Source: Luteitalea pratensis (lineage in GTDB: Bacteria; Acidobacteriota; Vicinamibacteria; Vicinamibacterales; Vicinamibacteraceae). Taken from it: a DNA stretch of 64,000 nucleotides. The stretch lies in assembly GCF_001618865.1 (NCBI RefSeq), contig NZ_CP015136.1, forward strand, positions 903,001 through 967,000, read 5' to 3'. Numbering within the stretch: position 1 is the first letter of the stretch; the number at the start of each line of letters is the position of its first letter. The translations under genes and the position numbers were made by a program. Positions 1 through 64,000 of the stretch are shown here, one piece after another. Under the pieces are notes generated by a model. That model did not search any database. It was not told the DNA's origin and saw only the letters and a list, made by a program, of their open reading frames with translations.

Positions 1-1370
1 GCCCGCGACGCGCGGTCGAGGATGCCGAGGTTGGTGAGGCCGTTGCCGCCGTTGCCGCCGGTGCTCTCGAACGTGAAGGCGTCCGGATCCCGGCGCTGCC
101 AGCTGACACGGCCGAACAGCGAGTCGTTCTTGGTCAACTCATGATCGATGCGGCCGTCGGCCCGGTCACGGTTGCGCGTGAGCGGAAGGATCTGCCGGTA
201 CGTGCCGTACCCGTTGGCGAGTGACGTCTGGTTCGGGTCCGGGTAGAACATCCGCATGATGTTCTGCGCCGCCGGATCGAGGCGGTTGGCGGGGATGCGG
301 TTGCCGGGGAACGGCTGGCCGGTCTGCGGGTCCCTGATCACGAAGCTGGCGCCAGAGAAGTCGCCGGCACGCATCGACTGGCTCGGGATGATGGCCTGCG
401 CCCCGCCGCTGAGCGCCTTGAGCCGGCCCCCCTCGTAGTTGCCGAAGAAGAACGTCCGGTTCGCGTGGATCGGCCCGCCGAGGCTGAAGCCGAAGCGATG
501 GTCGTGCGTGTCGGCGTTCGGGTCGTCCCGCGAGACGCCGTCGAGCGTCTGCGCATAGGTCCGGGCATTCAGCTCGTTGCTGTTGAAATCGTAGAAGGAA
601 GACCCGTGGATCTGGTTCGTACCGCGCTTGGTCGAGACGACGACACCAGCGAGGCCGCCGAACTCCGCGCTGTACGAGTTGGAGAGCACCTGCACTTCCG
701 CGACCGCATCAAGGCCAGGTGCGGCGTTGGACAGCTCACCGAAGATCCCGGCCGAGGACGGTTGCCCGTCCTGGATGTAGGAGGCGCCATAGGTGCGTCC
801 GCCCAGGAACTGAATCGAGTCGAAGCCGCCGACGACATTGGGGTTGAGGGTGAGGAAGTCCTGGATGTCACGGCTGTTGCGGGGCAGGTCGCGCAACTGC
901 TGTGCGTCCAGGCCGCGGGCGATCGACGGGCTCTCCACGGTGATGTTCTGGCCCTCGGCGACCACGGTGACGACGTCCTGGAGCGCGCCGACTTCGAGCT
1001 GAATGTCGGCGCGGGCCACGGACGCGGCCCGCAGGAGGATGCCTGTCCGTTTCGCGGCCTTGAAGCCTGAGAGGTTGACGTCGACCGAGTAGGTGCCAGG
1101 GCGAAGGTTGGGCACCTCGAAGAGGCCTTCGCTCGTGCTCACGACCTCTCGTGCGACGCCCGTGTCTTCGTCGGTCACGATGACCGTCGCGCCGGGGACG
1201 ACCGCGCCCTGCGCGTCGCTCACCGTGCCTCGTATCGTGCCGAGCGTCGATTGAGCGGCGCCTGGCGTGGCCGCCAGCACCACGACAGCGACGAGGGTGG
1301 CGATCCCGAGAAGGAGGCTCGGCCGCCGAACCCGGGGATTGGACGAGGTCGATGCGCGCAGTCGAGACAT
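1..1370 (-). CDS. TonB-dependent receptor, Oar-like (N-terminal part)
   Basis: This gene is cut by the left edge; 456 codons from its start are visible and the frame is open to base 1. It begins MSRLRASTSS, preceded by an AGGAG ribosome site 8 bases upstream. A signal peptide (residues 1 to about 40, ending GAAQ) is followed by a carboxypeptidase-regulatory-like beta domain (about 47-130, with the GTVSDAQGAVVPGATV pattern) and a plug domain (about 140-245, with QDFLTLNPNV). The barrel lies mostly outside the window. Such proteins sit in the outer membrane and import large or complexed substrates using TonB energy; this family is greatly expanded in Acidobacteria. The substrate cannot be told from sequence. 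Confidence 0.9.
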   Translation of the reverse strand, partial: MSRLRASTSSNPRVRRPSLLLGIATLVAVVVLAATPGAAQSTLGTIRGTVSDAQGAVVPGATVIVTDEDTGVAREVVSTSEGLFEVPNLRPGTYSVDVNLSGFKAAKRTGILLRAASVARADIQLEVGALQDVVTVVAEGQNITVESPSIARGLDAQQLRDLPRNSRDIQDFLTLNPNVVGGFDSIQFLGGRTYGASYIQDGQPSSAGIFGELSNAAPGLDAVAEVQVLSNSYSAEFGGLAGVVVSTKRGTNQIHGSSFYDFNSNELNARTYAQTLDGVSRDDPNADTHDHRFGFSLGGPIHANRTFFFGNYEGGRLKALSGGAQAIIPSQSMRAGDFSGASFVIRDPQTGQPFPGNRIPANRLDPAAQNIMRMFYPDPNQTSLANGYGTYRQILPLTRNRDRADGRIDHELTKNDSLFGRVSWQRRDPDAFTFESTGGNGGNGLTNLGILDRASR

Positions 1371-1610
1371 CAGCGGACTCCTGTCGGGGAACCGTGAACT
1401 CGTAAACGACGGCTATCGCACCGGCCCTGCGGCCAGGTGCGTTCGTGCGGGTGCTTTGGTGATGCTAAGCCGACTGCGCGGCCTCCGCAATGCCTGGCCT
1501 GCCACGGATGAGCAAGCGCGCTGGGACGAACTCATCCGTTCGTCGCGACTTACATGAGTGGAGCCACGGCGGCTTCCGGCTGTGGCCAGGCCGCGTGTGG
1601 TGGAGCGTCG

Positions 1611-2504
1611 CTACGGCAGGCCGACGAGCGTCCTGGTGACCTCGCGCAACCGGCGACGCGCGCCGGCGTCTGCAGCCTGCGCATGCGGGGTGCCGAGCTT
1701 CTGCCCGACGAAGTAACTGCCGCTCGGCGCGTCGGTCGTGATCGCGTTCATCACGGCGGCGGTGCCCTCTTCCACGGTACTGCGAGGCGTGAGGCCGGCC
1801 GACAGGATCATGCTGGTGTTCATGTACGTCGCCGGGTGGAGCGACTGCACGACGATGCCCTTGTCCTTCAGCTCGGCGGCGAGATCGATCGTGAACATCA
1901 CCTGCGAGAGCTTGCTCTGGCCGTATCCACGATTGGTCGAGTAATCACGCTCGATCATCACGTCGGTGAAGTCGATCGGCGCGGCGCTCAGCGACGAGAC
2001 GTTGACGATGCGCGGCGCCCGTCCCTTCTCGATGAGTGGCAGGAGCTTGTAGGTGAGGAGGTAGCCGGAAAGATAGTTCACCGCGAAGTGCAGCTCGTGT
2101 CCGTCCTTGCTGACCTGGCGAGCGTCGCGTACCACCACGCCGGCGTTGTTCACGAGCAGATCGAGGCGGGGGTAATCGCGGGTGACGGCGTCAGCCAGGC
2201 TGCGGACTTCCGCGAGCGACGCGAAATCGGCCTGGTAGAACCGTGCCGAGCCCTTGGCGGCCGCGTTGATCTCGTCGACCACCGCCTTGCCCCGCTCGGC
2301 GTTGCGACCGTGCACGATGACGTGCGCGCCTTCCGCAGCAAGTCGCCGCGCGACCTCGCGTCCGAGTCCATCCGTCGAACCGGTGACGAGTGCGACGCGC
2401 TGGGACGGTGTCGGGACGGTGGCGGCACTCGTAGAGGCAGGCTGGGCCGCCGCAACGATGTGACCGAGGGCGAACGCCGCGATCGCGAGCAGGGCGGTGC
2501 GCAT
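1611..2504 (-). CDS. Exported short-chain dehydrogenase/reductase
   Basis: A 297-residue classical SDR. The cofactor loop TGSTDGLG is at 41-48, NNAG at 119-122, and the catalytic YxxxK pair is Tyr194/Lys198 (YGQSK). The middle resembles retinol-dehydrogenase/WW-oxidoreductase-type SDRs. The first 21 residues (MRTALLAIAAFALGHIVAAA) look like a cleavable signal peptide, which is unusual for an NAD(P)-dependent enzyme because the periplasm lacks free cofactor; it could instead be a membrane anchor. I chose this ATG because the open frame upstream to 2624 has no hydrophobic start and overlaps the next gene. The substrate is unknown. Confidence 0.85.
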   Translation of the reverse strand: MRTALLAIAAFALGHIVAAAQPASTSAATVPTPSQRVALVTGSTDGLGREVARRLAAEGAHVIVHGRNAERGKAVVDEINAAAKGSARFYQADFASLAEVRSLADAVTRDYPRLDLLVNNAGVVVRDARQVSKDGHELHFAVNYLSGYLLTYKLLPLIEKGRAPRIVNVSSLSAAPIDFTDVMIERDYSTNRGYGQSKLSQVMFTIDLAAELKDKGIVVQSLHPATYMNTSMILSAGLTPRSTVEEGTAAVMNAITTDAPSGSYFVGQKLGTPHAQAADAGARRRLREVTRTLVGLP

Positions 2505-2542
2505 GCCGGCATCATACCGGCACGCGCGTCGGCCGCTGCCAT

Positions 2543-4204
2543 CTACTCCAGTTTGAACGAGACCGACACCGTCATGACCACTTCGACGGGACCGCCGTTG
2601 AGCAGCGTCGGTTCGAACTTCCACTGGCGTACGGCATCGAGCGCCGCGCTTGCCAGGTCCGGGTGCACCTGCGCCGCCGTGACGCGCGCCGCCGTCACGC
2701 TGCCGTCCCGCCCGATCACGGCTTCGATACTGACCACGCCTTCCTGACCGGCTTCCTGCATCGACTCCGGGTAGACCGGCTTGACGTCCTTGGTCTTGCG
2801 CGGTGGCCGGATGTTGCCGCCGACCCGCACCCGCACCGGACTGGCCGCCGCGGCTGCGCCAGTGCCGCGACGTCCCGTCACGCTGATGGTTTCCTGTACG
2901 GCGCCGACCTGCAGATTGACGATGCGGTTCCAGTCGGCCGGCTGTCGCAGTTCGAGGTCCTGCCGCAGCGCCCGGAAGCCTGGCAACTCCGCCGCGAGCA
3001 CGTATCGGCCTGGCTCGATGGCCGGGAAGACGAACCGCCCCTCGGCATCCGTGGTGGCCTGCGCCTTCTTGCCACCACTCATCTTGCCGAGCATGAGTTC
3101 CATCGCCTCGGTGGACGAGAGGGGACCAACGAGTACGAGGCGGACCTCGGGGACGACCGCACCCGTGGGGTCGTACACGACACCCTCGAGCTCTCCCTGG
3201 GCCGCGGTGCCGCGGATGGCGGCGACGGGCATGACGAGCAGCAACAGCGCGGCGATGGCGAGGGCGATGGTCGTGCGCGTCGGTGCCGCACGTTGGATAT
3301 GGGGATTCAGCATGGCCGTGATTCTCCTGTGCAGGGTGGAAGGGCGAGCCATCGGCATCGCGATGGCGTTCGGTGTTCGGTTACGGAAAGTTCGCGCGAT
3401 GGCCACCAGGTGACCGGCGTAGGCATGCGCAGCAATCCCCTGCGCCAGCACTTCGTCGTCGCACGCGCGCTCGCTCTCGATGGCCAGCCGGTGGCACATC
3501 ACCCACACGAGCGGATTCCACCAGAACAGTGCCCGTATGACTGTCGCGTAGACCTGCCAGGCCCAGTCGTTCCTGCGCACGTGGGCGAGCTCGTGACCGA
3601 GCACGACGTCGACTCGCGTGCAGGACCAGTCGAGCGCCTCGCGAGGCACGAGCAGGTAGGCGCGCCGCCAACCCCATGTCGCGAGCAGGTCGGCGCTTGG
3701 ACTTTCGCGAAGCACCACGGGTCGGCGTAGCCCCGCCGCACGCGACGCCCTGGCGAGGGCCTCGTCCCACTGTGGCTGTCCGATGGGCGCGGCCGTGCGC
3801 GTGGCCCTGGCGAGGCGCACCAGCGACAACGCGAGGGCGCCGAGGGCGATGGCCGTGCCGAGGCCCCACAGTGCGAAGAGCAGCGTGCCCCACGACAACC
3901 GCGCCGGCTCAGCTGGCGTGGCCGCGCCGAGCGGTGCCGGTAGGGCCATAACAGGCGCGCCGACGAGCGCGACGTGTTCACTCACTGGCGGCATCGACTG
4001 CGTCGTCACGAACGGCCGCGGCAGGGTCACTGCGATCGCAGGCAGGACCGCGCCAAGCGGAGCGGCCAGCGGAGTGGCGCAGAGCGTCGCGACCAGCAGC
4101 GCATGCCGGAGCGCGGGCGCCTGCCCGCGAAGGGCGGCGTAGCCGATCAGTCCGATCAGCAGCACGACCGACCCACGAAGGGCGACTTCGATCATGGCCG
4201 TCAT
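2543..4204 (-). CDS. M56 (BlaR1-like) membrane metallopeptidase fused to CarboxypepD_reg and TonB C-terminal domains
   Basis: A 553-residue protein. The N-terminal 320 residues hold several membrane helices around a zinc site HELAH (204-208), with the downstream ESERACDDE stretch (243-251) giving the third ligand, as in BlaR1/MecR1 sensor proteases. After a last helix (about 312-332) come a carboxypeptidase-regulatory-like domain (about 340-415) and a TonB C-terminal domain (about 470-553, with PVYPESMQEAGQEGVV). Its ATG overlaps the stop of the upstream blaI-type gene (ATGA), so the two are translationally coupled. In the known family, the protease relieves BlaI repression on a signal. Here the sensor domain is replaced by the regulatory and TonB modules, so the signal is probably not a beta-lactam; that is inference. 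Confidence 0.88.
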   Translation of the reverse strand: MTAMIEVALRGSVVLLIGLIGYAALRGQAPALRHALLVATLCATPLAAPLGAVLPAIAVTLPRPFVTTQSMPPVSEHVALVGAPVMALPAPLGAATPAEPARLSWGTLLFALWGLGTAIALGALALSLVRLARATRTAAPIGQPQWDEALARASRAAGLRRPVVLRESPSADLLATWGWRRAYLLVPREALDWSCTRVDVVLGHELAHVRRNDWAWQVYATVIRALFWWNPLVWVMCHRLAIESERACDDEVLAQGIAAHAYAGHLVAIARTFRNRTPNAIAMPMARPSTLHRRITAMLNPHIQRAAPTRTTIALAIAALLLLVMPVAAIRGTAAQGELEGVVYDPTGAVVPEVRLVLVGPLSSTEAMELMLGKMSGGKKAQATTDAEGRFVFPAIEPGRYVLAAELPGFRALRQDLELRQPADWNRIVNLQVGAVQETISVTGRRGTGAAAAASPVRVRVGGNIRPPRKTKDVKPVYPESMQEAGQEGVVSIEAVIGRDGSVTAARVTAAQVHPDLASAALDAVRQWKFEPTLLNGGPVEVVMTVSVSFKLE

Positions 4205-4578
4205 GACGCTTCCTCCCGCGCGCGGCGCACCAGCGATTCGATGCGTTCGAGTTCGTCCGGCGTGAGCTGGCCGACATCGGTGCCGAGCAACGCCGCAACG
4301 ACCTTCGCGCGCGATCCGTCGAAAAACGTCTCGACCAGGTGTCGCAAGGCCGACCGCCGGGCCGAGTGTCTGGGTACTGTCGGCGCGTAGACGTACCGGT
4401 TGCCGTGCGTCTCGTGGACGACGTGTCCCTTCGCCTCGAGGATCCGCAACTGCGTCCGCACGGTCGAGTCGGTCGGGGATCCGGGCAGCGCGGCCAGCAC
4501 CTCCGCGGCCGTGGCCCGCCCGTGCCGGTACAGCACGTCCATGATCTGCCGCTCACGTCTGCTCAGCGCCTGGTGCAT
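4201..4578 (-). CDS. BlaI/MecI/CopY-family transcriptional repressor
   Basis: A 125-residue winged-helix repressor starting MHQALSRRERQIMDVLYRHG, with the family's N-terminal helix-turn-helix (about 5-75) and a C-terminal dimerisation segment (LTPDELERIESLVRRAREE). The start at 4578 has a GGAG site five or six bases upstream and lies just downstream of a clear inverted repeat (4598-4613) that is probably its own operator. It forms an ATGA-overlapping pair with the M56 protein. By family precedent, cleavage of the repressor by the M56 partner would release this operon and possibly other targets elsewhere. Confidence 0.92.
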   Translation of the reverse strand: MHQALSRRERQIMDVLYRHGRATAAEVLAALPGSPTDSTVRTQLRILEAKGHVVHETHGNRYVYAPTVPRHSARRSALRHLVETFFDGSRAKVVAALLGTDVGQLTPDELERIESLVRRAREEAS

Positions 4579-4587
4579 CGATCGCTC

Positions 4588-4613
4588 CGTTAAATTTTTA
4601 ACGTTACCGTTAA
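4588..4613 (-). promoter_or_regulatory. Probable BlaI-type operator upstream of the repressor
   Basis: Just upstream of the blaI-like start is a perfect 6-4-6 inverted repeat, TTAACG-GTAA-CGTTAA on the minus strand (4598-4613), and a third half-site CGTTAA-type copy at 4588-4593. The AT-rich block stands out sharply from its GC-rich surroundings. Its position over the likely promoter fits autoregulation. The repeat is seen directly; the binding protein is inferred. Confidence 0.7.
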
Positions 4614-4698
4614 TTTGATAACACCTCTTGGGACGCCTGTCAACACCCGTCTCGATCAAGGGAACAGGGCGAGGGATACCCCGTCGTACCATGGCCGC

Positions 4699-5610
4699 AT
4701 GCGGCAACTGTGGGTGGTGGTGGCGCTGGCCCTCGCCAGCGGGATTGCGGGTGCGACGCAGGTCCGCGAGCCGGAGGCGCGGACCCTCACGGGCAAGCCC
4801 CTGTACCCGCCCGATCCGATCCCCAACCGGGAGAAACTCGAAGGGGATCTGGCGATTGCGTTGTCGGTGACGACCACGGCCCAGCCCGAGGCGATGATCA
4901 CGATCGGGCGGCGCCATGCGTACCTGTGGCGGTATCGCGAGGCGATCGACTGGTTCACCAGGGGGATCGCGCGCTACCCGGCGGACGCGCGCATGTATCG
5001 GCACCGCGGCCATCGCTACATCACCACCCGGCAGTTCGATCGGGCGCGAGCCGATCTCGAGAAAGCGGCCAGCCTGATTCGCGGCACCGCCGATCAGGTC
5101 GAACCCGATGGCGCGCCGAATCGGTCAGGCATCCCCCGCAGCACGCTGCACTTCAACATCTGTTACCACCTCGGGCTGACCTATTACCTGCAGGGAGACT
5201 TCGCGAAGGCGCTCGACGCGTACCGTTCGTGCCTGGCGGTGTCCAACAACGACGATGCCGTCGTGGCGACGAGCGACTGGCTGTGGATGACGCTGATGCG
5301 GATGGGCAGGAAGGACGAAGCGGCCAGGGTCCTGGAGCGCATCACCCCGAAGATGGACATCATGGAGAACGCGTCGTACCACCGGCGCCTGCTGATGTAC
5401 AAGGGCCTCGAGACGCCGGAGGCGTTGCTCGATCCCGGCGGCGGCGACGCGACAACGATCGCGACGCAGGGGTACGGCGTCGGCAACTACTACCTCGTGA
5501 CCGGCGACACGGCACGCGCGCGCAAGGTATTCGAGCAGGTCACCTCGGGCGCAGGCTGGAACGCGTTCGGTTACATCGCCGCCGAGGCCGATCTTACGCG
5601 GATGAAGTGA
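4699..5610 (+). CDS. Exported TPR-repeat protein
   Basis: A 303-residue protein with a signal peptide (MRQLWVVVALALASGIAGAT) and tetratricopeptide repeats. Recognisable TPR helices are around residues 65-115 (YREAIDWFTRGIARYPADA), 160-190 (YYLQGDFAKALDAYRSCLAV) and 200-225 (RMGRKDEAARVLERITP). It is divergently oriented to the blaI operon. TPRs bind peptides or partner proteins; the partner is unknown. Start chosen at the ATG that begins the signal peptide; the 28 in-frame codons before it are not protein-like. Confidence 0.8.
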   Translation: MRQLWVVVALALASGIAGATQVREPEARTLTGKPLYPPDPIPNREKLEGDLAIALSVTTTAQPEAMITIGRRHAYLWRYREAIDWFTRGIARYPADARMYRHRGHRYITTRQFDRARADLEKAASLIRGTADQVEPDGAPNRSGIPRSTLHFNICYHLGLTYYLQGDFAKALDAYRSCLAVSNNDDAVVATSDWLWMTLMRMGRKDEAARVLERITPKMDIMENASYHRRLLMYKGLETPEALLDPGGGDATTIATQGYGVGNYYLVTGDTARARKVFEQVTSGAGWNAFGYIAAEADLTRMK

Positions 5611-5622
5611 CGAGCGTGGCGC

Positions 5623-5684
5623 CCGTCGACCTGAAGGTCGACGGCTACGGGATGGATGTAGGCGCGGACCTTCAGGTCCGCGCC
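5623..5684. repeat. Two adjacent hairpin elements
   Basis: Two near-perfect palindromes lie between convergent gene ends: CGTCGACC-TGAA-GGTCGACG at 5624-5643 (read with its GTAGC flank on the minus strand) and GCGCGGACC-TTCA-GGTCCGCGC around 5662-5683, preceded by GTAG. They belong to the variable-stem hairpin family described in the findings. They could act as bidirectional terminators for the TPR gene and the TonB receptor gene. Confidence 0.75.
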
Positions 5685-5705
5685 CATGGTCACCGATGAT
5701 GCGCG

Positions 5706-9227
<3,522 letters not shown>

Positions 9228-9429
9228 CCTGGCTCCTCCTTCAGTAGTGCCTTGCACGCACAAACGCACGACGAGGCGAGCCCGTCTCGCCGTCGTGCCG
9301 CATCCTGCTGCCCTCGTTAATGGCTGGTGATTGTATCTCTAGTTGACAAAAGGCAACAGGACCTTCCGATAGGACTTTCGGCCGGGGCGCGGCCGGAAGA
9401 TTCCTCCTCCGCGGCGCCGTGGCGGGCGG

Positions 9430-10443
9430 CTACGGCCTCGCGACGACCGGACTCTGCAGCGTCCGCACGAAGTCGGCGACGATGGCGTCGCGGTTGAAGT
9501 TCTCCCAGATCGTGATCATCCGGGTGTTGCCGACGCGGTCCTCCCATTGCGTGCCGACGAGTGCCGGCGCGCCCTGGCGCCGCGAGGTCGCCCACGCTGG
9601 ATTCTTCAGGATCGCGGCCGCACCCACGTCGTAGAGCGCCCGCGACGGCGGTGTGCGGTCGAACTTGATGTGCGCGAACAGGTTCACGGAATAGTCGCCG
9701 AAGGTCGTGAACGCCTCCCCGTGGCGCCCCATCACCGGTGTGCCCACTCGCGGCCCGCCGCCGGCGAACGTCGCCTTGACCTCGTCCGGTGTGACCCGAA
9801 TCCCGTCCGTTCCGGATGGCGTGCCGTACCGGACCACCACCATTTCGAACGGCACCTCCACCGACAGCACGTAGCGGAGTGACTCGGGGTCGTTGTCCTG
9901 GTTGTACTCGCCCGGCGCCGGATAGTTCGAGCCGAGCCACACGATGCGGACCTTCTTCGCGATGCCTGGCGATCGCGCGAGCGCCAACGCGATGTTGGTC
10001 AGCTTGCCGATTGGCAGCAGCACGAGCCGCGTTCCCGCGGGCTGGGCCTCGGCACGCGCAATGATGAAATCCACCGCCGCCTTGCCATCGAAGTCCGGCT
10101 GCCGCATCGTCGGGCGGATGGCCTCGAAGGAGCCGTTCGCCCCCGCGTGCAGCGGGATCCCGGCAACGCCGCACAGCGCCATCACGCGGCGTGCCTCCTC
10201 GTAGTGGCCGCGGACGTCGCCGCCGCCCCTGGTCGCATTCACGGTCACGCCCTCGACGCGAAACGTGTCGCCATTGAGCAGCACGTACGCGAGCGCGTGC
10301 TGGTCGTCGAGTTCGTTGTTGGCGTCCGTGTCGACGATGACCGGGATGCGGGGGGCAGGTTGCGCAGCCAACATCGCCACCGGCAGAAGGAACACGGCGG
10401 CGGCCAGGGCCAGGACGCGGATGGTCAGCATGGACGGCATCAT
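9430..10443 (-). CDS. Exported nucleoside hydrolase (IUNH family)
   Basis: The mature protein opens with IPVIVDTDANNELDDQHAL, the calcium-binding DTDxxxxxDD signature of inosine-uridine preferring nucleoside hydrolases, which split N-ribosyl bonds. A signal peptide (LTIRVLALAAAVFLLPVAMLAAQ) places it outside the cytoplasm. Three ATGs are possible (10443, 10440, 10431) and none has a clear ribosome site; the first is used here. It may free sugars or bases for the neighbouring transport functions, but the link is only positional. Confidence 0.82.
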   Translation of the reverse strand: MMPSMLTIRVLALAAAVFLLPVAMLAAQPAPRIPVIVDTDANNELDDQHALAYVLLNGDTFRVEGVTVNATRGGGDVRGHYEEARRVMALCGVAGIPLHAGANGSFEAIRPTMRQPDFDGKAAVDFIIARAEAQPAGTRLVLLPIGKLTNIALALARSPGIAKKVRIVWLGSNYPAPGEYNQDNDPESLRYVLSVEVPFEMVVVRYGTPSGTDGIRVTPDEVKATFAGGGPRVGTPVMGRHGEAFTTFGDYSVNLFAHIKFDRTPPSRALYDVGAAAILKNPAWATSRRQGAPALVGTQWEDRVGNTRMITIWENFNRDAIVADFVRTLQSPVVARP

Positions 10444-10522
10444 GCGGCCGACGTAGGATGTCGCGTCAACTGAGTTCTTGTCCGTCCGGCCGCCGGTGCC
10501 CGGTGCGGGGAGGCACACATCC

Positions 10523-12259
10523 GTGTTCACCAGCCTGGTCCTCGTCACCACGATGCTGCTCGCCCAAGGCGCTTCGCCCTTCACCGAACGCATCCTCATC
10601 GACCATCACAAGGCGATCCCCATGCGCGACGGCGTCACCGTCTACGCCGACGTCTATCGCCCATCGCGCGAGGGGAGGTTCCCGGCCATCGTCGTACGGA
10701 CACCATACGGCGTGCAACGCGAGGCCACGGGCGTTCACGACCGCATGATCTCCCTCGCTCGCATGGGCTACGCCGTCGTGAACGTCGACGTGCGCGGACG
10801 TTACGAGAGCGAGGGGACATGGGATCCGTTCCGCGCGGAGGCCAAGGACGGCTACGACGTCGTCGAGTGGGCCGCAAAGCAGCCCTGGACGAACGGCAAG
10901 GTCGCGACGCAGGGCGGAAGCTACCTCGGCCACACGCAGTGGGCCACGCTCGGCGAGGCACCGCCGAGCCTCGTGGCCGCGTTTCCTGCCGTCGCCTCCA
11001 CAAACCTCTACGCCAACTGGGTCACCCATGGCGGCGCGTTCCATCTGGCCTTCAACTTCGGCTGGGCGGTTGTCCGGATGCCGTTCCGGATCATGCAGCC
11101 GCAGTGGTATTTCACCGGTCCCGACGCTGCGCCCGAGCTGCGTTACGAGCAGATGCTCATGCACCTGCCGCTCGAGACGATGGACGAGCGGGCCTTCCAA
11201 CACCCCGTGAAGCATTGGCGCGATTGGGTGACGCACGACAGCTACGACGCCTACTGGAAGGCGGTCAGTGACGAGGAGAAGTTCGCCAAGGTGAACGTGC
11301 CGGTGATGGCGCAGGGCGGCTGGTTCGACATCTTCCTGCCCGGGACGATCGACGGCTTCGTGGGCGTGCGCAAGCACGGCGCCAACGAGCGGGCGCGGTC
11401 ACTGACGCGAATGGTGATCGGACCATGGGGCCACGGCCCGTCTCGCAAGTACGGCGACCTCGATTTCGGACCCGATGCCGATCGCACGCTGTTCGAGTAC
11501 GAGACACGCTGGCACGACTTCCACCTGAAAGGCGTGAAGAACGGCATCGACACCGACGCGCCCGTGCAGATCTTCTACATGGGCGTGAACAAGTGGCGTG
11601 GTGAAGCGGAATGGCCAGTGCCTGGGACGCAGTACACGCGCTGGTACCTGCAGCCGGGCGGAGGGCTCGCACCTGCTGCGCCAGCGGGTGAGGGGTCCTC
11701 GACCTATCGGTACGACCCGAACGATCCGGTACCGACGACCGGCGGCAACAACTGCTGTGGCTCGCCGACGATTGCCGGTCCCGTCGATCAGAAGCCGCTC
11801 GACGGCCGTGCCGACATCGTCCGTTTCACGAGCGAGCTACTGAAGGAACCGGTGACCATCGGCGGGCCCGTGGCGATGGACCTGCATGCCACCACCGACG
11901 GCAAGGACACCGACTGGATGGTGAAACTGGTGGACGTCTCCCCGGACGGCAAGGCGTACCCGATGGCCGAGGGGATCCTGCGTGCCCGCTATCGCGACGG
12001 GCTCGACAAGCCGACCCTGCTCACGGCGGGCCAGCCGTATCGGTACACGGTCGGCATGGTCGGCACCGCCGTCGTGTTCCTGCCCGGCCACCGCATCCGC
12101 GTGGACATCTCGTCGAGCAATTTCCCGCAGTTCGACCGCAACCTGAACACCGGCGATCCGCTGGGGAAGGGCACGCAGCCGCGCGTCGCGCAGCAGACGA
12201 TCCACCATTCCGCAGCCCGCCCCAGTGCCATCGTGTTGCCGGTGGTCAGGGGCTTTTGA
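10523..12259 (+). CDS. CocE/NonD-type alpha/beta hydrolase (X-Pro dipeptidyl-peptidase S15 family)
   Basis: A protein of 578 residues. The catalytic serine is in GGSYLGHTQW (G-x-S-x-x-G), and the C-terminal jelly-roll domain typical of CocE (VRFTSELLKEPVTIGGPVAM onward) is present. I chose GTG at 10523 because GGGGAGG ends 9 bases upstream and the protein then starts with a signal peptide (FTSLVLVTTMLLAQGAS); a TTG at 10478 is also in frame. Family members hydrolyse acyl esters, peptides or beta-lactam precursors; the substrate is not predictable. It is divergent from the nucleoside hydrolase. Confidence 0.88.
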   Translation: MFTSLVLVTTMLLAQGASPFTERILIDHHKAIPMRDGVTVYADVYRPSREGRFPAIVVRTPYGVQREATGVHDRMISLARMGYAVVNVDVRGRYESEGTWDPFRAEAKDGYDVVEWAAKQPWTNGKVATQGGSYLGHTQWATLGEAPPSLVAAFPAVASTNLYANWVTHGGAFHLAFNFGWAVVRMPFRIMQPQWYFTGPDAAPELRYEQMLMHLPLETMDERAFQHPVKHWRDWVTHDSYDAYWKAVSDEEKFAKVNVPVMAQGGWFDIFLPGTIDGFVGVRKHGANERARSLTRMVIGPWGHGPSRKYGDLDFGPDADRTLFEYETRWHDFHLKGVKNGIDTDAPVQIFYMGVNKWRGEAEWPVPGTQYTRWYLQPGGGLAPAAPAGEGSSTYRYDPNDPVPTTGGNNCCGSPTIAGPVDQKPLDGRADIVRFTSELLKEPVTIGGPVAMDLHATTDGKDTDWMVKLVDVSPDGKAYPMAEGILRARYRDGLDKPTLLTAGQPYRYTVGMVGTAVVFLPGHRIRVDISSSNFPQFDRNLNTGDPLGKGTQPRVAQQTIHHSAARPSAIVLPVVRGF

Positions 12260-12260
12260 C

Positions 12261-12430
12261 GAACGCCGAACGCTGAACGCCGAACGCCGAACGCCGAACG
12301 CAATACCGCCTACAGCCGATGGCCTACAGCCTACATGCAGGCTGGAGGCTGCAGGCCGTAGCCCGCGCGATCAGTCCCTGTAGGCCGCAGGCTACAGGCT
12401 GCAGGCCAGATGCGGGCTGCAGGCCGCGCC
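12261..12430. repeat. Heptamer tandem array and related 7-base repeats
   Basis: Six near-perfect copies of GAACGCC/T run head to tail from 12261 to 12301. The rest of the intergenic space to 12430 is filled with degenerate 7-base words of the GCCTACA and AGGCTGC/AGGCCGT type in both orientations, able to fold on themselves. No gene is seen here. Between a plus-strand gene end and the 3' end of the EF-P-like gene, it may serve as a convergent terminator. Confidence 0.8.
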
Positions 12431-12431
12431 G

Positions 12432-13007
12432 CTAGGCGCGACCTGCGAACTCGCGGGTCTCGGTGTGGACGCGCACCTTCTCGCCTTCGTTGACAAACAG
12501 CGGCACGCGCAACTCGAGGCCGGTGTCGAGCGTCGCGGCCTTGGTCACGCTGCCGCTCGCGGTGTCGCCGCGGCTGCCCATCTCCGTCCGGGCCACCGTG
12601 AGCTCGACGATCACCGGCAACTGCAGGCCGATCGGGTTGCCGTTGAACTTCTGGATCTGCACTTCCAGGTTGTCGGTCAGCAGCAGCCGATCCTCGCCGA
12701 CGATGTCCTCGTTGAGGGTGAGGGTCTCGAAGTTCTCGAGGTCCATGAAGTGCAGGCCGGTGCCGTCGGCGAACTGGAAGGAGGCCGGCACCATCACCAG
12801 GTCGGGCTCCTTCAGCTTGTCCTGCGCCTTGAAGGTCTTGTCGAACACCGAGCGGTTGATCAGGTTACGCATCTTCACGCGGACGAGCGTCTGCCCGCCG
12901 CGTGCCGTCGGCCGCGAGATCTCGACCTCGAGCATGTGGAAGGGGGCATCCTCGAACTCGACGTACATCTTGCGCTTGAAGTCGATTGCGGCGATCAGTC
13001 CGGCCAT
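12432..13007 (-). CDS. efp: Elongation factor P-like protein with an EfpL/YeiP-type loop
   Basis: A 191-residue, three-domain EF-P-family protein (KOW-like N domain, then two OB domains ending VHTETREFAGRA). EF-P enters the E site of stalled ribosomes and helps form peptide bonds at polyproline stretches. The domain I loop reads SRPTARGGQT (31-40), so the tip carries Arg36 rather than the PGKG lysine of standard EF-P. SPTARG is the loop known from enterobacterial EfpL (YeiP). The loop therefore suggests either an EfpL-type protein or an unmodified EF-P lineage. No epmA/epmB or earP gene is nearby. Confidence 0.85.
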   Translation of the reverse strand: MAGLIAAIDFKRKMYVEFEDAPFHMLEVEISRPTARGGQTLVRVKMRNLINRSVFDKTFKAQDKLKEPDLVMVPASFQFADGTGLHFMDLENFETLTLNEDIVGEDRLLLTDNLEVQIQKFNGNPIGLQLPVIVELTVARTEMGSRGDTASGSVTKAATLDTGLELRVPLFVNEGEKVRVHTETREFAGRA

Positions 13008-13086
13008 GGCGTGCGGTGCGTCCTCTCAAACATCGGCCGGGCTCCGCCTCCGCCGAGGCTTCGGCGGACAGGTCGGCGCCCGGCAC

Positions 13087-14112
13087 TCAGGTCAAATGTT
13101 GTCGCAGGAATGCGAGGATCGCCTGGCGACCTTCGGGTGTTTCCTGGTGTTCGACGTCGTAGCGGTTCATCTGCCAGCGCTCGGGATGACCCTGCGCGGC
13201 GTACACCGCTTTCAGGTGCGCATCGATGCGATCGAGCCCGACGACAGGCGTCAGCTTGTCGCGCAGACCCGCGAGGGCGAGGTGCGCACGCGGCGCGATG
13301 AGCTCGTTGATCTGCGCGGTGGTGAAGTGGTTCATCAGGTCCGGCACGTAGTAGTAGATGCCGTGCCGCGACAGGCCGTTGTCGTCGATCAGCGCCTGCA
13401 GGTCGGTCAGGCAGTTGATGTCGACGCAGACCTTCATGCGCTCGTCGAGCGCGGCGAGATACCACGCAGCAGTCGAGCCCATCGACATGCCGAGGGTTGC
13501 CAGCCGCGCCGGGTCGACGTCGGGACGTTGCAGGAACACGTCCGCAACGCGCAGGCTGTCGTAGACCATCATCCCCCAGAGGACCTGGCCCTTCAGCAGC
13601 ATCGCCTTGAACATGTCGAGCTCGGTGGTGTGGCTCCGTTCGCCGAAGATCCAGGTGTCGATGCAGATGGCGACGTATCCGAGGTCGGTCAGCGCCTTGG
13701 CATACGGCGTCGGCTGCAGGTAGCTGCGGCCCTCGATGAACTCCGTCTTGCCGATCTTGTAGCCGCCGCCGTGCGAGTGGCAGAAGATGACGCCGGGCGC
13801 CCGGCCGGTGAGCCCCTTGGGCCGGGCGACGTATCCGGGTACCGGCTCGATGCCGTTCAGGTCGTAGCGCCACGTTTCGAGGATGTAGCCGTCGCGCTCG
13901 ACTTCCCCGAGCTTCTCGCCCGACACCGGGCGTGTGCGATCGGGCAGCCTCCCGAGCAGGGCGTACAGTTCGGCCCGGCGCGCGGCGACTGACGTAGGAG
14001 ACGAGGAAGGTGCCTGCATGTTGGCGTCGGCGGCCAGCCCGGTGGATGCCAGCACGCCGAGGCTGCCCAGGGCCCCGAGGACCTGCCGGCGTGTAGTGGA
14101 CGACTCCCTCAT
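13087..14112 (-). CDS. Tat-exported alpha/beta hydrolase
   Basis: A 341-residue protein of the dienelactone-hydrolase/acetyl-xylan-esterase-like group. The start at 14112 gives a twin-arginine signal (STTRRQVLGALGSLG). The fold shows the oxyanion region VIFCHSHGGGYKIG, the nucleophile elbow GMSMGS and a C-terminal histidine in DVEHQETPEG. Export through Tat implies folding before transport. The true substrate is unknown; esters of plant-cell-wall sugars are possible. Confidence 0.8.
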   Translation of the reverse strand: MRESSTTRRQVLGALGSLGVLASTGLAADANMQAPSSSPTSVAARRAELYALLGRLPDRTRPVSGEKLGEVERDGYILETWRYDLNGIEPVPGYVARPKGLTGRAPGVIFCHSHGGGYKIGKTEFIEGRSYLQPTPYAKALTDLGYVAICIDTWIFGERSHTTELDMFKAMLLKGQVLWGMMVYDSLRVADVFLQRPDVDPARLATLGMSMGSTAAWYLAALDERMKVCVDINCLTDLQALIDDNGLSRHGIYYYVPDLMNHFTTAQINELIAPRAHLALAGLRDKLTPVVGLDRIDAHLKAVYAAQGHPERWQMNRYDVEHQETPEGRQAILAFLRQHLT

Positions 14113-14132
14113 GTCGGGAATTCTACAGGTAG

Positions 14133-14153
14133 GGGCGCCTCTCCGAGGCGCCC
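14133..14153. repeat. Hairpin element (GGTAGGG flank)
   Basis: A perfect inverted repeat GGGCGCCTC-TCC-GAGGCGCCC follows a GGTAGG flank. A nearly identical copy lies at 46836-46856 and a related one at 31711-31731. Confidence 0.75.
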
Positions 14154-14185
14154 GTTTCGACCTGCAGGCGGTCCCGTCCTGGTGA

Positions 14186-15121
14186 TCAGCCCATCGAGAC
14201 CAGCGAGCCATCGTCGTAGGGCAGGTCGCCGTCGCTGGTGGCCGTCACCTCCATGCCGACAACGGTGACGGTGCCGCCGTAGGACGAGAGGAATGCTGTG
14301 TCGGCGGCATCGCGGCCCGTCGAGATCCGGAGCATCGTCACCCGTGGCGCCAGGCGGGTGGCGTCCAGGACGTGCCACTGCCCGTCCACGCACGCTTCGA
14401 CAACGGCGTGGAAGTCCATCGGCGACAGGCCCGGAGCGTAGCAAGCCACCAGGCGTGCCGGTACAGCCAGCGCCCGCAGGAGGCCGATGACGAGGTGGGC
14501 ATAGTCGCGGCAGACGCCGCACCGCGTCAGCAGGGTATCCACCGCGCCGTCGGTGTGGTCGCTCGACCCCGACACGTACGCGATGCGCGAGTTGACCCAG
14601 GCCTCGATGGCCCGCAGGCAGTCGGTGCCCTGCAATCCGCCGAACAGATCCATGGCGAAGGCCATGAGCTTGTCGCACTCGGCATAGCGGCTCGGGCGCA
14701 GGTATTCGACGAGGTCGGCGGGCGGCACGGCTTGCGGCCCGTCGCGGCCGGTGATCGTCGCGTCGTAGCGCACCTCGATCCGGCCCGATCCGGCTCGGCA
14801 ACGGTGCACGCGCGCGCCATGCCGCATCGGCGCTTCCTCGGCAGCGAGCGGCTGGCCGTCATGCGTGATGACCAACTGCTCGTCGACGGTGTACGAGCCG
14901 GACGCGACGGCGAGGCTGATCAACAGATCCGCCTGCCCCACGACGTCCAGGGCCAGCCATGCCGAGACCGTCCGGCGCATGGCCGCGTGTGGCACCTCCA
15001 TCCCCTGGACCTGCGTGGAAGGATCACCGGAATGGCTGGTGATGGGCGGTGGTGTTGCCTGAAGGTCGACGTGTTCGCCCGAGGCGGCCTGCATTCCGGG
15101 CGAGAGCGTCATGACCCCCAT
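14186..15121 (-). CDS. Transglutaminase-like (cysteine protease fold) protein
   Basis: A 311-residue protein with the transglutaminase-core catalytic triad: Cys in RCGVCRDYAHL, His in MDFHAVVEAC and Asp in WHVLDATRL. The N-terminal half is a beta-rich domain seen in bacterial transglutaminase-like proteins. Such proteins act as peptidases or amidases more often than cross-linkers. GTGAGG lies 6-7 bases before the chosen ATG; alternative in-frame starts are at 15112 and 15001. No signal peptide is evident, so it is probably cytoplasmic. Confidence 0.8.
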   Translation of the reverse strand: MGVMTLSPGMQAASGEHVDLQATPPPITSHSGDPSTQVQGMEVPHAAMRRTVSAWLALDVVGQADLLISLAVASGSYTVDEQLVITHDGQPLAAEEAPMRHGARVHRCRAGSGRIEVRYDATITGRDGPQAVPPADLVEYLRPSRYAECDKLMAFAMDLFGGLQGTDCLRAIEAWVNSRIAYVSGSSDHTDGAVDTLLTRCGVCRDYAHLVIGLLRALAVPARLVACYAPGLSPMDFHAVVEACVDGQWHVLDATRLAPRVTMLRISTGRDAADTAFLSSYGGTVTVVGMEVTATSDGDLPYDDGSLVSMG

Positions 15122-15144
15122 CGTATCCTCACCCGCCAGCGCTC

Positions 15145-15186
15145 GTAGGCCGCACCCTGCAGGCTGCAGGCCGTAGGCCGTAGCCT
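15145..15186. repeat. Heptamer array, GTAGGCC/GCAGGCT type
   Basis: Six consecutive 7-base units (GTAGGCC, GCACCCT, GCAGGCT, GCAGGCC, GTAGGCC, GTAGCCT) run up to the stop codon of the broken TPR copy. The last two units and the following gene end recur at 16641, so the repeat and gene end were duplicated together. Confidence 0.8.
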
Positions 15187-16131
15187 AATTCAACGGCGGC
15201 AGCCCGATCCGCCGCAGGAGATCGGCGAATCGGGGGTCGCCGCGCACGCTGTCGAAGCGCACGTCGGTCCTGCTTGCGGCGACCGATTGGGCGCGCATGC
15301 CGTATGCCCGCTCGAGATACTGGAACGCCTCCTCGGGCTCGCCGAGACGAGCGTACAGGGCCGCGATGTCGACGACGTTCCGGTTGTTCTCATCCTTGAC
15401 TGCCTTCAGTTGCTCAATGCGCACGCGGAACAGGCCATCGATGCCGGCGCGTGCGAACGCCGACCTGAGGTCGCCGGCCTGCGTTGGTGTCAGAACACCA
15501 GCGTCCCGCTTGAGGATGCATTCCGCGGCCTCCTCGTGCTTCCCCCTTGCCGTAATACGCCTCGCAGAGATTCCACCCGACCGCGTCCGGGTGGAGCTGG
15601 CGTAGTTTGACGCCCCATGCGATCGCGTCGTCGTACTCGCGAGCCCAGGCATGGTGGCCGACGATATGAATCATGGGGGCGTCGGACACCGGGTCGAGCG
15701 CCAGATACGCCTGACATTCCCTGAGTGCTTCGTCGATACGCCCGAGCTCCAGCAGCAGGTGCGCGTACATGTGACGCGCATCCGCGTAGTTGGGATTCAG
15801 CTCGATTGCTCGGGTATACGCCTTCTCGGCACCGGAGAAGTCCCAGTCCGTCCACAGCAGGGCCCCCAGCGCTGAGTGGACTTCAACCAGTTCCGGGTCC
15901 AGGGACAGCGCCTTCATCGCCGCCGCGCGGCCTCGGCGCTCCGCTTCCTGCCTCGTCAGGCTGGCCCCCCGGTTCCAAAGCGGTCCGTGCCGCGCCGACC
16001 GAGGCGTCGGTCAGATAGGCATCCGCGAGGCCCGCGTACGCCAGCGCGTAGTCGGGGTCGCGCTTGACCGCCTCCTCGAAGAAGGCGATAGCTTGCTTCG
16101 CGCTCTGGACGGTAGATCTCGTCGAGGGCAT
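15185..16131 (-). pseudogene. Broken copy of the C-terminal TPR half of the winged-helix/TPR regulator
   Basis: On the minus strand this matches the C-terminal 300 or so residues of the intact protein encoded at 16652-18685, ending in the identical FADLLRRIGLPPLN. The frame is broken twice. One break is in the six-C run at 15965-15970, between ADAYLTD... and the LTRQEAERRG segment. The other is in the five-C run at 15544-15548, between AYYGKG and KHEEAAECIL. Removing one base at each site restores a continuous TPR protein. The winged-helix and membrane parts are missing. It is either a decayed partial duplication or, less likely, a 5'-truncated gene with two homopolymer sequencing errors. Confidence 0.85.
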
Positions 16132-16146
16132 GATCTTCGATTTCCC

Positions 16147-16316
16147 GGACTCGGCGAGAGCCCTCCCTCCCCGGCGTTCATCTCGCGCCGCGTGCGCGAG
16201 CCTGCGTCAGCGCGCTGGCCGCCGCGCTGTCGGCCCTCACGCGCACCGTGACCGAACTGCGTCACGCGCTCGGTGATGACGCCGACCATCCGCACCTGCT
16301 TGAGACGATTGCCAAG
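16147..16316 (+). pseudogene. Mosaic of fragments: metalloprotease tail joined to winged-helix piece
   Basis: Bases 16147-16203 encode GLGESPPSPAFISRRVRE, matching the C-terminus of the HExxH protein at 29146-29745. Bases about 16230-16316 encode ALTRTVTELRHALGDDADHP, nearly identical to the winged-helix domain of the gene starting at 29857. In the 29-30 kb locus these two genes are divergent; here the two fragments are joined in the same direction, so a rearrangement has occurred. Neither piece can be functional. Confidence 0.8.
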
Positions 16317-16410
16317 CCATCGCAGTGGGGGCGTCGGCGGCGTCGACCTGTATGTATCGACGCGCGTCAGGGTTCACCCGGGGCAGTAATCGGGAGCCGA
16401 GCGACATGAG

Positions 16411-16434
16411 GCCGTCGACCTGAAGGTCGACGGC
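16411..16434. repeat. Hairpin element
   Basis: GCCGTCGACC-TGAA-GGTCGACGGC, a perfect 10-bp stem, followed by TACGG, as at 5623-5644. It lies among pseudogene fragments. Confidence 0.75.
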
Positions 16435-16483
16435 TACGGCGTAAGCGATTCAGTCCGACGCGGTAGAACGAGGGTTCACCGGT

Positions 16484-16612
16484 GGGCGATGAACAGTTCG
16501 AACGTGTGACGACCGTCGGCGCCGCTGACAGGCTGGCGCCCCAGGAAGGCGATCTGCCTGTCAGTGGGGCTGATGTGGGATAGGCGGCCTGATGCCTACC
16601 AGTCGCTCGTTC
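16484..16612 (-). pseudogene. Fragment of a PD40 propeller C-terminus
   Basis: On the minus strand this stretch closely matches the last 45 or so codons of the PD40 gene at 20522-21751 (the region encoding SPDGRHIAFLSRQPVSAADG), with frame-breaking differences. It is non-functional debris. The flanks 16317-16410 and 16435-16483 hold nothing I recognise apart from the hairpin. Confidence 0.75.
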
Positions 16613-16651
16613 TCGCTTGCCGCCGGTGGCCATGTTCCCGTAGGCCGTAGC

Positions 16652-18685
16652 CTAATTCAGCGGCGGCAGCCCGATCCGCCGCAGGAGATCGGCGAATCGC
16701 GGGTCGCCGCGGACGTTGTCGAAGCGCACGTCTGCCCTGAGTGCTGACATCCCTGACGAGCGCAGGGTGTAGGCCCGTTCGAGATGCAGGAACGCCTGCT
16801 CCACTTCGCCGAGGCGTGAGTGGAGGGCCGCAATGTCGACGTCGTCTCGCTCATCGTCCGCGACGGCTTTCAACTGTGTGATGCGCACGCGAAAAAGACC
16901 GTCGAGGCCCGAACGTGCGAACGCCGATTTCAGGTCACCGTTCTCGGCGGGTGTCAGGCGCCTGGCGTGCTCGGTGTAGAAGCAATCGGCGACTTCCTTG
17001 TGCATGCCCTTGGCGTAATACGCGTCGCAGAGGGTCGGCTGGGGCGCGTCCGGGTAGATCTGCCGGTCCTTGAGGCTCCACGCGATCGAGTCGTCATACT
17101 GGCGGGCCCAAAGATAGTGCCAGGCGAGATGACCGATGGGTGATTCCGATACCGGGTCGAGCGCCTGAAACGTTCGACTCTCCCTAAGCGATTCGTCGAT
17201 GCGCCCGAGTGAAAGCAGCAGGTGCGAGTACAGGTGATGCGCTTCTGCGTAGTTGGGATTCAGCTCGAGTGCTCGCGAAAGCGCCTTTTCAGCGGCGGGA
17301 AAGTCCCAGTCGATCATCAGCAGCAACCCCAGCGCTGCGTGGGCTTCGGCCAGTTGCGGGTCCAGGTACAGAGCCTTCATCGCCGCGGCCCTGCCTCGGC
17401 TTTGCGCTTCTTTCCTCGGCAGGCCCGCTCCGGCCTCGAGCCCGAACAGGTAGGCATCGGCCAGGCCCGCGTACGCCAGCGCGTACTCCGGGTCGCGCTT
17501 GATCGCCTCTTCGAAGTAGGCAACGGCCTGCTTCGAGCCCTGGACTGTCCATTTCTCCCACGCGTACCGACCCTTCAGATACAACTGGTGCGCGTCCGCG
17601 TTGTCCGTGTACGTGCGCGCCAGTTGCTGCCTTGATGAGGCACTCAACGTCAGTCGAAGGTACTCGACGAGATCGACGGGGATCGCCTGCTCCATCGTCG
17701 CTACTTCACGCAGGTCGACCTCGTACCGGTGGCCCCAGAGATGCCGGTTGTCTCGCGCATCGAGTAGCTCCAGCGCGAGCGCCAGCCTGGTGTCCCGCTT
17801 CACGAGGCGGCCGGTGAGCACAGATCCGACGCCAAGATCTCGCGCGATCGCTTGTGTGTCACCCCCGCGCTTCCTGACGTGCAGCACGGCGGTGTGCGAG
17901 ATGACTCTTAGACCGGTCAGACGGGACAGTCGGTGGATCACGCTGGCGGTGATGCCATCCGCGACGTAATCGATGCCAGGATCGTCGGTCCCGTTGGCAA
18001 AAGGGAGGACGGCAAGCGATGTCACTGCCTGGGGAGCGGTATCGCGACCGAGGCCGCTCGACACGAACCACGACGTGACGAGGAGCGCGGCAGCGCACGT
18101 GATGGCGGCGACGACTCCCCTGCGGCGTCTCAGCGCACCGGCCCTCGCGGGAGCGTCGACTGTTGAACCCGCCAGCCCCATCGTCGCTTCATCGACCGCC
18201 CGCTCCGTGCTGTGGTCCTTGTCAGTGTCGAAGGGAGCCGCCGCCGACAGTGTGGCGTCGTCGATGACCGCAGTTGCCGACGTCGCGTTGTCATCGCACG
18301 GAGGGTCTATGGTGTCGAGGATGTAGCCGCGCCCGCGAACGGTCCGAATGAGGCGCGCGGCGTCCTCGCCCACGGCTTCGCGCAGTTCCTCGACGCACTT
18401 GGCCAGCGAGCCGTCGGTGACCGCGCGGCCCTGCCAAATGTCCTCGATGAAGCGTTCCTTGTCCACGACGTGACCGCGGCGCTGGGCCAGGTACCGGAGC
18501 ACTTCGTAGGTTTGCCTCCGAAGGTGCACGGGCCGGCCAGCGCGCAGAAGGCAGCCGCGCTCCAGATCGAGCGTGGCGTCAACGGAGAGGATGTGCTGGG
18601 TCGCCAATGGGCCAGCCTTGATGGGTTGGCGGCGATTTTCACATAGGGGTGATTGCCGGCGCAATTGCCTCGATGCGGCGCGCAC
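16652..18685 (-). CDS. Membrane-bound winged-helix regulator with TPR domain (CadC/ToxR-like)
   Basis: A 677-residue protein. An OmpR/CadC-type winged helix (about 35-115, LRRQTYEVLRYLAQRRGHVV ... VRGRGYILD) is followed by a linker, one membrane helix (about 193-213, ITCAAALLVTSWFVSSG), a FlgO/adenylate-cyclase-associated domain (SLAVLPFANGTDDPGIDYVA) and C-terminal TPRs. The architecture places DNA binding inside and the sensing part outside. The GTG start at 18685 has no clear ribosome site; a TTG at 18607 preceded by AAGG would remove a non-conserved N-terminus and may be real. A broken partial copy lies immediately downstream. Confidence 0.88.
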   Translation of the reverse strand: MRAASRQLRRQSPLCENRRQPIKAGPLATQHILSVDATLDLERGCLLRAGRPVHLRRQTYEVLRYLAQRRGHVVDKERFIEDIWQGRAVTDGSLAKCVEELREAVGEDAARLIRTVRGRGYILDTIDPPCDDNATSATAVIDDATLSAAAPFDTDKDHSTERAVDEATMGLAGSTVDAPARAGALRRRRGVVAAITCAAALLVTSWFVSSGLGRDTAPQAVTSLAVLPFANGTDDPGIDYVADGITASVIHRLSRLTGLRVISHTAVLHVRKRGGDTQAIARDLGVGSVLTGRLVKRDTRLALALELLDARDNRHLWGHRYEVDLREVATMEQAIPVDLVEYLRLTLSASSRQQLARTYTDNADAHQLYLKGRYAWEKWTVQGSKQAVAYFEEAIKRDPEYALAYAGLADAYLFGLEAGAGLPRKEAQSRGRAAAMKALYLDPQLAEAHAALGLLLMIDWDFPAAEKALSRALELNPNYAEAHHLYSHLLLSLGRIDESLRESRTFQALDPVSESPIGHLAWHYLWARQYDDSIAWSLKDRQIYPDAPQPTLCDAYYAKGMHKEVADCFYTEHARRLTPAENGDLKSAFARSGLDGLFRVRITQLKAVADDERDDVDIAALHSRLGEVEQAFLHLERAYTLRSSGMSALRADVRFDNVRGDPRFADLLRRIGLPPLN

Positions 18686-18693
18686 GGCGGGAT

Positions 18694-18720
18694 TTCGCGA
18701 AAATTTCGCGATTCTTCGCG
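18694..18720. promoter_or_regulatory. Palindromic TTCGCG motifs between divergent genes
   Basis: TCGCGAAAATTTCGCGA (18695-18711) is an inverted repeat with seven-base arms around a single central base, and a third TTCGCG follows at 18715-18720. It lies between the start of the winged-helix regulator and the haloperoxidase gene, so it is a plausible shared operator, possibly for that regulator. The palindrome is seen; the regulation is inferred. Confidence 0.5.
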
Positions 18721-18835
18721 CGGATTTCGAGACGGCGGCCAGGCTGCTTCGCTAAGGTCCGGGCCATCACCGGGTTGTGCCTTGGCCAGGCAGTCGTGCC
18801 GACCGGGCGAGCCCGAGTTGCCGAAAGGTGTGATC

Positions 18836-20119
18836 ATGACCACGCGCATCAACGCCTGCGTGTCTGGCAAGTTGGCTGTCAAGTTTCTGGTGGGCATCCT
18901 GTCCCTGAGCGCACCGGCTGTGGTCAGGGCCGACGTCGTCGTGGACTGGACCGTCATCGCCGGCAACACGGCCGGGGGGGTGAACGGCGGTGCACGGAAC
19001 ATGGCGGTCGTGTCGCTGGCCATGTTCGAAGCGGTGAACGCCATCACCGGTGATTACGAGCCGTATCTCGGCACGGTCAGTGCGCCGGACGGCGCATCAC
19101 CCGACGCAGCAGCCGTGGCGGCTGCGTATCGTGTGCTGCGCACGTATGTCACCGCGCCGGCCACCGTCGCGGCCCTGGATGCCGCGCGCGCGGCATCGCT
19201 GGCGGCCATCCCCGCTGGGCAGGCCAAGGACGACGGCATCGCGGTCGGCGAAGCCGCTGCCGCGGCTGTCATGACCCTCGCTGCCAGCGACGGATCGTCG
19301 CCGGCGGCGTTCTTCGAGCCGCTGCCCCCCGCCACCGGCGCGTGGCAGGCGACGCCGAGCTGCCCGGTCAGCGCGGCGACGGGCCTGCGCGTCGGCATCT
19401 CTTACCAGGTCGCGAACATGAGACCGTTGGCCATCCCGAGCCCCCGGGCCTTCCGGCCGGAGCCCCCGCCGGCGGCCGACAGCTACCGCTACTACATGGC
19501 CCAGCGCGAGGTGATGACCGTGGGCGGCGTGGCGAGCACCGAGCGGCCCGCCGATCGTACGGATGTCGCGCGGTTCTACAACGGCATCGGCAACACCTTC
19601 GGCGTGCGATTGATCGCGCCGCAGCTCGCGCTGGCCCGAGGCGACGGCCTAGCGCAGAACGCGCGCAACTTCGCCCTGATCGCGATGGCCGTCAACGACG
19701 CCTTCATCGCCTCGTTCGAGGCCAAGTACCACTACGGCCTGTGGCGGCCGGAAACCGCGATTCGCGCGGGCGGGGACGACGACAATGGGTGGACGGCGGG
19801 CGATACGTCGTTCATGCCGCTCATCACGACGCCCTGCTTTCCCAGCTACCCGTCGAACCACGCCAGCGGCAGCAGCGCCAGCCTCGAGATGATGCGGCGG
19901 CTGTATGGCGAGGCTGGGCACGATCTGACGCTGGAGAACCCGGCACTCCCGGGCGTGGTGCTGCACTACGGGGCGCTTCACCAGATCCTCGCAGACGTCT
20001 CGGACGCGCGCGTCTACGGCGGCATCCATTTCCGCTTCGATCAGGACGCCGGCGAACGTCTTGGCCGCGAAGTGGCGACGTTCGTCGAGAAGGCGTACCT
20101 GCGGCCTGTGCACCCGTAA
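18836..20119 (+). CDS. Exported vanadium-dependent haloperoxidase / PAP2-family protein
   Basis: A 427-residue protein beginning MTTRINACVS with a signal peptide ending in VVRAD, and an AAAGG ribosome site. The three-part acid phosphatase/haloperoxidase signature is intact: KYHYGLWRPETAIR (Lys, Arg-Pro), CFPSYPSNHASGSSA (PSxHA) and RVYGGIHFRFDQDAG (Arg...His...Asp). These residues bind vanadate or phosphate. Bacterial relatives oxidise halides or dephosphorylate lipids; the choice is not certain from sequence. It is divergent from the winged-helix/TPR regulator. Confidence 0.88.
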   Translation: MTTRINACVSGKLAVKFLVGILSLSAPAVVRADVVVDWTVIAGNTAGGVNGGARNMAVVSLAMFEAVNAITGDYEPYLGTVSAPDGASPDAAAVAAAYRVLRTYVTAPATVAALDAARAASLAAIPAGQAKDDGIAVGEAAAAAVMTLAASDGSSPAAFFEPLPPATGAWQATPSCPVSAATGLRVGISYQVANMRPLAIPSPRAFRPEPPPAADSYRYYMAQREVMTVGGVASTERPADRTDVARFYNGIGNTFGVRLIAPQLALARGDGLAQNARNFALIAMAVNDAFIASFEAKYHYGLWRPETAIRAGGDDDNGWTAGDTSFMPLITTPCFPSYPSNHASGSSASLEMMRRLYGEAGHDLTLENPALPGVVLHYGALHQILADVSDARVYGGIHFRFDQDAGERLGREVATFVEKAYLRPVHP

Positions 20120-20186
20120 GCGTGTGCCAGTGACTTGCCACAAGCCTGCCGGAACTGCATGGCGACGCGACGTGCATGCGATGGCT

Positions 20187-20525
20187 TCACGAGCGCGTGC
20201 GAGCGCCGGCAGGCCACACTTGCAGCCGGTCGCCGCTGCGGTTCATCAAGACCTGGTCGAAGGTCGCAATCACGACATCCGGCCCGATGGCGTCCTGCCA
20301 CACCAGCGCCGACGCGAGCTGAACCGCGCCGCATCCGCGCAGTCCGTGTTCCCAGGCCAGGCCATCGGCTCGTGTGACGAGGACCTCGGTCCAGGGGATC
20401 CTGACCAAGTCGGGCCCCTCGCCAGCGAAGCGTCGATGGGCGTTCTGGCCCGCGTCGGAGCTCAACGCATTCAGGCGCACGGCGCGGGCCAGAGCTGCGG
20501 CGCCTTCCAGCCCATCACCCTTCAT
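20187..20525 (-). pseudogene. Truncated PIN-domain (VapC-like) toxin remnant
   Basis: The C-terminal two thirds of a PIN ribonuclease are recognisable (AVQLASALVWQDAIG, VVIATFDQVLMN, LQVWP). The N-terminal strand with the first catalytic Asp is absent; instead the frame starts with an ATG overlapping the PD40 gene stop. GCGAVQ replaces the usual GYDAVQ, losing another acidic residue. A second, related remnant is at 26297-26662. It is unlikely to be active. Confidence 0.75.
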
Positions 20526-21751
20526 CGCCGCGTGATGAACAGATCGAACGTGTCACGACCGTCGGCGGCGCTGACGGGTTGCCGCGACAGGAAGGCGATG
20601 TGCCTGCCATCGGGGCTGACGGTCGGATAGGCGGCGCCCTCCAGCCAGGGGAGTTCGCTCGTCGCGACGTTGACGCGCGCGACGGTGGCGGTCGTCCGCT
20701 CCCACACGAAGATGTCGCCCAGCAGGTTGATGTCCGCGCCGCAACTGGGAAGGTCGCGCGAGTCGCAGGCCATGTTCGTCGCCGTGGACTCGAAGATCAC
20801 CCGGCTGCCCGTCGCGTCGATCGCGGGCAGCTTGCTGACGCCGTTGGCTTCCCGCCCTTGCGCCGTGATGCTTACCAGGTGCCGAAGGCCGTCACCGATG
20901 TGTTCCACGTACACCTGCGCTCGCGCGACGTCCATGCTGCCGGGGCGCGTCGGTCTGGGTCTCGAGACGTATGCGATCCATTGCCCATCGGCCGAGAGCG
21001 CCGGCGCGAAGACGTCACCTTCGGCCAGCTGCGCGGCCGCCGGACCCACGGTTCGAGACACGTTGGGGCCGATCACCCGAATGACCTGAGGCGCGCCAGG
21101 GTGCAGGCTCGTGACGAACGCCACGACGCTGCCATCCGTGCTCACCGTCGCGGCGTATCCTTCGCCGACCTCCTGAACGTCACCCGGCGCGTCCAGTGAC
21201 ACCCGGTAGACGTGCGACCGCTGGCCGGGTGTGGCATCCACCGGTCGCGCGTCGAAGACCATGACCCGGCCATCGGCCGAGAGCGCAGGGCGAGCACTCG
21301 TGTTCGGGCCAGCGCCGGCCATCGCAGCGATCCGGCGCAGCACGTTCGTGCTCCTGTCGAGGACGAAGACATCGGTCGTGACCGGCGGGTCGCCCTCGAC
21401 CAGGTCGGTCGCGTCCGATTCGAACACCACCCGCTGGCCGTCACCAGACACGCGTGGACACCGGCTCGAGCCTCGGCCTGCATTTCCAGCGGGATTGCGC
21501 GACACGAGCATCACCCGGTTGGTCGAGCGCTCCAGCAGGTACACGTCCGGCTTGCCGTTCTGGTCTGCGGGATCGAGCGATACGTGCGCCTCGAAGGCTA
21601 CGCCTGCGCCATCCAGCGACAACGACGGCGGGCACGGCCGAAGGCCCACTTCCGAGGGAACGCTCGTGGGAACCACGACATAGCGTCCCGGCATCCCGGG
21701 CATCAGCCCGGAGACGAGCGAGGCGGCAGCGAGGGTGAGGATGGCGCGCAT
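20522..21751 (-). CDS. Exported PD40 (TolB-like) beta-propeller protein
   Basis: A 409-residue protein with a signal peptide (MRAILTLAAASLVSGLMPG) and at least five WD40-like PD40 blades: SLDGAGVAFEAH, SGDGQRVVFESD, SADGRVMVFDA, SADGQWIAYVS, SPDGRHIAFLS. Such propellers bind proteins or polysaccharides in the periplasm. It starts 9 bases after the HExxH protein gene on the same strand and is probably co-transcribed with it. Fragments of close relatives lie at 16484-16612 and elsewhere in this region. Confidence 0.85.
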   Translation of the reverse strand: MRAILTLAAASLVSGLMPGMPGRYVVVPTSVPSEVGLRPCPPSLSLDGAGVAFEAHVSLDPADQNGKPDVYLLERSTNRVMLVSRNPAGNAGRGSSRCPRVSGDGQRVVFESDATDLVEGDPPVTTDVFVLDRSTNVLRRIAAMAGAGPNTSARPALSADGRVMVFDARPVDATPGQRSHVYRVSLDAPGDVQEVGEGYAATVSTDGSVVAFVTSLHPGAPQVIRVIGPNVSRTVGPAAAQLAEGDVFAPALSADGQWIAYVSRPRPTRPGSMDVARAQVYVEHIGDGLRHLVSITAQGREANGVSKLPAIDATGSRVIFESTATNMACDSRDLPSCGADINLLGDIFVWERTTATVARVNVATSELPWLEGAAYPTVSPDGRHIAFLSRQPVSAADGRDTFDLFITRR

Positions 21752-21760
21752 GCTCGCTCC

Positions 21761-22354
21761 TCACCGTGGCTGGACTTGCTTCGCGACCAGTTGGCCAACG
21801 AGCACGGCCCGTGCGGTCTCGAAGGTGCCGGATGCGCGCCGCACCGAGTGGTCACCCAGCGCATGCTGGTTGGCGGCATTGACCCCGTCGAGCCGCTCCA
21901 GGATGTGCTCCACTTCGTGGGCGACCAGCTCCGGGAGGCGCCGGCCACCCGGAATCGCCACCGTCGCATCCACGGAGCCATCGTGCAGCACGGCGATCGT
22001 GGTCGCCGCGTGCGCGTCGCCGCCGATCTGGTTGGCGTGGACCAACTCGATCCGGATTGACAAGCGCGGGAACCGTTCCAGACGCTGCCACTGACGGCGG
22101 AAGGCTGGCGACCTGCCCAGGAGGTCGTCGACGAGGCCTTGCAGCTTGGCATCCACCACCACGCGGGCTGTCACGGCGCTCGCGGCTGAGCTCGCCCCGA
22201 CGACCTCGGGCATGAGCAGATCCAGCGTCGTCAGCGAGTCGCGCGCCGCCCCTCCGTCGGGCAGCACTGGTTGGGCGACCGCGGTGCTACTGCCGAGCAG
22301 AATGCCTAAGACGAGGCCCGCGAGCGCCCTTCCCCCACCAATGAGTTGTGACAT
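21761..22354 (-). CDS. Small exported protein with HExxH motif
   Basis: A 197-residue protein with a signal peptide (RALAGLVLGILLGSSTAVAQ). It carries AHEVEHILERLDG, an HExxH zinc-metallopeptidase-like motif, inside an otherwise unrecognised domain (IRIELVHANQIGGDAHAATT before it). It forms an operon with the PD40 propeller gene (9-base gap). A similar-sized exported HExxH protein (29146-29745) neighbours another PD40 gene. It may be a peptidase, or an anti-sigma-like protein with a degenerate site; I do not recognise a named family. Confidence 0.65.
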   Translation of the reverse strand: MSQLIGGGRALAGLVLGILLGSSTAVAQPVLPDGGAARDSLTTLDLLMPEVVGASSAASAVTARVVVDAKLQGLVDDLLGRSPAFRRQWQRLERFPRLSIRIELVHANQIGGDAHAATTIAVLHDGSVDATVAIPGGRRLPELVAHEVEHILERLDGVNAANQHALGDHSVRRASGTFETARAVLVGQLVAKQVQPR

Positions 22355-22481
22355 GCGCCGACGCTAAGCGCCGGGGCATTTGCATGTCCTTTGCAGAGGT
22401 GCAGGGAGTTCAGAGGATTACGTGAGAAAACGCAAGCCCTTGTCTTTCAATGGTTTGGCGTGACGCCAGTTCCGCGGGGAG

Positions 22482-22901
22482 CTACTTCCAGCCGGTGGAC
22501 TTCCGCAGGAAGCGGGCTGGGATGGCGGGCTTGGCAGCGGCCTCGGGCTCCTGCACGCCGGCTGGTTCGCCCGATGCGGCCTGGATCTCGCGCTCGAGTT
22601 CCTCGTCGTTGGGCAGGCCGGCCATCTGGTCGACGAAGACCAGCGACTGCTGCGACGGGATCTCGAACCGCTTGCCACACTCCGCGCACGTCAGCTCGTC
22701 CTCGACGCGCAGGAGGTAGTCCCGCAGCTTGGCGAACTTGGCGCGGTCCTGCTCGTCGGCGCCGCCGGGCAGGCGGTCCTTCTTCGAGCGCCGCACCCAG
22801 CGCACGCTGTACTCGTTGGTCCGCTTGCATCGGGGGCACTGATGGCGGGCCTTGCGGGTCTCGGGTCGCTCGTTGAAGAAGGCGCGCTCGTCGAGGGACA
22901 T
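22482..22901 (-). CDS. Zinc-ribbon-like protein
   Basis: A 139-residue hypothetical protein with two CxxC knuckles, CPRCKRTN (22-29) and CAECGKRF (about 72-79), which probably hold one zinc ion. The C-terminus is acidic, then Ala/Pro-rich and ends basic (RFLRKSTGWK). No signal peptide or membrane helix is seen. Function unknown; it might bind nucleic acid or protein. Confidence 0.7.
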   Translation of the reverse strand: MSLDERAFFNERPETRKARHQCPRCKRTNEYSVRWVRRSKKDRLPGGADEQDRAKFAKLRDYLLRVEDELTCAECGKRFEIPSQQSLVFVDQMAGLPNDEELEREIQAASGEPAGVQEPEAAAKPAIPARFLRKSTGWK

Positions 22902-22911
22902 GCGCCGATGG

Positions 22912-23092
22912 TAACGCCTAACGCCTAACGCCTAACGCCTGACGCCTGACGCCTGACGCCTGACGCCGGTCGACCAGGGTCGACCGCTACACCACAGAAG
23001 GGTATGGGCGTCGAGAGAGGGGTGTAGGCGTCGAGCTTGCTCGACGCGTAAAGCGCTCGAGGCCTCCGAGCCCTATCCAAGCCCAGGTGCCT
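22912..23092. repeat. Composite repeat, copy A (heptamers plus two hairpins)
   Basis: Eight tandem heptamers (four TAACGCC, four TGACGCC, 22912-22967) are followed by the hairpin CGGTCGACC-AG-GGTCGACCG, then by GTGTAG and the hairpin GCGTCGAGC-TT-GCTCGACGC (23028-23047), and a tail GCTCGAGGCCTCCGAGCCC. A shorter copy of the same unit lies at 24819-24955. Together they bracket the winged-helix/lytic-transglycosylase gene. Confidence 0.85.
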
Positions 23093-23210
23093 GGCGGTGG
23101 GGCAACCTCGGCCAAGGCTGAGTAGAATACGACGCACTCCCGTTCTGTTGCCGCGCGTCCGCCCTTGCGCGGCGAGTTGGCACCTGGGCGCGTCGTTCGA
23201 AGGAGCGGAC

Positions 23211-24674
23211 GTGACGCACGAGATGGCCAACCCGTTGTCGGAGGCAGTCGTGCGATCGCCCGGCATAGAGGTGTATGCCTTCGGCCCGATCCGCGTCGAC
23301 GTCGCGCGCCACATCGTCTTGCGCGACGGGCAACCTATCGCGCTCGCGCCCAAGACCTTCGAGTTACTGCTGATCCTCGTGCGTAGCGGCGGCCGCGCGC
23401 TATCGCGGCAGGAACTGGTCGCGAAGTTGTGGGCCGACACATTCGTCGAGGAGGCCAACCTCTCGTTTCAGATCTCGACGCTCCGCCGGGTGCTCGGTAT
23501 GGGCGCCGAGCTGTGGATCGAAACGGTCCCGAAGGTGGGGTACCGGTTCACGCCGGAGGTGACACGCGAGGCGCCAACACCCGCGACTCCACCCCCTGCC
23601 AGGATGCTGCCTGGGGAAGGAGATGAAACCACCCCTGCGCCGACATTGCTGACGCCAGACGGGATCTCGACCCGGCGACGATGGATGTCTGCCAGCGAAT
23701 GGAGGAAGGGGACTAGATTTCGCGCGCTGCATGTTCTGGCTTCGCTCTGTGCCGCGTTGGCGGTGGGGCTTGTCGCACTGGGGATGGTGTACGACCGCGA
23801 GCGACAGCGGAGCCAGGACCTGAGACAACTGGCGGCGGAGACCTTCTTCCAAACGCGCGAATTGGACGCCGATCTTGCCAGACTCCGCCGAAGCGGAGCT
23901 TCGTCGAACACCCTTGTGCGTTCCTCGTATCGACTGACGAAGCTCGAGGAGTCGTACGACCGCTATCTGGAGCTCATCGGCACGTATGCAGGGAAGACAC
24001 AGGCCGAACGGTCGGTCATGCGCATGGCTCGCCGGCTGGGGGAATCGGAACTGGACGTGTCCCCGGGGTTCCATGCGCTTGCGATGCAGTACGTGGAGGA
24101 GTGGCGCGCCGATGCGCCACTGCTGCGAGCCGCGCTCGATCGTGCCCGCGAAGGTAATCTGTTGGAGCTGGTGTACAAGGCCCTCGATGAGCGAGGGCTT
24201 CCGAGGGAGTTGGCCCTGATTCCACTCCAGGAAAGCGATTTCGACATCGCGTGGGTCGGAGCCCGGAGGCCCCGCGGTATATCCAAGGGCATGTGGGGGT
24301 TCATTCCCGATCTCGCGACGAGGTACGGTCTGGCCCTGGGGCCCCTTCACAACGCTCCGATCTACGACGCCCTGGACGAACGGCACGACCCTGTGCGTTC
24401 AACCGACGCCGCGGTGAGCCATCTGGCGGATCTCTATTCGAGCCCGGCAGCGGCTTCCGGGCTCCTGGTCATTGCCGCCTACAACTACGGCCCGGGCAAC
24501 GTCATCAACAAGCTCAACGAACTTCCCGATGATCCGCGTGATCGCAACTTCTGGAATTTCTACAGGCACAAGTGGATGTCCGATGAGGCATTGGACTATG
24601 TGATGTCAGTCTTCGCGGCGGCACTCATCTGCGAGGATCCCGCGCTGTTCGACATACCCATCGAACGGCCTTGA
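23211..24674 (+). CDS. Winged-helix DNA-binding domain / membrane helix / lytic-transglycosylase fusion
   Basis: A 487-residue protein with three parts. Residues 20-114 are an OmpR/CadC-type winged helix (FGPIRVD, LAPKTFELLLILVRSGGRAL, ETVPKVGYRFTPE). Residues about 172-193 form one membrane helix (ALHVLASLCAALAVGLVALG), followed by a charged helical stretch (195-260). Residues about 320-470 are an SLT/MltD-like lytic-transglycosylase domain with the catalytic glutamate in PLQESDFD (Glu341), GMWGFIPDLATRYGL (360-374) and AAYNYGPGNVI (422-432). Start GTG 23211 has AAGGAG 6 bases upstream. Predicted topology puts DNA binding inside and the muramidase-fold domain in the periplasm, so it may sense or cut peptidoglycan and report to DNA. 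I know no characterised protein with this domain order. Confidence 0.87.
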   Translation: MTHEMANPLSEAVVRSPGIEVYAFGPIRVDVARHIVLRDGQPIALAPKTFELLLILVRSGGRALSRQELVAKLWADTFVEEANLSFQISTLRRVLGMGAELWIETVPKVGYRFTPEVTREAPTPATPPPARMLPGEGDETTPAPTLLTPDGISTRRRWMSASEWRKGTRFRALHVLASLCAALAVGLVALGMVYDRERQRSQDLRQLAAETFFQTRELDADLARLRRSGASSNTLVRSSYRLTKLEESYDRYLELIGTYAGKTQAERSVMRMARRLGESELDVSPGFHALAMQYVEEWRADAPLLRAALDRAREGNLLELVYKALDERGLPRELALIPLQESDFDIAWVGARRPRGISKGMWGFIPDLATRYGLALGPLHNAPIYDALDERHDPVRSTDAAVSHLADLYSSPAAASGLLVIAAYNYGPGNVINKLNELPDDPRDRNFWNFYRHKWMSDEALDYVMSVFAAALICEDPALFDIPIERP

Positions 24675-24683
24675 GGCTGGAAC

Positions 24684-24791
24684 CATCACGATGCCGTGGG
24701 CGTGGCCTGGACACCTGACGGACGCTCACTCATCGTCGGCAAGCACGATGACGCGCTGAGTGACATCGTCCTGATCGAACTGCGGCCCTGA
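24684..24791 (+). pseudogene. PD40 propeller C-terminal fragment
   Basis: After the fusion gene's stop, a short frame reads HHDAVGVAWTPDGRSLIVG and ends LIELRP-stop. It is the last blade of a PD40 protein with no start and nothing before it. Confidence 0.6.
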
Positions 24792-24818
24792 CTGCTGCTT
24801 TCGTCCCAGAGCGGCGGT

Positions 24819-24955
24819 TAACGCCTGACGCCTGACGCCTGACGCCGGTCGACCAAGGTCGACCGCTACACCACGGAAGGGTGTAGGCGTCGAGCTTGCT
24901 CGACGCGTAAGGTCGACGCTCGAGGCCTCTGAGCCCCAACCAAGCCTCAGTGCCC
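24819..24955. repeat. Composite repeat, copy B
   Basis: Four heptamers (TAACGCC, three TGACGCC, 24819-24846), the hairpin CGGTCGACC-AA-GGTCGACCG (24846-24865), GTGTAG plus the hairpin GCGTCGAGC-TT-GCTCGACGC (24887-24906), and a tail resembling copy A. It is a direct repeat of 22912-23092 and sits just before another gene fragment. Confidence 0.85.
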
Positions 24956-25153
24956 AGGACGCTGTTCCGATTCGATCCTGCCAACCTTGGCATCGCCTGT
25001 GTGCCCCTCCGGTGCTACGACATCTCGCCGGACGGCCGGCGGTTCTACGCCGTGCAACGTCGGCCGCGCCAACCTCCGCCGCCGGTCACGCACGTCGGCC
25101 TCATCACCAACTGGTTCGAGGAACTGCAGGCCAAGGTCCCCTCACGTCGGTAG
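24950..25153 (+). pseudogene. C-terminal fragment of a PD40/kinase-type protein
   Basis: About 67 codons encode CYDISPDGRRFYAVQRRP, PPPPVTHVGLITNWFEELQ and KVPSRR-stop. This is the standard C-terminus of acidobacterial propeller proteins attached to serine/threonine kinases or winged-helix domains. No upstream part exists, so it is a remnant. Bases 25154-25298 hold nothing recognisable. Confidence 0.7.
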
Positions 25154-25298
25154 TGTCACGATGGGCCCCTGACGGAACCCGTGAGCATTCGGTTGCGAAA
25201 GGACTCGTGCATGACACCGATCTTATGGTTGCCGACCCCTTGCGATGACGTCGGGCGGTGCGTCGTCCTCAGCGGCAGTCGCTTCGCCCACCTGGGCG

Positions 25299-25616
25299 TC
25301 ACTCCAGATCGGGCAACTGCGCGCGCGTGAGCCTGAGGCGGATCGATCGGGGCCTCCCCGGCTCACGGTCGACGAAGCCACGCTCGTGCAGGGTGACGAT
25401 CATCTGGTGCACCACGGGCGCTGTCACCCCGAAGTACCGTCGCAGGTCGGCCTCTGACGGCGAGACGCGATGAATCTTGGTGTAGTAGTGGATGAACGCG
25501 AGGTACTGCCCCTGCTTCGCCGTCATCGGTCGTGACGAACCGGTGACGCTTGAAGTTTCCCCCTCGGTCGGTTCACCACTCCTGCTCGGGTCTGGCGTCG
25601 CAGGCGGCTTCGGCAT
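25299..25616 (-). CDS. LexA-like winged-helix DNA-binding protein
   Basis: A 105-residue protein; after a Pro/Ser-rich N-terminus, residues about 32-105 (MTAKQGQYLAFIHYYTKIHR ... RYFGVTAPVVHQMIVTLHER) resemble the LexA N-terminal DNA-binding domain. The LexA protease domain is absent. The ATG at 25616 is a guess; the motif itself begins at a second ATG (25523). It may be a small repressor. It is surrounded by gene debris and oriented against the adjacent PD40 remnant. Confidence 0.65.
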   Translation of the reverse strand: MPKPPATPDPSRSGEPTEGETSSVTGSSRPMTAKQGQYLAFIHYYTKIHRVSPSEADLRRYFGVTAPVVHQMIVTLHERGFVDREPGRPRSIRLRLTRAQLPDLE

Positions 25617-25679
25617 GAAGCACAGGATCCGTGACCGACGCCGTCGATCGCAATCGTGGAGTGGAGTGTTCGCCGCGTC

Positions 25680-26278
25680 GATGGCTGACGGCAAACGCAT
25701 CCTGTTCAACGCGGCGCCGCGAGCCACCGGCGGCCTCTTCCTGCTCGACGCGGAAACCGCCCGCGCAACCCGCCTCGAGACGGGACCCGGGTACGTGCTG
25801 GAGGGGAAATGGTCGCGCGACGGGCGGTGGATCTACTTCTCCCGGCAGACCACCGAGGTGATCGACGATGCCAACGTCTGGCGCATGCCGGCGGGCGGCG
25901 GCTTCGCCGTGCAAGTCACGCAGCGCCGTAGCAGCGCCGCGCAGGAGTCGCCCGACGGTCGCTGGCTTTACTTCACGCGCCAGCGAGATCTGGCGTATGC
26001 CCCTTGGGGGTGGCCCGGAGGAGCACGTCGCGTCAGGCCTGATGGGCGTCCTGAACCTCGTCGTCGGACGCAGGCACCTCTACTTCCCTGCCGCCGGTGC
26101 GGGATTCGGCACGATCGACGCGGTCGATCTGCGCACAGGGACACAGACGACGATCGCCAGGCTGGGAAAGCCGGTCGGTGGCGGGCTGGCGCTGTCACCG
26201 GACGAGCGCACGCTGCTCGTGCCCCTCGTCAACGCCGAAGGCAGCGACCTGATGCTGGTCGAGCCGGTACAGCACTGA
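25680..26278 (+). pseudogene. Frameshifted PD40 propeller remnant
   Basis: One frame encodes SRDGRWIYFSRQTTEVIDD and SPDGRWLYFTRQ. About 25985-26000 the protein continues in the next frame with EIWRMPLGGGPEEHVASG and runs to LVPLVNAEGSDLMLVEP-stop. The join lies in the SRQ/EIWRMP region. The winged-helix and membrane parts expected upstream are missing. This is the C-terminal half of a winged-helix/PD40 protein, broken by a frameshift. Confidence 0.75.
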
Positions 26279-26296
26279 AGGCGCCGGGTCTCTGGG

Positions 26297-26662
26297 CTAT
26301 CCGGGTCCGCGGGTCCCGGCATTGCCGGGCCATGCCTGCAATCCGCTTGCCTCGGCGGCGTTCATCAACACCTGATCGACCGTCGCGAAAACGACATCCC
26401 GCCCGATGGCGTCCTGCCAGACCAGCGCTGACGCGAGCTGAACCGCGTCGTATCCGCGCAGTCCATGCTCCTGGCCAGGCCATCGGCTCGTGCCACGAGC
26501 ACCTCGGTTACGGGAACCCTGACAAAATCTGGCCACTCGTCGGCGAAGCGTCGTTGCGCATGCCCCGGCGACTTGGCTCAACCCGCCAAGGCGCACGGCC
26601 CGGGCAAAGGCCGCGGCGACCTCCACGCGACTGACCATCGATGTCGCGGCCGCACGGCCCAT
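26297..26662 (-). pseudogene. PIN-domain (VapC-like) toxin remnant with frameshifts
   Basis: The two ends of a PIN protein are in frame (VSRVEVAAAFARAVRLGGL and GLRGYDAVQLASALVWQDAI ... FATVDQVLMNAAEASGLQ). The middle, RRFADEWPDFVRVPVTEVLV, is in a different frame, so at least two indels have occurred. The first catalytic Asp region is absent. It is closely related to the remnant at 20187-20525. Confidence 0.75.
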
Positions 26663-26771
26663 GTGTGGCGCGCCTCTTGTTCGGCGTTGCCGTTCGCCGT
26701 TCTCGCTCCGGCCGCGCGTCGGAGCGTTCGGGATGCCATGACATCACAGTGCCAGATGCTATGATGACGCC

Positions 26772-27038
26772 ATGCGGACCACGGTACGCCTCGATGATGT
26801 GCTGCTCGAGCGCCTGAAGGCCCAGGCGCGGGCCGAGAAAGTGAGCCTCACGCGCATGCTCAACCGCGCCCTGAAGGCGGGGCTCGATGCAGGAGGCGCG
26901 CGCAAGCGACCGCGACGGGCCTATCGGGAGCGGGTGCACGCGATGGGCGTTCCTCGCGTCGCCCTCGACAAGGCGCTGGCGATGGCCGCCGCGCTCGAAG
27001 ACGAGGAAGTCGTCCGCGAACTCGCGACTCGCAAGTGA
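26772..27038 (+). CDS. Ribbon-helix-helix antitoxin (VapB-like)
   Basis: An 88-residue protein with an N-terminal ribbon-helix-helix (MRTTVRLDDVLLERLKAQAR, VSLTRMLNRALKAGL) and a basic middle followed by an acidic tail, typical of antitoxins that bind their own promoter and cap the toxin. The stop overlaps the next gene's GTG start by four bases (GTGA), so the pair is translationally coupled. Confidence 0.85.
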   Translation: MRTTVRLDDVLLERLKAQARAEKVSLTRMLNRALKAGLDAGGARKRPRRAYRERVHAMGVPRVALDKALAMAAALEDEEVVRELATRK

Positions 27039-27469
27039 AGATCGTCGACCTGAACATCCTGCTCTACGCCATCAACGCCGAGGCGGCCCAGCACCAGAGC
27101 GCGCGTCAGTGGTGGGAGCGCACCGTCAACGACGGCGAGGAGGTGATCGGGCTGCCATGGGTGGTCCTGCTCGGCTTCCTGCGACTGTCCACCAATCCCC
27201 GCGTGTTCCCGCGCCCGCTCACGCCCGATGCCGCGGCAGCGAAAGTGGACACATGGCTCGCCCTCGACAACGTCCGTGTCGTGCGGGAGAAGGACGAGCA
27301 CTGGGAAGTCCTGAAATCGCTGCTGGCCACCAGCGGCGCCGCGGGGAATCTCACCACCGATGCGCACCTCGCGGCCCTCGCGCTCACCCATGACGCCGTG
27401 CTGGTGTCGAGTGATACGGACTTCGCGCGCTTCAGGGGCCTGAGGCTGGAGAACGCCTTGCGGGGCTGA
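27035..27469 (+). CDS. PIN-domain ribonuclease toxin (VapC-like)
   Basis: A 144-residue PIN protein. Acidic active-site residues appear at the expected places: Asp5 in KIVDLNILLYA, Glu in AINAEAAQHQSA, Asp in TTDAHLAALAL and Asp in VSSDTDFARF. The family cleaves tRNA or rRNA. It is intact, unlike the two PIN remnants nearby, and belongs to a different PIN subfamily (FLRLSTNPRVFPRPLT). The GTG start is set by overlap with the antitoxin. Confidence 0.87.
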   Translation: MKIVDLNILLYAINAEAAQHQSARQWWERTVNDGEEVIGLPWVVLLGFLRLSTNPRVFPRPLTPDAAAAKVDTWLALDNVRVVREKDEHWEVLKSLLATSGAAGNLTTDAHLAALALTHDAVLVSSDTDFARFRGLRLENALRG

Positions 27470-27518
27470 TCCGCCTTCACGTTCCGCGAGCTTGGCCTGC
27501 CGACCGCGTCTCCCGTCG

Positions 27519-28847
27519 TCAGCCCGCCGGGGCGACCAGCGGGTCGTCGTGACCAGCCCGGGCCACGCGCCGCATCGGCTGTCGTACCCCGTACGTCAGC
27601 GAGCGCCACAGCCACTCGAGCGGCCCGAAACGGCAATGCGCGAGCCAGATCGGGCTGATCACGAGCTGGACGGCCCAGATCGCGAACACGACGTAATAGA
27701 GCTGGTGGCGCGACAGGTGGCCGTACAGGCCGAATCCGAAGCTCCGGAAGACCAGCATGCAGACGATCGAGTGCGAGACGTAGTTGCTCAGCGCCATCTG
27801 GCCCACGGCGGCCAGGCCCCGCTGCAGCCAGCCGAGGATCCCGGCGTTGCAGAACAGCATCAGCAGGCCCACGTGCCCTGTCGTCATCGCCAGTCGGCCG
27901 AGGTCGTAAGTCACCTCGGCCTGCACCCGCGCCAGCGTATGGAAGTGGTACGTCAGCAGGTGTCGTACCTCGAAGAGGTTCACCGTCAGGCCTATACCGT
28001 ACCCGAGCACGACCATCCACACGTACGCGCCGCGCGGATGACCGAGGTGCAGCAGCCCGAGCTTGAACAACGCCATGCCGATCAGCATCAGCGACCAGAC
28101 ATCGAAGAAGTACCTGTACTGAAACCAGCTCTCGTGGTGCGCGACGGTCGGCGCCTGGAACGCGACGACGGTGGCATACGACCCTCGCATCGACTCGAGC
28201 GTGTCCCGGATCTTGTCCGCGTCCGGATTCATCTCGTCGACCAGTGCCGGCCAGGCCTTGAGGGCCTTGGTCTGCGGGCGCGTCAACGTCGCCCCAGCGG
28301 CCTGTGCCGCCCGTGCCTCCTGGTAGGCCGTGTGCTTCTTGATCGCGTTGTACGCATCGAGCTGGTTCCATGCCGCGCCGACCAGCAATCCGCCGAGGGC
28401 GAAGGCGAACAGCGTGCGCGGGGTGGCCTTGCGGAACGCGTAGACGAACGGCGCGGTGGCTCCGTAGAAGAACAGGATCTCGCCGGTCCACAAGAGCAGG
28501 TACCCGTGCACGATGCCGAAGACGATCAGCCACAGGTTGCGTCGGAAGAACACGTGCGACGCGTCGCCACCCCGGGCGTCGATGCGCTCGGTGAGCAGGA
28601 GGACGCCGGCGCCGAACAGCAGCGAGAAGAGCCCGCGCTGTGTGCCCTCAAACAACATGCTCGTCGCAATCCACGCCCACAGGTCGGCACCGGTAGCGCC
28701 GCCGTAGATGTGCGGCACCGAGTACGCGAACGGCATGCCGAAGGACGTGATGTTCATCAGCAGGATGCCGAACAGGGCGACCCCGCGCATCACGTCCAGC
28801 GTGATCAGGCGTTCGTCCGTCCTGCTGCAGTGGTGTCTGCGCCGCAC
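27519..28847 (-). CDS. DUF418/YeiB-family multi-pass membrane protein
   Basis: A 442-residue protein with about ten membrane helices. It has the family's N-terminal RLITLDVMRGVALFGILLMN and the C-terminal DUF418 block (GQMALSNYVSHSIVC, GPLEWLWRSLTYG). Its function is unknown; it is suspected to be a transporter or acyltransferase-like protein. The GTG start at 28847 may not be real: an ATG at 28851 with an AAGGGA ribosome site opens MSAAQTPLQQD in another frame. A tandem GTCC-GTCC at 28815-28822 could be a 4-base duplication that shifted the frame. Confidence 0.83.
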   Translation of the reverse strand: MRRRHHCSRTDERLITLDVMRGVALFGILLMNITSFGMPFAYSVPHIYGGATGADLWAWIATSMLFEGTQRGLFSLLFGAGVLLLTERIDARGGDASHVFFRRNLWLIVFGIVHGYLLLWTGEILFFYGATAPFVYAFRKATPRTLFAFALGGLLVGAAWNQLDAYNAIKKHTAYQEARAAQAAGATLTRPQTKALKAWPALVDEMNPDADKIRDTLESMRGSYATVVAFQAPTVAHHESWFQYRYFFDVWSLMLIGMALFKLGLLHLGHPRGAYVWMVVLGYGIGLTVNLFEVRHLLTYHFHTLARVQAEVTYDLGRLAMTTGHVGLLMLFCNAGILGWLQRGLAAVGQMALSNYVSHSIVCMLVFRSFGFGLYGHLSRHQLYYVVFAIWAVQLVISPIWLAHCRFGPLEWLWRSLTYGVRQPMRRVARAGHDDPLVAPAG

Positions 28848-29017
28848 TCATGGACGTCCCTTCACCGATGAGTCACGCCGACGGCCCACGCCGGTACGGG
28901 CGGCCCGAAGAACTCCGCGCCGCGGAGCATGAGTTGTCGTGGTGAAGGGCAGTATGGCTGCTACGGCCGGGCTGTCAAGGCTCGGGCCCAATGGCGTGTC
29001 GTCGCGCTGTCCGACGG

Positions 29018-29104
29018 CCGACGGCCGACTGACGAAGGCCGAGACCCCCCAAAAGGCGCGCCGTGAGGCGGCCCTCTGCGCTTGGCGTTCTACGTTCGAC
29101 GGTC
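29018..29104. repeat. Interspersed repeat copy 1
   Basis: About 87 bases (GCCGACGGCCGACTGACGAA ... GGCGCGCCG ... TTCGACG) are repeated imperfectly at 31601-31690. The unit contains a GGCGCGCC-centred inverted repeat. The rest of the intergenic stretch 28852-29145 shows no gene. Confidence 0.7.
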
Positions 29105-29145
29105 GTCAGCCGACTACCGGATGCTGAACGGTCCACGATCTCTCG

Positions 29146-29745
29146 TCACCAGCACAGTTCGCGCACGCGTCGCGAGATGTACGCCGGGGAGGGAGGGCTC
29201 TCGCCGAGTCCCAGGGTATGGAGGACCTCGTGCATCACCAGCACTCCAGCCTCGACGGGGCTGTGTCCTGCAACGTCTGCGAACGCGGCGCCACACAGAT
29301 GCACGACGCGGCTCCCAGGCATGGTGACTGCCAGCACGGATTTGCGGCAGGCGGGGAGGGACCCGCCATCGACGAAGACTACCGTGCGCACGTACTCCTG
29401 CAGAGGCAGCTTGAGCGCATTCAGCCGGGCGGTCAGCGGCGGCTGGCCCCCGTCGACGAATTCCGATAGCACCCGCTGGCACCTCCGCGTCGCCGCCTGC
29501 GTCGATGCGATCTGAAGCGCAGACTCGGCCGCCCTCCTGACGCGGGTGTCGGCGATGTAGACCCTGGACCCCGCCGCTGTCGACCCTGGCGAAGCCCGGC
29601 TCACGTCGCTCGCGACTGTCCCAGCCGCCGGAGATGCAAGCGCCAGGCTCGCCGATGCCTGTCCAAGGGCGGGCACGGCGCGGACCAGGAAGAACAGCAG
29701 GATCGAGCAGCAGAAGGGCCGTCCGAAATGCGGATGTGGACACAT
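29146..29745 (-). CDS. Small exported protein with HExxHxxGxGE motif
   Basis: A 199-residue protein with a signal peptide (FCCSILLFFLVRAVPALGQA). Near its end is MHEVLHTLGLGE, a strong zinc-metallopeptidase motif (HExxH with the downstream Gly). Two cysteines (about 88 and 132) might form a disulphide. The protein is short for a protease, with only 20 residues after the motif. It is divergent from a winged-helix/PD40 gene. A piece of its C-terminus is found at 16147-16203. Confidence 0.7.
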   Translation of the reverse strand: MCPHPHFGRPFCCSILLFFLVRAVPALGQASASLALASPAAGTVASDVSRASPGSTAAGSRVYIADTRVRRAAESALQIASTQAATRRCQRVLSEFVDGGQPPLTARLNALKLPLQEYVRTVVFVDGGSLPACRKSVLAVTMPGSRVVHLCGAAFADVAGHSPVEAGVLVMHEVLHTLGLGESPPSPAYISRRVRELCW

Positions 29746-29856
29746 GCGTCCACGCTCGGCGGTCGCGCGTGCGGCGTCTTGACGGGCTTGCTGAATTTCG
29801 CCTCGCTCGTCGCTGAATTCGTGTGAGGCCTCGGGCGCCAGTCATGCCACGAGCCC

Positions 29857-31572
29857 GTGAGGGTGCTCACGGCCGAGATCGGGCATACTGCGCGGGACGA
29901 GCAATCGATGCTGCGCGTGGGTTCGGGAGGTGACTTCCGCCTGGGCGGGTGGCTGGCGCAACCAGCCCAATGCCGGCTGTCGAAGGACGGCCGGACCGTG
30001 CAGGTGCGCGCGAAGGTCATGGACCTGCTCACATACCTGGCCTCGCGGCAGGGGCAGGTCGTGCCGAAGGACGACCTGCTGAACGACGTGTGGGGCTCGC
30101 AGTCGGTCAGCGAGTCGGCCCTCACGCGCACCGTGACCGAACTGCGTCATGCCCTCGGTGATGACGCCGACCATCCGCACCTGCTCGAGACGATTGCCAA
30201 GCGCGGCTATCGGTTGATCGCGGAGGTCGAGTACGTCGAGACCGGGACTCGTGAACCACCAACCGCGTCGACGGCTCCGGCAGGCTCGACGGCGGGACGC
30301 TCCGCGCGGACGGTGCCGGTGTCGGTCGCCCTTGTGGCGGCACTGCTGGTCGCCCTCGGCCTGCTCGCCGCGGCGCCGTTCGTCGCGCGCTACGCGTCCG
30401 CCGGACGGACCGCCGATGTGCCCGCGCCGTTGCAGGTTCGCGTCCCCGAGCTTTCACGCACCGACCTCCTGACCAGTGGGCCAGGACGCGAGTTCGCACC
30501 AGCCATCTCGCCCGACCGCAACTGGGTGGCCTACGTGGCGGCCGGCCCGACCGGTCGTACCGACGTCTGGGTGCGATTCGTCGGCGGCGGTGATGCCTAC
30601 AACCTGACCGCGTCCGCGGACCTGGACATCACAGCCCACATGGGCATCGGTGGGCTCGCCATCGCCCCTGAGGGCAACCGCATTGCGGTCATGGCGAAGC
30701 GCCGAGGCAGTACGGCCGCGTTTGCCACGTGGGAGGTTCCCGCGCCGTTGCCAGGCGTCCCTCGCAAACTCCTCGACGACGGCATGCTCGGCACCCGCTG
30801 GTCTCCAGATGGGCGCCGCATCACGTTCATAAAGGCTGGCTCGTCGGCAGGCGACGCGTTGTGGGTAGCAGATGCTGACGGCACCAGCAGACGGGAGATC
30901 ATCCCCGCCGACGCCGGCATCCACATTCACTGGCCAGCGTGGTCCGATGATGGGTACGTGTACTTCATTCGAACGCGATCGACGATAGCCAACCTGGACC
31001 AGTCGGACATCTACCGCATTCGCGTCGATGGCGGAACCTCGGAACCCGTCGTGACCACGCCGCGCCGGGCAATGTTTCCGATGGTCGCGCCCGGTAACGG
31101 GGGCATGTTCTTCGCGAGCGATGCCGCGTCCGTGGATCTCGGCCTGTACTGGCGACCGGCAGGAGGCGGGACCCCCGTTCCCATTACACGTGGCATCGGC
31201 GACTACTCGGCGGCGAGTCTTTCACTGGACGGCCGCGCAATCGTGGCCACCCACGAAGAGCTCCGTCAGTCGCTCGTTCGGCTCACACCCGCAGGGACTG
31301 GCGTCGACGAGCAGCCAGTCACCGATGGCTACTCGGGTGATCTGGATCCGACGATCTCGCCGCGAGCCAACCGTCTCGTGTTCAGCTCGTCGCGCGGCGG
31401 CAGACGCTGGATCTGGAGTTCCGAGCTGGACGGAACGCAGCCACGTCCACTGACGTCCGGTGATGCCCTCGATCAGTGGCCGTCGATGTCGCCTGACGGC
31501 GCGACCGTGGCCTTCGTGTCGGATCGCGGCGGCCGTCGCGGCATCTGGCTGATCTCGTCCGAGGGGCCCCTA
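29857..31572 (+). pseudogene. Winged-helix/PD40 regulator, 3'-truncated
   Basis: About 572 codons are well preserved: winged helix (about 30-130, VQVRAKVMDLLTYLASRQG ... IAKRGYRLIAEVEY), one membrane helix (about 155-180) and PD40 blades (ISPDRNWVAYVA, SPDGRRITFIKA, SPRANRLVFSSS, SPDGATVAFVSD). The propeller stops abruptly after RRGIWLISSEG. The frame then runs without a stop through an interspersed repeat and antisense through the inositol oxygenase gene to 32547; that extension cannot be native protein. The GTG start at 29857 is weak; an ATG at 29908 is possible. The gene lost its 3' end, probably when the repeat was inserted or recombined. Confidence 0.78.
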
Positions 31573-31600
31573 CTCTTGGGATGGCGAGCGACGTTCGAAG

Positions 31601-31731
31601 GCCGACGGCCGATTGACGAAGGCCGACAACGCGAAAGGCGCGCCGTGGTGGCGCGCCCTTCTGCGTTCAGCGTTCGACGTTCGGCGTTCCGGGTTCCGCG
31701 TTCAGGAGATGGACGGCTCGGAGAGCCGTCC
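31601..31731. repeat. Interspersed repeat copy 2 and hairpin element
   Basis: Bases 31601-31690 repeat 29018-29104 and contain a strong stem, GGCGCGCC-GTGGT-GGCGCGCC (31637-31657). Next is the hairpin GGACGGCTC-GGA-GAGCCGTCC (31711-31731) followed by CTACC, the reverse of the GGTAGG flank seen elsewhere. These may terminate the inositol oxygenase transcript. Confidence 0.75.
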
Positions 31732-32535
31732 CTACCAACGAAGCTTGCCTGGCACGAACTCGTCGATCAGGTCCTTGTAGTACGGCGTCAGCTCGGTCAC
31801 GTTCGGGCGCGCGTCGCCCTTCGAGTAGAGGTCGAACCTGTTGAACGCCTTGACCCATTTCATGCACTCACGGTCGTTCTCGTTCGTGAGGTGCGTGTAG
31901 GCGCCTTCCTTGTGCCACGGATAGAACGAGTGATACCGGAGCGCATACAGGCCGCCCTCCGGGATGTGGTTCTTGAACACGTGGTAGATGTACTCGTCGT
32001 GCCCCCACGAGAGGTGCACGTTGGCCAGCCCGCAGTGCTCCTCATAGATGCCGTTCTCGGTCATCAGCTCCGGCTTCTTCGAGTCCGGGTTGAGCTCGAA
32101 GAACTCCGGGTACACGCACTTGTCGGAGTACTTGCACCCGACCGGGAAGGTGTCGCCGACGACCGCCCACTGCGGCTCTCCCCACAGGCACAGCACCTTG
32201 CCCAGGTCGTGGACGAGGCCCGTCAGCTGGAACCAGCGCGGCTGCCCGGCGGCGCGGACGGCCTCGGCCGTCTGCATCGCGTGCTCGATCTGCGTGAAAT
32301 CGACGTCCGGGTCGCTGTCGTCGACGAGCTGGTTCATGTACTCCAGCGCCTCCCACACGGTCATCTCCATGCGATGGAGCGAGAGGTACTCCTTCTTCTT
32401 GCCCAGTACGAAGTCCAGCGTCTGGTTCGTATGGTTGAGACGGTAGAACTCACGCACGCTGCTGCGCGCCTCGGCGGCGTAGTTTCGGAACTCTTCCGGC
32501 TTCTTGCCTTCGCCGGGATGCGTCGCTTGTGCCAT
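31732..32535 (-). CDS. Inositol oxygenase (MIOX)
   Basis: A 267-residue protein matching eukaryotic-type myo-inositol oxygenase nearly end to end. The enzyme uses a di-iron centre and O2 to turn myo-inositol into D-glucuronate. All iron ligands are visible: His85 (IEHAMQTAE), His109-Asp110 (LVHDLGKVL), His179 (SWGHDEY), His202 (RYHSFYPWH) and Asp235 (NRFDLYSK). [15 protein letters not shown] is also conserved. GGAGGAG precedes the ATG directly. No inositol or glucuronate pathway genes are adjacent, so its substrate supply is unclear. Confidence 0.93.
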
Positions 32536-32595
32536 GACTCCTCCTGAACGGACAGGGAATCAGTATAGACCGCCAGTGCTACGATTCGATCAGCC

Positions 32596-33726
32596 ATGGA
32601 TGTCAAGGTCCTGACCGATTACGAGCAATCGAGCCTGTCGCAACGGCAGCCGCTGCCGGACCGCTACCTGGGGCTCGGACTCGAGGAGATGGATCAGCGG
32701 ATCCGCGCCGCCAAGGCCGCCCTGGGGGACCGCCTCCTCATCCTCGGACACCACTACCAGCGCGACGAAGTCCTCGTCCACGCCCACGTCATCGGCGACT
32801 CCTGGAAGCTCTCGCGCGAGTGCAAGGCGCGCCAGCAGGCCGAATACGTCATCTTCTGCGGCGTCCATTTCATGGCCGAGAGCGCCGACATCCTCGGCGC
32901 CGACCACCAGAAGGTCTCGCTCCCCGACCTCGCGGCTGGCTGTTCGATGTCCGACATGGCCGACATCGACCAGCTCGAAATCTGCTGGCGCGAATTCGAG
33001 GCGATGGGGATCACCGACGTCGTGCCGGTCACCTACATCAACTCGTCGGCGGCCATCAAGGCGTTCGTCGGTGAGCACGGTGGCACCATCTGCACGTCCG
33101 GCAATGCCCGCGCCACGCTCGAATGGGCATGGGCGCGGGGCCGCCGCATCCTGTTCATGCCCGACCAGCACCTCGGGCGGAACACTGCCTGGAAGATGGG
33201 CGTGCCGCTCGAGCAGATGGTGGTCTGGGATCCGGAGGAGATCGGCGGCGGTCACACGCCCGAGTCGCTCGCCGACGTGCGCCTCCTGCTGTGGAAGGGA
33301 CACTGCTCGGTCCACACGCGATTCACCGTGGCGCAGATTGCGAACATCAGGAAGCAGTACCCGGGCATCCGCGTCATCGTGCACCCCGAAGTGCCGCTGG
33401 CCGTCGTCCAGGCCGCCGACGAGTCGGGCTCCACCGAGTTCATCCTGAAGCGGGTACGCGAATCCGAACCGGGATCGGTCTGGGCGGTCGGCACCGAGGT
33501 TCACCTGGTGAACCGCCTCGCCAACGAAGTCGCCCCCGCCAAGACCGTCGTCACGCTCGACCAGTTCGGGTGCCTCTGCTCGACGATGTTCCGGGTCTCG
33601 CCCAACCACCTGCTCTGGGTGCTCGACGGCCTCCTCGAGGGCGTGGTGCACAACCAGATCATCGTGCCCGAGGCCACCAAGCACTGGGCGCGGGTGGCGC
33701 TCGATCGGATGCTCAGCATTCAGTAA
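32596..33726 (+). CDS. nadA: Quinolinate synthase A
   Basis: A 376-residue protein. NadA condenses iminoaspartate with dihydroxyacetone phosphate to quinolinate, the first ring of de novo NAD synthesis, and needs a 4Fe-4S cluster. Candidate cluster cysteines are Cys116 (AAGCSMSD), Cys237 (KGHCSVHTRF) and Cys326/328 (FGCLCSTM). GHHYQRDEV, HPEVPL and the ATKHW motif are also family marks. nadB and nadC are not next to it. It is divergent from the inositol oxygenase gene. Confidence 0.96.
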   Translation: MDVKVLTDYEQSSLSQRQPLPDRYLGLGLEEMDQRIRAAKAALGDRLLILGHHYQRDEVLVHAHVIGDSWKLSRECKARQQAEYVIFCGVHFMAESADILGADHQKVSLPDLAAGCSMSDMADIDQLEICWREFEAMGITDVVPVTYINSSAAIKAFVGEHGGTICTSGNARATLEWAWARGRRILFMPDQHLGRNTAWKMGVPLEQMVVWDPEEIGGGHTPESLADVRLLLWKGHCSVHTRFTVAQIANIRKQYPGIRVIVHPEVPLAVVQAADESGSTEFILKRVRESEPGSVWAVGTEVHLVNRLANEVAPAKTVVTLDQFGCLCSTMFRVSPNHLLWVLDGLLEGVVHNQIIVPEATKHWARVALDRMLSIQ

Positions 33727-33731
33727 CTCAC

Positions 33732-33800
33732 GTCTCAAGTCTCAGGTCTCAAGTCTCAGGGAAGTGTGGCCTGAGCCTAAGACCTGAGACCTGAGACCTT
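33732..33800. repeat. Heptamer array with inverted arms
   Basis: Four GTCTCAA/GTCTCAG units (33732-33759) are followed by GACCTGA units in opposite sense (33781-33800). The two arms can pair into a long hairpin between nadA and the superoxide dismutase gene. Confidence 0.8.
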
Positions 33801-33819
33801 CCCAGGAGCGTTGCCACTC

Positions 33820-34416
33820 ATGCCCTACGAACTTCCGCCGCTGCCCTACGCCCACAACGCGCTCGAGCCGTTCATCGACGAGCAGACGATGCAGATCCAT
33901 CACGGCAAGCATCATCAAACCTACGTGAACAACGTCAATGCCGCGCTCGAGAAGTACCCCGAACTCCAGGGCAAGCCGATCGATCAGCTGATCGCCGACC
34001 TGAACGCGATCCCGGAAGACATCCGCACGGCCGTGCGCAACAACGGCGGCGGGCATGCCAACCACACGTTCTTCTGGGCGGTCATGGCGCCCAACGCCGG
34101 CGGTTCGCCGACAGGAAAGATCGCCGAGGCGATCAACGCCAAGTTCGGCTCCTTCGATGCGTTCAAGGAGGCGTTTGCCAAGGCCGGCACGACGCGTTTC
34201 GGCAGCGGCTGGGCGTGGTTGATCAAGAGCGGCAGCGGCGTGGAGGTGACAAGCACGCCGAACCAGGACAGCCCGCTGATGGAAGGCAAGATGCCGCTGC
34301 TCGGCCTCGACGTCTGGGAGCACGCGTACTACCTGAAATACCAGAACAAGCGCCCCGACTACATCGCCGCGTGGTGGAACGTGGTCAATTGGGACGCAGT
34401 CAATAACGCGTTCTAG
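33820..34416 (+). CDS. sodA: Superoxide dismutase, Mn/Fe family (Mn-type likely)
   Basis: A 198-residue cytoplasmic enzyme that dismutes superoxide. Metal ligands are His27, His82 ([11 protein letters not shown]), Asp164 and His168 ([11 protein letters not shown]). Gln149 in STPNQDSP is the position that favours manganese over iron. AGGAG lies 11 bases before the ATG. The heptamer-hairpin upstream separates it from nadA, so it probably has its own promoter. Confidence 0.95.
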
Positions 34417-34426
34417 GCGCCTAACC

Positions 34427-34554
34427 GCCTACAGCCTACAGCCTGCAGCCTGCAGCGTACGGGTGACCTGTCTGGAGGTCGCCCGCACGCCCCAGCCTCG
34501 CGTTCAGGGCCGTAGCCGCTGAGTTGTAGGCCGTAGGCAGCAGCCTGCAGGCCA
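34427..34554. repeat. Heptamer arrays, GCCTACA/GCCTGCA type
   Basis: Four exact-phase units (GCCTACA twice, GCCTGCA twice) at 34427-34454; related inverted words (TGTAGGCCGTAGGCAGC, GCCTGCAGGCC) occur at 34526-34553. The region separates convergent genes and may terminate both. Confidence 0.75.
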
Positions 34555-36243
34555 TCACTCTTCGCGCTTCCCGTCCCACTGCACCCGGCCGCCCACGACC
34601 GTCAGTGTCGCCTTCACCGCCCACAGCCGTTCCGGCGGGATCGCGAACACGTCCTCGGACAGCACCACGAGGTCGGCCATCCGCCCGGGCGCCAGCGCGC
34701 CCTTCTCCTGGTCCTCGCGGCTGGCAAACGCAGCGTCAACGGTGAAGTGACGCAACGCGGCGGCGACGCTGATGCGGTTGGCGGGATACCAGCCGCCGGG
34801 CGGCGTGCCGTCGGGCAACTGCCGCGTGACCGCGGCATGGATGCCACGCATCACCTCCATCGTGAACACCGGGTAGTCGCTCCCGAACGCCTGGACGATG
34901 CGGGCGTCGTCGAAACGCGCGAACGCGTCCACCCGTGAGGCGCGTTCGGGCCCGAGCGCGGGCGCAAAGCTCGTGAGCGTGATCGCATCGGGACTCGCGA
35001 ACATCGCCTGCGTGGAGGCGATGACCCCCAGCGACCGGAAGCGCGGCAGGTCCTCGGGCGAGGGCAGTTCGGCATGCTCGATGCGATGGCGCCGCTCGGA
35101 CGTCCCGTTCACCGACCGCGCACGCGCGAAGGCGTCCAGTGCCATCCGTATCGCGCGATCGCCGACCGCATGGAGTTCGATCTGAAGTCCGGCCTGGTCA
35201 TAGGCCACCACCGCGGCGTTCAGCGCCGCCTGATCCCACATCGGCAGGCCGGACTCGTTCGGCCGATCGGCGTACGGCGCCAGCATCGCCGCCGTGTGTC
35301 CGTCGACCGTCCCATCCAGCACGCCCTTGACGATCCCGAACGACAGCCATCGATCGCGATGCTCGTCACGGAGGCGGACGAGTTCAGCAAGTCGCTCCGG
35401 CGTGACGTTCATCTCGAACGGCATCGCGACCCGCACGCGGATCGGGAGCGTGCCTGCCCGCCCGGCGCGTTCGTAGGCGGCGACTCGCTGGCCAGCAGGG
35501 TCACTCGCACTGGCATCCTGCACCGATGTCAGTCCGTAAGTCGCTGCCTTCTGAAGGGTCGCGAGGACGGCGCGGTCCGCGTCGTCCGGGCTCACTGGCG
35601 GCAGCAGCCGCTGCACCAGGCTCATTGCCGCTTCCTGCAACAGGCCGGTGGCCTCGCCCTTCGCATCGCGCCCGATGCGGCCGTTCTGCGGATTCGGCGT
35701 GTCGCGGGTGATGCCCGCCAGCGCCAGCGTCCGGCCGTTCACGAGGACCTGGTGGCCGTCACGATCGGTAATCAGGACGGGGCGATCCGGGAACGCCGCG
35801 TCGAGATGACGGCGATGGGGCTGCAGGCCCGGGAAGTCGGACGGCCCCCAGCCATCGCCCAGCACCCATGCGTCAGCCGGGCCGGTGGCGAACGTCTTCA
35901 GCCGCCGCACGATCTCGTCCGCGGTGCCCGCTCCTGTGAGGTCCGCCGTCTGCCGCAGCGGCAGATGCCAGTGCGCGTCGTTGAAGCCCGGCACCACCCG
36001 TCGTCCTTGGACATCGATGATGCGCGTCGCCGCAGACGCCATGGCTCGTACGACGTCGCTGTTGGCGACGGTGACGATACGGCCGTTGCGGATGGCAATC
36101 GCCTCGGCCTCCGGGCGATTGCCATCGCCGGTCCAGACTTTCCCGTTCAGGACGATCAGATCGGGCGCTTCGGGAGCTTCGGGCCGGCATCCCGAGAGCA
36201 GGGCAGTGGCCAGCAGCACGAGCCCTCGGGACCGAAAAGTCAT
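34555..36243 (-). CDS. Amidohydrolase lipoprotein (YtcJ-like)
   Basis: A 562-residue metal-dependent amidohydrolase. The lipobox LLSGC (Cys19) follows a short signal, so it should be a membrane-anchored lipoprotein. Metal-binding histidines are in GFNDAHWHLP, IELHAVGDRAI and RHRIEHAELP; a terminal Asp is in FGSDYPVF. The family hydrolyses N-acyl or formamide bonds (N-substituted formamide deformylase-like). The substrate is unknown. Confidence 0.88.
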   Translation of the reverse strand: MTFRSRGLVLLATALLSGCRPEAPEAPDLIVLNGKVWTGDGNRPEAEAIAIRNGRIVTVANSDVVRAMASAATRIIDVQGRRVVPGFNDAHWHLPLRQTADLTGAGTADEIVRRLKTFATGPADAWVLGDGWGPSDFPGLQPHRRHLDAAFPDRPVLITDRDGHQVLVNGRTLALAGITRDTPNPQNGRIGRDAKGEATGLLQEAAMSLVQRLLPPVSPDDADRAVLATLQKAATYGLTSVQDASASDPAGQRVAAYERAGRAGTLPIRVRVAMPFEMNVTPERLAELVRLRDEHRDRWLSFGIVKGVLDGTVDGHTAAMLAPYADRPNESGLPMWDQAALNAAVVAYDQAGLQIELHAVGDRAIRMALDAFARARSVNGTSERRHRIEHAELPSPEDLPRFRSLGVIASTQAMFASPDAITLTSFAPALGPERASRVDAFARFDDARIVQAFGSDYPVFTMEVMRGIHAAVTRQLPDGTPPGGWYPANRISVAAALRHFTVDAAFASREDQEKGALAPGRMADLVVLSEDVFAIPPERLWAVKATLTVVGGRVQWDGKREE

Positions 36244-36320
36244 GAGCGAGTCTACACAGGCTGCGCGTGCGTCGAGTCAGGATAGGCTGTAGGTCCCCAC
36301 ACCAATCAAGGATTCCATTG

Positions 36321-37787
36321 ATGAATCTTCACACCCGCCAGAGTCGTCGCCGCTTCATCAACGGCGCGCTGGCGACGACCGGCATGCTGGGGTTGGTGAC
36401 ACCCTTCGATCGGAGCGACGCTCGCGGCAGCAGCCCGATCGATGGCGGCGCCCTCGCGACCTTTCGCGCACAGCTCAAGGGTCGCCTCGTTCTTCCCACC
36501 GACGCTGGCTACGAGGCAGCACGACGCGTCTACTTCTGGAATCCCGACACTGAGAAGCGCCCCGCCCTCGTGGTGCGCTGCGCCCATGTCGATGATGTCC
36601 GGCACGCGATCGCCTTTGCTCGCACACATGCACTGGAAGTCGCCGTGCGCGGCGGTGGCCACAGTCCAATGGGCTGGGGCACCTCCAATGGCCTCGTCAT
36701 CGACATGGCGGGGATGAACCTCGTGACCATCGATCCGGCCACGCGAACGGCGCGTGTCGATGCCGGTGCGCTGGGTGGCGAGGTCATGCGACAAGCGGGA
36801 CGCCACGGGCTGGCTCCAGTCGTCGGTCAGTGCGCCGGTGTCGGGGCTGCAGGGGTGACGCTCGGCGGCGGCCTCGGCTGGCTGTCCGGTCTGCATGGAG
36901 CCGCTTGCGACAATCTGCTCGCCGCTCGGGTGGTCACCGCGGACGGCACCCTGCTGTCCGTGGACGCGGAACGCAATCCGGACCTGTTGTGGGGGCTCCG
37001 GGGCGCCGGCGCCAACTTCGGCGTGATCACGAGCTTCGATTGTCGCCTTCATTCCCTCGGTCCGGTCACCGCCGGCGACATCCACTATCCGGTTCGAGAG
37101 GCGCGATCGGTCCTGCGATTGTTCCGCGAATTCATGGCGGAAGCGCCGGATGCGTTTCAAGCCACCCTCAACCTGACGCCAGGCGAGCGCGGCGTGTTCG
37201 TCCAACTCTGTCACGCCGGTGAGAGCGCCGAGGCCGAGCGGTTGCTCCGGTCCCTACGAGCGATTGCAGCTCCAGCCAAGGACATGGTCAGGCGCCAGGA
37301 ATTCGCCGATCTGGCTGGCAGGCAGCCAACCGGCACAGCAGATGCCGACTTCAGGTGCGTGGCAACCGCCTATCGGCACGAGTTGTCAGACGAGGTCATG
37401 AATGTCGTCCTCGACCGCCTCGCCGAGGCACCGGCTTCCACCGTGATCGGCATCAGCCACTACATGCACGGCGAGCTGTGCAGGGTGGCTTCCGACTCCA
37501 CGGCCTTTCCACTCCGCCAATCGGGAGGCGTTCACATTCGCTTTGGTGCGGACTGGAATGATCCCGGTTTGGCGCAGCGCCTCATGCCGTGGGCCAGCGA
37601 AGCGAGTCGCTTGTTGCGCGCCTCGTCTGGCGAACGGATCTACGCCAACTACCAGAGCCATGCCGGCAAGGGCTCAGCCGAGGCTGTCTACGGCAGCAAT
37701 CACGCGCGGCTGGTGGCCCTCAAGAACACCTACGACCCCAGCAACGTCTTTCGCCGGAACTCGAACGTCGAGCCGACGTCGGCGTGA
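36321..37787 (+). CDS. Tat-exported FAD-linked oxidase (berberine-bridge-enzyme-like)
   Basis: A 488-residue protein. The start at 36321 gives a twin-arginine signal (QSRRRFINGALATTGML). The FAD_binding_4 domain has RGGGHSPMG, whose His is the usual 8-alpha-histidyl FAD attachment, and VVGQCAGVGAAG, whose Cys is at the place of the 6-S-cysteinyl link, so two covalent flavin bonds are plausible. The C-terminal BBE motif is NYQSHAGKGSAEAVYG followed by YDPSNVF. Relatives oxidise sugars or alkaloid-like compounds. It is divergent from the amidohydrolase. Confidence 0.88.
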   Translation: MNLHTRQSRRRFINGALATTGMLGLVTPFDRSDARGSSPIDGGALATFRAQLKGRLVLPTDAGYEAARRVYFWNPDTEKRPALVVRCAHVDDVRHAIAFARTHALEVAVRGGGHSPMGWGTSNGLVIDMAGMNLVTIDPATRTARVDAGALGGEVMRQAGRHGLAPVVGQCAGVGAAGVTLGGGLGWLSGLHGAACDNLLAARVVTADGTLLSVDAERNPDLLWGLRGAGANFGVITSFDCRLHSLGPVTAGDIHYPVREARSVLRLFREFMAEAPDAFQATLNLTPGERGVFVQLCHAGESAEAERLLRSLRAIAAPAKDMVRRQEFADLAGRQPTGTADADFRCVATAYRHELSDEVMNVVLDRLAEAPASTVIGISHYMHGELCRVASDSTAFPLRQSGGVHIRFGADWNDPGLAQRLMPWASEASRLLRASSGERIYANYQSHAGKGSAEAVYGSNHARLVALKNTYDPSNVFRRNSNVEPTSA

Positions 37788-37839
37788 CTGGCCGACGCCG
37801 TCAACGCCGCGTTCGGCGCTCAGGACGCCTGCAAAAAGC

Positions 37840-37950
37840 TGGAATGCTGAAATGCTGACATGCCGAAGACCACCGGCCGCTCTCGACATGCCAGCATTCC
37901 GGCATTTCGCATTACGACGGCACGGGGCAGGCTGTAGGCTGTAGGCGCAG
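37840..37950. repeat. Inverted short repeats and heptamers
   Basis: GGAATGCTGAAATGCTGACATGCC (37841-37864) is answered by the reverse-sense words GCCAGCATTCCGGCATTTCGC about 25 bases on, giving a hairpin. GCAGGCT, GTAGGCT, GTAGGCG heptamers follow (37926-37946). No gene is seen. Confidence 0.65.
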
Positions 37951-37953
37951 CCC

Positions 37954-40900
37954 ATGCCCAGCCGCTCCTTCGATGCCCGCGCCCTTGTCCTCGCCACGGC
38001 GATTGCCGTGGCGTTGTTGTCGGTCTCCAGTCACGCGATTCGCCAGGCGCCGTCGTCCGGGGCGCTGCACCTCCAGGTGCCCGATGGCTTCACGATCGAG
38101 CGGATCGCCGGGCCGGAGTTGTTGTCGTACCCGATGTTCGGGGTGCAGGACGATCGCGGGCGCCTGTTCGTGTTCGAGTCCACCGAGCCGAACACGATGA
38201 CCACCGAGGAGATGCTCGCCAAGCCGTCGTATCACGTCCGCGTGCTCGAGGACGCGGACGGCGACGGGTCCTACGACCACAGCACGATCTACGCAGACAA
38301 GCTGCCGTTCCCGAAGGGCGGCGCCTTCGTCGACGGTAGCCTGTTCGTTTCGGCCGCGCCGCATCTGCTGCGGCTGAAGGACACCAACGACGACCTGGTG
38401 GCCGACGAGCGCGAGATCGTGCTCACGGGTTGGACGCTGAACGTGAACGGCGCGGCACTCGGCGGCCCCTTCCTGGGTCCCGACGGTTGGCTGTACCTCA
38501 CCGACGCACGCCGTGGCTTCCGGATCACGCGCAAGGAAGGCGACACCCTGGAAGGCAAGGGGGCGCGTATCTGGCGCGTGCGTCCGGATGGCTCCGGGCT
38601 GGAGTGGATTGCCGGCGGCGGCTACGACAACGCCATCGAACTGGTGTTCATGCCCTCGGGCGAGACCATCGGCACGATGACCTACTTCATCGACCCGCGC
38701 GACGGCGTCCGCGATGCGCTCATGCACTGGGTCGAAGGTGGTGTGTACCCGAAGCCGCACGACGTCATCGCCACCGACAAGCTGCCGCTTACCGGAGACT
38801 ACCTGCCGCCAATGACCACGTTGGCACGCGTGGCACCGTCGGGGCTGGTGCGGTACCGCGGCGCCGCCCTCGGTGCTGGCTTCCACGGGAACCTGTTCAG
38901 CGCCCAGTTCAACACCGGCCGGGTGATGCGCCACATCGTCACCGTGAGCGGAGCGACCTACCGTACCGAGGATCTCCCGTTCGTGACGGCAACCGCTCCG
39001 GACTCGCATCCGACCGACGTGCTCCAGGATGCCGACGGCAGCCTGATCGTGATCGAGACCGGCGGCTGGTTCATCAAGGGTTGTCCGCTGTCCCGCGTCG
39101 CCAAGCCCGACGTGGCCGGCGGCATCTATCGGATCCGGAAGACCGGCGCCCCGCCCGTGAACGACCCGCGCGGGCTGCAGATTCCCCTCGCGTCGCTGAC
39201 GCCGGCACGCGTCGGCGGACTCCTCGCCGATCCGCGGCCGGTCGTGCGCGACCGCGCGATCGAGCACCTGGTACGCGTGGGCGAACCTGCCGTCGCCGTG
39301 CTTGCGGCAGCGCGCCGGTCGGCATCGGATGTCGAGACGCGCGCCGCGACGGTATTCGCCCTGCACCGCATCGGCTCGTCGTCAGCACGCGAGGCGATCC
39401 GAGCGGCGCTTGCCGATCGCGACCCGGGCGTCCGGGTCGCGGCCGCACGGAGCGTAGGCCTGGCGCGAGATGCCGCCGCGCTCCCCGTCCTGTTACGCGC
39501 CGTCGTCACCGATGCGCCGGGCGTCAGGCGACAGGCGGCGTTCGCACTCGAACAGATTGGACAACCCGAGGCGGTGCCAGCGCTGCTGAAGGCGTCGCAG
39601 GACCCCACCGATCGCTTCGTCGAGCACGCGGTCATCCACGCGCTGAGCGCGCTGCGCGAACCGGCGCCCCTCGTCACGGCCCTGGCATCGGCCTCGCACA
39701 ACGAACGCCGCGCGGCGCTGGTGGCGCTCGACCAGATGGCAGGCAAGTCGGAGAGCCGGCCCTACCTGAAGCAGGAACACCTGCGGCCGTTCCTCGCGTC
39801 CAGCGACGACATGCTTTGGCGGACGGGCATCTGGGCGGCGTCGCACCATCCGGGCTGGTCGGACCTGATCGTGAGCGGCGTACGCTCCCGGCTCGACGCC
39901 CTGACACTCACCGAAGCCGATGCTGCGGTGGTGCGCGACGTCATGATCAGCGTGTGCAAGGACGGCGACGTGCAGGCGTTCGTGGCGGGCGGGCTGGCTG
40001 GCGCGCACGCCGCGTTGTTGTCCGACGTCATGCAGTCGTGCCCCGTCGCGAAGGTCCCGGCCGTCTGGGTCGACGCACTGCGCACCCAGCTCGCCAGCCA
40101 GGACGATGCGGTTCGCGCCCGCGCGATGCGTCTGGTGGCTGCGCGCCGCATCGAACCGCTGGCCGGTGAACTGGCGCGGCTCGCGGCCGATCCGTCGCTG
40201 TCGCCGGCGCAGCGGCTCGAGGCCATGGGCGCCCTGGTACTCGTGGTTCCCGCGTTGGACCCGCCTGTCTTCGCCTGGCTGACGGCACAGCTGGACCGTC
40301 ACGTGTCCGCACACGTGCGCCAGCAGGTCGCGGGCATACTGGCGCAGGCCTGGCTCACCGACGCGCAGCTCGTGACGCTGGCCGAGTCGCAGGTCGCCTC
40401 CGCCGATGCCTTCGTCCTGCCACGCCTCGTCACGGCGTTCGATCGCGGGACGAGCGTGCCGGTCGGGACCGCGCTGGTGAGGGCCCTGGAGCGATCCATC
40501 GATCGACTGGACGTGCTGTCCGAGCACGATCTCGCGGAGCGACTCGCGAAGTTCCCGGAGCCGGTACCGACCAGCGCGGCGCCGTTGATGATGGCGTTGC
40601 GGCAGCGGCAGAACGCGCGACTGAAGCGGCTGGAATCGATCGATGCGGGGCTCGGACGAGGCGACATCGACGCCGGACGACGCCTCTTCTTCGGCAAGGC
40701 GACGTGCGCGACCTGCCACGCGGTTGGCAAGCAGGGCGCGGCGTTCGGGCCCGATCTCAGCAACATCGGCGAGATCCGCGCGCGACACGACATCCTCGAG
40801 GCGATCCTCTACCCGAGCGCCAGTTTTGCCCGCGAGTACGAGACGTGGCGCGTACGGACGAAGACGGGCGAGAACACCGGCGTGATCAGGGAGCAGTCAC

Positions 40901-41100
40901 CGGACGCGCTCGTCATCGAGACCGGTCCCGGTGCGTCGCTGCGCCTTGCACGCAGTGCGATTGTCGCCGTGGAGCCCGTCGAGTTCTCTGCGATGCCGCC
41001 CGGGCTCGAGGCGCTGCTCACGCCGACCGACCTCGCGGATCTGATCGCCTACCTCGAAGCATTGCCCGATTCATTCGATCGCAAGAAGAAGACGCAATAA
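37954..41100 (+). CDS. Membrane-bound dehydrogenase-type propeller / HEAT repeats / cytochrome c protein
   Basis: A 1048-residue exported protein. A signal peptide is followed by a quinoprotein-like beta-propeller (about 45-420, LQVPDGFTIERIAGPELLSYP, FPKGGAFVDG), then HEAT-like repeats (about 430-850, VRVAAARSVGLARDAAALPV, VRRQAAFALEQIGQPEAVPA) and a C-terminal cytochrome c domain with CATCH heme site and a distal Met region (about 905-1040). This order is known from planctomycete and acidobacterial PVC-type dehydrogenases thought to oxidise sugars or alcohols and pass electrons to the heme. The substrate is unknown. Confidence 0.9.
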   Translation: MPSRSFDARALVLATAIAVALLSVSSHAIRQAPSSGALHLQVPDGFTIERIAGPELLSYPMFGVQDDRGRLFVFESTEPNTMTTEEMLAKPSYHVRVLEDADGDGSYDHSTIYADKLPFPKGGAFVDGSLFVSAAPHLLRLKDTNDDLVADEREIVLTGWTLNVNGAALGGPFLGPDGWLYLTDARRGFRITRKEGDTLEGKGARIWRVRPDGSGLEWIAGGGYDNAIELVFMPSGETIGTMTYFIDPRDGVRDALMHWVEGGVYPKPHDVIATDKLPLTGDYLPPMTTLARVAPSGLVRYRGAALGAGFHGNLFSAQFNTGRVMRHIVTVSGATYRTEDLPFVTATAPDSHPTDVLQDADGSLIVIETGGWFIKGCPLSRVAKPDVAGGIYRIRKTGAPPVNDPRGLQIPLASLTPARVGGLLADPRPVVRDRAIEHLVRVGEPAVAVLAAARRSASDVETRAATVFALHRIGSSSAREAIRAALADRDPGVRVAAARSVGLARDAAALPVLLRAVVTDAPGVRRQAAFALEQIGQPEAVPALLKASQDPTDRFVEHAVIHALSALREPAPLVTALASASHNERRAALVALDQMAGKSESRPYLKQEHLRPFLASSDDMLWRTGIWAASHHPGWSDLIVSGVRSRLDALTLTEADAAVVRDVMISVCKDGDVQAFVAGGLAGAHAALLSDVMQSCPVAKVPAVWVDALRTQLASQDDAVRARAMRLVAARRIEPLAGELARLAADPSLSPAQRLEAMGALVLVVPALDPPVFAWLTAQLDRHVSAHVRQQVAGILAQAWLTDAQLVTLAESQVASADAFVLPRLVTAFDRGTSVPVGTALVRALERSIDRLDVLSEHDLAERLAKFPEPVPTSAAPLMMALRQRQNARLKRLESIDAGLGRGDIDAGRRLFFGKATCATCHAVGKQGAAFGPDLSNIGEIRARHDILEAILYPSASFAREYETWRVRTKTGENTGVIREQSPDALVIETGPGASLRLARSAIVAVEPVEFSAMPPGLEALLTPTDLADLIAYLEALPDSFDRKKKTQ

Positions 41101-41124
41101 GGGCTCACGCGGAAGATCACTGAC

Positions 41125-41144
41125 CGTCGACCTAAAGGTCGACG
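41125..41144. repeat. Hairpin element between convergent genes
   Basis: CGTCGACC-TAAA-GGTCGACG, an 8-bp perfect stem, lies between the dehydrogenase and moeA stops, followed by a diverged GTCACACC flank. A bidirectional terminator role is possible. Confidence 0.7.
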
Positions 41145-41159
41145 CGTCACACCTCACCC

Positions 41160-42398
41160 TCAATACAGCGTCACGACGACGCGTCTGCCGGCCTCGATCC
41201 GCGTGACGCCCACCGGCACCTCGACGTAGCCGTCGGCATCCGACAGGCTCGTCACGTCTCCCGAGCCCTTGAACACCGGCACCGCGCGATCGCCGTCGAG
41301 GCGCACCGGGTGGAACTGCAGCCGATCGACGGGTGACGTCAGGGCACGCGCGAGCGCTGCATCCCGCGTGACCGGCACGAGCGCCGGCAGGCCGGCGAGG
41401 CGGCGGACCAGCGGACGCAGCAGGACGTACGCGTTCGACAGGCATGACGTCGGATTGCCGGGCATGGCGAGCACGAGCTGCGAGCCGATGCGTGCCAATG
41501 CCGTCGGTTTGCCGGGCTTGACGGCGATGCCGTGGAACAGCATCTCGCCGCGCTCGGCCAGGATGTCGCTGCCGAAGTCCTGCTCGCCAACCGAACTGCC
41601 GCCCGAACACACGATCAGGTCCGCGTGCGTCGCGGCGTCGAAGGCATTGCGCCAGTGGTCGAGTGTGTCGCGCACGACCGGCAGCAGGCGGACGTCGGCC
41701 CCAGAGCCGGCGCACACCGCCGCCAGCATCACCCGGTTGGCGTCGTAGATCTGCCCGGGCCCGGGCGCCCCGGCATCGGTGCCGGCATCGAGCAATTCGT
41801 CTCCACTCGAGATCAGCGCCACCACCGGCTTGCGGCGGACTACGAGACTGCATAGTCCGAAGGAGGCAGCGACGCCGAGGCGTGCCGGCGTGAGTACTTC
41901 TCCGGCACGCAGCACCACCGCGCCGGCCTGTACGTCGTTGCCACGAGGCGACACATGCTCACGCGCCATCACTGGATGGGTGAAACGCACGCGATCGCCA
42001 TCTCGGTGCGTGCGCTCGACCATCACGACAGCGTCGGCGCCTTCAGGCAACGGCGCACCCGTCGCAATGTCGACGCACGTTCCCTCACGGACGCTCACAG
42101 GCGAAAGCGCGCCGGGTCGCGCGCGTCCCGCCAGTGCCAGCCACAGCGGCGATTCGGCCGATGCGCCACCGAGGTCACTGGCACGGACGGCGTAGCCATC
42201 CATGGCCGATCGGTCGAAGCCGGGCACGTCGAACGGGGCGGGCACATCCTCGGCAAGCACCCGGGTCGAGGCCGAGGCAAACGGCACCGACTCGTGTCCC
42301 TCGACGATGCCGGCCGCGTCGAGCATCACCTGTCGCGCGTGCTCGAACGGGAGCACCGCGCCGAACGGCCGCATGCCACCGAACCCCCGTTCACTCAT
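41160..42398 (-). CDS. moeA: Molybdopterin molybdenumtransferase
   Basis: A 412-residue protein. MoeA inserts molybdate into adenylylated molybdopterin. Family marks are DVPGFDRSAMDGYAVRA, ATGAPLPEGADAVVMVE, the GGSSVGEQDF substrate loop and LPGNP-like AMPGNPTSCL. The ATG overlaps the moaB stop (ATGA), so the two are co-translated. A few cofactor-dependent oxidoreductases would need it; none is obvious in the window. Confidence 0.95.
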   Translation of the reverse strand: MSERGFGGMRPFGAVLPFEHARQVMLDAAGIVEGHESVPFASASTRVLAEDVPAPFDVPGFDRSAMDGYAVRASDLGGASAESPLWLALAGRARPGALSPVSVREGTCVDIATGAPLPEGADAVVMVERTHRDGDRVRFTHPVMAREHVSPRGNDVQAGAVVLRAGEVLTPARLGVAASFGLCSLVVRRKPVVALISSGDELLDAGTDAGAPGPGQIYDANRVMLAAVCAGSGADVRLLPVVRDTLDHWRNAFDAATHADLIVCSGGSSVGEQDFGSDILAERGEMLFHGIAVKPGKPTALARIGSQLVLAMPGNPTSCLSNAYVLLRPLVRRLAGLPALVPVTRDAALARALTSPVDRLQFHPVRLDGDRAVPVFKGSGDVTSLSDADGYVEVPVGVTRIEAGRRVVVTLY

Positions 42399-42898
42399 CG
42401 GCGCGCTTCCCTCACGAGGTGACCGATTTCCGGCAGGACCAACTTGTCCATCGCGAGGCGGACGGCGTGCTCCGACCCGGGTAGCGCAATCACCACGCGG
42501 CACTGCGAGACGCCGGCACAGGCACGACTCAACATCGCCGCGGCGCCGATCTCCTGGAAACTGAGCATCCGGAACAGCTCGCCGAAGCCGGGGATCGGCT
42601 TGTCGAGCATGGCCATGATCGCCTCGTGCGTGTTGTCGCGCTGGGCGACGCCGGTGCCACCGGTCGTCAGGATCGCATCGACCTCGTCGCGCGACCGCTG
42701 GTGCTGGATCCAGTCCTGCACCGCGCTCGGGTCGTCCTTCACGAGCCCTCGCGCCACGACTGTGTGTCCGTGGGCTTCGAGCAGCGACACGATGGCGGCG
42801 CCGCCGGTGTCGGTCTCGAGCGTGCGCGAGTCCGAGATGGTCAGGATCGCGCAACGCACGGAAGTGGGCGACGCCGCGCGATGTTCGATGTGTGACAC
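42395..42898 (-). CDS. moaB: MoaB/MogA-family molybdenum cofactor protein
   Basis: A 167-residue protein that in the family adenylylates molybdopterin ahead of MoeA. It shows CAILTISDSRTLETDTGG, ILTTGGTGVAQRDNTHEA and ALPGSEHAVRLAM. The GTG at 42898 is chosen because it directly precedes conserved sequence; the longer frame to 42973 is not protein-like. Upstream, bases 42899-43153 contain no recognised gene. Confidence 0.92.
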   Translation of the reverse strand: MSHIEHRAASPTSVRCAILTISDSRTLETDTGGAAIVSLLEAHGHTVVARGLVKDDPSAVQDWIQHQRSRDEVDAILTTGGTGVAQRDNTHEAIMAMLDKPIPGFGELFRMLSFQEIGAAAMLSRACAGVSQCRVVIALPGSEHAVRLAMDKLVLPEIGHLVREARR

Positions 42899-43153
42899 CT
42901 GATCATTATCCCGTAGGGCGCGCGGGCGGGGGAAACCGGGGTGGTGCCGTGGGTGGAGATCCAGGACGAGCACGTCGAACCGCTCGACCTGACCGACGAT
43001 CCCGATCTCTCATCGTGATCCACGGCAGCAGAGCGATGCGCGCGCATGTCATGGCTGACGGGTCGCCCAGTCGAGCCCGACAGCGGACGAATCGACCGTC
43101 ACCAAGCGCACCTGAAGAGGTGACGGGTCACGACGGGCCGTTGGTGCCAGGCG

Positions 43154-43666
43154 CTATCGCGGCTCGCTCGACGGTGGCACCAGGCCCTTGAGCCGGAAGT
43201 GCACCGCCATCTGCGCGTATTCGTGTTCGATGTGGACGACGTTGCCGTAGAGCGTGCCCAGACGGCTGCGGCTGCCGCGCGGTCCCGTGATCATCTGGGT
43301 GGCCGCCTGGTCGGTCATGCCGCCATAGGCCTTCTCGCACTCGGCCCCAGCGGCCTTGACCGCCTCGACGAGCGCTGCTTTGGTGGTCATCTCCCGCGCG
43401 CCGGCGGTCTTGCGCTCGCCGTTGAAGCCCGAGCAGGCGCCCATCGCAGAGTCTGCCGTATGAGCGATGAGGTCCTTGAAGCTCTGGCTCTCCGGCGCCG
43501 GCTTGAACGCGTAGAGTTCCTCGGGCATCTTCTCGGCCGCGGCGGCGACGTTGCCCCAGGTGCGCGTCCACGCCTGGCGGACCTCCGTGCTGAGCGGGTT
43601 GTCCTGCGCCGCAACAGGGGCCGCCGACAGCAGGGCACAAAGCGTGAATGTCGCTGATTTCGTCAT
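43154..43666 (-). CDS. Exported DinB-like protein
   Basis: A 170-residue protein with a signal peptide (KSATFTLCALLSAAPVAAQ) and a DinB/YfiT four-helix fold whose metal-type histidines are in DLIAHTADSAMG and VVHIEHEYAQMAVHFR. GGAGG precedes the ATG. Related exported DinB proteins are frequent in Acidobacteria, but their role is unknown. Confidence 0.82.
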   Translation of the reverse strand: MTKSATFTLCALLSAAPVAAQDNPLSTEVRQAWTRTWGNVAAAAEKMPEELYAFKPAPESQSFKDLIAHTADSAMGACSGFNGERKTAGAREMTTKAALVEAVKAAGAECEKAYGGMTDQAATQMITGPRGSRSRLGTLYGNVVHIEHEYAQMAVHFRLKGLVPPSSEPR

Positions 43667-44009
43667 GGATCCTCCGCGAGGTATACGCCGTAGCGGTGCA
43701 CGCCGTTGCCGGGGATGCGGGCCGGCACGATTGACGGTGCGACGGCTCAGCTCTTGGCGCGCGCCAACCGCACCACCTGCAGCACCAGCACCGCGCCAAG
43801 GATGGCGGCGGCACACTGCAGGCCCGCGCCGTCCGTTGACGCGACCCGCCGGTCCGCGCTACCGCTGGCGCTTTCGGTATGGCTCGCTGTTGCCCAACTC
43901 GCTGGACCTGGAGAACGGCGAGCGGCAGCACTCGTCCAACGCCAGAACGGGGGATGTCAGTCCGACTCGCCTAAACCTGGAACGGCCCCTCGTTGGGCTT
44001 CTTTCGATC
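43667..44009. other. Intergenic stretch with possible membrane-tail fragment
   Basis: No complete gene is seen. On the minus strand, 43748-43890 encodes a C-terminus of the form ADRRVAS...AAAILGAVLVLQVVRLARAKS-stop, that is a hydrophobic helix and a basic tail, but no start codon or upstream domain is visible. It may be the remnant of a membrane-anchored protein. Confidence 0.4.
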
Positions 44010-46685
44010 TCAGAAGAAGCGGAAGTAGGCGGTCGCGTCGCTGGCTGCCGGCAGTCTCACCGTCAGTCGTCGGCATGTGCCGGCCCACGTCGGGTCGGTC
44101 TGCCAGTTGACGTGATACGCGTTGCCGTCCTGCCCGAGACCCGTTGACCCGGGCGAGTCGAGTGCCACCGGCGCCTCGCCCGTCGGCTCGAGCGTCGAGC
44201 AACTCACCGGCTGCGAATCGAGATCGGCAAGCGTGACGACCGAGGTAGCTTCGACCGTGAACTTCACGGGCACCACGGAGCCGGCATTGACGGCGTTGAC
44301 GCCCGGCGCTGCCTCGATGGGCGACGTGAATCCACCGAAGGTCGCCGCCGTGCAATTGGCCGGCAGGTCGAACGCTTCGACGCCGTCGGTCCGGTCGTTC
44401 GAGCTGCCCTGGCTCGCGCTGGCGCCGAGGCCACGCCTGGCGAACGCGCGCCAGATCTCGCACTGGTTCGCGCCACCGGTCAACGCCACGTCGGCCTGGA
44501 GGATCCCAGTGCGGCCGTCGACGAAACCCGGTCGGCACACCTGGAACTTCAGGCCGTCCATCACCAACTGCAGCGCCCGGTTGTTCCCCCCGGTATTCCA
44601 GCTGTCGTAGATGTCGGCGTTGTAGCCATATCGGTCGACGAGGTTCCAATACATCTCCCACAGCATCGTGTTCCAGACGTACCCGATGCCGTGCGGCTGG
44701 CTGATGTTCACAGTGTCGGCCACCGACGCATACGTCGACGGGTTGACGGTCATGTCCGTCGTGTACTGCGTGGGCCTGATGCCGAGGCCATCAGCGGGCT
44801 CGAAGTTCACGTAGGTGCCGACACCGCGTGGTGTCGTGCCCGTGTCCGACGGATGCGTGGTGAGAGTGAGCGCGAACCAGTCGCTCCAGCCCTCGCCCAT
44901 CTGTTCCGCGTTGCCCAGGCACGCCACCGTGGCTGGGCCGCCGGTGAGCCGGTTGGAGATGCCGTGACCATACTCGTGCGCGATGACGCCGGCGTCGAGA
45001 TCGGAGTCGCGGTCGGGGACGCCGCCGGTGCCGTCGGCGATGGTGGCCGTCAGTGGGACGTTGGCCTTGAACAGGGTGCCGTCGTCCAGGCTGACCATGA
45101 CCGACGGGATCGAGATCGTCGGGTCGGCGCCGCCCATGGCGATGGGCGATCCCACGATGTTGTTGGCCACGATGACGGCGCGAGCTCCGGAATCCTGGGC
45201 CTTCTTGACCTTTGCGACGAAGGTGCAGGAGCCGCGCTCGGTCAGCGCGATCTTGCCGGCAGGGCTTGCGAGGTAGGGATCCAACGGCTGGCCGGCCTGG
45301 TATGCGGGGTCGCAGCCGCGGCCGATGTAGACGACCTCGCCCGCGATCGGTCCTGTCGTCACCAGGCTCTCTCCGAACCCGGCCATCGGACCATAGTAGG
45401 TGCCGGCGGCTGCGGCTGGGGCCGTCACGGTGATTGGGTTTGGCGCCGACGAGCGCCACTCGAACATCTGCATCCGCGGCCGGGCACCATCGACATTCGT
45501 GCCGAAATTCGCGTTGTTGCGACCACTGCCATCCTGAGCCTCCGCGCGCACGTCGTCGTTGCCCAGCCCGCCCTTGCCGTAGTTGTTCACCTGGAAGTTG
45601 CCAGCCGCTTCGTTGAACCCGTACCGGTAGGTCACGTCGTGAACGATGTTGTTCCAGTAGAACAAGTTCGTCACGATTGCGGGCTGCGAGTCGAGTGGCC
45701 TGGCCAACAGGTCGAGATTGAAGTCGAAGAGAAGGCCCGGGCCTCCGTCTGGATCGGAACCTGGGTCGGCGGTGTTGTTGGCGTCGCGATCGGCGTAGGC
45801 GTGCACGTTGTTACCGCGCGTCCGGGTGAACTCCGGCCCGGCGACCCCATTGGTGTCGTGCCACCCGAAAGGCGAGCTCGCCGGATCGGCCGCGTTGGTC
45901 ACGAGACTGCGGTCGCCGTCGTTCGGGCTCTCGAACGGCAATGGGAACACGCGGTATGCCGCGCCATCGGTGGCCGCGAACGTGGGGAGCGCCGCCGGTG
46001 AGTCGGCCGGCCGCGCGATGGCGGCGGCAATGGCGTGCGCCGAGTCGTGCACGATGAGATCGTGTTGACCCAGCGAGGCACCGGTTTCGGCGTCCACGAA
46101 GGCCTGCCACCAGTGCGCTCCGCCGACCTCCTCGATCTCCACCATCCAGCCGAGCCGCACCGCGCCCTCCAGGGGCACCCACACGAGCCTGGCCTCGATC
46201 GGCTTGAGGCTGATGCCGCCATCCGAGAGCGTCACGGCCTCGGAGGGGCCGCCCTTGTGCTGGAGGACCTCGAAGGCACGCGTCGGCTTGAGTCTGACGT
46301 GCCCGGCAGCAGCGGCCACCGCGTCGAGTGCGGCCTTCTTCGCGTTCTGCCCGCCGGCCTGTGAGGCGATGTTCGTCACGAACCGACTCTGGGCACTGAC
46401 AACCGCGCTGTTGGCATCGACGGCCACATTGAGGATGCCTGACCACACCTCGATGCCCCGGTAGCGCTGCTGCAGGTACACGTGGGTGACGCGGTTGTGG
46501 TCGCTTCGGACGACGCTGCTGACGACGACGTCGCCCACGTCGGAGCCGGTGAGACCGAGCGTCTGTCTGCTGCCCCGTATGTAGTCGAGGGCGGCGGCTG
46601 CGGCGGCATCCTGCGCCACGGCGGGTGCAGCGGCGACACTGGCGACGAGCAGACCGGCGACGACGACGAACGTCCTTGGGACCAT
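44010..46685 (-). CDS. Exported M36 fungalysin-type metallopeptidase with PA and PxKF-like domains
   Basis: An 891-residue protein. A signal peptide (VPRTFVVVAGLLVASVAAAPAVAQ) and propeptide are followed by the M36 catalytic domain with VIAHEYGHGISNRLTGGP (HExxH zinc site) and a protease-associated (PA) insert near the middle (LTERGSCTFVAKVKKAQDSG). The C-terminal 110 residues form a PxKF-type beta domain (AGSVVPVKFTVEA). GGAGG precedes the ATG. Such enzymes degrade external proteins. It is divergently placed relative to nothing obvious; bases 46686-46905 hold hairpins only. Confidence 0.92.
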   Translation of the reverse strand: MVPRTFVVVAGLLVASVAAAPAVAQDAAAAAALDYIRGSRQTLGLTGSDVGDVVVSSVVRSDHNRVTHVYLQQRYRGIEVWSGILNVAVDANSAVVSAQSRFVTNIASQAGGQNAKKAALDAVAAAAGHVRLKPTRAFEVLQHKGGPSEAVTLSDGGISLKPIEARLVWVPLEGAVRLGWMVEIEEVGGAHWWQAFVDAETGASLGQHDLIVHDSAHAIAAAIARPADSPAALPTFAATDGAAYRVFPLPFESPNDGDRSLVTNAADPASSPFGWHDTNGVAGPEFTRTRGNNVHAYADRDANNTADPGSDPDGGPGLLFDFNLDLLARPLDSQPAIVTNLFYWNNIVHDVTYRYGFNEAAGNFQVNNYGKGGLGNDDVRAEAQDGSGRNNANFGTNVDGARPRMQMFEWRSSAPNPITVTAPAAAAGTYYGPMAGFGESLVTTGPIAGEVVYIGRGCDPAYQAGQPLDPYLASPAGKIALTERGSCTFVAKVKKAQDSGARAVIVANNIVGSPIAMGGADPTISIPSVMVSLDDGTLFKANVPLTATIADGTGGVPDRDSDLDAGVIAHEYGHGISNRLTGGPATVACLGNAEQMGEGWSDWFALTLTTHPSDTGTTPRGVGTYVNFEPADGLGIRPTQYTTDMTVNPSTYASVADTVNISQPHGIGYVWNTMLWEMYWNLVDRYGYNADIYDSWNTGGNNRALQLVMDGLKFQVCRPGFVDGRTGILQADVALTGGANQCEIWRAFARRGLGASASQGSSNDRTDGVEAFDLPANCTAATFGGFTSPIEAAPGVNAVNAGSVVPVKFTVEATSVVTLADLDSQPVSCSTLEPTGEAPVALDSPGSTGLGQDGNAYHVNWQTDPTWAGTCRRLTVRLPAASDATAYFRFF

Positions 46686-46835
46686 GGGGCCTCCGTGCGA
46701 CAGCCCGAGACGGCTGTCGGGCGCGACACCTCGAAGTGATTTGTCACGGCTGATTACCACGGCAGGCGCGACCGTTCAAGGACAATCGCCGCCGTCAGGC
46801 CGAGCCCGCGCTGCAGACCGTCATCTCTCAGGTAG

Positions 46836-46885
46836 GGGCGCCACTCCGAGGCGCCCGCGTCCGGCCCGCGCGGAGCGGGCTCTAC
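46836..46885. repeat. Two hairpin elements in opposite orientation
   Basis: GGTAGG followed by GGGCGCCAC-TCC-GAGGCGCCC (46836-46856, nearly the sequence at 14133-14153), then a second short stem CCCGC-GCGGA-GCGGG (about 46867-46882) followed by CTCTACC, that is a reverse-oriented flank. It lies between two minus-strand genes and could end the GH116 transcript. Confidence 0.7.
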
Positions 46886-46905
46886 CATCGAGCCGCGCTC
46901 ATTGG

Positions 46906-49659
46906 CTACGGTCGGGGAGTCATCGTGAACTGGTATGCGCTGCCGGCTGTGAACGGCTTACGCGAGGCGTTCGGGAACGTCGCGCGTCCTTTCAGTTCCA
47001 GCATCTCGACGTCCACCGTGCCTTCATGCACGCGAAGCATGACGCTGAGGTCCCGCAGATCCTGTCCTGTGCCGGTGACGCTGTACTCGCCCATGGCCCG
47101 CCCCGTGGACCAGGGAAACCGCCCAGGCCGCGGGGCGATGATCATGCGCTTGGTGACCGCGGAGTAGTGGAAGCCGGTCAGCGCCAGGATGGCCGCCCAA
47201 CTCGCCATCGCGCGTGCGTAGTGGTGGCCGCACTCGGCCTCGTCGAACGGGTTGCGGTGCAGCCCGTCGTAACGAGCCCGGATCATGCCGATACAGGTGA
47301 GGCCCTCGGCCTCGAGCCCTTCGTAGAGCATGCCCACGGCCGCCGCATATTCGAATCCAGTCATTACCTCCGTGAAGTACGGGAACGGGTTCTCGGGCCG
47401 GCCCTTCGGATAGCTGGCCATCAGCAACGCCGCGTCGTCGCCCATCGCGAACACGCGCATGTTGTTGAAGTGCGCATGCATGTCGCCCCGCAGGTTGTAC
47501 TTCAGGATGCTCTGCAGGGTGGTCCGGGCGTGCGCGGGATCGACGAGGGAGCCGAGGCGACACACGCGGGCCATGAACTGGCCGACGAGTTGATCGACCA
47601 GGCACCCCTGCGCGAGCTGGAACTCGGGCCTGGTCGGATCCTTCGCGCCCATCCCCACGAGCAGGCTCGGCGCGACGGCCGCCGCACTCGACGGCGGCCG
47701 TACCTGGTGTTCGTAGTACTCGCCGTTGAACAGGTTCCCGTCAATCCAGGTGCGACCACGTTCGTAGAGCGAGTGGCATGTCCGCGCGAAGTCGGCGTCG
47801 CCGACGTGTTGCGCCATCTCCTCGGCCGCGCGCAGCGCTCCGAGATACCACAGGCCCATCTGCGGATTCGGGCCGTAGTACTCGACGTCCATCGTGTTGT
47901 GCTGGCAGCCTTCCATGACGCCGTCGCGGTCGGCGTCCCAGCCGCCGGCAATCCAGCAGAACTCCACCGCGCGACGCACCGCTGGCCACAGGCGCCGAAG
48001 GTCGGCGTCGCGCCCCGACAACTGCCAGTCGCGATGGATCTTCATGATGCAACCCATCTGGCCGTCGGCCGCGGCCTTGCCGAAGGCGCGTCCGCGCGCG
48101 AGGGGCAGGTGCACGCGGAAGCTCATCATGCCCTGCTCGTCGGTGGCGTGGCCGAACTCCACCTCGCGCATCGACCAGGCGAGATCGCCGAAGAGAAAGG
48201 CCGTCGCTTGCTCGTAGTTCCAGACGTGCGTACACGAGCCATGGCAGCAGCCCTGCGTGTCCGCGATCCCTTCCCAGCCGAACAAGGTGCCGTCGGGCGT
48301 GCGGAAGCACGTCTGGGTGCGCAGCGTACTGACGTTGAAGAGCGCAGCCTCCTTCACCTGCGGCGGCAGGTCGCTGCCGCAGACGGTGTTGACGAACCTG
48401 GCGGTCCGCGCCTGCAGCGATTGGAGCTGCGGCACTTCACGGGCCAGTACGTCCCAGGCATCGGTGTAACGCGTCGTGTAATGGTTACCGATACGGTCGT
48501 CGCCGGATGGCGGCGTGGCCGGCGTCCACGTGTAGCGGTTGGGGAAGTGCCATGCCAGCAGCATGGTGATCTCGCGCGTCCCCCCAGCGGGCACCTCGAG
48601 CTTCACGGCGAGCGAGGCGACAGGCGTATCCACTTTCGGGTCGCCCTCGCGCGCGTCGATCGCACCGTCGGCGGAGAAGTCGTCCCAGAAGTCGAGCAGC
48701 GGGACCCCCCAGCGCGGCTGGACCCACGATGCGCGTCGCGTCACGCCGGTGGTTGCCGTGGTCGCCAGCGCGATGGTGCCGAAGGCCTCGTGCAGCGGCT
48801 CGACGCCGCCGGAGGTCATGAAGATGCCGGCCAGGCTGTCACCATCACGCAGGGCGTTGCGGTTCTGCTTGGCGCCGACGTACTGCCGATCGCCTTTCCA
48901 GTCCTTCCGCGTCTCCGAGCCGTCGACACCGATGAAGTTGGGCAGGGTGGCGCAGACCGCAGCGCTCACCGCCATCGTCGAGGCATTGCGCAGTTCGACG
49001 GTGATGGCGGCAAGGGGGATGCTGCTCGCCTCGGCATCGGTCGGCACCAACGGGTTGAACGCCTTGAGGTGCACTTCGATGGGAACGTCGGGATCAGTGA
49101 GCACGACCCGGCCGAACGGATACGCCGTCGCGAACGACGCGTTGCGGAAGCGCGGCAGGTTCAGGTTGGGGCCAGGGGCACCATGGCTGCCTTCGTACTG
49201 GTCGGCATCCACCGGACCTTCGAGCACGCGGCACACCGCCGGCTCCGTGCCACGTTGCGCGTACAGCGCGAAGAACGGCGCCGCGCCTGCGAACACCGGC
49301 ACGAAGCCCTTGCCGGGGCGGTTCATCACTTCCCAGTCGCGCAGGTCGCCGCGGCCGCCGAGAGACACGGTGCCCGTACCGATACCGCCCAACGGCAGTG
49401 CGATGCGCGCCAGGTGATCACGGTCATAGACGCGCAGCGACGGCCACGCCAGGTCGCCCGTCAGGCGTGCCGTCTCCGCCGCACGCACCTGCATCGCACT
49501 CGCCAACTGGTCGGCCTCGGTCGCGCCGCTGGCCGAGACAGGCGGTGCCGCGGCGCTGGTCAGCCCGAGTCCCACCAGCCGAACGAAATCGCGCCGGTCG
49601 ACCTTCGGTGTGCAGTTCCCGCCTGGACAGCAGTCGTCATCACTCATTGGTCGCACCAT
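46906..49659 (-). CDS. Tat-exported GH116 glycosidase (glucosylceramidase/beta-glucosidase type)
   Basis: A 917-residue protein with a twin-arginine signal (VDRRDFVRLVGLGLTSAA). The GH116 N-terminal domain shows IALPLGGIGTGTVSLGGRGD; the catalytic (alpha/alpha)6 domain has HGSCTHVWNYEQATAFLF and the region CQHNTMDVEYYGPNPQMGLW with the likely acid/base Asp. GFHYSAVTKRM and the C-terminal beta strand set complete the family. Members hydrolyse beta-glucosides, beta-xylosides or N-acetyl-glucosaminides. Export suggests a role in polysaccharide use. A second ATG at 49647 is also possible. Confidence 0.9.
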   Translation of the reverse strand: MVRPMSDDDCCPGGNCTPKVDRRDFVRLVGLGLTSAAAPPVSASGATEADQLASAMQVRAAETARLTGDLAWPSLRVYDRDHLARIALPLGGIGTGTVSLGGRGDLRDWEVMNRPGKGFVPVFAGAAPFFALYAQRGTEPAVCRVLEGPVDADQYEGSHGAPGPNLNLPRFRNASFATAYPFGRVVLTDPDVPIEVHLKAFNPLVPTDAEASSIPLAAITVELRNASTMAVSAAVCATLPNFIGVDGSETRKDWKGDRQYVGAKQNRNALRDGDSLAGIFMTSGGVEPLHEAFGTIALATTATTGVTRRASWVQPRWGVPLLDFWDDFSADGAIDAREGDPKVDTPVASLAVKLEVPAGGTREITMLLAWHFPNRYTWTPATPPSGDDRIGNHYTTRYTDAWDVLAREVPQLQSLQARTARFVNTVCGSDLPPQVKEAALFNVSTLRTQTCFRTPDGTLFGWEGIADTQGCCHGSCTHVWNYEQATAFLFGDLAWSMREVEFGHATDEQGMMSFRVHLPLARGRAFGKAAADGQMGCIMKIHRDWQLSGRDADLRRLWPAVRRAVEFCWIAGGWDADRDGVMEGCQHNTMDVEYYGPNPQMGLWYLGALRAAEEMAQHVGDADFARTCHSLYERGRTWIDGNLFNGEYYEHQVRPPSSAAAVAPSLLVGMGAKDPTRPEFQLAQGCLVDQLVGQFMARVCRLGSLVDPAHARTTLQSILKYNLRGDMHAHFNNMRVFAMGDDAALLMASYPKGRPENPFPYFTEVMTGFEYAAAVGMLYEGLEAEGLTCIGMIRARYDGLHRNPFDEAECGHHYARAMASWAAILALTGFHYSAVTKRMIIAPRPGRFPWSTGRAMGEYSVTGTGQDLRDLSVMLRVHEGTVDVEMLELKGRATFPNASRKPFTAGSAYQFTMTPRP

Positions 49660-50021
49660 TGGAAATGCCGGAATGCCGCGAATGCCGAAATGTCGAAACC
49701 AATCAATTCAAGACTCAAGGCCGAAGGCCGAAGCCCGAAGGCCGAAGGCCGCGCTCATCGTCAGGCCACTCTGAGTGTAGCGGCCGGACTTGTCCGGCCG
49801 ACAGGTGATCGTCGGACCCGTGATCCATGGCGCCAGCGCCACCGGTAGTCACGATGTGCGGTCCGGGCAGGCTGCAGCCAGCAGGCCGTAGGCGGTGAAT
49901 ATCCTTGGAGTCCGACGGCTACACCTGTATCTCTGCACCGTTGCCGGTTCCGGTTCCGGTTCCGGTTCCCGGTTCCCGGTGCCCGGTGCCCGGTTCCCGT
50001 CTCCCGTCTCCCGTCCGCGTT
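49660..50021. repeat. Repeat-rich intergenic stretch
   Basis: There is no gene here. It contains AATGCCG-type words (49669-49690), a five-unit AAGGCCG heptamer array (49717-49751), GTGTAG followed by the hairpin CGGCCGGAC-TT-GTCCGGCCG (49781-49800), one half of another hairpin (GAGTCCGACGGCTACAC, 49908-49924) and a hexamer array of GGTTCC/CCGGTT then CCCGTCT (about 49940-50015). The stretch separates the GH116 gene from the end of the porin-like gene. Confidence 0.8.
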
Positions 50022-51257
50022 TCAGAACGCAAACCACCACTGCAACGACAACAGGTTGTCACGAGGGTCGTCGGCATCGACGGTCGTGTTGATCATGTAC
50101 TCACCGCGAATCTCGGAACTTCGTCCGAGGCGATACCCGGCGCCGAACTGCCATCGGCGACGGTCGTAGTCCCAGCGCTCCATCTGGCCATTCGATCGCC
50201 GGAGGTCCAGAAAATGGATCGCGTTGTAGCGTGTGGCCACGAACAGGCCCGCCATGATGCGCGCATGACCTTCGACGTAGTACGAGATGTCGCGGGGATC
50301 CCCAGGGGCGCGGAATACCTCCCACCGATTGATCAGCAACTCGCCCCGCACGTCGACGAGGCCTCGTGAATAGGTCGCATCGACGCCGTAGGCCTCCTGG
50401 TCCTGCGTCGGCACGCGCCTGCCCGTGACCGGATCGGTCACGCCCGATCGCATGTACGGACCGTGCGTGTACGACAGACCCAGCTGCACGGCGGGTGAGA
50501 CGCGGTACCGGACCTGACCGACTGCCGACGGACCGGCGGGTGCCTCGGGGCCGAGCGTATCCCAGTCGGAGGGCTCTGACGACGGTGCCGTTGTCGTCAC
50601 GCCACCGGTGGCCGACACGGGCCCCTTCCCGCCGCTCACGGTCAGTGCAATCGGGTAAGGCACGGCCCACACGATCGGCAGGCCGGCGGCGCGAAACGGC
50701 GGACGGTTCTTCCAGGTGAAGATGCCATCCACGGCCGCGGGCACCTCGGTGGGCGAGATCACGGTGCGGTGGTCGTAGGCCAGCGGTGGCCGGATGAACG
50801 GGTCGGCGCTCGTGTGCGCCCGACCCGGATAGCCTCCGAATGGCGAGACGAACTTGCCGCCCTGGATATGGAAGTTCGTGCCCGGCGCCGGTGTCAGGCG
50901 CACGAACGCCTGCTGCAGGTGACCTTGCATGGGGCCGCTCCGAGCCGGTTGGCCGCGATCCAGGCGCAACTCGGTCGACGCGAAGAGTCGGCGCCCCACG
51001 AAGAGGTCGACGAAGAGACTGGCCCGACCCGCGATAAACGGGCTGGTGTCCTCCAGGTGCCACGCCGGGGCGTCCTGCGGCACGAAGCCATCGAGCTCGA
51101 TGCGCACACTCGGCTTCACCTGTACGAGGCCATCCGGCGACACGTACCGCACGCCCATCTCATCGAGCGTCGGGGCGTCGAATACCTGCGCATCGACGCG
51201 CGCAGGAGCCATCGACAACAGCGCGAGGACGAGCAACCGCATGGTTGCGCGCGTCAC
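50022..51257 (-). CDS. Outer-membrane beta-barrel (porin-like) protein
   Basis: A 411-residue protein with a signal peptide (LVLALLSMAPARVDAQ) and alternating beta strands of a barrel, ending in QWWFAF with the terminal aromatic. Strand blocks such as VRYRVSPAVQLGLSYTHG and WQFGAGYRLGRSSEIRGEYM are clear. The GTG start at 51257 overlaps the cyclase stop by four bases and has GAGGAGGG upstream. As the third gene of a cupredoxin/cyclase/barrel operon it may allow passage of the small molecule sensed by the others; that is inference. Confidence 0.8.
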   Translation of the reverse strand: MTRATMRLLVLALLSMAPARVDAQVFDAPTLDEMGVRYVSPDGLVQVKPSVRIELDGFVPQDAPAWHLEDTSPFIAGRASLFVDLFVGRRLFASTELRLDRGQPARSGPMQGHLQQAFVRLTPAPGTNFHIQGGKFVSPFGGYPGRAHTSADPFIRPPLAYDHRTVISPTEVPAAVDGIFTWKNRPPFRAAGLPIVWAVPYPIALTVSGGKGPVSATGGVTTTAPSSEPSDWDTLGPEAPAGPSAVGQVRYRVSPAVQLGLSYTHGPYMRSGVTDPVTGRRVPTQDQEAYGVDATYSRGLVDVRGELLINRWEVFRAPGDPRDISYYVEGHARIMAGLFVATRYNAIHFLDLRRSNGQMERWDYDRRRWQFGAGYRLGRSSEIRGEYMINTTVDADDPRDNLLSLQWWFAF

Positions 51258-53017
51258 GCACGGCCCTCCTCAGCCCGGTCCACGAGGCCGCTCACGAGGT
51301 AGGGCATGACCGCCACGGAGAAGCCCTTGCTGATCCGCGACGGCTGTTGGGTCGCGATCACGTAGGCGGCCACTTCCCGATAGGTGGCTTCGCCGATGAG
51401 CACTTCGCCCGGGCCGGCCTCCGCGCAGAGCCGGTTGGCGGCATTCACGGACGCTCCCAACACCGTGTAGTTCAGTCGTCGCGCCGATCCCATGTTGCCG
51501 GCGACCGCCTGGCCCGTGTTGACACCGATCCCGATGGTGAACGGCGCCTCGCCGCGTTGCTGCCGCGTGCGGTCGACGGCCGCGGTCACGTCGCGCAGCC
51601 TCAGGGCCGCCCGCACGGCCCGCAGCGCATGCGTCGGGTCGGCCATCGGCGCACCGAATACGGCCATCACGCTGTCGCCGACGTACTTGTCCACGATGCC
51701 GCCCTCCTCGGCGATCACGGTGGCCGCGAGTTCGAGCCACTCGTTGAGCATGCCGATGACCTGCTCCGGCGGCAGGTGCTCGGTCAGCGTCGTGAACCCC
51801 CGCACGTCGGCAAACAGCGTCGTCACCTGCCGCGTCTCGCCGCCGAGGCGCAGGTCGCCCTTCAGCAGTTCCGCCGCCACGTCCGGCGACACCACGAGGT
51901 CGAGCAGGCTGCGGTAGCGTTGCTTCAGCAGGAGGCCCTCGATCATCCCGTTGAACGCGGCGGCGAGCGTGCCGAGCTCGTCGCGGTGTGGCACCTCGAC
52001 GTGGAAGTCGTAGTCGCCCCGGCCGACGCGCTCGGTGGCGCCCACGAGCGTCCGGATGGGCGCCGTCAACTGCGTCGACAACACCGCACCGAGTAGCAGC
52101 GCGAGCAGCAGCGCGGTAGCGGCAGCGATCACCTCCACCCGGCGGATCCGCTCGAACGGCGTCAGGACGTCGTCGAGGGGCACGGCAATCACGGCTGCGA
52201 CCGGGCCCGCGGCGGGGAGGGGCGTGGACACCAGTGCCATCCGCCGCCCCTCACGTGTCACGTACGCCGGCGCGCTGGCCCGCGCTGTCTCGATCATCCT
52301 CGCGGCAAGCGCGGTGTCGCGGGCGCCAGGACTCGCCGCCAGGCAGGTCGTCGCCGCGAAGCAGACGTCCGCGTCCACGATCGTGCTCAGGCGGGACGCG
52401 ACCTCGTCGTCGACGACGAAGCCGATCGTCAGGCTGCCCACAGGCTCCTCGAAGAGCGTCAGCGCGCGCGCCAGCACGAGGAACAGCCGCCCCTCTTCGA
52501 GCCGGTAGCCACTCGCCGTGCCCTCGTGGCTGGCCGCCGCTCGTCGAGAGAGGTCGTCTTGCCTCGCATCGGCGATGCGGGTGCCGTCAAGCAGCGTGAG
52601 CACCGGGCGGCCCTGCGTGTCGTTGAATCGCACCAGGCCTTCGCGCAACTCCGCGAGTTCGAGCTCGTACTTCACCTGGTCGGCGAACTCCCGATCGTCG
52701 CCGCCATTCACCGCCGAGTCGAGCGCCGCGACAATGCGGATGGAACTGCTGACACGGAGCACGAGCCGCTCCAGTTCCGCACGCCGCAACCGCTCCACCT
52801 CCGCGAGCGCCCGACGTGTCTGTTCGGCCCGCTGCTGCACGACCCACGCAACCTGTCGCTGGGTCTGGTATCCGACCACGAGGAGGCTGCTCAGGCCGAG
52901 CAAACTGACGCTGCCCACCAGTGCGGCGAGCAACCGGGCACGGAAGCTGACGTCGCGGAGCGGTCGCCGCAGCTTGTCGCCGAATGGCTCCCGGTGCGTC
53001 GTCGGCGGCGCGGTCAC
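51254..53017 (-). CDS. Membrane-bound class III adenylate cyclase with HAMP
   Basis: A 587-residue protein. A first membrane helix (about 26-50), an extracytoplasmic sensor domain with a helical start (50-290), a second helix (about 293-315), a HAMP linker (315-366) and a class III cyclase domain (about 395-570) are visible. Metal-binding Asp404 (LFADVRGFT) and Asp448 (DKYVGDSVM), the substrate residues Lys444 and Thr518 (NYTVLG) and the transition-state pair Asn525/Arg529 are present, so cAMP synthesis is likely. The GTG at 53017 overlaps the cupredoxin stop (GTGA). The longer frame upstream lies inside that gene. Confidence 0.9.
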   Translation of the reverse strand: MTAPPTTHREPFGDKLRRPLRDVSFRARLLAALVGSVSLLGLSSLLVVGYQTQRQVAWVVQQRAEQTRRALAEVERLRRAELERLVLRVSSSIRIVAALDSAVNGGDDREFADQVKYELELAELREGLVRFNDTQGRPVLTLLDGTRIADARQDDLSRRAAASHEGTASGYRLEEGRLFLVLARALTLFEEPVGSLTIGFVVDDEVASRLSTIVDADVCFAATTCLAASPGARDTALAARMIETARASAPAYVTREGRRMALVSTPLPAAGPVAAVIAVPLDDVLTPFERIRRVEVIAAATALLLALLLGAVLSTQLTAPIRTLVGATERVGRGDYDFHVEVPHRDELGTLAAAFNGMIEGLLLKQRYRSLLDLVVSPDVAAELLKGDLRLGGETRQVTTLFADVRGFTTLTEHLPPEQVIGMLNEWLELAATVIAEEGGIVDKYVGDSVMAVFGAPMADPTHALRAVRAALRLRDVTAAVDRTRQQRGEAPFTIGIGVNTGQAVAGNMGSARRLNYTVLGASVNAANRLCAEAGPGEVLIGEATYREVAAYVIATQQPSRISKGFSVAVMPYLVSGLVDRAEEGRA

Positions 53018-53751
53018 GGCGCGAGGGTCACGGTTGCCGTGCCACCCTCGGGAATCTGCACGTCTGCCTGCGCGCGCCTGTCGAACGTTTCCACGACGAC
53101 GCGATATCGGCCAGCCGGCACCTCGTCGAACTGGAAGCGTCCGCTTTCCTGTACCACGGCATGGAACGGATTCTCGACCACGAGAATCCCCGCGCGCATC
53201 CACTTGTGGACCTCGCACAGCACCTTGACGTAACCGGGCTTGTCGAAGACGACGGTCTTGGTCTCGCCCTTGGGGTAGCGGCCCAGGTCGAAGCGCCTCG
53301 CACGCGAGTACGAGAAGACGTTGTGGAAGAGCGGGTCACCGTTCGGGAAGCTCACCGTGGCGCCCACGGGGACGACGACCAGTTCGGGGCGGAAGGCTTC
53401 GCCGCGCTGCGCCAGTTCCGGTCGTGCCGACGTTCGCGGCGGCGCGCCGGGCACGGGACCGGCGATGTAGACGACGGCGGGGACGTCCTGCACGTCGCGG
53501 CTCTCGCCGGTGGAGGATTGGTAACGGTCTGTCGTGCGCGTGGCGCGCCTGCCGGGCAAGGTCACGGTCCCCTCGAGGCGTCCGACGGCAGCAGTGGGCC
53601 GCGTGGAGAAGGCTGGTGGGGCAGCCGCGAGGGCCGTCGCGATGGCGTCAGCGGCGGCTGAGCCGGGCCGAACGTGACACACCAGCACCAGTGTCGCGAG
53701 CAGGGCCCGCCAGGGCCGAACGGTGCGATGAGGGCTCGGTGGTAGCCGCAT
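53014..53751 (-). CDS. Exported cupredoxin (blue-copper) protein with carboxypeptidase-regulatory tail
   Basis: A 245-residue protein with a signal peptide (WRALLATLVLVCHVRPGSA). It has a plastocyanin-like domain with copper ligands His143 (PLFHNVF), Cys179, His182 and Met185 (CEVHKWM), followed by a small CarboxypepD_reg-like domain (QFDEVPAGRYRVVVETFDRR). Similar proteins were called methylamine-utilisation-like. The stop overlaps the cyclase GTG. An electron-transfer or copper-sensing function is plausible. Confidence 0.85.
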   Translation of the reverse strand: MRLPPSPHRTVRPWRALLATLVLVCHVRPGSAAADAIATALAAAPPAFSTRPTAAVGRLEGTVTLPGRRATRTTDRYQSSTGESRDVQDVPAVVYIAGPVPGAPPRTSARPELAQRGEAFRPELVVVPVGATVSFPNGDPLFHNVFSYSRARRFDLGRYPKGETKTVVFDKPGYVKVLCEVHKWMRAGILVVENPFHAVVQESGRFQFDEVPAGRYRVVVETFDRRAQADVQIPEGGTATVTLAP

Positions 53752-53976
53752 GTGGCCGGGTGGCGGGTCGCGGGAGGGGGCGCGACAGCGCAGATGCTAG
53801 CAGAGCGGCAGGGAGGCAAGGGGAAATGCCGGGATGCCGAATGCCCGGGACTGCCGAATTGTCAGGCACTTGTCGCACCGAAGCCGCCAGGCGAAGGGAG
53901 ATGAGGGGCTGTGATAGACTTCGAATTCTGTGCGTGGCGCCCAGCGGTCACATGGGTACCTCGCATCAGCCCCTAA

Positions 53977-54053
53977 GCGCCCTTAGCTCAGCTGGATAGA
54001 GCGTCTGGCTACGAACCAGGAGGTCGCACGTTCGAATCGTGCAGGGCGCACCA
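53977..54053 (+). tRNA. tRNA-Arg (anticodon ACG)
   Basis: The acceptor stem GCGCCCT/AGGGCGC, D-arm AGCTCAGCTGGATAGAGC, anticodon arm CTGG-CTACGAA-CCAG with ACG in the loop, T-arm TTCGAATC and an encoded CCA are all present. ACG is probably edited to ICG by TadA, whose gene lies 3.2 kb away. Confidence 0.95.
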
Positions 54054-54089
54054 CTCCTCACTTCGTTCGTCGTAATGCGCCCTGCACGA
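54037..54089. repeat. Inverted copy of the tRNA-Arg 3' end
   Basis: TCGTGCAGGGCGCA at the 3' end of the tRNA (54037-54050) is followed 25 bases later by its exact inverse complement TGCGCCCTGCACGA (54076-54089). The 14-bp stem could be a terminator or processing structure; it could also be a relic of integration at the tRNA. Bases 54090-54236 show nothing else I recognise. Confidence 0.6.
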
Positions 54090-54242
54090 GTTCAGCTGCG
54101 GGCGCCTCGCGCTGCGCGCTCTGCGCCCCGCAGTCGAATCGTCGGTCCGGCCACACGACTTGCGCCGTTCGCGCTCGGCGTCCTGCCGTCGAACCGCCGG
54201 TGTGGCGCACGCTCACCGTCTGCCGACCGCCAGGTCGTGTAG

Positions 54243-54259
54243 CCGTCGGAGTCCGACGG
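54243..54259. repeat. Hairpin element next to DUF2235 gene end
   Basis: GTGTAG followed by CCGTCGGA-G-TCCGACGG. It directly adjoins the stop of the DUF2235 gene and could be its terminator. Confidence 0.75.
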
Positions 54260-56821
54260 TCACCCCGTGCGGCCGGACTTCAGGGCAACTGCGTGGCGTT
54301 CGAAGGCCCGTTCACGGCGTGCGGCTGGCATGGCCGGGCTGTCTGGGACAGCACGCCTGATGGTCAGTCGCGCAGTCCCGTGGTTGCCGCTATGGAACCG
54401 TTGTGGCTCATAGAAGAAGAGCGGATCGATGGGCGACACCGAGTCGTTGGCGAACACGAACAGCTCGCCGGCATGAGGCGCCGTGAACTCGCCTCGGTAG
54501 AGCTGAGACTCGTTGTGCCACTGCATCTCCAGGGGATAGATGTGCACGCTGTCGAACTGGAAGGGTCGGGGTGGCTGGCGAATCTCGATCATCGGCTGGA
54601 GATACCTGGCCTCGATGACGCGACGGAACGGCACGCCGAGGTAACCCACGAGTCCCAGCTCCGCCGCGGTAAGTCCGACCGGGTCTGTCGCCGCTGTACC
54701 GTCGAACCATTTCTCCTTCACCGTCATCTCGACGATGTAGCGCGTGTTCTCGACGGCCTTCGCAGGGACCGAGTAACACGGCGTCCGGGTCGAGAAATCC
54801 ATCTCGTGCCGATCGAGGTCCGGCAGCGCGCTGCCGTTGGACTTGCACAGCGTCTCGCCGCTTTCCAGCCATGGCAGTTCTATTTGTGTCAGGAGTGCGG
54901 CGCCCGCCCACAGCGCCACGATGGCAATAACCGGGGTGACGGCGACATTCGGCAGGAACTTCCACTTGAACGCCTGCACGGCGCGCTGATAGGTCGTCGA
55001 GGTACGGATGCGCTCCAACCGCGTCGGTGCCGTGGGCGGGGCGACTGGCCCGTGTGGTGTCGTGGCATCTCGCCAGATGGCTCTCGCTCGATCGCGGAGG
55101 CTCAGCTCGCAGGCCGAACTGTGCCACATCAGTGCGCTGATTAGCGCCGCCACGATCAGGAAATAGGCCGGGTTATCCGCGAAAGAGTCGACCCAGAACC
55201 GCAGGAAGGCCGGCGTGACGAGGAGCGCCAGGCGCAGCACACCATCGATCCACGTGCGGCCATCGGCCAGCACCGGCGACTCGGGCACCTTGTCCGCCCA
55301 GAAGGGCATGGTCACGAGCAGCAACGTCAGGCCGACGGTCACGAAATACGTCACGCGCCGGCGCCAGACAAGATCCCAGACCGCTTCCATCGCCATGGCT
55401 CGCGCCCGAGTGGCCTCCGGCTCGGCCAGTCGGGCGCGCAGCGCGGCGCTCACCATCGGATGCACGTTTCCATTGTCGGCAAGCCGCCCATCGTCGGCAG
55501 GCCGCCCATCATCGCTATCGGGCTGCGGCGCGTTCTCTCCCTCGACCTGCGGCGGAAACACCTCGAAGTGCTCGGGCAGCGTGATCGGCGCGTATCGATC
55601 CGTCCCGTTCGCGATCCGCGCGACGACGCTTTCGTGGACCCTGACGTGCGTGAGCAGTCCCTTGGGGTGGCCATCGACCGTCACGATCGCGGGATCACGC
55701 AAGCTGTACGTCCGCGCGTCCACGGGATGGAGCCACGCGGCAATCTTTCGCGGCTGATACCGATAGTACGAGCCGACCCCATGCCGGCTGTCGTGAATGG
55801 GTCCGGCGCTACTCGCCAGCGCCACGAACCGCGACTTGATCGTGTCCAGCGTCCGAAGGCCGGCCTTCTCGGCCTCTTCCATCATCCACAGGAGCGAGAC
55901 GAAACTGAGACTCTCGTCCGGGTACCCGCCGCCGACGTCCGAATGCATCCCCGTGAACCACACCTGTTGAAGGCGTCCCGCGGGCATGCCGGCCGACTCT
56001 TCGTGAACCTCGTCCCACAGCAGTGGCTGGAACGCGTCACGTTCGTCGTCGAGCGCCAGGGCATGACGCGCACAGACGACCTTCTTGTTCAGTTGGTAGT
56101 CGGGCATGCTGAGGGGGAAGATCCAGTTGTCGATGGCGCGGGTCACTTCGGCAAAAGGACCGCCGTAGGCCGCGACCGTATCCCAGACGCCGACAAAACG
56201 GATCGGCGGCGCGAGGTTCTGTTTCGCATCGTATGAACTACGGCCCTTCCTTCGATCCCGCCATGATGTGATCCCGTCTCGGAGTTGCCGAAGGAACCTA
56301 GTCGGCCAGGTCAGTTTGCGGGGCAGCCAGTTCTTTCTGAACGAACGGTACGCTTCGCGGCTGAGGCGATTCAACTCGGCCTCGCGGTCCGATTGCACCA
56401 GCCCCTCGGCCGCGATGAGGGCGACGGCGAGGCGCATCGTGAACGCTCCCCGGCTGAAGCCGAAGCCGTAGATCTCGTCGCCGGTCTTGTAGTTTCGGCA
56501 CACGTACTTGTAGATATCGAGGACGTTGCGTCGCAGGCCCCAGCCGAATGCGCCACCGAGGACGGCCAGCGGCTTGAACCCCGACGTGCCGACGCCGTCG
56601 TCGTAGTAGGAAATCTGGGGACGCTTGCCCGGAGGTGCCGGCCCGAGATCCACGGCCTCGTACATGCGCCAGACATTTGTCTTGAACAGCTTGGCGCTGC
56701 TGTTTCCGGTGCCATCCGAGAACAGGACGATGGCCTTCGGGCCCGGCAGGGGCGGCATGGTCGCCGCGGCGTCGTGAATGGGCCGCGTGTCGTCGGCGGG
56801 TGTCGTCGTTGTGTCAGGCAT
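54260..56821 (-). CDS. DUF2235 (Tle1-like) hydrolase with membrane segments
   Basis: An 853-residue protein. The N-terminal 400 residues are a DUF2235 alpha/beta hydrolase as in type VI phospholipase effectors, with ALVLFSDGTGNSS-like IVLFSDGTGNSS, the Ser nucleophile in GFGFSRGAFTMRL and the Asp/His region GMHSDVGGGYPD. The second half has about four membrane helices (YFVTVGLTLLLVTMPFWA, AYFLIVAALISALMWH, VAVTPVIAIVALWAGAALL) and a beta-rich C-terminus. A Gln/Asp/Gly repeat (DDGRPADDGRLADNG) lies between them. No VgrG, Hcp or immunity-like gene is nearby. Start at 56821 chosen over 56845; neither has a strong ribosome site. Confidence 0.85.
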   Translation of the reverse strand: MPDTTTTPADDTRPIHDAAATMPPLPGPKAIVLFSDGTGNSSAKLFKTNVWRMYEAVDLGPAPPGKRPQISYYDDGVGTSGFKPLAVLGGAFGWGLRRNVLDIYKYVCRNYKTGDEIYGFGFSRGAFTMRLAVALIAAEGLVQSDREAELNRLSREAYRSFRKNWLPRKLTWPTRFLRQLRDGITSWRDRRKGRSSYDAKQNLAPPIRFVGVWDTVAAYGGPFAEVTRAIDNWIFPLSMPDYQLNKKVVCARHALALDDERDAFQPLLWDEVHEESAGMPAGRLQQVWFTGMHSDVGGGYPDESLSFVSLLWMMEEAEKAGLRTLDTIKSRFVALASSAGPIHDSRHGVGSYYRYQPRKIAAWLHPVDARTYSLRDPAIVTVDGHPKGLLTHVRVHESVVARIANGTDRYAPITLPEHFEVFPPQVEGENAPQPDSDDGRPADDGRLADNGNVHPMVSAALRARLAEPEATRARAMAMEAVWDLVWRRRVTYFVTVGLTLLLVTMPFWADKVPESPVLADGRTWIDGVLRLALLVTPAFLRFWVDSFADNPAYFLIVAALISALMWHSSACELSLRDRARAIWRDATTPHGPVAPPTAPTRLERIRTSTTYQRAVQAFKWKFLPNVAVTPVIAIVALWAGAALLTQIELPWLESGETLCKSNGSALPDLDRHEMDFSTRTPCYSVPAKAVENTRYIVEMTVKEKWFDGTAATDPVGLTAAELGLVGYLGVPFRRVIEARYLQPMIEIRQPPRPFQFDSVHIYPLEMQWHNESQLYRGEFTAPHAGELFVFANDSVSPIDPLFFYEPQRFHSGNHGTARLTIRRAVPDSPAMPAARRERAFERHAVALKSGRTG

Positions 56822-57274
56822 AAGATGCGCTCGAGGACTGGCCACTGATTGGCGATATCAGCGCCGTGGCGGTGACGCAGCCGTCGTGGCTCACGTCGTG
56901 GGAGACCGTTCGCCGGCTGACGCGTACATGCTCCGCATCTGGATCGGATCTGCCCTCGTAGCCTTGAACGCTATGACTGCCGGGTTCGTACAGGCCCGTG
57001 ACGGCCCAGGGATCGGCGAGCATCTTGGTAGGGGGGCGTTCCCATGGCGCGCGGCCTGCCCTGATTGCTCCCTGCGGTGTAGCAAGCGAGGTCGATGCGC
57101 CGTGCGCCTTGCACGCAATGGCCAAGGCCCGAGGCGATCCTGGCCAGGGCCGATCGTTTCAACGCGGAGGCAGATTCCAGGTTCGGGTCTCAGGCAGGGC
57201 CTGGGCCGAGGGCACAGCCAGAATTCTCGGCCGTTGTCCGTGCGCAGGGCCTGCGTACGGCACAATGGGCTCCG
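56822..57274. other. Intergenic stretch without recognised gene
   Basis: This 453-base stretch before tadA contains no coding signal I trust. I looked for the SRP RNA core (GGAAGCAGC-like), often near tadA, and did not find it. It must hold the divergent promoters of tadA and the DUF2235 gene. Confidence 0.5.
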
Positions 57275-57769
57275 ATGGGTTCACCCGACGTGTCGTCGGC
57301 TCACGCGATCGACTACATGCGTGAAGCAGTGCGCCTGGCCGGCACCGCGGCCGCACTGGGCGAAGTGCCGGTCGGTGCCGTGGTCGTCCGCGACGGCGTG
57401 ATCATCGGCCGTGGCTACAACCGTCCCATTAGCGGCGTCGACCCGACGGCGCACGCCGAGATCGTGGCCCTGCGACAGGCTGCCGCGTACGTCGGCAACT
57501 ATCGGCTTACGGGTGCGGATCTCTACGTGACCGTCGAGCCCTGCACCATGTGCGCGGGCGCGCTCGTGCATGCGCGTATCGCCCGGCTCGTGTTCGGCAC
57601 ACGCGAGCCCAGGGCCGGTGCGGTCATCTCCACGGGACAGGTGCTCGCCGTCGCCGGGCTGAACCATCGCGTCGAGGTCATCGAGGGCGTCCTGGGCGAT
57701 GAGGCGCAACGGCTCATGGTGGAGTTCTTTCGAGAACGCCGAACGCCGACTTGTCCGCCGAAGCCCTAA
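57275..57769 (+). CDS. tadA: tRNA adenosine(34) deaminase
   Basis: A 164-residue zinc deaminase that converts A34 to inosine in tRNA-Arg(ACG). It has the catalytic HAE ([14 protein letters not shown]) and the [14 protein letters not shown] zinc site. ATG at 57275 is used; a further ATG at 57317 starts the conserved part directly. tRNA-Arg(ACG), its substrate, is encoded 3.2 kb upstream. Confidence 0.95.
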
Positions 57770-57850
57770 CGAAGGCGGAACACCGAACGCTGAAGCTTTC
57801 GACATTCCGGCATTCCAGCAGTCCGGCATTTCGTTAATGCTGGTCGTCCT

Positions 57851-58237
57851 TCACGCGTGCGACTCGCGCACGGGCGCAGCGATCCACCACGTGTTGCCAT
57901 TCGCATCGTTCACGCCGGCGTTGCGGTGGCCATACGGCTTGTCTTCGGGTTTGCTCTCTTCGGTGCCGCCTGACGCCAGCGCCTGCGCCCACGTGGCATC
58001 CACATCGTCGACCCACAGGTAAAGGGCACAGGGCCGCGCCGGCCATTCGGGGCCGCACTGGCCGAGCATCACGAGCGAGTCGCCGATGGTGACTTCGGCA
58101 TGCATCACCCGGCCATCGGGCGTGCGGCTGCAGTGTCGGACGGTCCCGGCAAACGCGGCCTCGAGGAACCGCAGTTGCGCGTCGGCGTCGTTCACGAGCA
58201 GGTATGGAGTGACTGTGCGGTAGGTCGTGTCGGTCAT
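57851..58237 (-). CDS. VOC-family (glyoxalase/PhnB-like) protein
   Basis: A 128-residue protein. It shows TPYLLVNDADAQLRFLEAAF, VMHAEVTIGDSLVMLGQ and YGHRNAGVNDANGNTWWIA, the pattern of PhnB-like vicinal oxygen chelate proteins. Its ligand and reaction are unknown. It is not coupled to its neighbours. Confidence 0.85.
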   Translation of the reverse strand: MTDTTYRTVTPYLLVNDADAQLRFLEAAFAGTVRHCSRTPDGRVMHAEVTIGDSLVMLGQCGPEWPARPCALYLWVDDVDATWAQALASGGTEESKPEDKPYGHRNAGVNDANGNTWWIAAPVRESHA

Positions 58238-58325
58238 GGCCTTATCGTCGCGCACCGGGCGCACTCGAGGCTTGGAGGAATTTGACCTCTGTCCGCCGTA
58301 GCGAGCGGAGGCGGATGGCGCTACT

Positions 58326-59000
58326 TCACACCCGGAGCTCCTCGAGCTTGCGCAGTTGCCGCCCATCGCCGTCGAAGTTGTCCGGCGCGAGCCAACGCTC
58401 GTAGCTTGTCTTCAGCGTCGGCCAATCCGAATCAAGGATGGAGAACCATGCCGTGTCTCGGTTCTGCCCCTTGACCACCATGTGCTGGCGGAAGATCCCC
58501 TCGAAGGTGAAGCCGAAGCGCAGCGCCGCCCGCTTTGACGGCACGTTGCGGTCGTTGCACTTCCATTCGAATCGGCGGTACCCGAGTGTGTCGAACGCAT
58601 ACGTGGCGAAGAGATACAGCGCCTCTGTGGCCACGCGTGTGCGTGCAATGGCTGGCCCCCACAGCACGTGACCGATTTCGATGACGCCATGAACGGGATC
58701 GATGCGCAGCAGGGCCTGACGTCCTTCCGCGCGTCCGGTTGCCTTGTCGATGACCGCGAAGAACAGCGGGTCGTCGGCGCCGACGGCGCGTTCCATCCAG
58801 ATGCGGAAGTCGTGGGAGTCAGCCGGCACCTCATCCCACAGATACGCAAAACGTGCCTCCGCGCCAGGCTGCCGAGCCGAGTCGAACAAGTCCGCCTCGT
58901 GCCGTTCGATGGTCAACGGTTCCAGGCGTGCGTACCGTCCGTCGAGCAGGACGCGCCCCGGTCGTGGGACGCCCGCCCAATGCGAGAGAGCCTTAGTCAC
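58326..59000 (-). CDS. GNAT acetyltransferase (RimJ/RimL-like)
   Basis: A 224-residue N-acetyltransferase: LDGRYARLEPLTIERH, GVIEIGHVLWGPAIARTRVA (acetyl-CoA loop) and RFEWKCNDRNVPSKRAALR are family blocks. GTG at 59000 has GAGGG upstream and avoids overlap with the AraC gene; a start at 59036 would overlap it. It is 7 bases from the AraC gene end, so the two are probably an operon. Confidence 0.87.
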   Translation of the reverse strand: MTKALSHWAGVPRPGRVLLDGRYARLEPLTIERHEADLFDSARQPGAEARFAYLWDEVPADSHDFRIWMERAVGADDPLFFAVIDKATGRAEGRQALLRIDPVHGVIEIGHVLWGPAIARTRVATEALYLFATYAFDTLGYRRFEWKCNDRNVPSKRAALRFGFTFEGIFRQHMVVKGQNRDTAWFSILDSDWPTLKTSYERWLAPDNFDGDGRQLRKLEELRV

Positions 59001-59007
59001 ACTACCC

Positions 59008-59850
59008 TCATCCGTCGACACGCATGCCGTCAGCATCCAGGAACGTGACGTGATTGCGGTGGGGCGTGCGGTGGTCGAGGTACGCCGAGGGCGGCAGCCC
59101 GGCGAAGGCGCGGAACTCGTGGATCAGGTGGGACTGATCCGAGAACCCGCAATCGGCCGCGATGGCGGCCCAGTCCTCGGCGGCGCCGCGGTGGGCAACG
59201 GCAATCGCGCGCTGGAAGCGACGCACGCGGCAGAACCGCTTCGGTGTGAGTCCGACCTGGGCAGTGAAGCGATCGATGAGGTGACGGGCGCTCACCCCCG
59301 CGGCGGCGACGGCGTCGCCCACTGTCGTCACGGCCGCGCGGCGCGCGAAGGCGTCAAGCGCGCATGCGACCGATGGATGCAGAGGCGCTTCGCGCCAGTG
59401 GGCGAGGAGTGCCGTTTCGAGCACGTCGAGGCGGGCGTCGGCGGTACGGGCCTCGAGCAGGCAGGCGCGCAGGCGATCGATAGCGCGAGTGCCCCATAGG
59501 GCGTCGAGCGGTGCTTCGGTCTCGGCGAACTCCGCCGCCGGCGCTGCCAGGAGCGACGGCAGGCCTCCAGGGGCGATGCAGGCGCCCACGACGTCGTATT
59601 GTTCGTCGGTGTCGATGATGCCGTAGCGGGTGCTGGGGCCGCACAGCACGGAACCGGAAGACTCGACGACGGCGAAGCCACGTGCCTCGTCGTAGCCGCG
59701 CGTGCGGTCCTCGGCGAGGTTGATCACGATCTGGGCCGTGCCGGTCGGAAGCACCCGCTCCAGCCGGCGTGGCCCAGGCTTGGCCGTCACGGTCCACAGG
59801 ACCGTGACGCATGCGTCAAGCGGCGGCCGCGGGCGCCTGGCGTGGAGCAT
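59008..59850 (-). CDS. AraC-family transcriptional regulator
   Basis: A 280-residue regulator with a C-terminal AraC HTH pair (about 165-265, VGDAVAAAGVSARHLIDRFT, DWAAIAADCGFSDQSHLIHE) and an N-terminal domain of the DUF6597 type (LERVLPTGTAQIVINLAED). It probably controls the downstream acetyltransferase gene. Ligand unknown. Confidence 0.88.
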   Translation of the reverse strand: MLHARRPRPPLDACVTVLWTVTAKPGPRRLERVLPTGTAQIVINLAEDRTRGYDEARGFAVVESSGSVLCGPSTRYGIIDTDEQYDVVGACIAPGGLPSLLAAPAAEFAETEAPLDALWGTRAIDRLRACLLEARTADARLDVLETALLAHWREAPLHPSVACALDAFARRAAVTTVGDAVAAAGVSARHLIDRFTAQVGLTPKRFCRVRRFQRAIAVAHRGAAEDWAAIAADCGFSDQSHLIHEFRAFAGLPPSAYLDHRTPHRNHVTFLDADGMRVDG

Positions 59851-59976
59851 GGGAGAAAGCCTACCGCACTGGAAGTGCGGCGGCTCAGCCGAGGCTCGGG
59901 CATCGGCGTCCGGCCGAGCCGCTCTGGCTGGGCTCGATGTAAGGCCCGTGGTAAAATTCGGAGTCCTACCTCGCGC

Positions 59977-60067
59977 GGAGAGGTACCGAAGTGGTCATAA
60001 CGGGGGCGCCTCGAAAGCGTCTAGTCGGGAAACCGGCACGTGGGTTCGAATCCCACCCTCTCCGCCA
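59977..60067 (+). tRNA. tRNA-Ser (anticodon CGA)
   Basis: The acceptor GGAGAGG/CCTCTCC, a long variable arm (CTAGTCGGGAAACCGGC), the anticodon loop CTCGAAA with CGA, T-arm GTTCGAATCC and an encoded CCA are present. Mobile-element remnants begin right after it, so its 3' end may have been an integration site. Confidence 0.95.
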
Positions 60068-60131
60068 ACTCACACCTCCAGCGCCACGGCGTTCCCACCT
60101 ACTTGGATGAACGCAAGTTGAGGGCAATTCC

Positions 60132-60716
60132 TTACAGGCAGTCGGTAGACGAGTCGCGAAGGACCTCGTAGCTTCCTGAATGCCGACGGCCCGAGGGTGA
60201 AGTGCTCTGGCGGTTCTGATCCGGCCTAAACCACGCGGTGTCCGGCGATTCCTCGCGGATCACTTCGACGACCGTTTGATGGAACTCGTTGACGACGCGC
60301 AGGTCGACCAGCGTCTTCGAGATCGAGAGCTGGAGCCCGAGCTGCTGGCGAACCTCCCTGGCGAGCTTCAGGATCACGTCTGCCAAAGCGCCGCGATCGC
60401 CTCCTTCGCGGCGCGCCTGTTGGACGGCCCACCCGAGTTCCTCGTCGATCACCCGTTGGACACGTTCCAGGCGGGCGGTGGCCGAGAGCTTTTCTTCGAC
60501 GATCTCATTGGCGCGTTCCAGGGCGACGACCCGCGAGGTGAGGTGACGCATCCGTTTGAGCCGCTGATGGATGGCGGGTTCTCTGACACCGAAGTGTCGA
60601 GCGGCGGCAGCCTGGGAGTGCCCGGCGTCGAGGTAGGTTCGCAGGTCAGCGTCCGAGACTTTTGGGGACCGCCATGACTGTACTTTTCCTGAAGCAAAGT
60701 GAAGGTCGCTCGACAC
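60132..60716 (-). CDS. Phage-like HTH protein (small-terminase-type)
   Basis: A protein of up to 194 residues with an N-terminal HTH (SDADLRTYLDAGHSQAAAAR, FGVREPAIHQRLKRM), a helical middle and a C-terminal block (LVDLRVVNEFHQTVVEVIRE). It resembles small terminase or other phage DNA-binding proteins; this is family-level inference. The N-terminus is doubtful. An ATG at 60675 with an AGGAAAAG site starts MAVPK, and an extra A in the AAAA run just after it breaks that frame; removing it gives MAVPKVSDADLRTYL. Confidence 0.6.
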   Translation of the reverse strand: MSSDLHFASGKVQSWRSPKVSDADLRTYLDAGHSQAAAARHFGVREPAIHQRLKRMRHLTSRVVALERANEIVEEKLSATARLERVQRVIDEELGWAVQQARREGGDRGALADVILKLAREVRQQLGLQLSISKTLVDLRVVNEFHQTVVEVIREESPDTAWFRPDQNRQSTSPSGRRHSGSYEVLRDSSTDCL

Positions 60717-61085
60717 CCTCAGCCGTCGGCTTTATCGCTGATCCTGTTCGTCCGGTCAGGATCCCTTTGGCGCGTCGACCGGCTGGCTGCGGACGATCAG
60801 CCGGCCGAAGCCCGTGGGTAGTGGCCGCTCGAAATCGCCTCGAACATCTGCGCCCTCACTCCCCACCGATCAGCAGGCTGCAGCTGCGACCTGCGTCCGT
60901 TGGGGAGGCTTACGAGCCAGCCGAGGCCTCAGCAACCCCTGCAACACGATCCAAGCGCATGATGCACGGCTTCGGTCGGTTTGTCAGGATCCCCCGCAGG
61001 CTACGCTGCCTCGACGACCGCGGAAGGAAGTGTGGTCTGCTCGGGCAGGCGATCGCAGCCGCCCGGCGCAGGGCGGGTGCGCAAT
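60717..61085. other. Stretch without recognised gene
   Basis: No supported coding region or RNA gene. It lies between two phage/recombinase remnants and is probably decayed mobile DNA. Confidence 0.4.
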
Positions 61086-61500
61086 TCATGCGGCGACGAT
61101 GTAATCGCTGTCGCCCACAATGGTTACGTGCCCCCCAACCATCACAGCTTGCAGCGAGAGGTCGCCCGTTTCTGGCGACCTCTTCGCATTTGTAGCCGCC
61201 CCCAGCATCGCCGCCAGATTCCCTTTCAGTTCGATTTGGAGTGGCCCTGGCTCGGCGTCAGGACGATAGCGTCGATGAGAGCACGAAGCGCCTCAGAGGC
61301 TTCCGTGCGGGTCCCCGGTTGCTCCCAGGGCCTGTGCGAGAACGGTGACCTTTTGGCAGTACAGACTCGCGTGTAGCGTCTCCTGCTGGAGCGTGGACAG
61401 CCTCTCGGCCAGCCGGCGGCCGTCGCCCAGACAGACCGGCGAGACTGGCGGGCCGCCTCCGCGAGTCCAACGGCCACGGCGCTCCAAGCAGGCGCGGCGG
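61086..61500 (-). pseudogene. C-terminal remnant of a large serine recombinase
   Basis: Minus-strand frames encode TRTEASEALRALIDAIVLTP, then in another frame LQIELKGNLAAMLGAAT and KRSPETGDLSLQ before a stop at 61086. This is the C-terminal end of site-specific recombinases of the resolvase/large serine type. An upstream piece (YCQKVTVLAQALG) is in yet another frame. Several frameshifts make it inactive. It supports a former integrative element beside tRNA-Ser. Confidence 0.7.
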
Positions 61501-61742
61501 CAAAGCTCGATGCGACCCTGACGCGTTTAGAGGTCTCAGACAGGGCCTCACCGGACGCCAGCGTGAATGTGATGGGCGGTTTTGCTGAGGAGAGAAGTGA
61601 GCCTAAATTCCGCCAGTTGGAACCAACTGACAAGACTGGCGTCGTCGTGTCGATTTGAGTGCCGTTCTTGCTGGTCGCGCATCTCTGCACGATCTCTGAA
61701 GCCGGCGAACCCGATTACGATTAGGCTCCCATGGAGGGTCTA

Positions 61743-62207
61743 GTGATACGAACGTCGATCATCGCGGCGCTCCTGCTATCGACTGTCTTGACCGGTATCG
61801 CGCAGCAGCAGAGCGTGCGGACACGAGATGCAACGAGCACCGAACAGGCCGTTCAGCAGCAGGATCAGGAGCGGATTCGCGCGCAGATCACTGCCGACAC
61901 CATCGCGCTTCGCCGAATCTATGCCGATGACTTTCTCGGCATCGGTCCGACCGGCGTCGTGCGCAACAAGACAGAGGTCATCGCTGACTTCACAGCGCAT
62001 ACCCTGACGTACCAATCGATTACCACCGCCGAGGTTCGCGTGCGCGTCTATGGAAATACCGCGGTGGAAACCGGTCGCTCGACGATGGTCGGACAGGATA
62101 GGGGCAAGGCCGTTCCCCGCGAAAATCGTTTCACGCGCGTCTGGACCATGGCGGACGGGAGGTGGCAGCTGGTGGCTAACCACTATTCGCCGATGACCCC
62201 CCAATAG
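61743..62207 (+). CDS. Exported SnoaL/DUF4440-like (NTF2-fold) protein
   Basis: A 154-residue protein with a signal peptide (IRTSIIAALLLSTVLTGIAQ) and an NTF2-like fold: RIYADDFLGIGPTGVVRNK, AEVRVRVYGNTAVETGRS, FTRVWTMADGRWQLVANHYS. GTG at 61743 is preferred because GGAGGG sits 5 bases upstream; an ATG at 61731 is also in frame. These proteins act as small ketosteroid-isomerase-like enzymes or binding proteins; the role is unknown. Confidence 0.82.
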   Translation: MIRTSIIAALLLSTVLTGIAQQQSVRTRDATSTEQAVQQQDQERIRAQITADTIALRRIYADDFLGIGPTGVVRNKTEVIADFTAHTLTYQSITTAEVRVRVYGNTAVETGRSTMVGQDRGKAVPRENRFTRVWTMADGRWQLVANHYSPMTPQ

Positions 62208-62663
62208 GAATCATGCGGTTCTGGCGTCTGAGATGACGCCTCAATGCGAGGCTGCGCTACGCGCGCGAATTTCTTCGTCGTCTACCGAGTGGACAGCCAT
62301 CTGAGCCACCGGAAAGCAGGGCGGCTGCCTCCAACGGCGTCAACGCCCGCAGAGGTATATCGGCATTCTGGCCTGTCCGTCCGCCATGCCACCGAACGGG
62401 AACGTGGGGGTTACCACCCCGATCGACAACAGGAACGCAGCCAGGAAGATCTTTCGGAATCGAAGGAGCGCTGATGAATGTTGGCAATTCCGCTGGAAAG
62501 TCGCGAAACGAACCTTACCGGAATCGCCAGACTGTAAAGCATGCTGACCAGTGAGCGCGGGACTGGCGCTGACGGCAAGAGTTCATCGTTCGGTACTCAC
62601 TCTCAAACCATGCGCGGGGCCTGTGGCCGCAAGGTCTAGCAGCCCGTGGCGCAAGTCACTGAC
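62208..62663. other. Stretch without clear gene before the transposase
   Basis: On the minus strand a short frame reads FRKIFLAAFLLSIGVVTP, like a signal peptide of a small exported protein, but there is no start codon and it ends soon after. The bases near 62640 (CAGCCCGTGGCGCAAG) could be the inner or outer end of the IS element; its partner is outside the window. Confidence 0.35.
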
Positions 62664-64000
62664 TCACGCCGGTAGCGCACCGCCGAGGTCGTCGGTGGTG
62701 TAGGTCGACACGGGCACCGACAAGGGTGTGGTGCCCGGCAGGTCGGCCCAGCGCGGGGCGAGCAGGCCGAGATAGCGCGTGATGAGGCGCGTGAGCGCAC
62801 CGAGGCGGCTCCGGAGGCCTCGCGGCGTGCCCCAGCCGGTCAGTTGTCGCAGGATCAGGCCAAGATTGAAGGCGCCCGCATGCACCAGGAGCCGCTTGAG
62901 GATGTTCTGATGCCCGCGCAGATGCGTGCGGCGCATCGCGCCGGTCTCGTAGAGGTGCGCGAACGAGCGTTCGACGTACTCGGCGCGCTGCCGGCGGAGT
63001 CGTCCGCCACGCGCGCCATGCAGGCGTCGGCGATTCGCGTAGACGAGCGCTTTCGCTTCGGGAAGGTCCCGCCATTGCCGGCGCCCGCGGTCCGGTTCGG
63101 CGATGTACGGACGGACGTCGAGCGCGTGCAGGTCGATGAGGGTCCGATTGCTGTGGTAGCCCTTGTCGGCGATCAGCTCCTCCAGCCGGTGCGGCGCGCC
63201 GGCCCGTTCCAATTGCTCCGTCGCGTCGACGACGGTCTCGATCACCGTGGTGGTGTCGCCGACGTCGGCGCCGTCCACGCGCACGGAGACGACCGCCCCG
63301 CTGTCGACATCGACGGCGTGCTCGGCCTTGTGCGCGAGGTGCGTCCGCCCGTTCTTCATCTTGGTGATCTTCGCGTCGGGATCGACCGGGTGCGTCCACT
63401 CCTGGTTGGAGCTCTTCTTCTTGCGACGCCGGTCGAAGCGCGCCAGGGCCTCCCGCGTGGGCGTCGTGATGCCGGAGGCCTCGGCGAGTTGCGTCAGGTA
63501 GGCCTGGTAGGTCTCGCCCGTGTCGCGCCGCACGATGCTGCGCATGGCGGCATTGGCCTCGAGTGTCGTCGCATCGACCGCCACGGTCTGGCCGCGCAGC
63601 AGCCCGTGCGCCACCAACTGCGTCTGCACCCACGTGAAGACGGCTCGATGGGTCTCGATGTCGATCAGCCGCCGCGTGCGGGAGATCGTCGAATGATCCG
63701 GCGTGCCGTCCTCGAGCCCCAGATGCAGGAAGCGACGGATGGCCAGCGAATCGGCGGCACGCCAGGCAATGCCGCGCTCGGAGCCGAGGCCCTCGAAGTA
63801 CCCGAGCAGGAGCAGCCGGAAGTACCGACCCGGCGCCAGCCCAGGGCGTCCCATCACCGCCGCGTAGAACCGACGGCATTCCGCCTCGACGAACGCGTCG
63901 AAGCCGGCCGCGTCGAGCACTGTATTCAACCGCGCGTAGAACGGATGCCCAGGTGCCGTTGGCAGGTCCGACGTCGCGATCCACAGCAGCGGTTGTTCAT
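62664..64000 (-). mobile_element. IS1182-type transposase (5' end beyond window)
   Basis: The frame is open to the right edge (445 codons visible), reading EQPLLWIATSDLPTAPGHPF before LNTVLDAAGFDAFVE. DDE catalytic residues fit VAVDATTLEANAA (Asp), LIADKGYHSN (Asp) and YVERSFAHLYETG (Glu). Such IS elements move by cut-and-paste or copy-paste. The coding frame is undamaged here; the start codon lies just outside the window. Terminal repeats cannot be confirmed because one end is missing. Confidence 0.9.

Follow-up and report, generated by a model that had tools for sequence, protein, structure and literature searches.

Can a single protein carry a DNA-binding head inside the cell and a wall-cutting domain outside it, and what would such a protein do? 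This question is raised by one gene in the window (the whole stretch of 64,000 nucleotides of Luteitalea pratensis DNA that was analysed), for which the first-pass annotation had claimed an OmpR/CadC-type winged helix joined through one membrane helix to a lytic-transglycosylase domain. Bacteria need wall synthesis to be matched to wall damage, and known routes of wall sensing work through soluble fragments, through kinases, or through separate binding domains. One protein that cuts the wall outside and binds DNA inside, if true, would make the link from sensing to expression directly testable. Judging from the sequence, the fusion is real and looks rare. The explanation put forward here, plausible while falling somewhat short of probable, is that of a membrane-spanning one-component regulator with a CadC/ToxR layout, derived from an OmpR-type winged helix fused to a membrane helix, stalk, and SLT domain (TM-stalk-SLT).

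The gene and its start are placed as follows:

23211-24674, + strand: wHTH-TM-SLT gene, an open reading frame with a GTG start (487 amino acids)
23200-23205, + strand: AAGGAG, a ribosome-binding-site-like sequence ending five bases 5' of the GTG

Translation of 23211-24674 gives one uninterrupted frame with zero internal stops. An alternative in-frame start is found further upstream, at 23097. The GC1/2/3 values of 23097-23210 (0.71/0.66/0.66) are not coding-like, but those of the linker within the protein (residues 124-164; 0.61/0.73/0.63) are no better, so the start at 23211 is preferred chiefly for its ribosome site. The two halves of the gene display a coding-type pattern (GC3 of 0.86 and 0.74), from which the linker between them departs. 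Around the joint (23500-23801), this frame is open, and stops occur in the other two forward frames and in one of the three reverse frames. A scan of 22900-25300 for sigma-70 promoters and terminators found nothing.

The protein comprises the following parts:

23268-23564, + strand: OmpR-type winged helix, residues about 20-118 (Pfam, PDB matches, paralogue identity)
23565-23699, + strand: Pro/Ala/Thr-rich linker, residues 119-163 (boundaries of the paralogue match)
23724-23789, + strand: single predicted membrane helix, residues 172-193 (hydropathy; basic residues precede the helix)
23790-24080, + strand: helical stalk, residues 194-290 (model helices 2-35, 39-66, and 71-82 in model numbering; pLDDT blocks of 58-78)
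24081-24653, + strand: lytic-transglycosylase (SLT/GH23) domain, residues about 291-481 (Pfam, NCBIfam, PDB, model)

The winged helix, earlier placed at residues 20-114, is matched by Pfam Trans_reg_C above its curated cut-off at residues 40-113 (E 1.5e-16, 60.7 bits, cut-off 26.2), and PDB matches to OmpR-family regulators, ranking after the transglycosylase entry described below, span residues about 20-115. Hydropathy gives one strong peak only, at residues 172-193, where the membrane helix had been proposed. The basic residues in front of it, together with the substrate expected for an SLT domain, suggest that the SLT domain lies outside and the winged helix inside, in agreement with the layout first claimed.

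The outer domain, first put at about 320-470, is recognised by Pfam SLT above its cut-off at residues 327-437 (E 1.5e-12, 47.6 bits, cut-off 21.3), and the top PDB match of the whole protein is 8rhe, a LysM-type transglycosylase (residues 313-481, E 4.6e-10). The NCBIfam MltD model aligns with residues 320-481 (E 2e-12), but its 46.2 bits fall well below the cut-off (508); the domain is, therefore, regarded as MltD-related, not as MltD itself. Modelling of the full-length protein from its sequence alone gave nothing usable (mean pLDDT 38.5). The structure model of residues 194-487, for which the protein and 12 viral SLT rows served as the alignment, has a mean pLDDT of 80.5; most of its SLT domain lies in blocks of 84-98, with a dip to 70-77. 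Comparison of a predicted structure with MltD had been suggested at the outset, and it finds the SLT fold present: P. aeruginosa MltD is matched with a Foldseek E of 3.3e-5 and a VIA Z of 18.8 (rmsd 3.5-3.6, 186 aligned), followed by MltF, MltE, Slt, and MltC.

The GH23/SLT motifs are a catalytic Glu, with Ser next to it, and AYN. Three sites matter here:

24231-24233, + strand: codon of the catalytic Glu341 (Glu throughout the 38 aligned rows)
24297-24299, + strand: Gly363 where Gln is usual (36 of 38 rows have Gln, L075 has Met, and this protein alone has Gly)
24477-24485, + strand: Ala-Tyr-Asn motif, residues 423-425 (Tyr424 in 38 of 38 rows, Asn425 in 35 of 38)

Ser342 is likewise kept in all 38 aligned SLT rows, and the motifs of the protein read GMWGFIP from residue 360 and AYNYG from residue 423. 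The Gln of G-x-x-Q, its role following Slt70, is what we take to be the usual SLT residue, without holding it to be defining; its replacement by Gly363 may weaken catalysis or binding. The claim of a catalytically competent domain is thus upheld for Glu341, Ser342, and AYN, and qualified at the usual Gln. As the catalytic residues are kept and the model is MltD-like, yet Gly363 is present, competence is likely but not certain, and the outer part is probably an active, or at least a substrate-binding, transglycosylase.

The kept catalytic Glu and Tyr also suit a rather unlikely alternative, in which the protein is mainly an enzyme, i.e., a tethered lytic transglycosylase whose winged helix is idle or only keeps the protein near DNA. 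Gly363 speaks against full enzymatic strength, and the winged helix is complete, with the recognition-helix region of its paralogues kept as judged by eye. This alternative gains from the relatives of the SLT half, membrane-tethered transglycosylases that carry FHA heads; from this descent, enzymatic use of the TM-SLT module is probably ancestral.

The family emerged from a search of the own genome with the protein, which returned 62 places. The second best was a 520-residue frame (L032), aligned with residues 164-487 at 38% identity, in which Pfam finds FHA (E 1.8e-16) and SLT (E 3.9e-13). The match to L032 begins at residue 164, or at 137 by blastp, and those to five other relatives at 186-205. 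These five (L073, L074, L075, L045, and L046) are FHA-TM-SLT proteins like L032, so that FHA is found in all six relatives with a visible head. Pfam FHA is above its cut-off in each of the five, that of L073 having been tested on the N-terminal 240 residues; SLT was assigned by homology in L073 and is above its cut-off in the other five. A T-[MLV]-M-I-R motif precedes the membrane helix in 6/6 FHA-TM-SLT proteins and is lost in the present protein; a phosphothreonine role for it would be a guess. No published name for the FHA-TM-SLT proteins was found among the open-licence papers listed.

In the 38-row SLT tree, rooted at the midpoint, the protein groups with L044, its closest relative (99/91), the six FHA-TM-SLT rows form a group of their own (99/98), and all eight stand together (100/100). 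The rows are limited to matches with a locus (30 of the 58 phylum matches had one, to which L032 and L078 were added), and L083, with two stops in frame, was dropped before the row count; the heads of 26 among the 58 phylum match rows lie outside the head count. A winged-helix profile built on own-genome paralogues matches only one of the 38 rows, the protein itself, and none of the other 37. An FHA profile matches 8/38, six of which built the profile. Separately, a second clade of tethered SLT rows has FHA in L050 and L056 and SLT alone in L078 and L082 (Pfam). A2, an alignment in which SLT and winged-helix rows were combined, was discarded, because its single invariant column suggested that the two domains had been set against each other.

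FHA-TM-SLT genes have similar-looking neighbours in the own genome (G000, L119) and in G427, G428, and G261 (L120, L121, and L123). At L119, Pfam identifies a carbamoyltransferase (2847-4631) and a radical-SAM/SPASM protein (945-2123); other neighbours are, by eye, glycosyltransferase-like or an NPVGPG-type lipoprotein. In G008, a Pkinase gene (L126 7724-9841, Pfam E 1.3e-56) lies directly downstream of the FHA-TM-SLT gene, and in G188, the SLT fragment has downstream of it, on the same strand, a gene (L125 12-2828) that encodes protein-kinase (E 1.4e-24) together with PEGA domains. These kinase genes suggest a pathway from kinase through FHA to wall enzyme, and the family, present in several Acidobacteriota, may itself tie kinase signalling to the cell wall.

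The head has another ancestry. The winged helix and linker are up to 62% identical to those of L109 (757 amino acids, same genome), through residue 159. L109 contains Trans_reg_C (Pfam E 2.3e-15) and PD40 (E 5.5e-33), and the same pair is confirmed by Pfam in L110, L111, and L112. The linker, by eye, resembles those of these wHTH-PD40 paralogues, and the fusion joint probably falls within its Pro/Ala/Thr-rich residues 119-163. Pfam finds no PD40 propeller in the protein; PD40-like sequence occurs only as a tail after the stop:

24675-24791, + strand: PD40/WD40-like tail of 38 codons, in the frame of the gene, directly after its stop codon

This tail reads as a last propeller blade and closes with a stop. 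Aligned with the C-terminal end of L109, it scores 56 against a shuffle mean of 20 and maximum of 41 (0/500 as high); for the tails of L110, L111, and L112, 3, 4, and 40 of 500 shuffles were equally good. With phmmer, five members of a small own-paralogue set were matched (E 4.9e-9 to 4.6e-4, spread over several weak repeats). The best non-self match in the whole own genome is weak (E 0.0185), and Pfam yields sub-threshold matches only (best E 0.0049, far under cut-off). The tail is likely the fossil of a wHTH-PD40 gene, the middle of which was replaced by the TM-SLT module; as it is short, this evidence is moderate. Two further PD40-like tails picked out by eye (24971-25155 and 25868-26278) have no Pfam match.

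Gene and tail lie in DNA that the congeneric genomes lack at this place:

22954-27523, no strand assigned: accessory segment of 4.6 kb, which 4/4 congeneric genomes lack next to their counterpart of the left neighbour
22919-23091, no strand assigned: intergenic repeat, upstream copy
24819-24954, no strand assigned: intergenic repeat, downstream copy

In G425, only 20 bases lie between the neighbours that correspond to 22482-22953 and 27524-28804; in G424, the two are set 1.57 kb apart by other sequence. In G423 and G426, the left neighbour gives way, within about 160 bases, to sequence that corresponds to 31596/31742 onward and 32572 onward. SLT matches at E <= 1e-15 are absent from all four congeners (G423-G426). 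The repeat that flanks the gene has at least 42 genome matches, itself included, at E <= 0.001; both the congener comparison and the repeat count scored 40 candidates per genome, and the counts are lower bounds. As the segment is missing in all four congeners, its insertion is the simplest reading, and its loss from the congeners is a possible alternative.

Other reading frames of the region were noted in passing. The overlapping ORFs 26772-27038 and 27035-27469 encode first a small protein of ribbon-helix-helix-like type, which falls just short of the cut-off, and then a PIN-domain protein (E 5.9e-16), and are likely a toxin-antitoxin pair. The segment also holds an ORF with a LexA-type DNA-binding domain (25299-25727, - strand; Pfam E 5.4e-7, above cut-off). 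Two ORFs on the - strand (20187-20525 and 26297-26662) have in common a stretch like EHGLRG.[DG]AVQLASALVWQDAIG; Pfam gave no support for viewing them, as had been done by eye, as PIN-like fossils or tails.

The FHA heads of the SLT clade, the closeness of the winged helix to wHTH-PD40 proteins, the PD40-like tail, and the accessory segment together make the gene look like the product of a head exchange on accessory DNA, in which a winged helix replaced an FHA head.

A second wHTH-SLT protein was searched for in a partial sample of Acidobacteriota genomes, and none was found. The sample consisted of overlapping phylum draws of 297, 396, and 395 genomes, 162 genomes of the order, and 38 of the class of G188, with E thresholds of 1e-15 (297-genome and order draws), 1e-20 (class of G188), and 1e-25 (396- and 395-genome draws); such thresholds would let a more distant SLT domain with a winged helix escape. 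Matches at E <= 1e-25 came from 5 genomes in the draw of 396 and from 4 in that of 395, and none of them added a member to the subclade formed by the protein and L044. L044 itself, from G188, is 54% identical over 198 residues. Its contig of 3,791 bases ends inside the gene, which cuts off the head, and the missing N-terminal half was found on no other G188 contig; L044 nevertheless places the SLT subclade in more than one genome, its head unseen. The 30 loci returned by a single cross-phylum contig scan matched the winged-helix side in every case. Among viral contigs, the single-sequence query found no relative and the alignment query at least 16 distant SLT loci, 12 of which became the model rows. 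Plasmids gave 26 records (10 of them listed), all below 60% identity and none covering 80% of the query. No protein combining a winged helix or FHA with a transglycosylase appears in the titles and abstract openings of the open-licence literature matches listed, which agrees with the earlier statement that no characterised example was known, as weak evidence of absence.

Since no second wHTH-SLT protein was found, there is no conservation argument for function. A recent chimera that has no selected function, produced by recombination within an accessory segment that is unstable, and so far undecayed, would account for the lack of a second instance in the sampled genomes, for the absence of the segment from 4/4 congeners, for the PD40 fossil adjoining the gene, and for the repeats on both sides. 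The intact ORF with its ribosome site, the coding-type GC pattern in both halves (not in the linker), and the occurrence of the SLT subclade in another genome all weigh against it; uniqueness and the accessory setting keep it in consideration as an unlikely, but not negligible, account. An assembly or annotation artefact misjoining two genes, which the uniqueness of the arrangement in what was searched might suggest, is very improbable: the genome is a single contig of 7,480,314 bp, the frame is uninterrupted, the neighbours on either side of the segment also occur together in congeners, and the linker, by eye, is like those of the wHTH-PD40 paralogues, so that the claim of one protein holds.

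In CadC/ToxR proteins, winged helices are placed or paired at the promoter. If the protein is a one-component regulator, as preferred here, the winged helix would bind DNA in the cytoplasm, the helical stalk would hold the SLT domain and allow pairing, and the SLT domain, on the periplasmic side, would bind glycan strands and probably cut them. How far the domain is occupied by substrate, or where it sits in the wall, might then alter how the winged helices pair or are placed at a promoter. Against this reading stand Gly363, the lack of a second example, the absence of the segment from 4/4 congeners, the empty promoter and terminator scan, and the weaker tests of the PD40-like tail. The more specific proposal that the protein senses peptidoglycan through a competent transglycosylase, cutting or occupancy being read out as expression after exchange of the FHA head for a DNA-binding one, is doubtful. 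Either of the functions first suggested, direct reading of peptidoglycan state or an enzyme activity coupled to transcription, may apply. Compared with the first-pass annotation, what is new is the FHA-headed parent family, the head swap on an accessory segment, Gly363, and the failure to find a second example.

How does the protein compare with known systems? The main text of the survey PMC10269533 gives zero hits for "transglycosylase", "peptidoglycan", "enzym", and "peptidase". The HigX paper (PMC13384398) describes a membrane regulator of the LytTR type, with four TM helices, that acts on envelope genes, and this design is unlike that of the present protein. MltD (GH23) is the best match for the outer domain in both fold and sequence, but has no DNA-binding head, and MltD-like rows mostly start, by eye, with signal-peptide- or lipoprotein-like stretches. 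The wHTH-TM-PD40 regulators, such as L109, have the winged helix and linker in common with the protein, and the C-terminus of L109 aligns with the in-frame tail downstream; their outer part, however, is a propeller, in place of which the protein has an SLT domain. The FHA-TM-SLT proteins of Acidobacteriota are homologous in membrane helix, stalk, and SLT domain (33-37% identity over 293-362 positions), and differ in the head, which is FHA in these proteins and a winged helix, with no FHA match, in the present one. These relatives suggest a principle, namely a tethered wall-cutting module with exchangeable heads, either FHA (phospho-signal) or winged helix (DNA). The CadC/ToxR regulators have the same order of an N-terminal OmpR-type winged helix, one membrane helix, and a C-terminal domain, which in the present protein is predicted to lie outside, and the NCBIfam CadC model aligns with residues 34-204 (E 6.9e-10), far under its cut-off. 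To our knowledge, the outer domains of known CadC/ToxR proteins are sensors without a wall-cutting fold, whereas the predicted outer part of this protein is an SLT domain.
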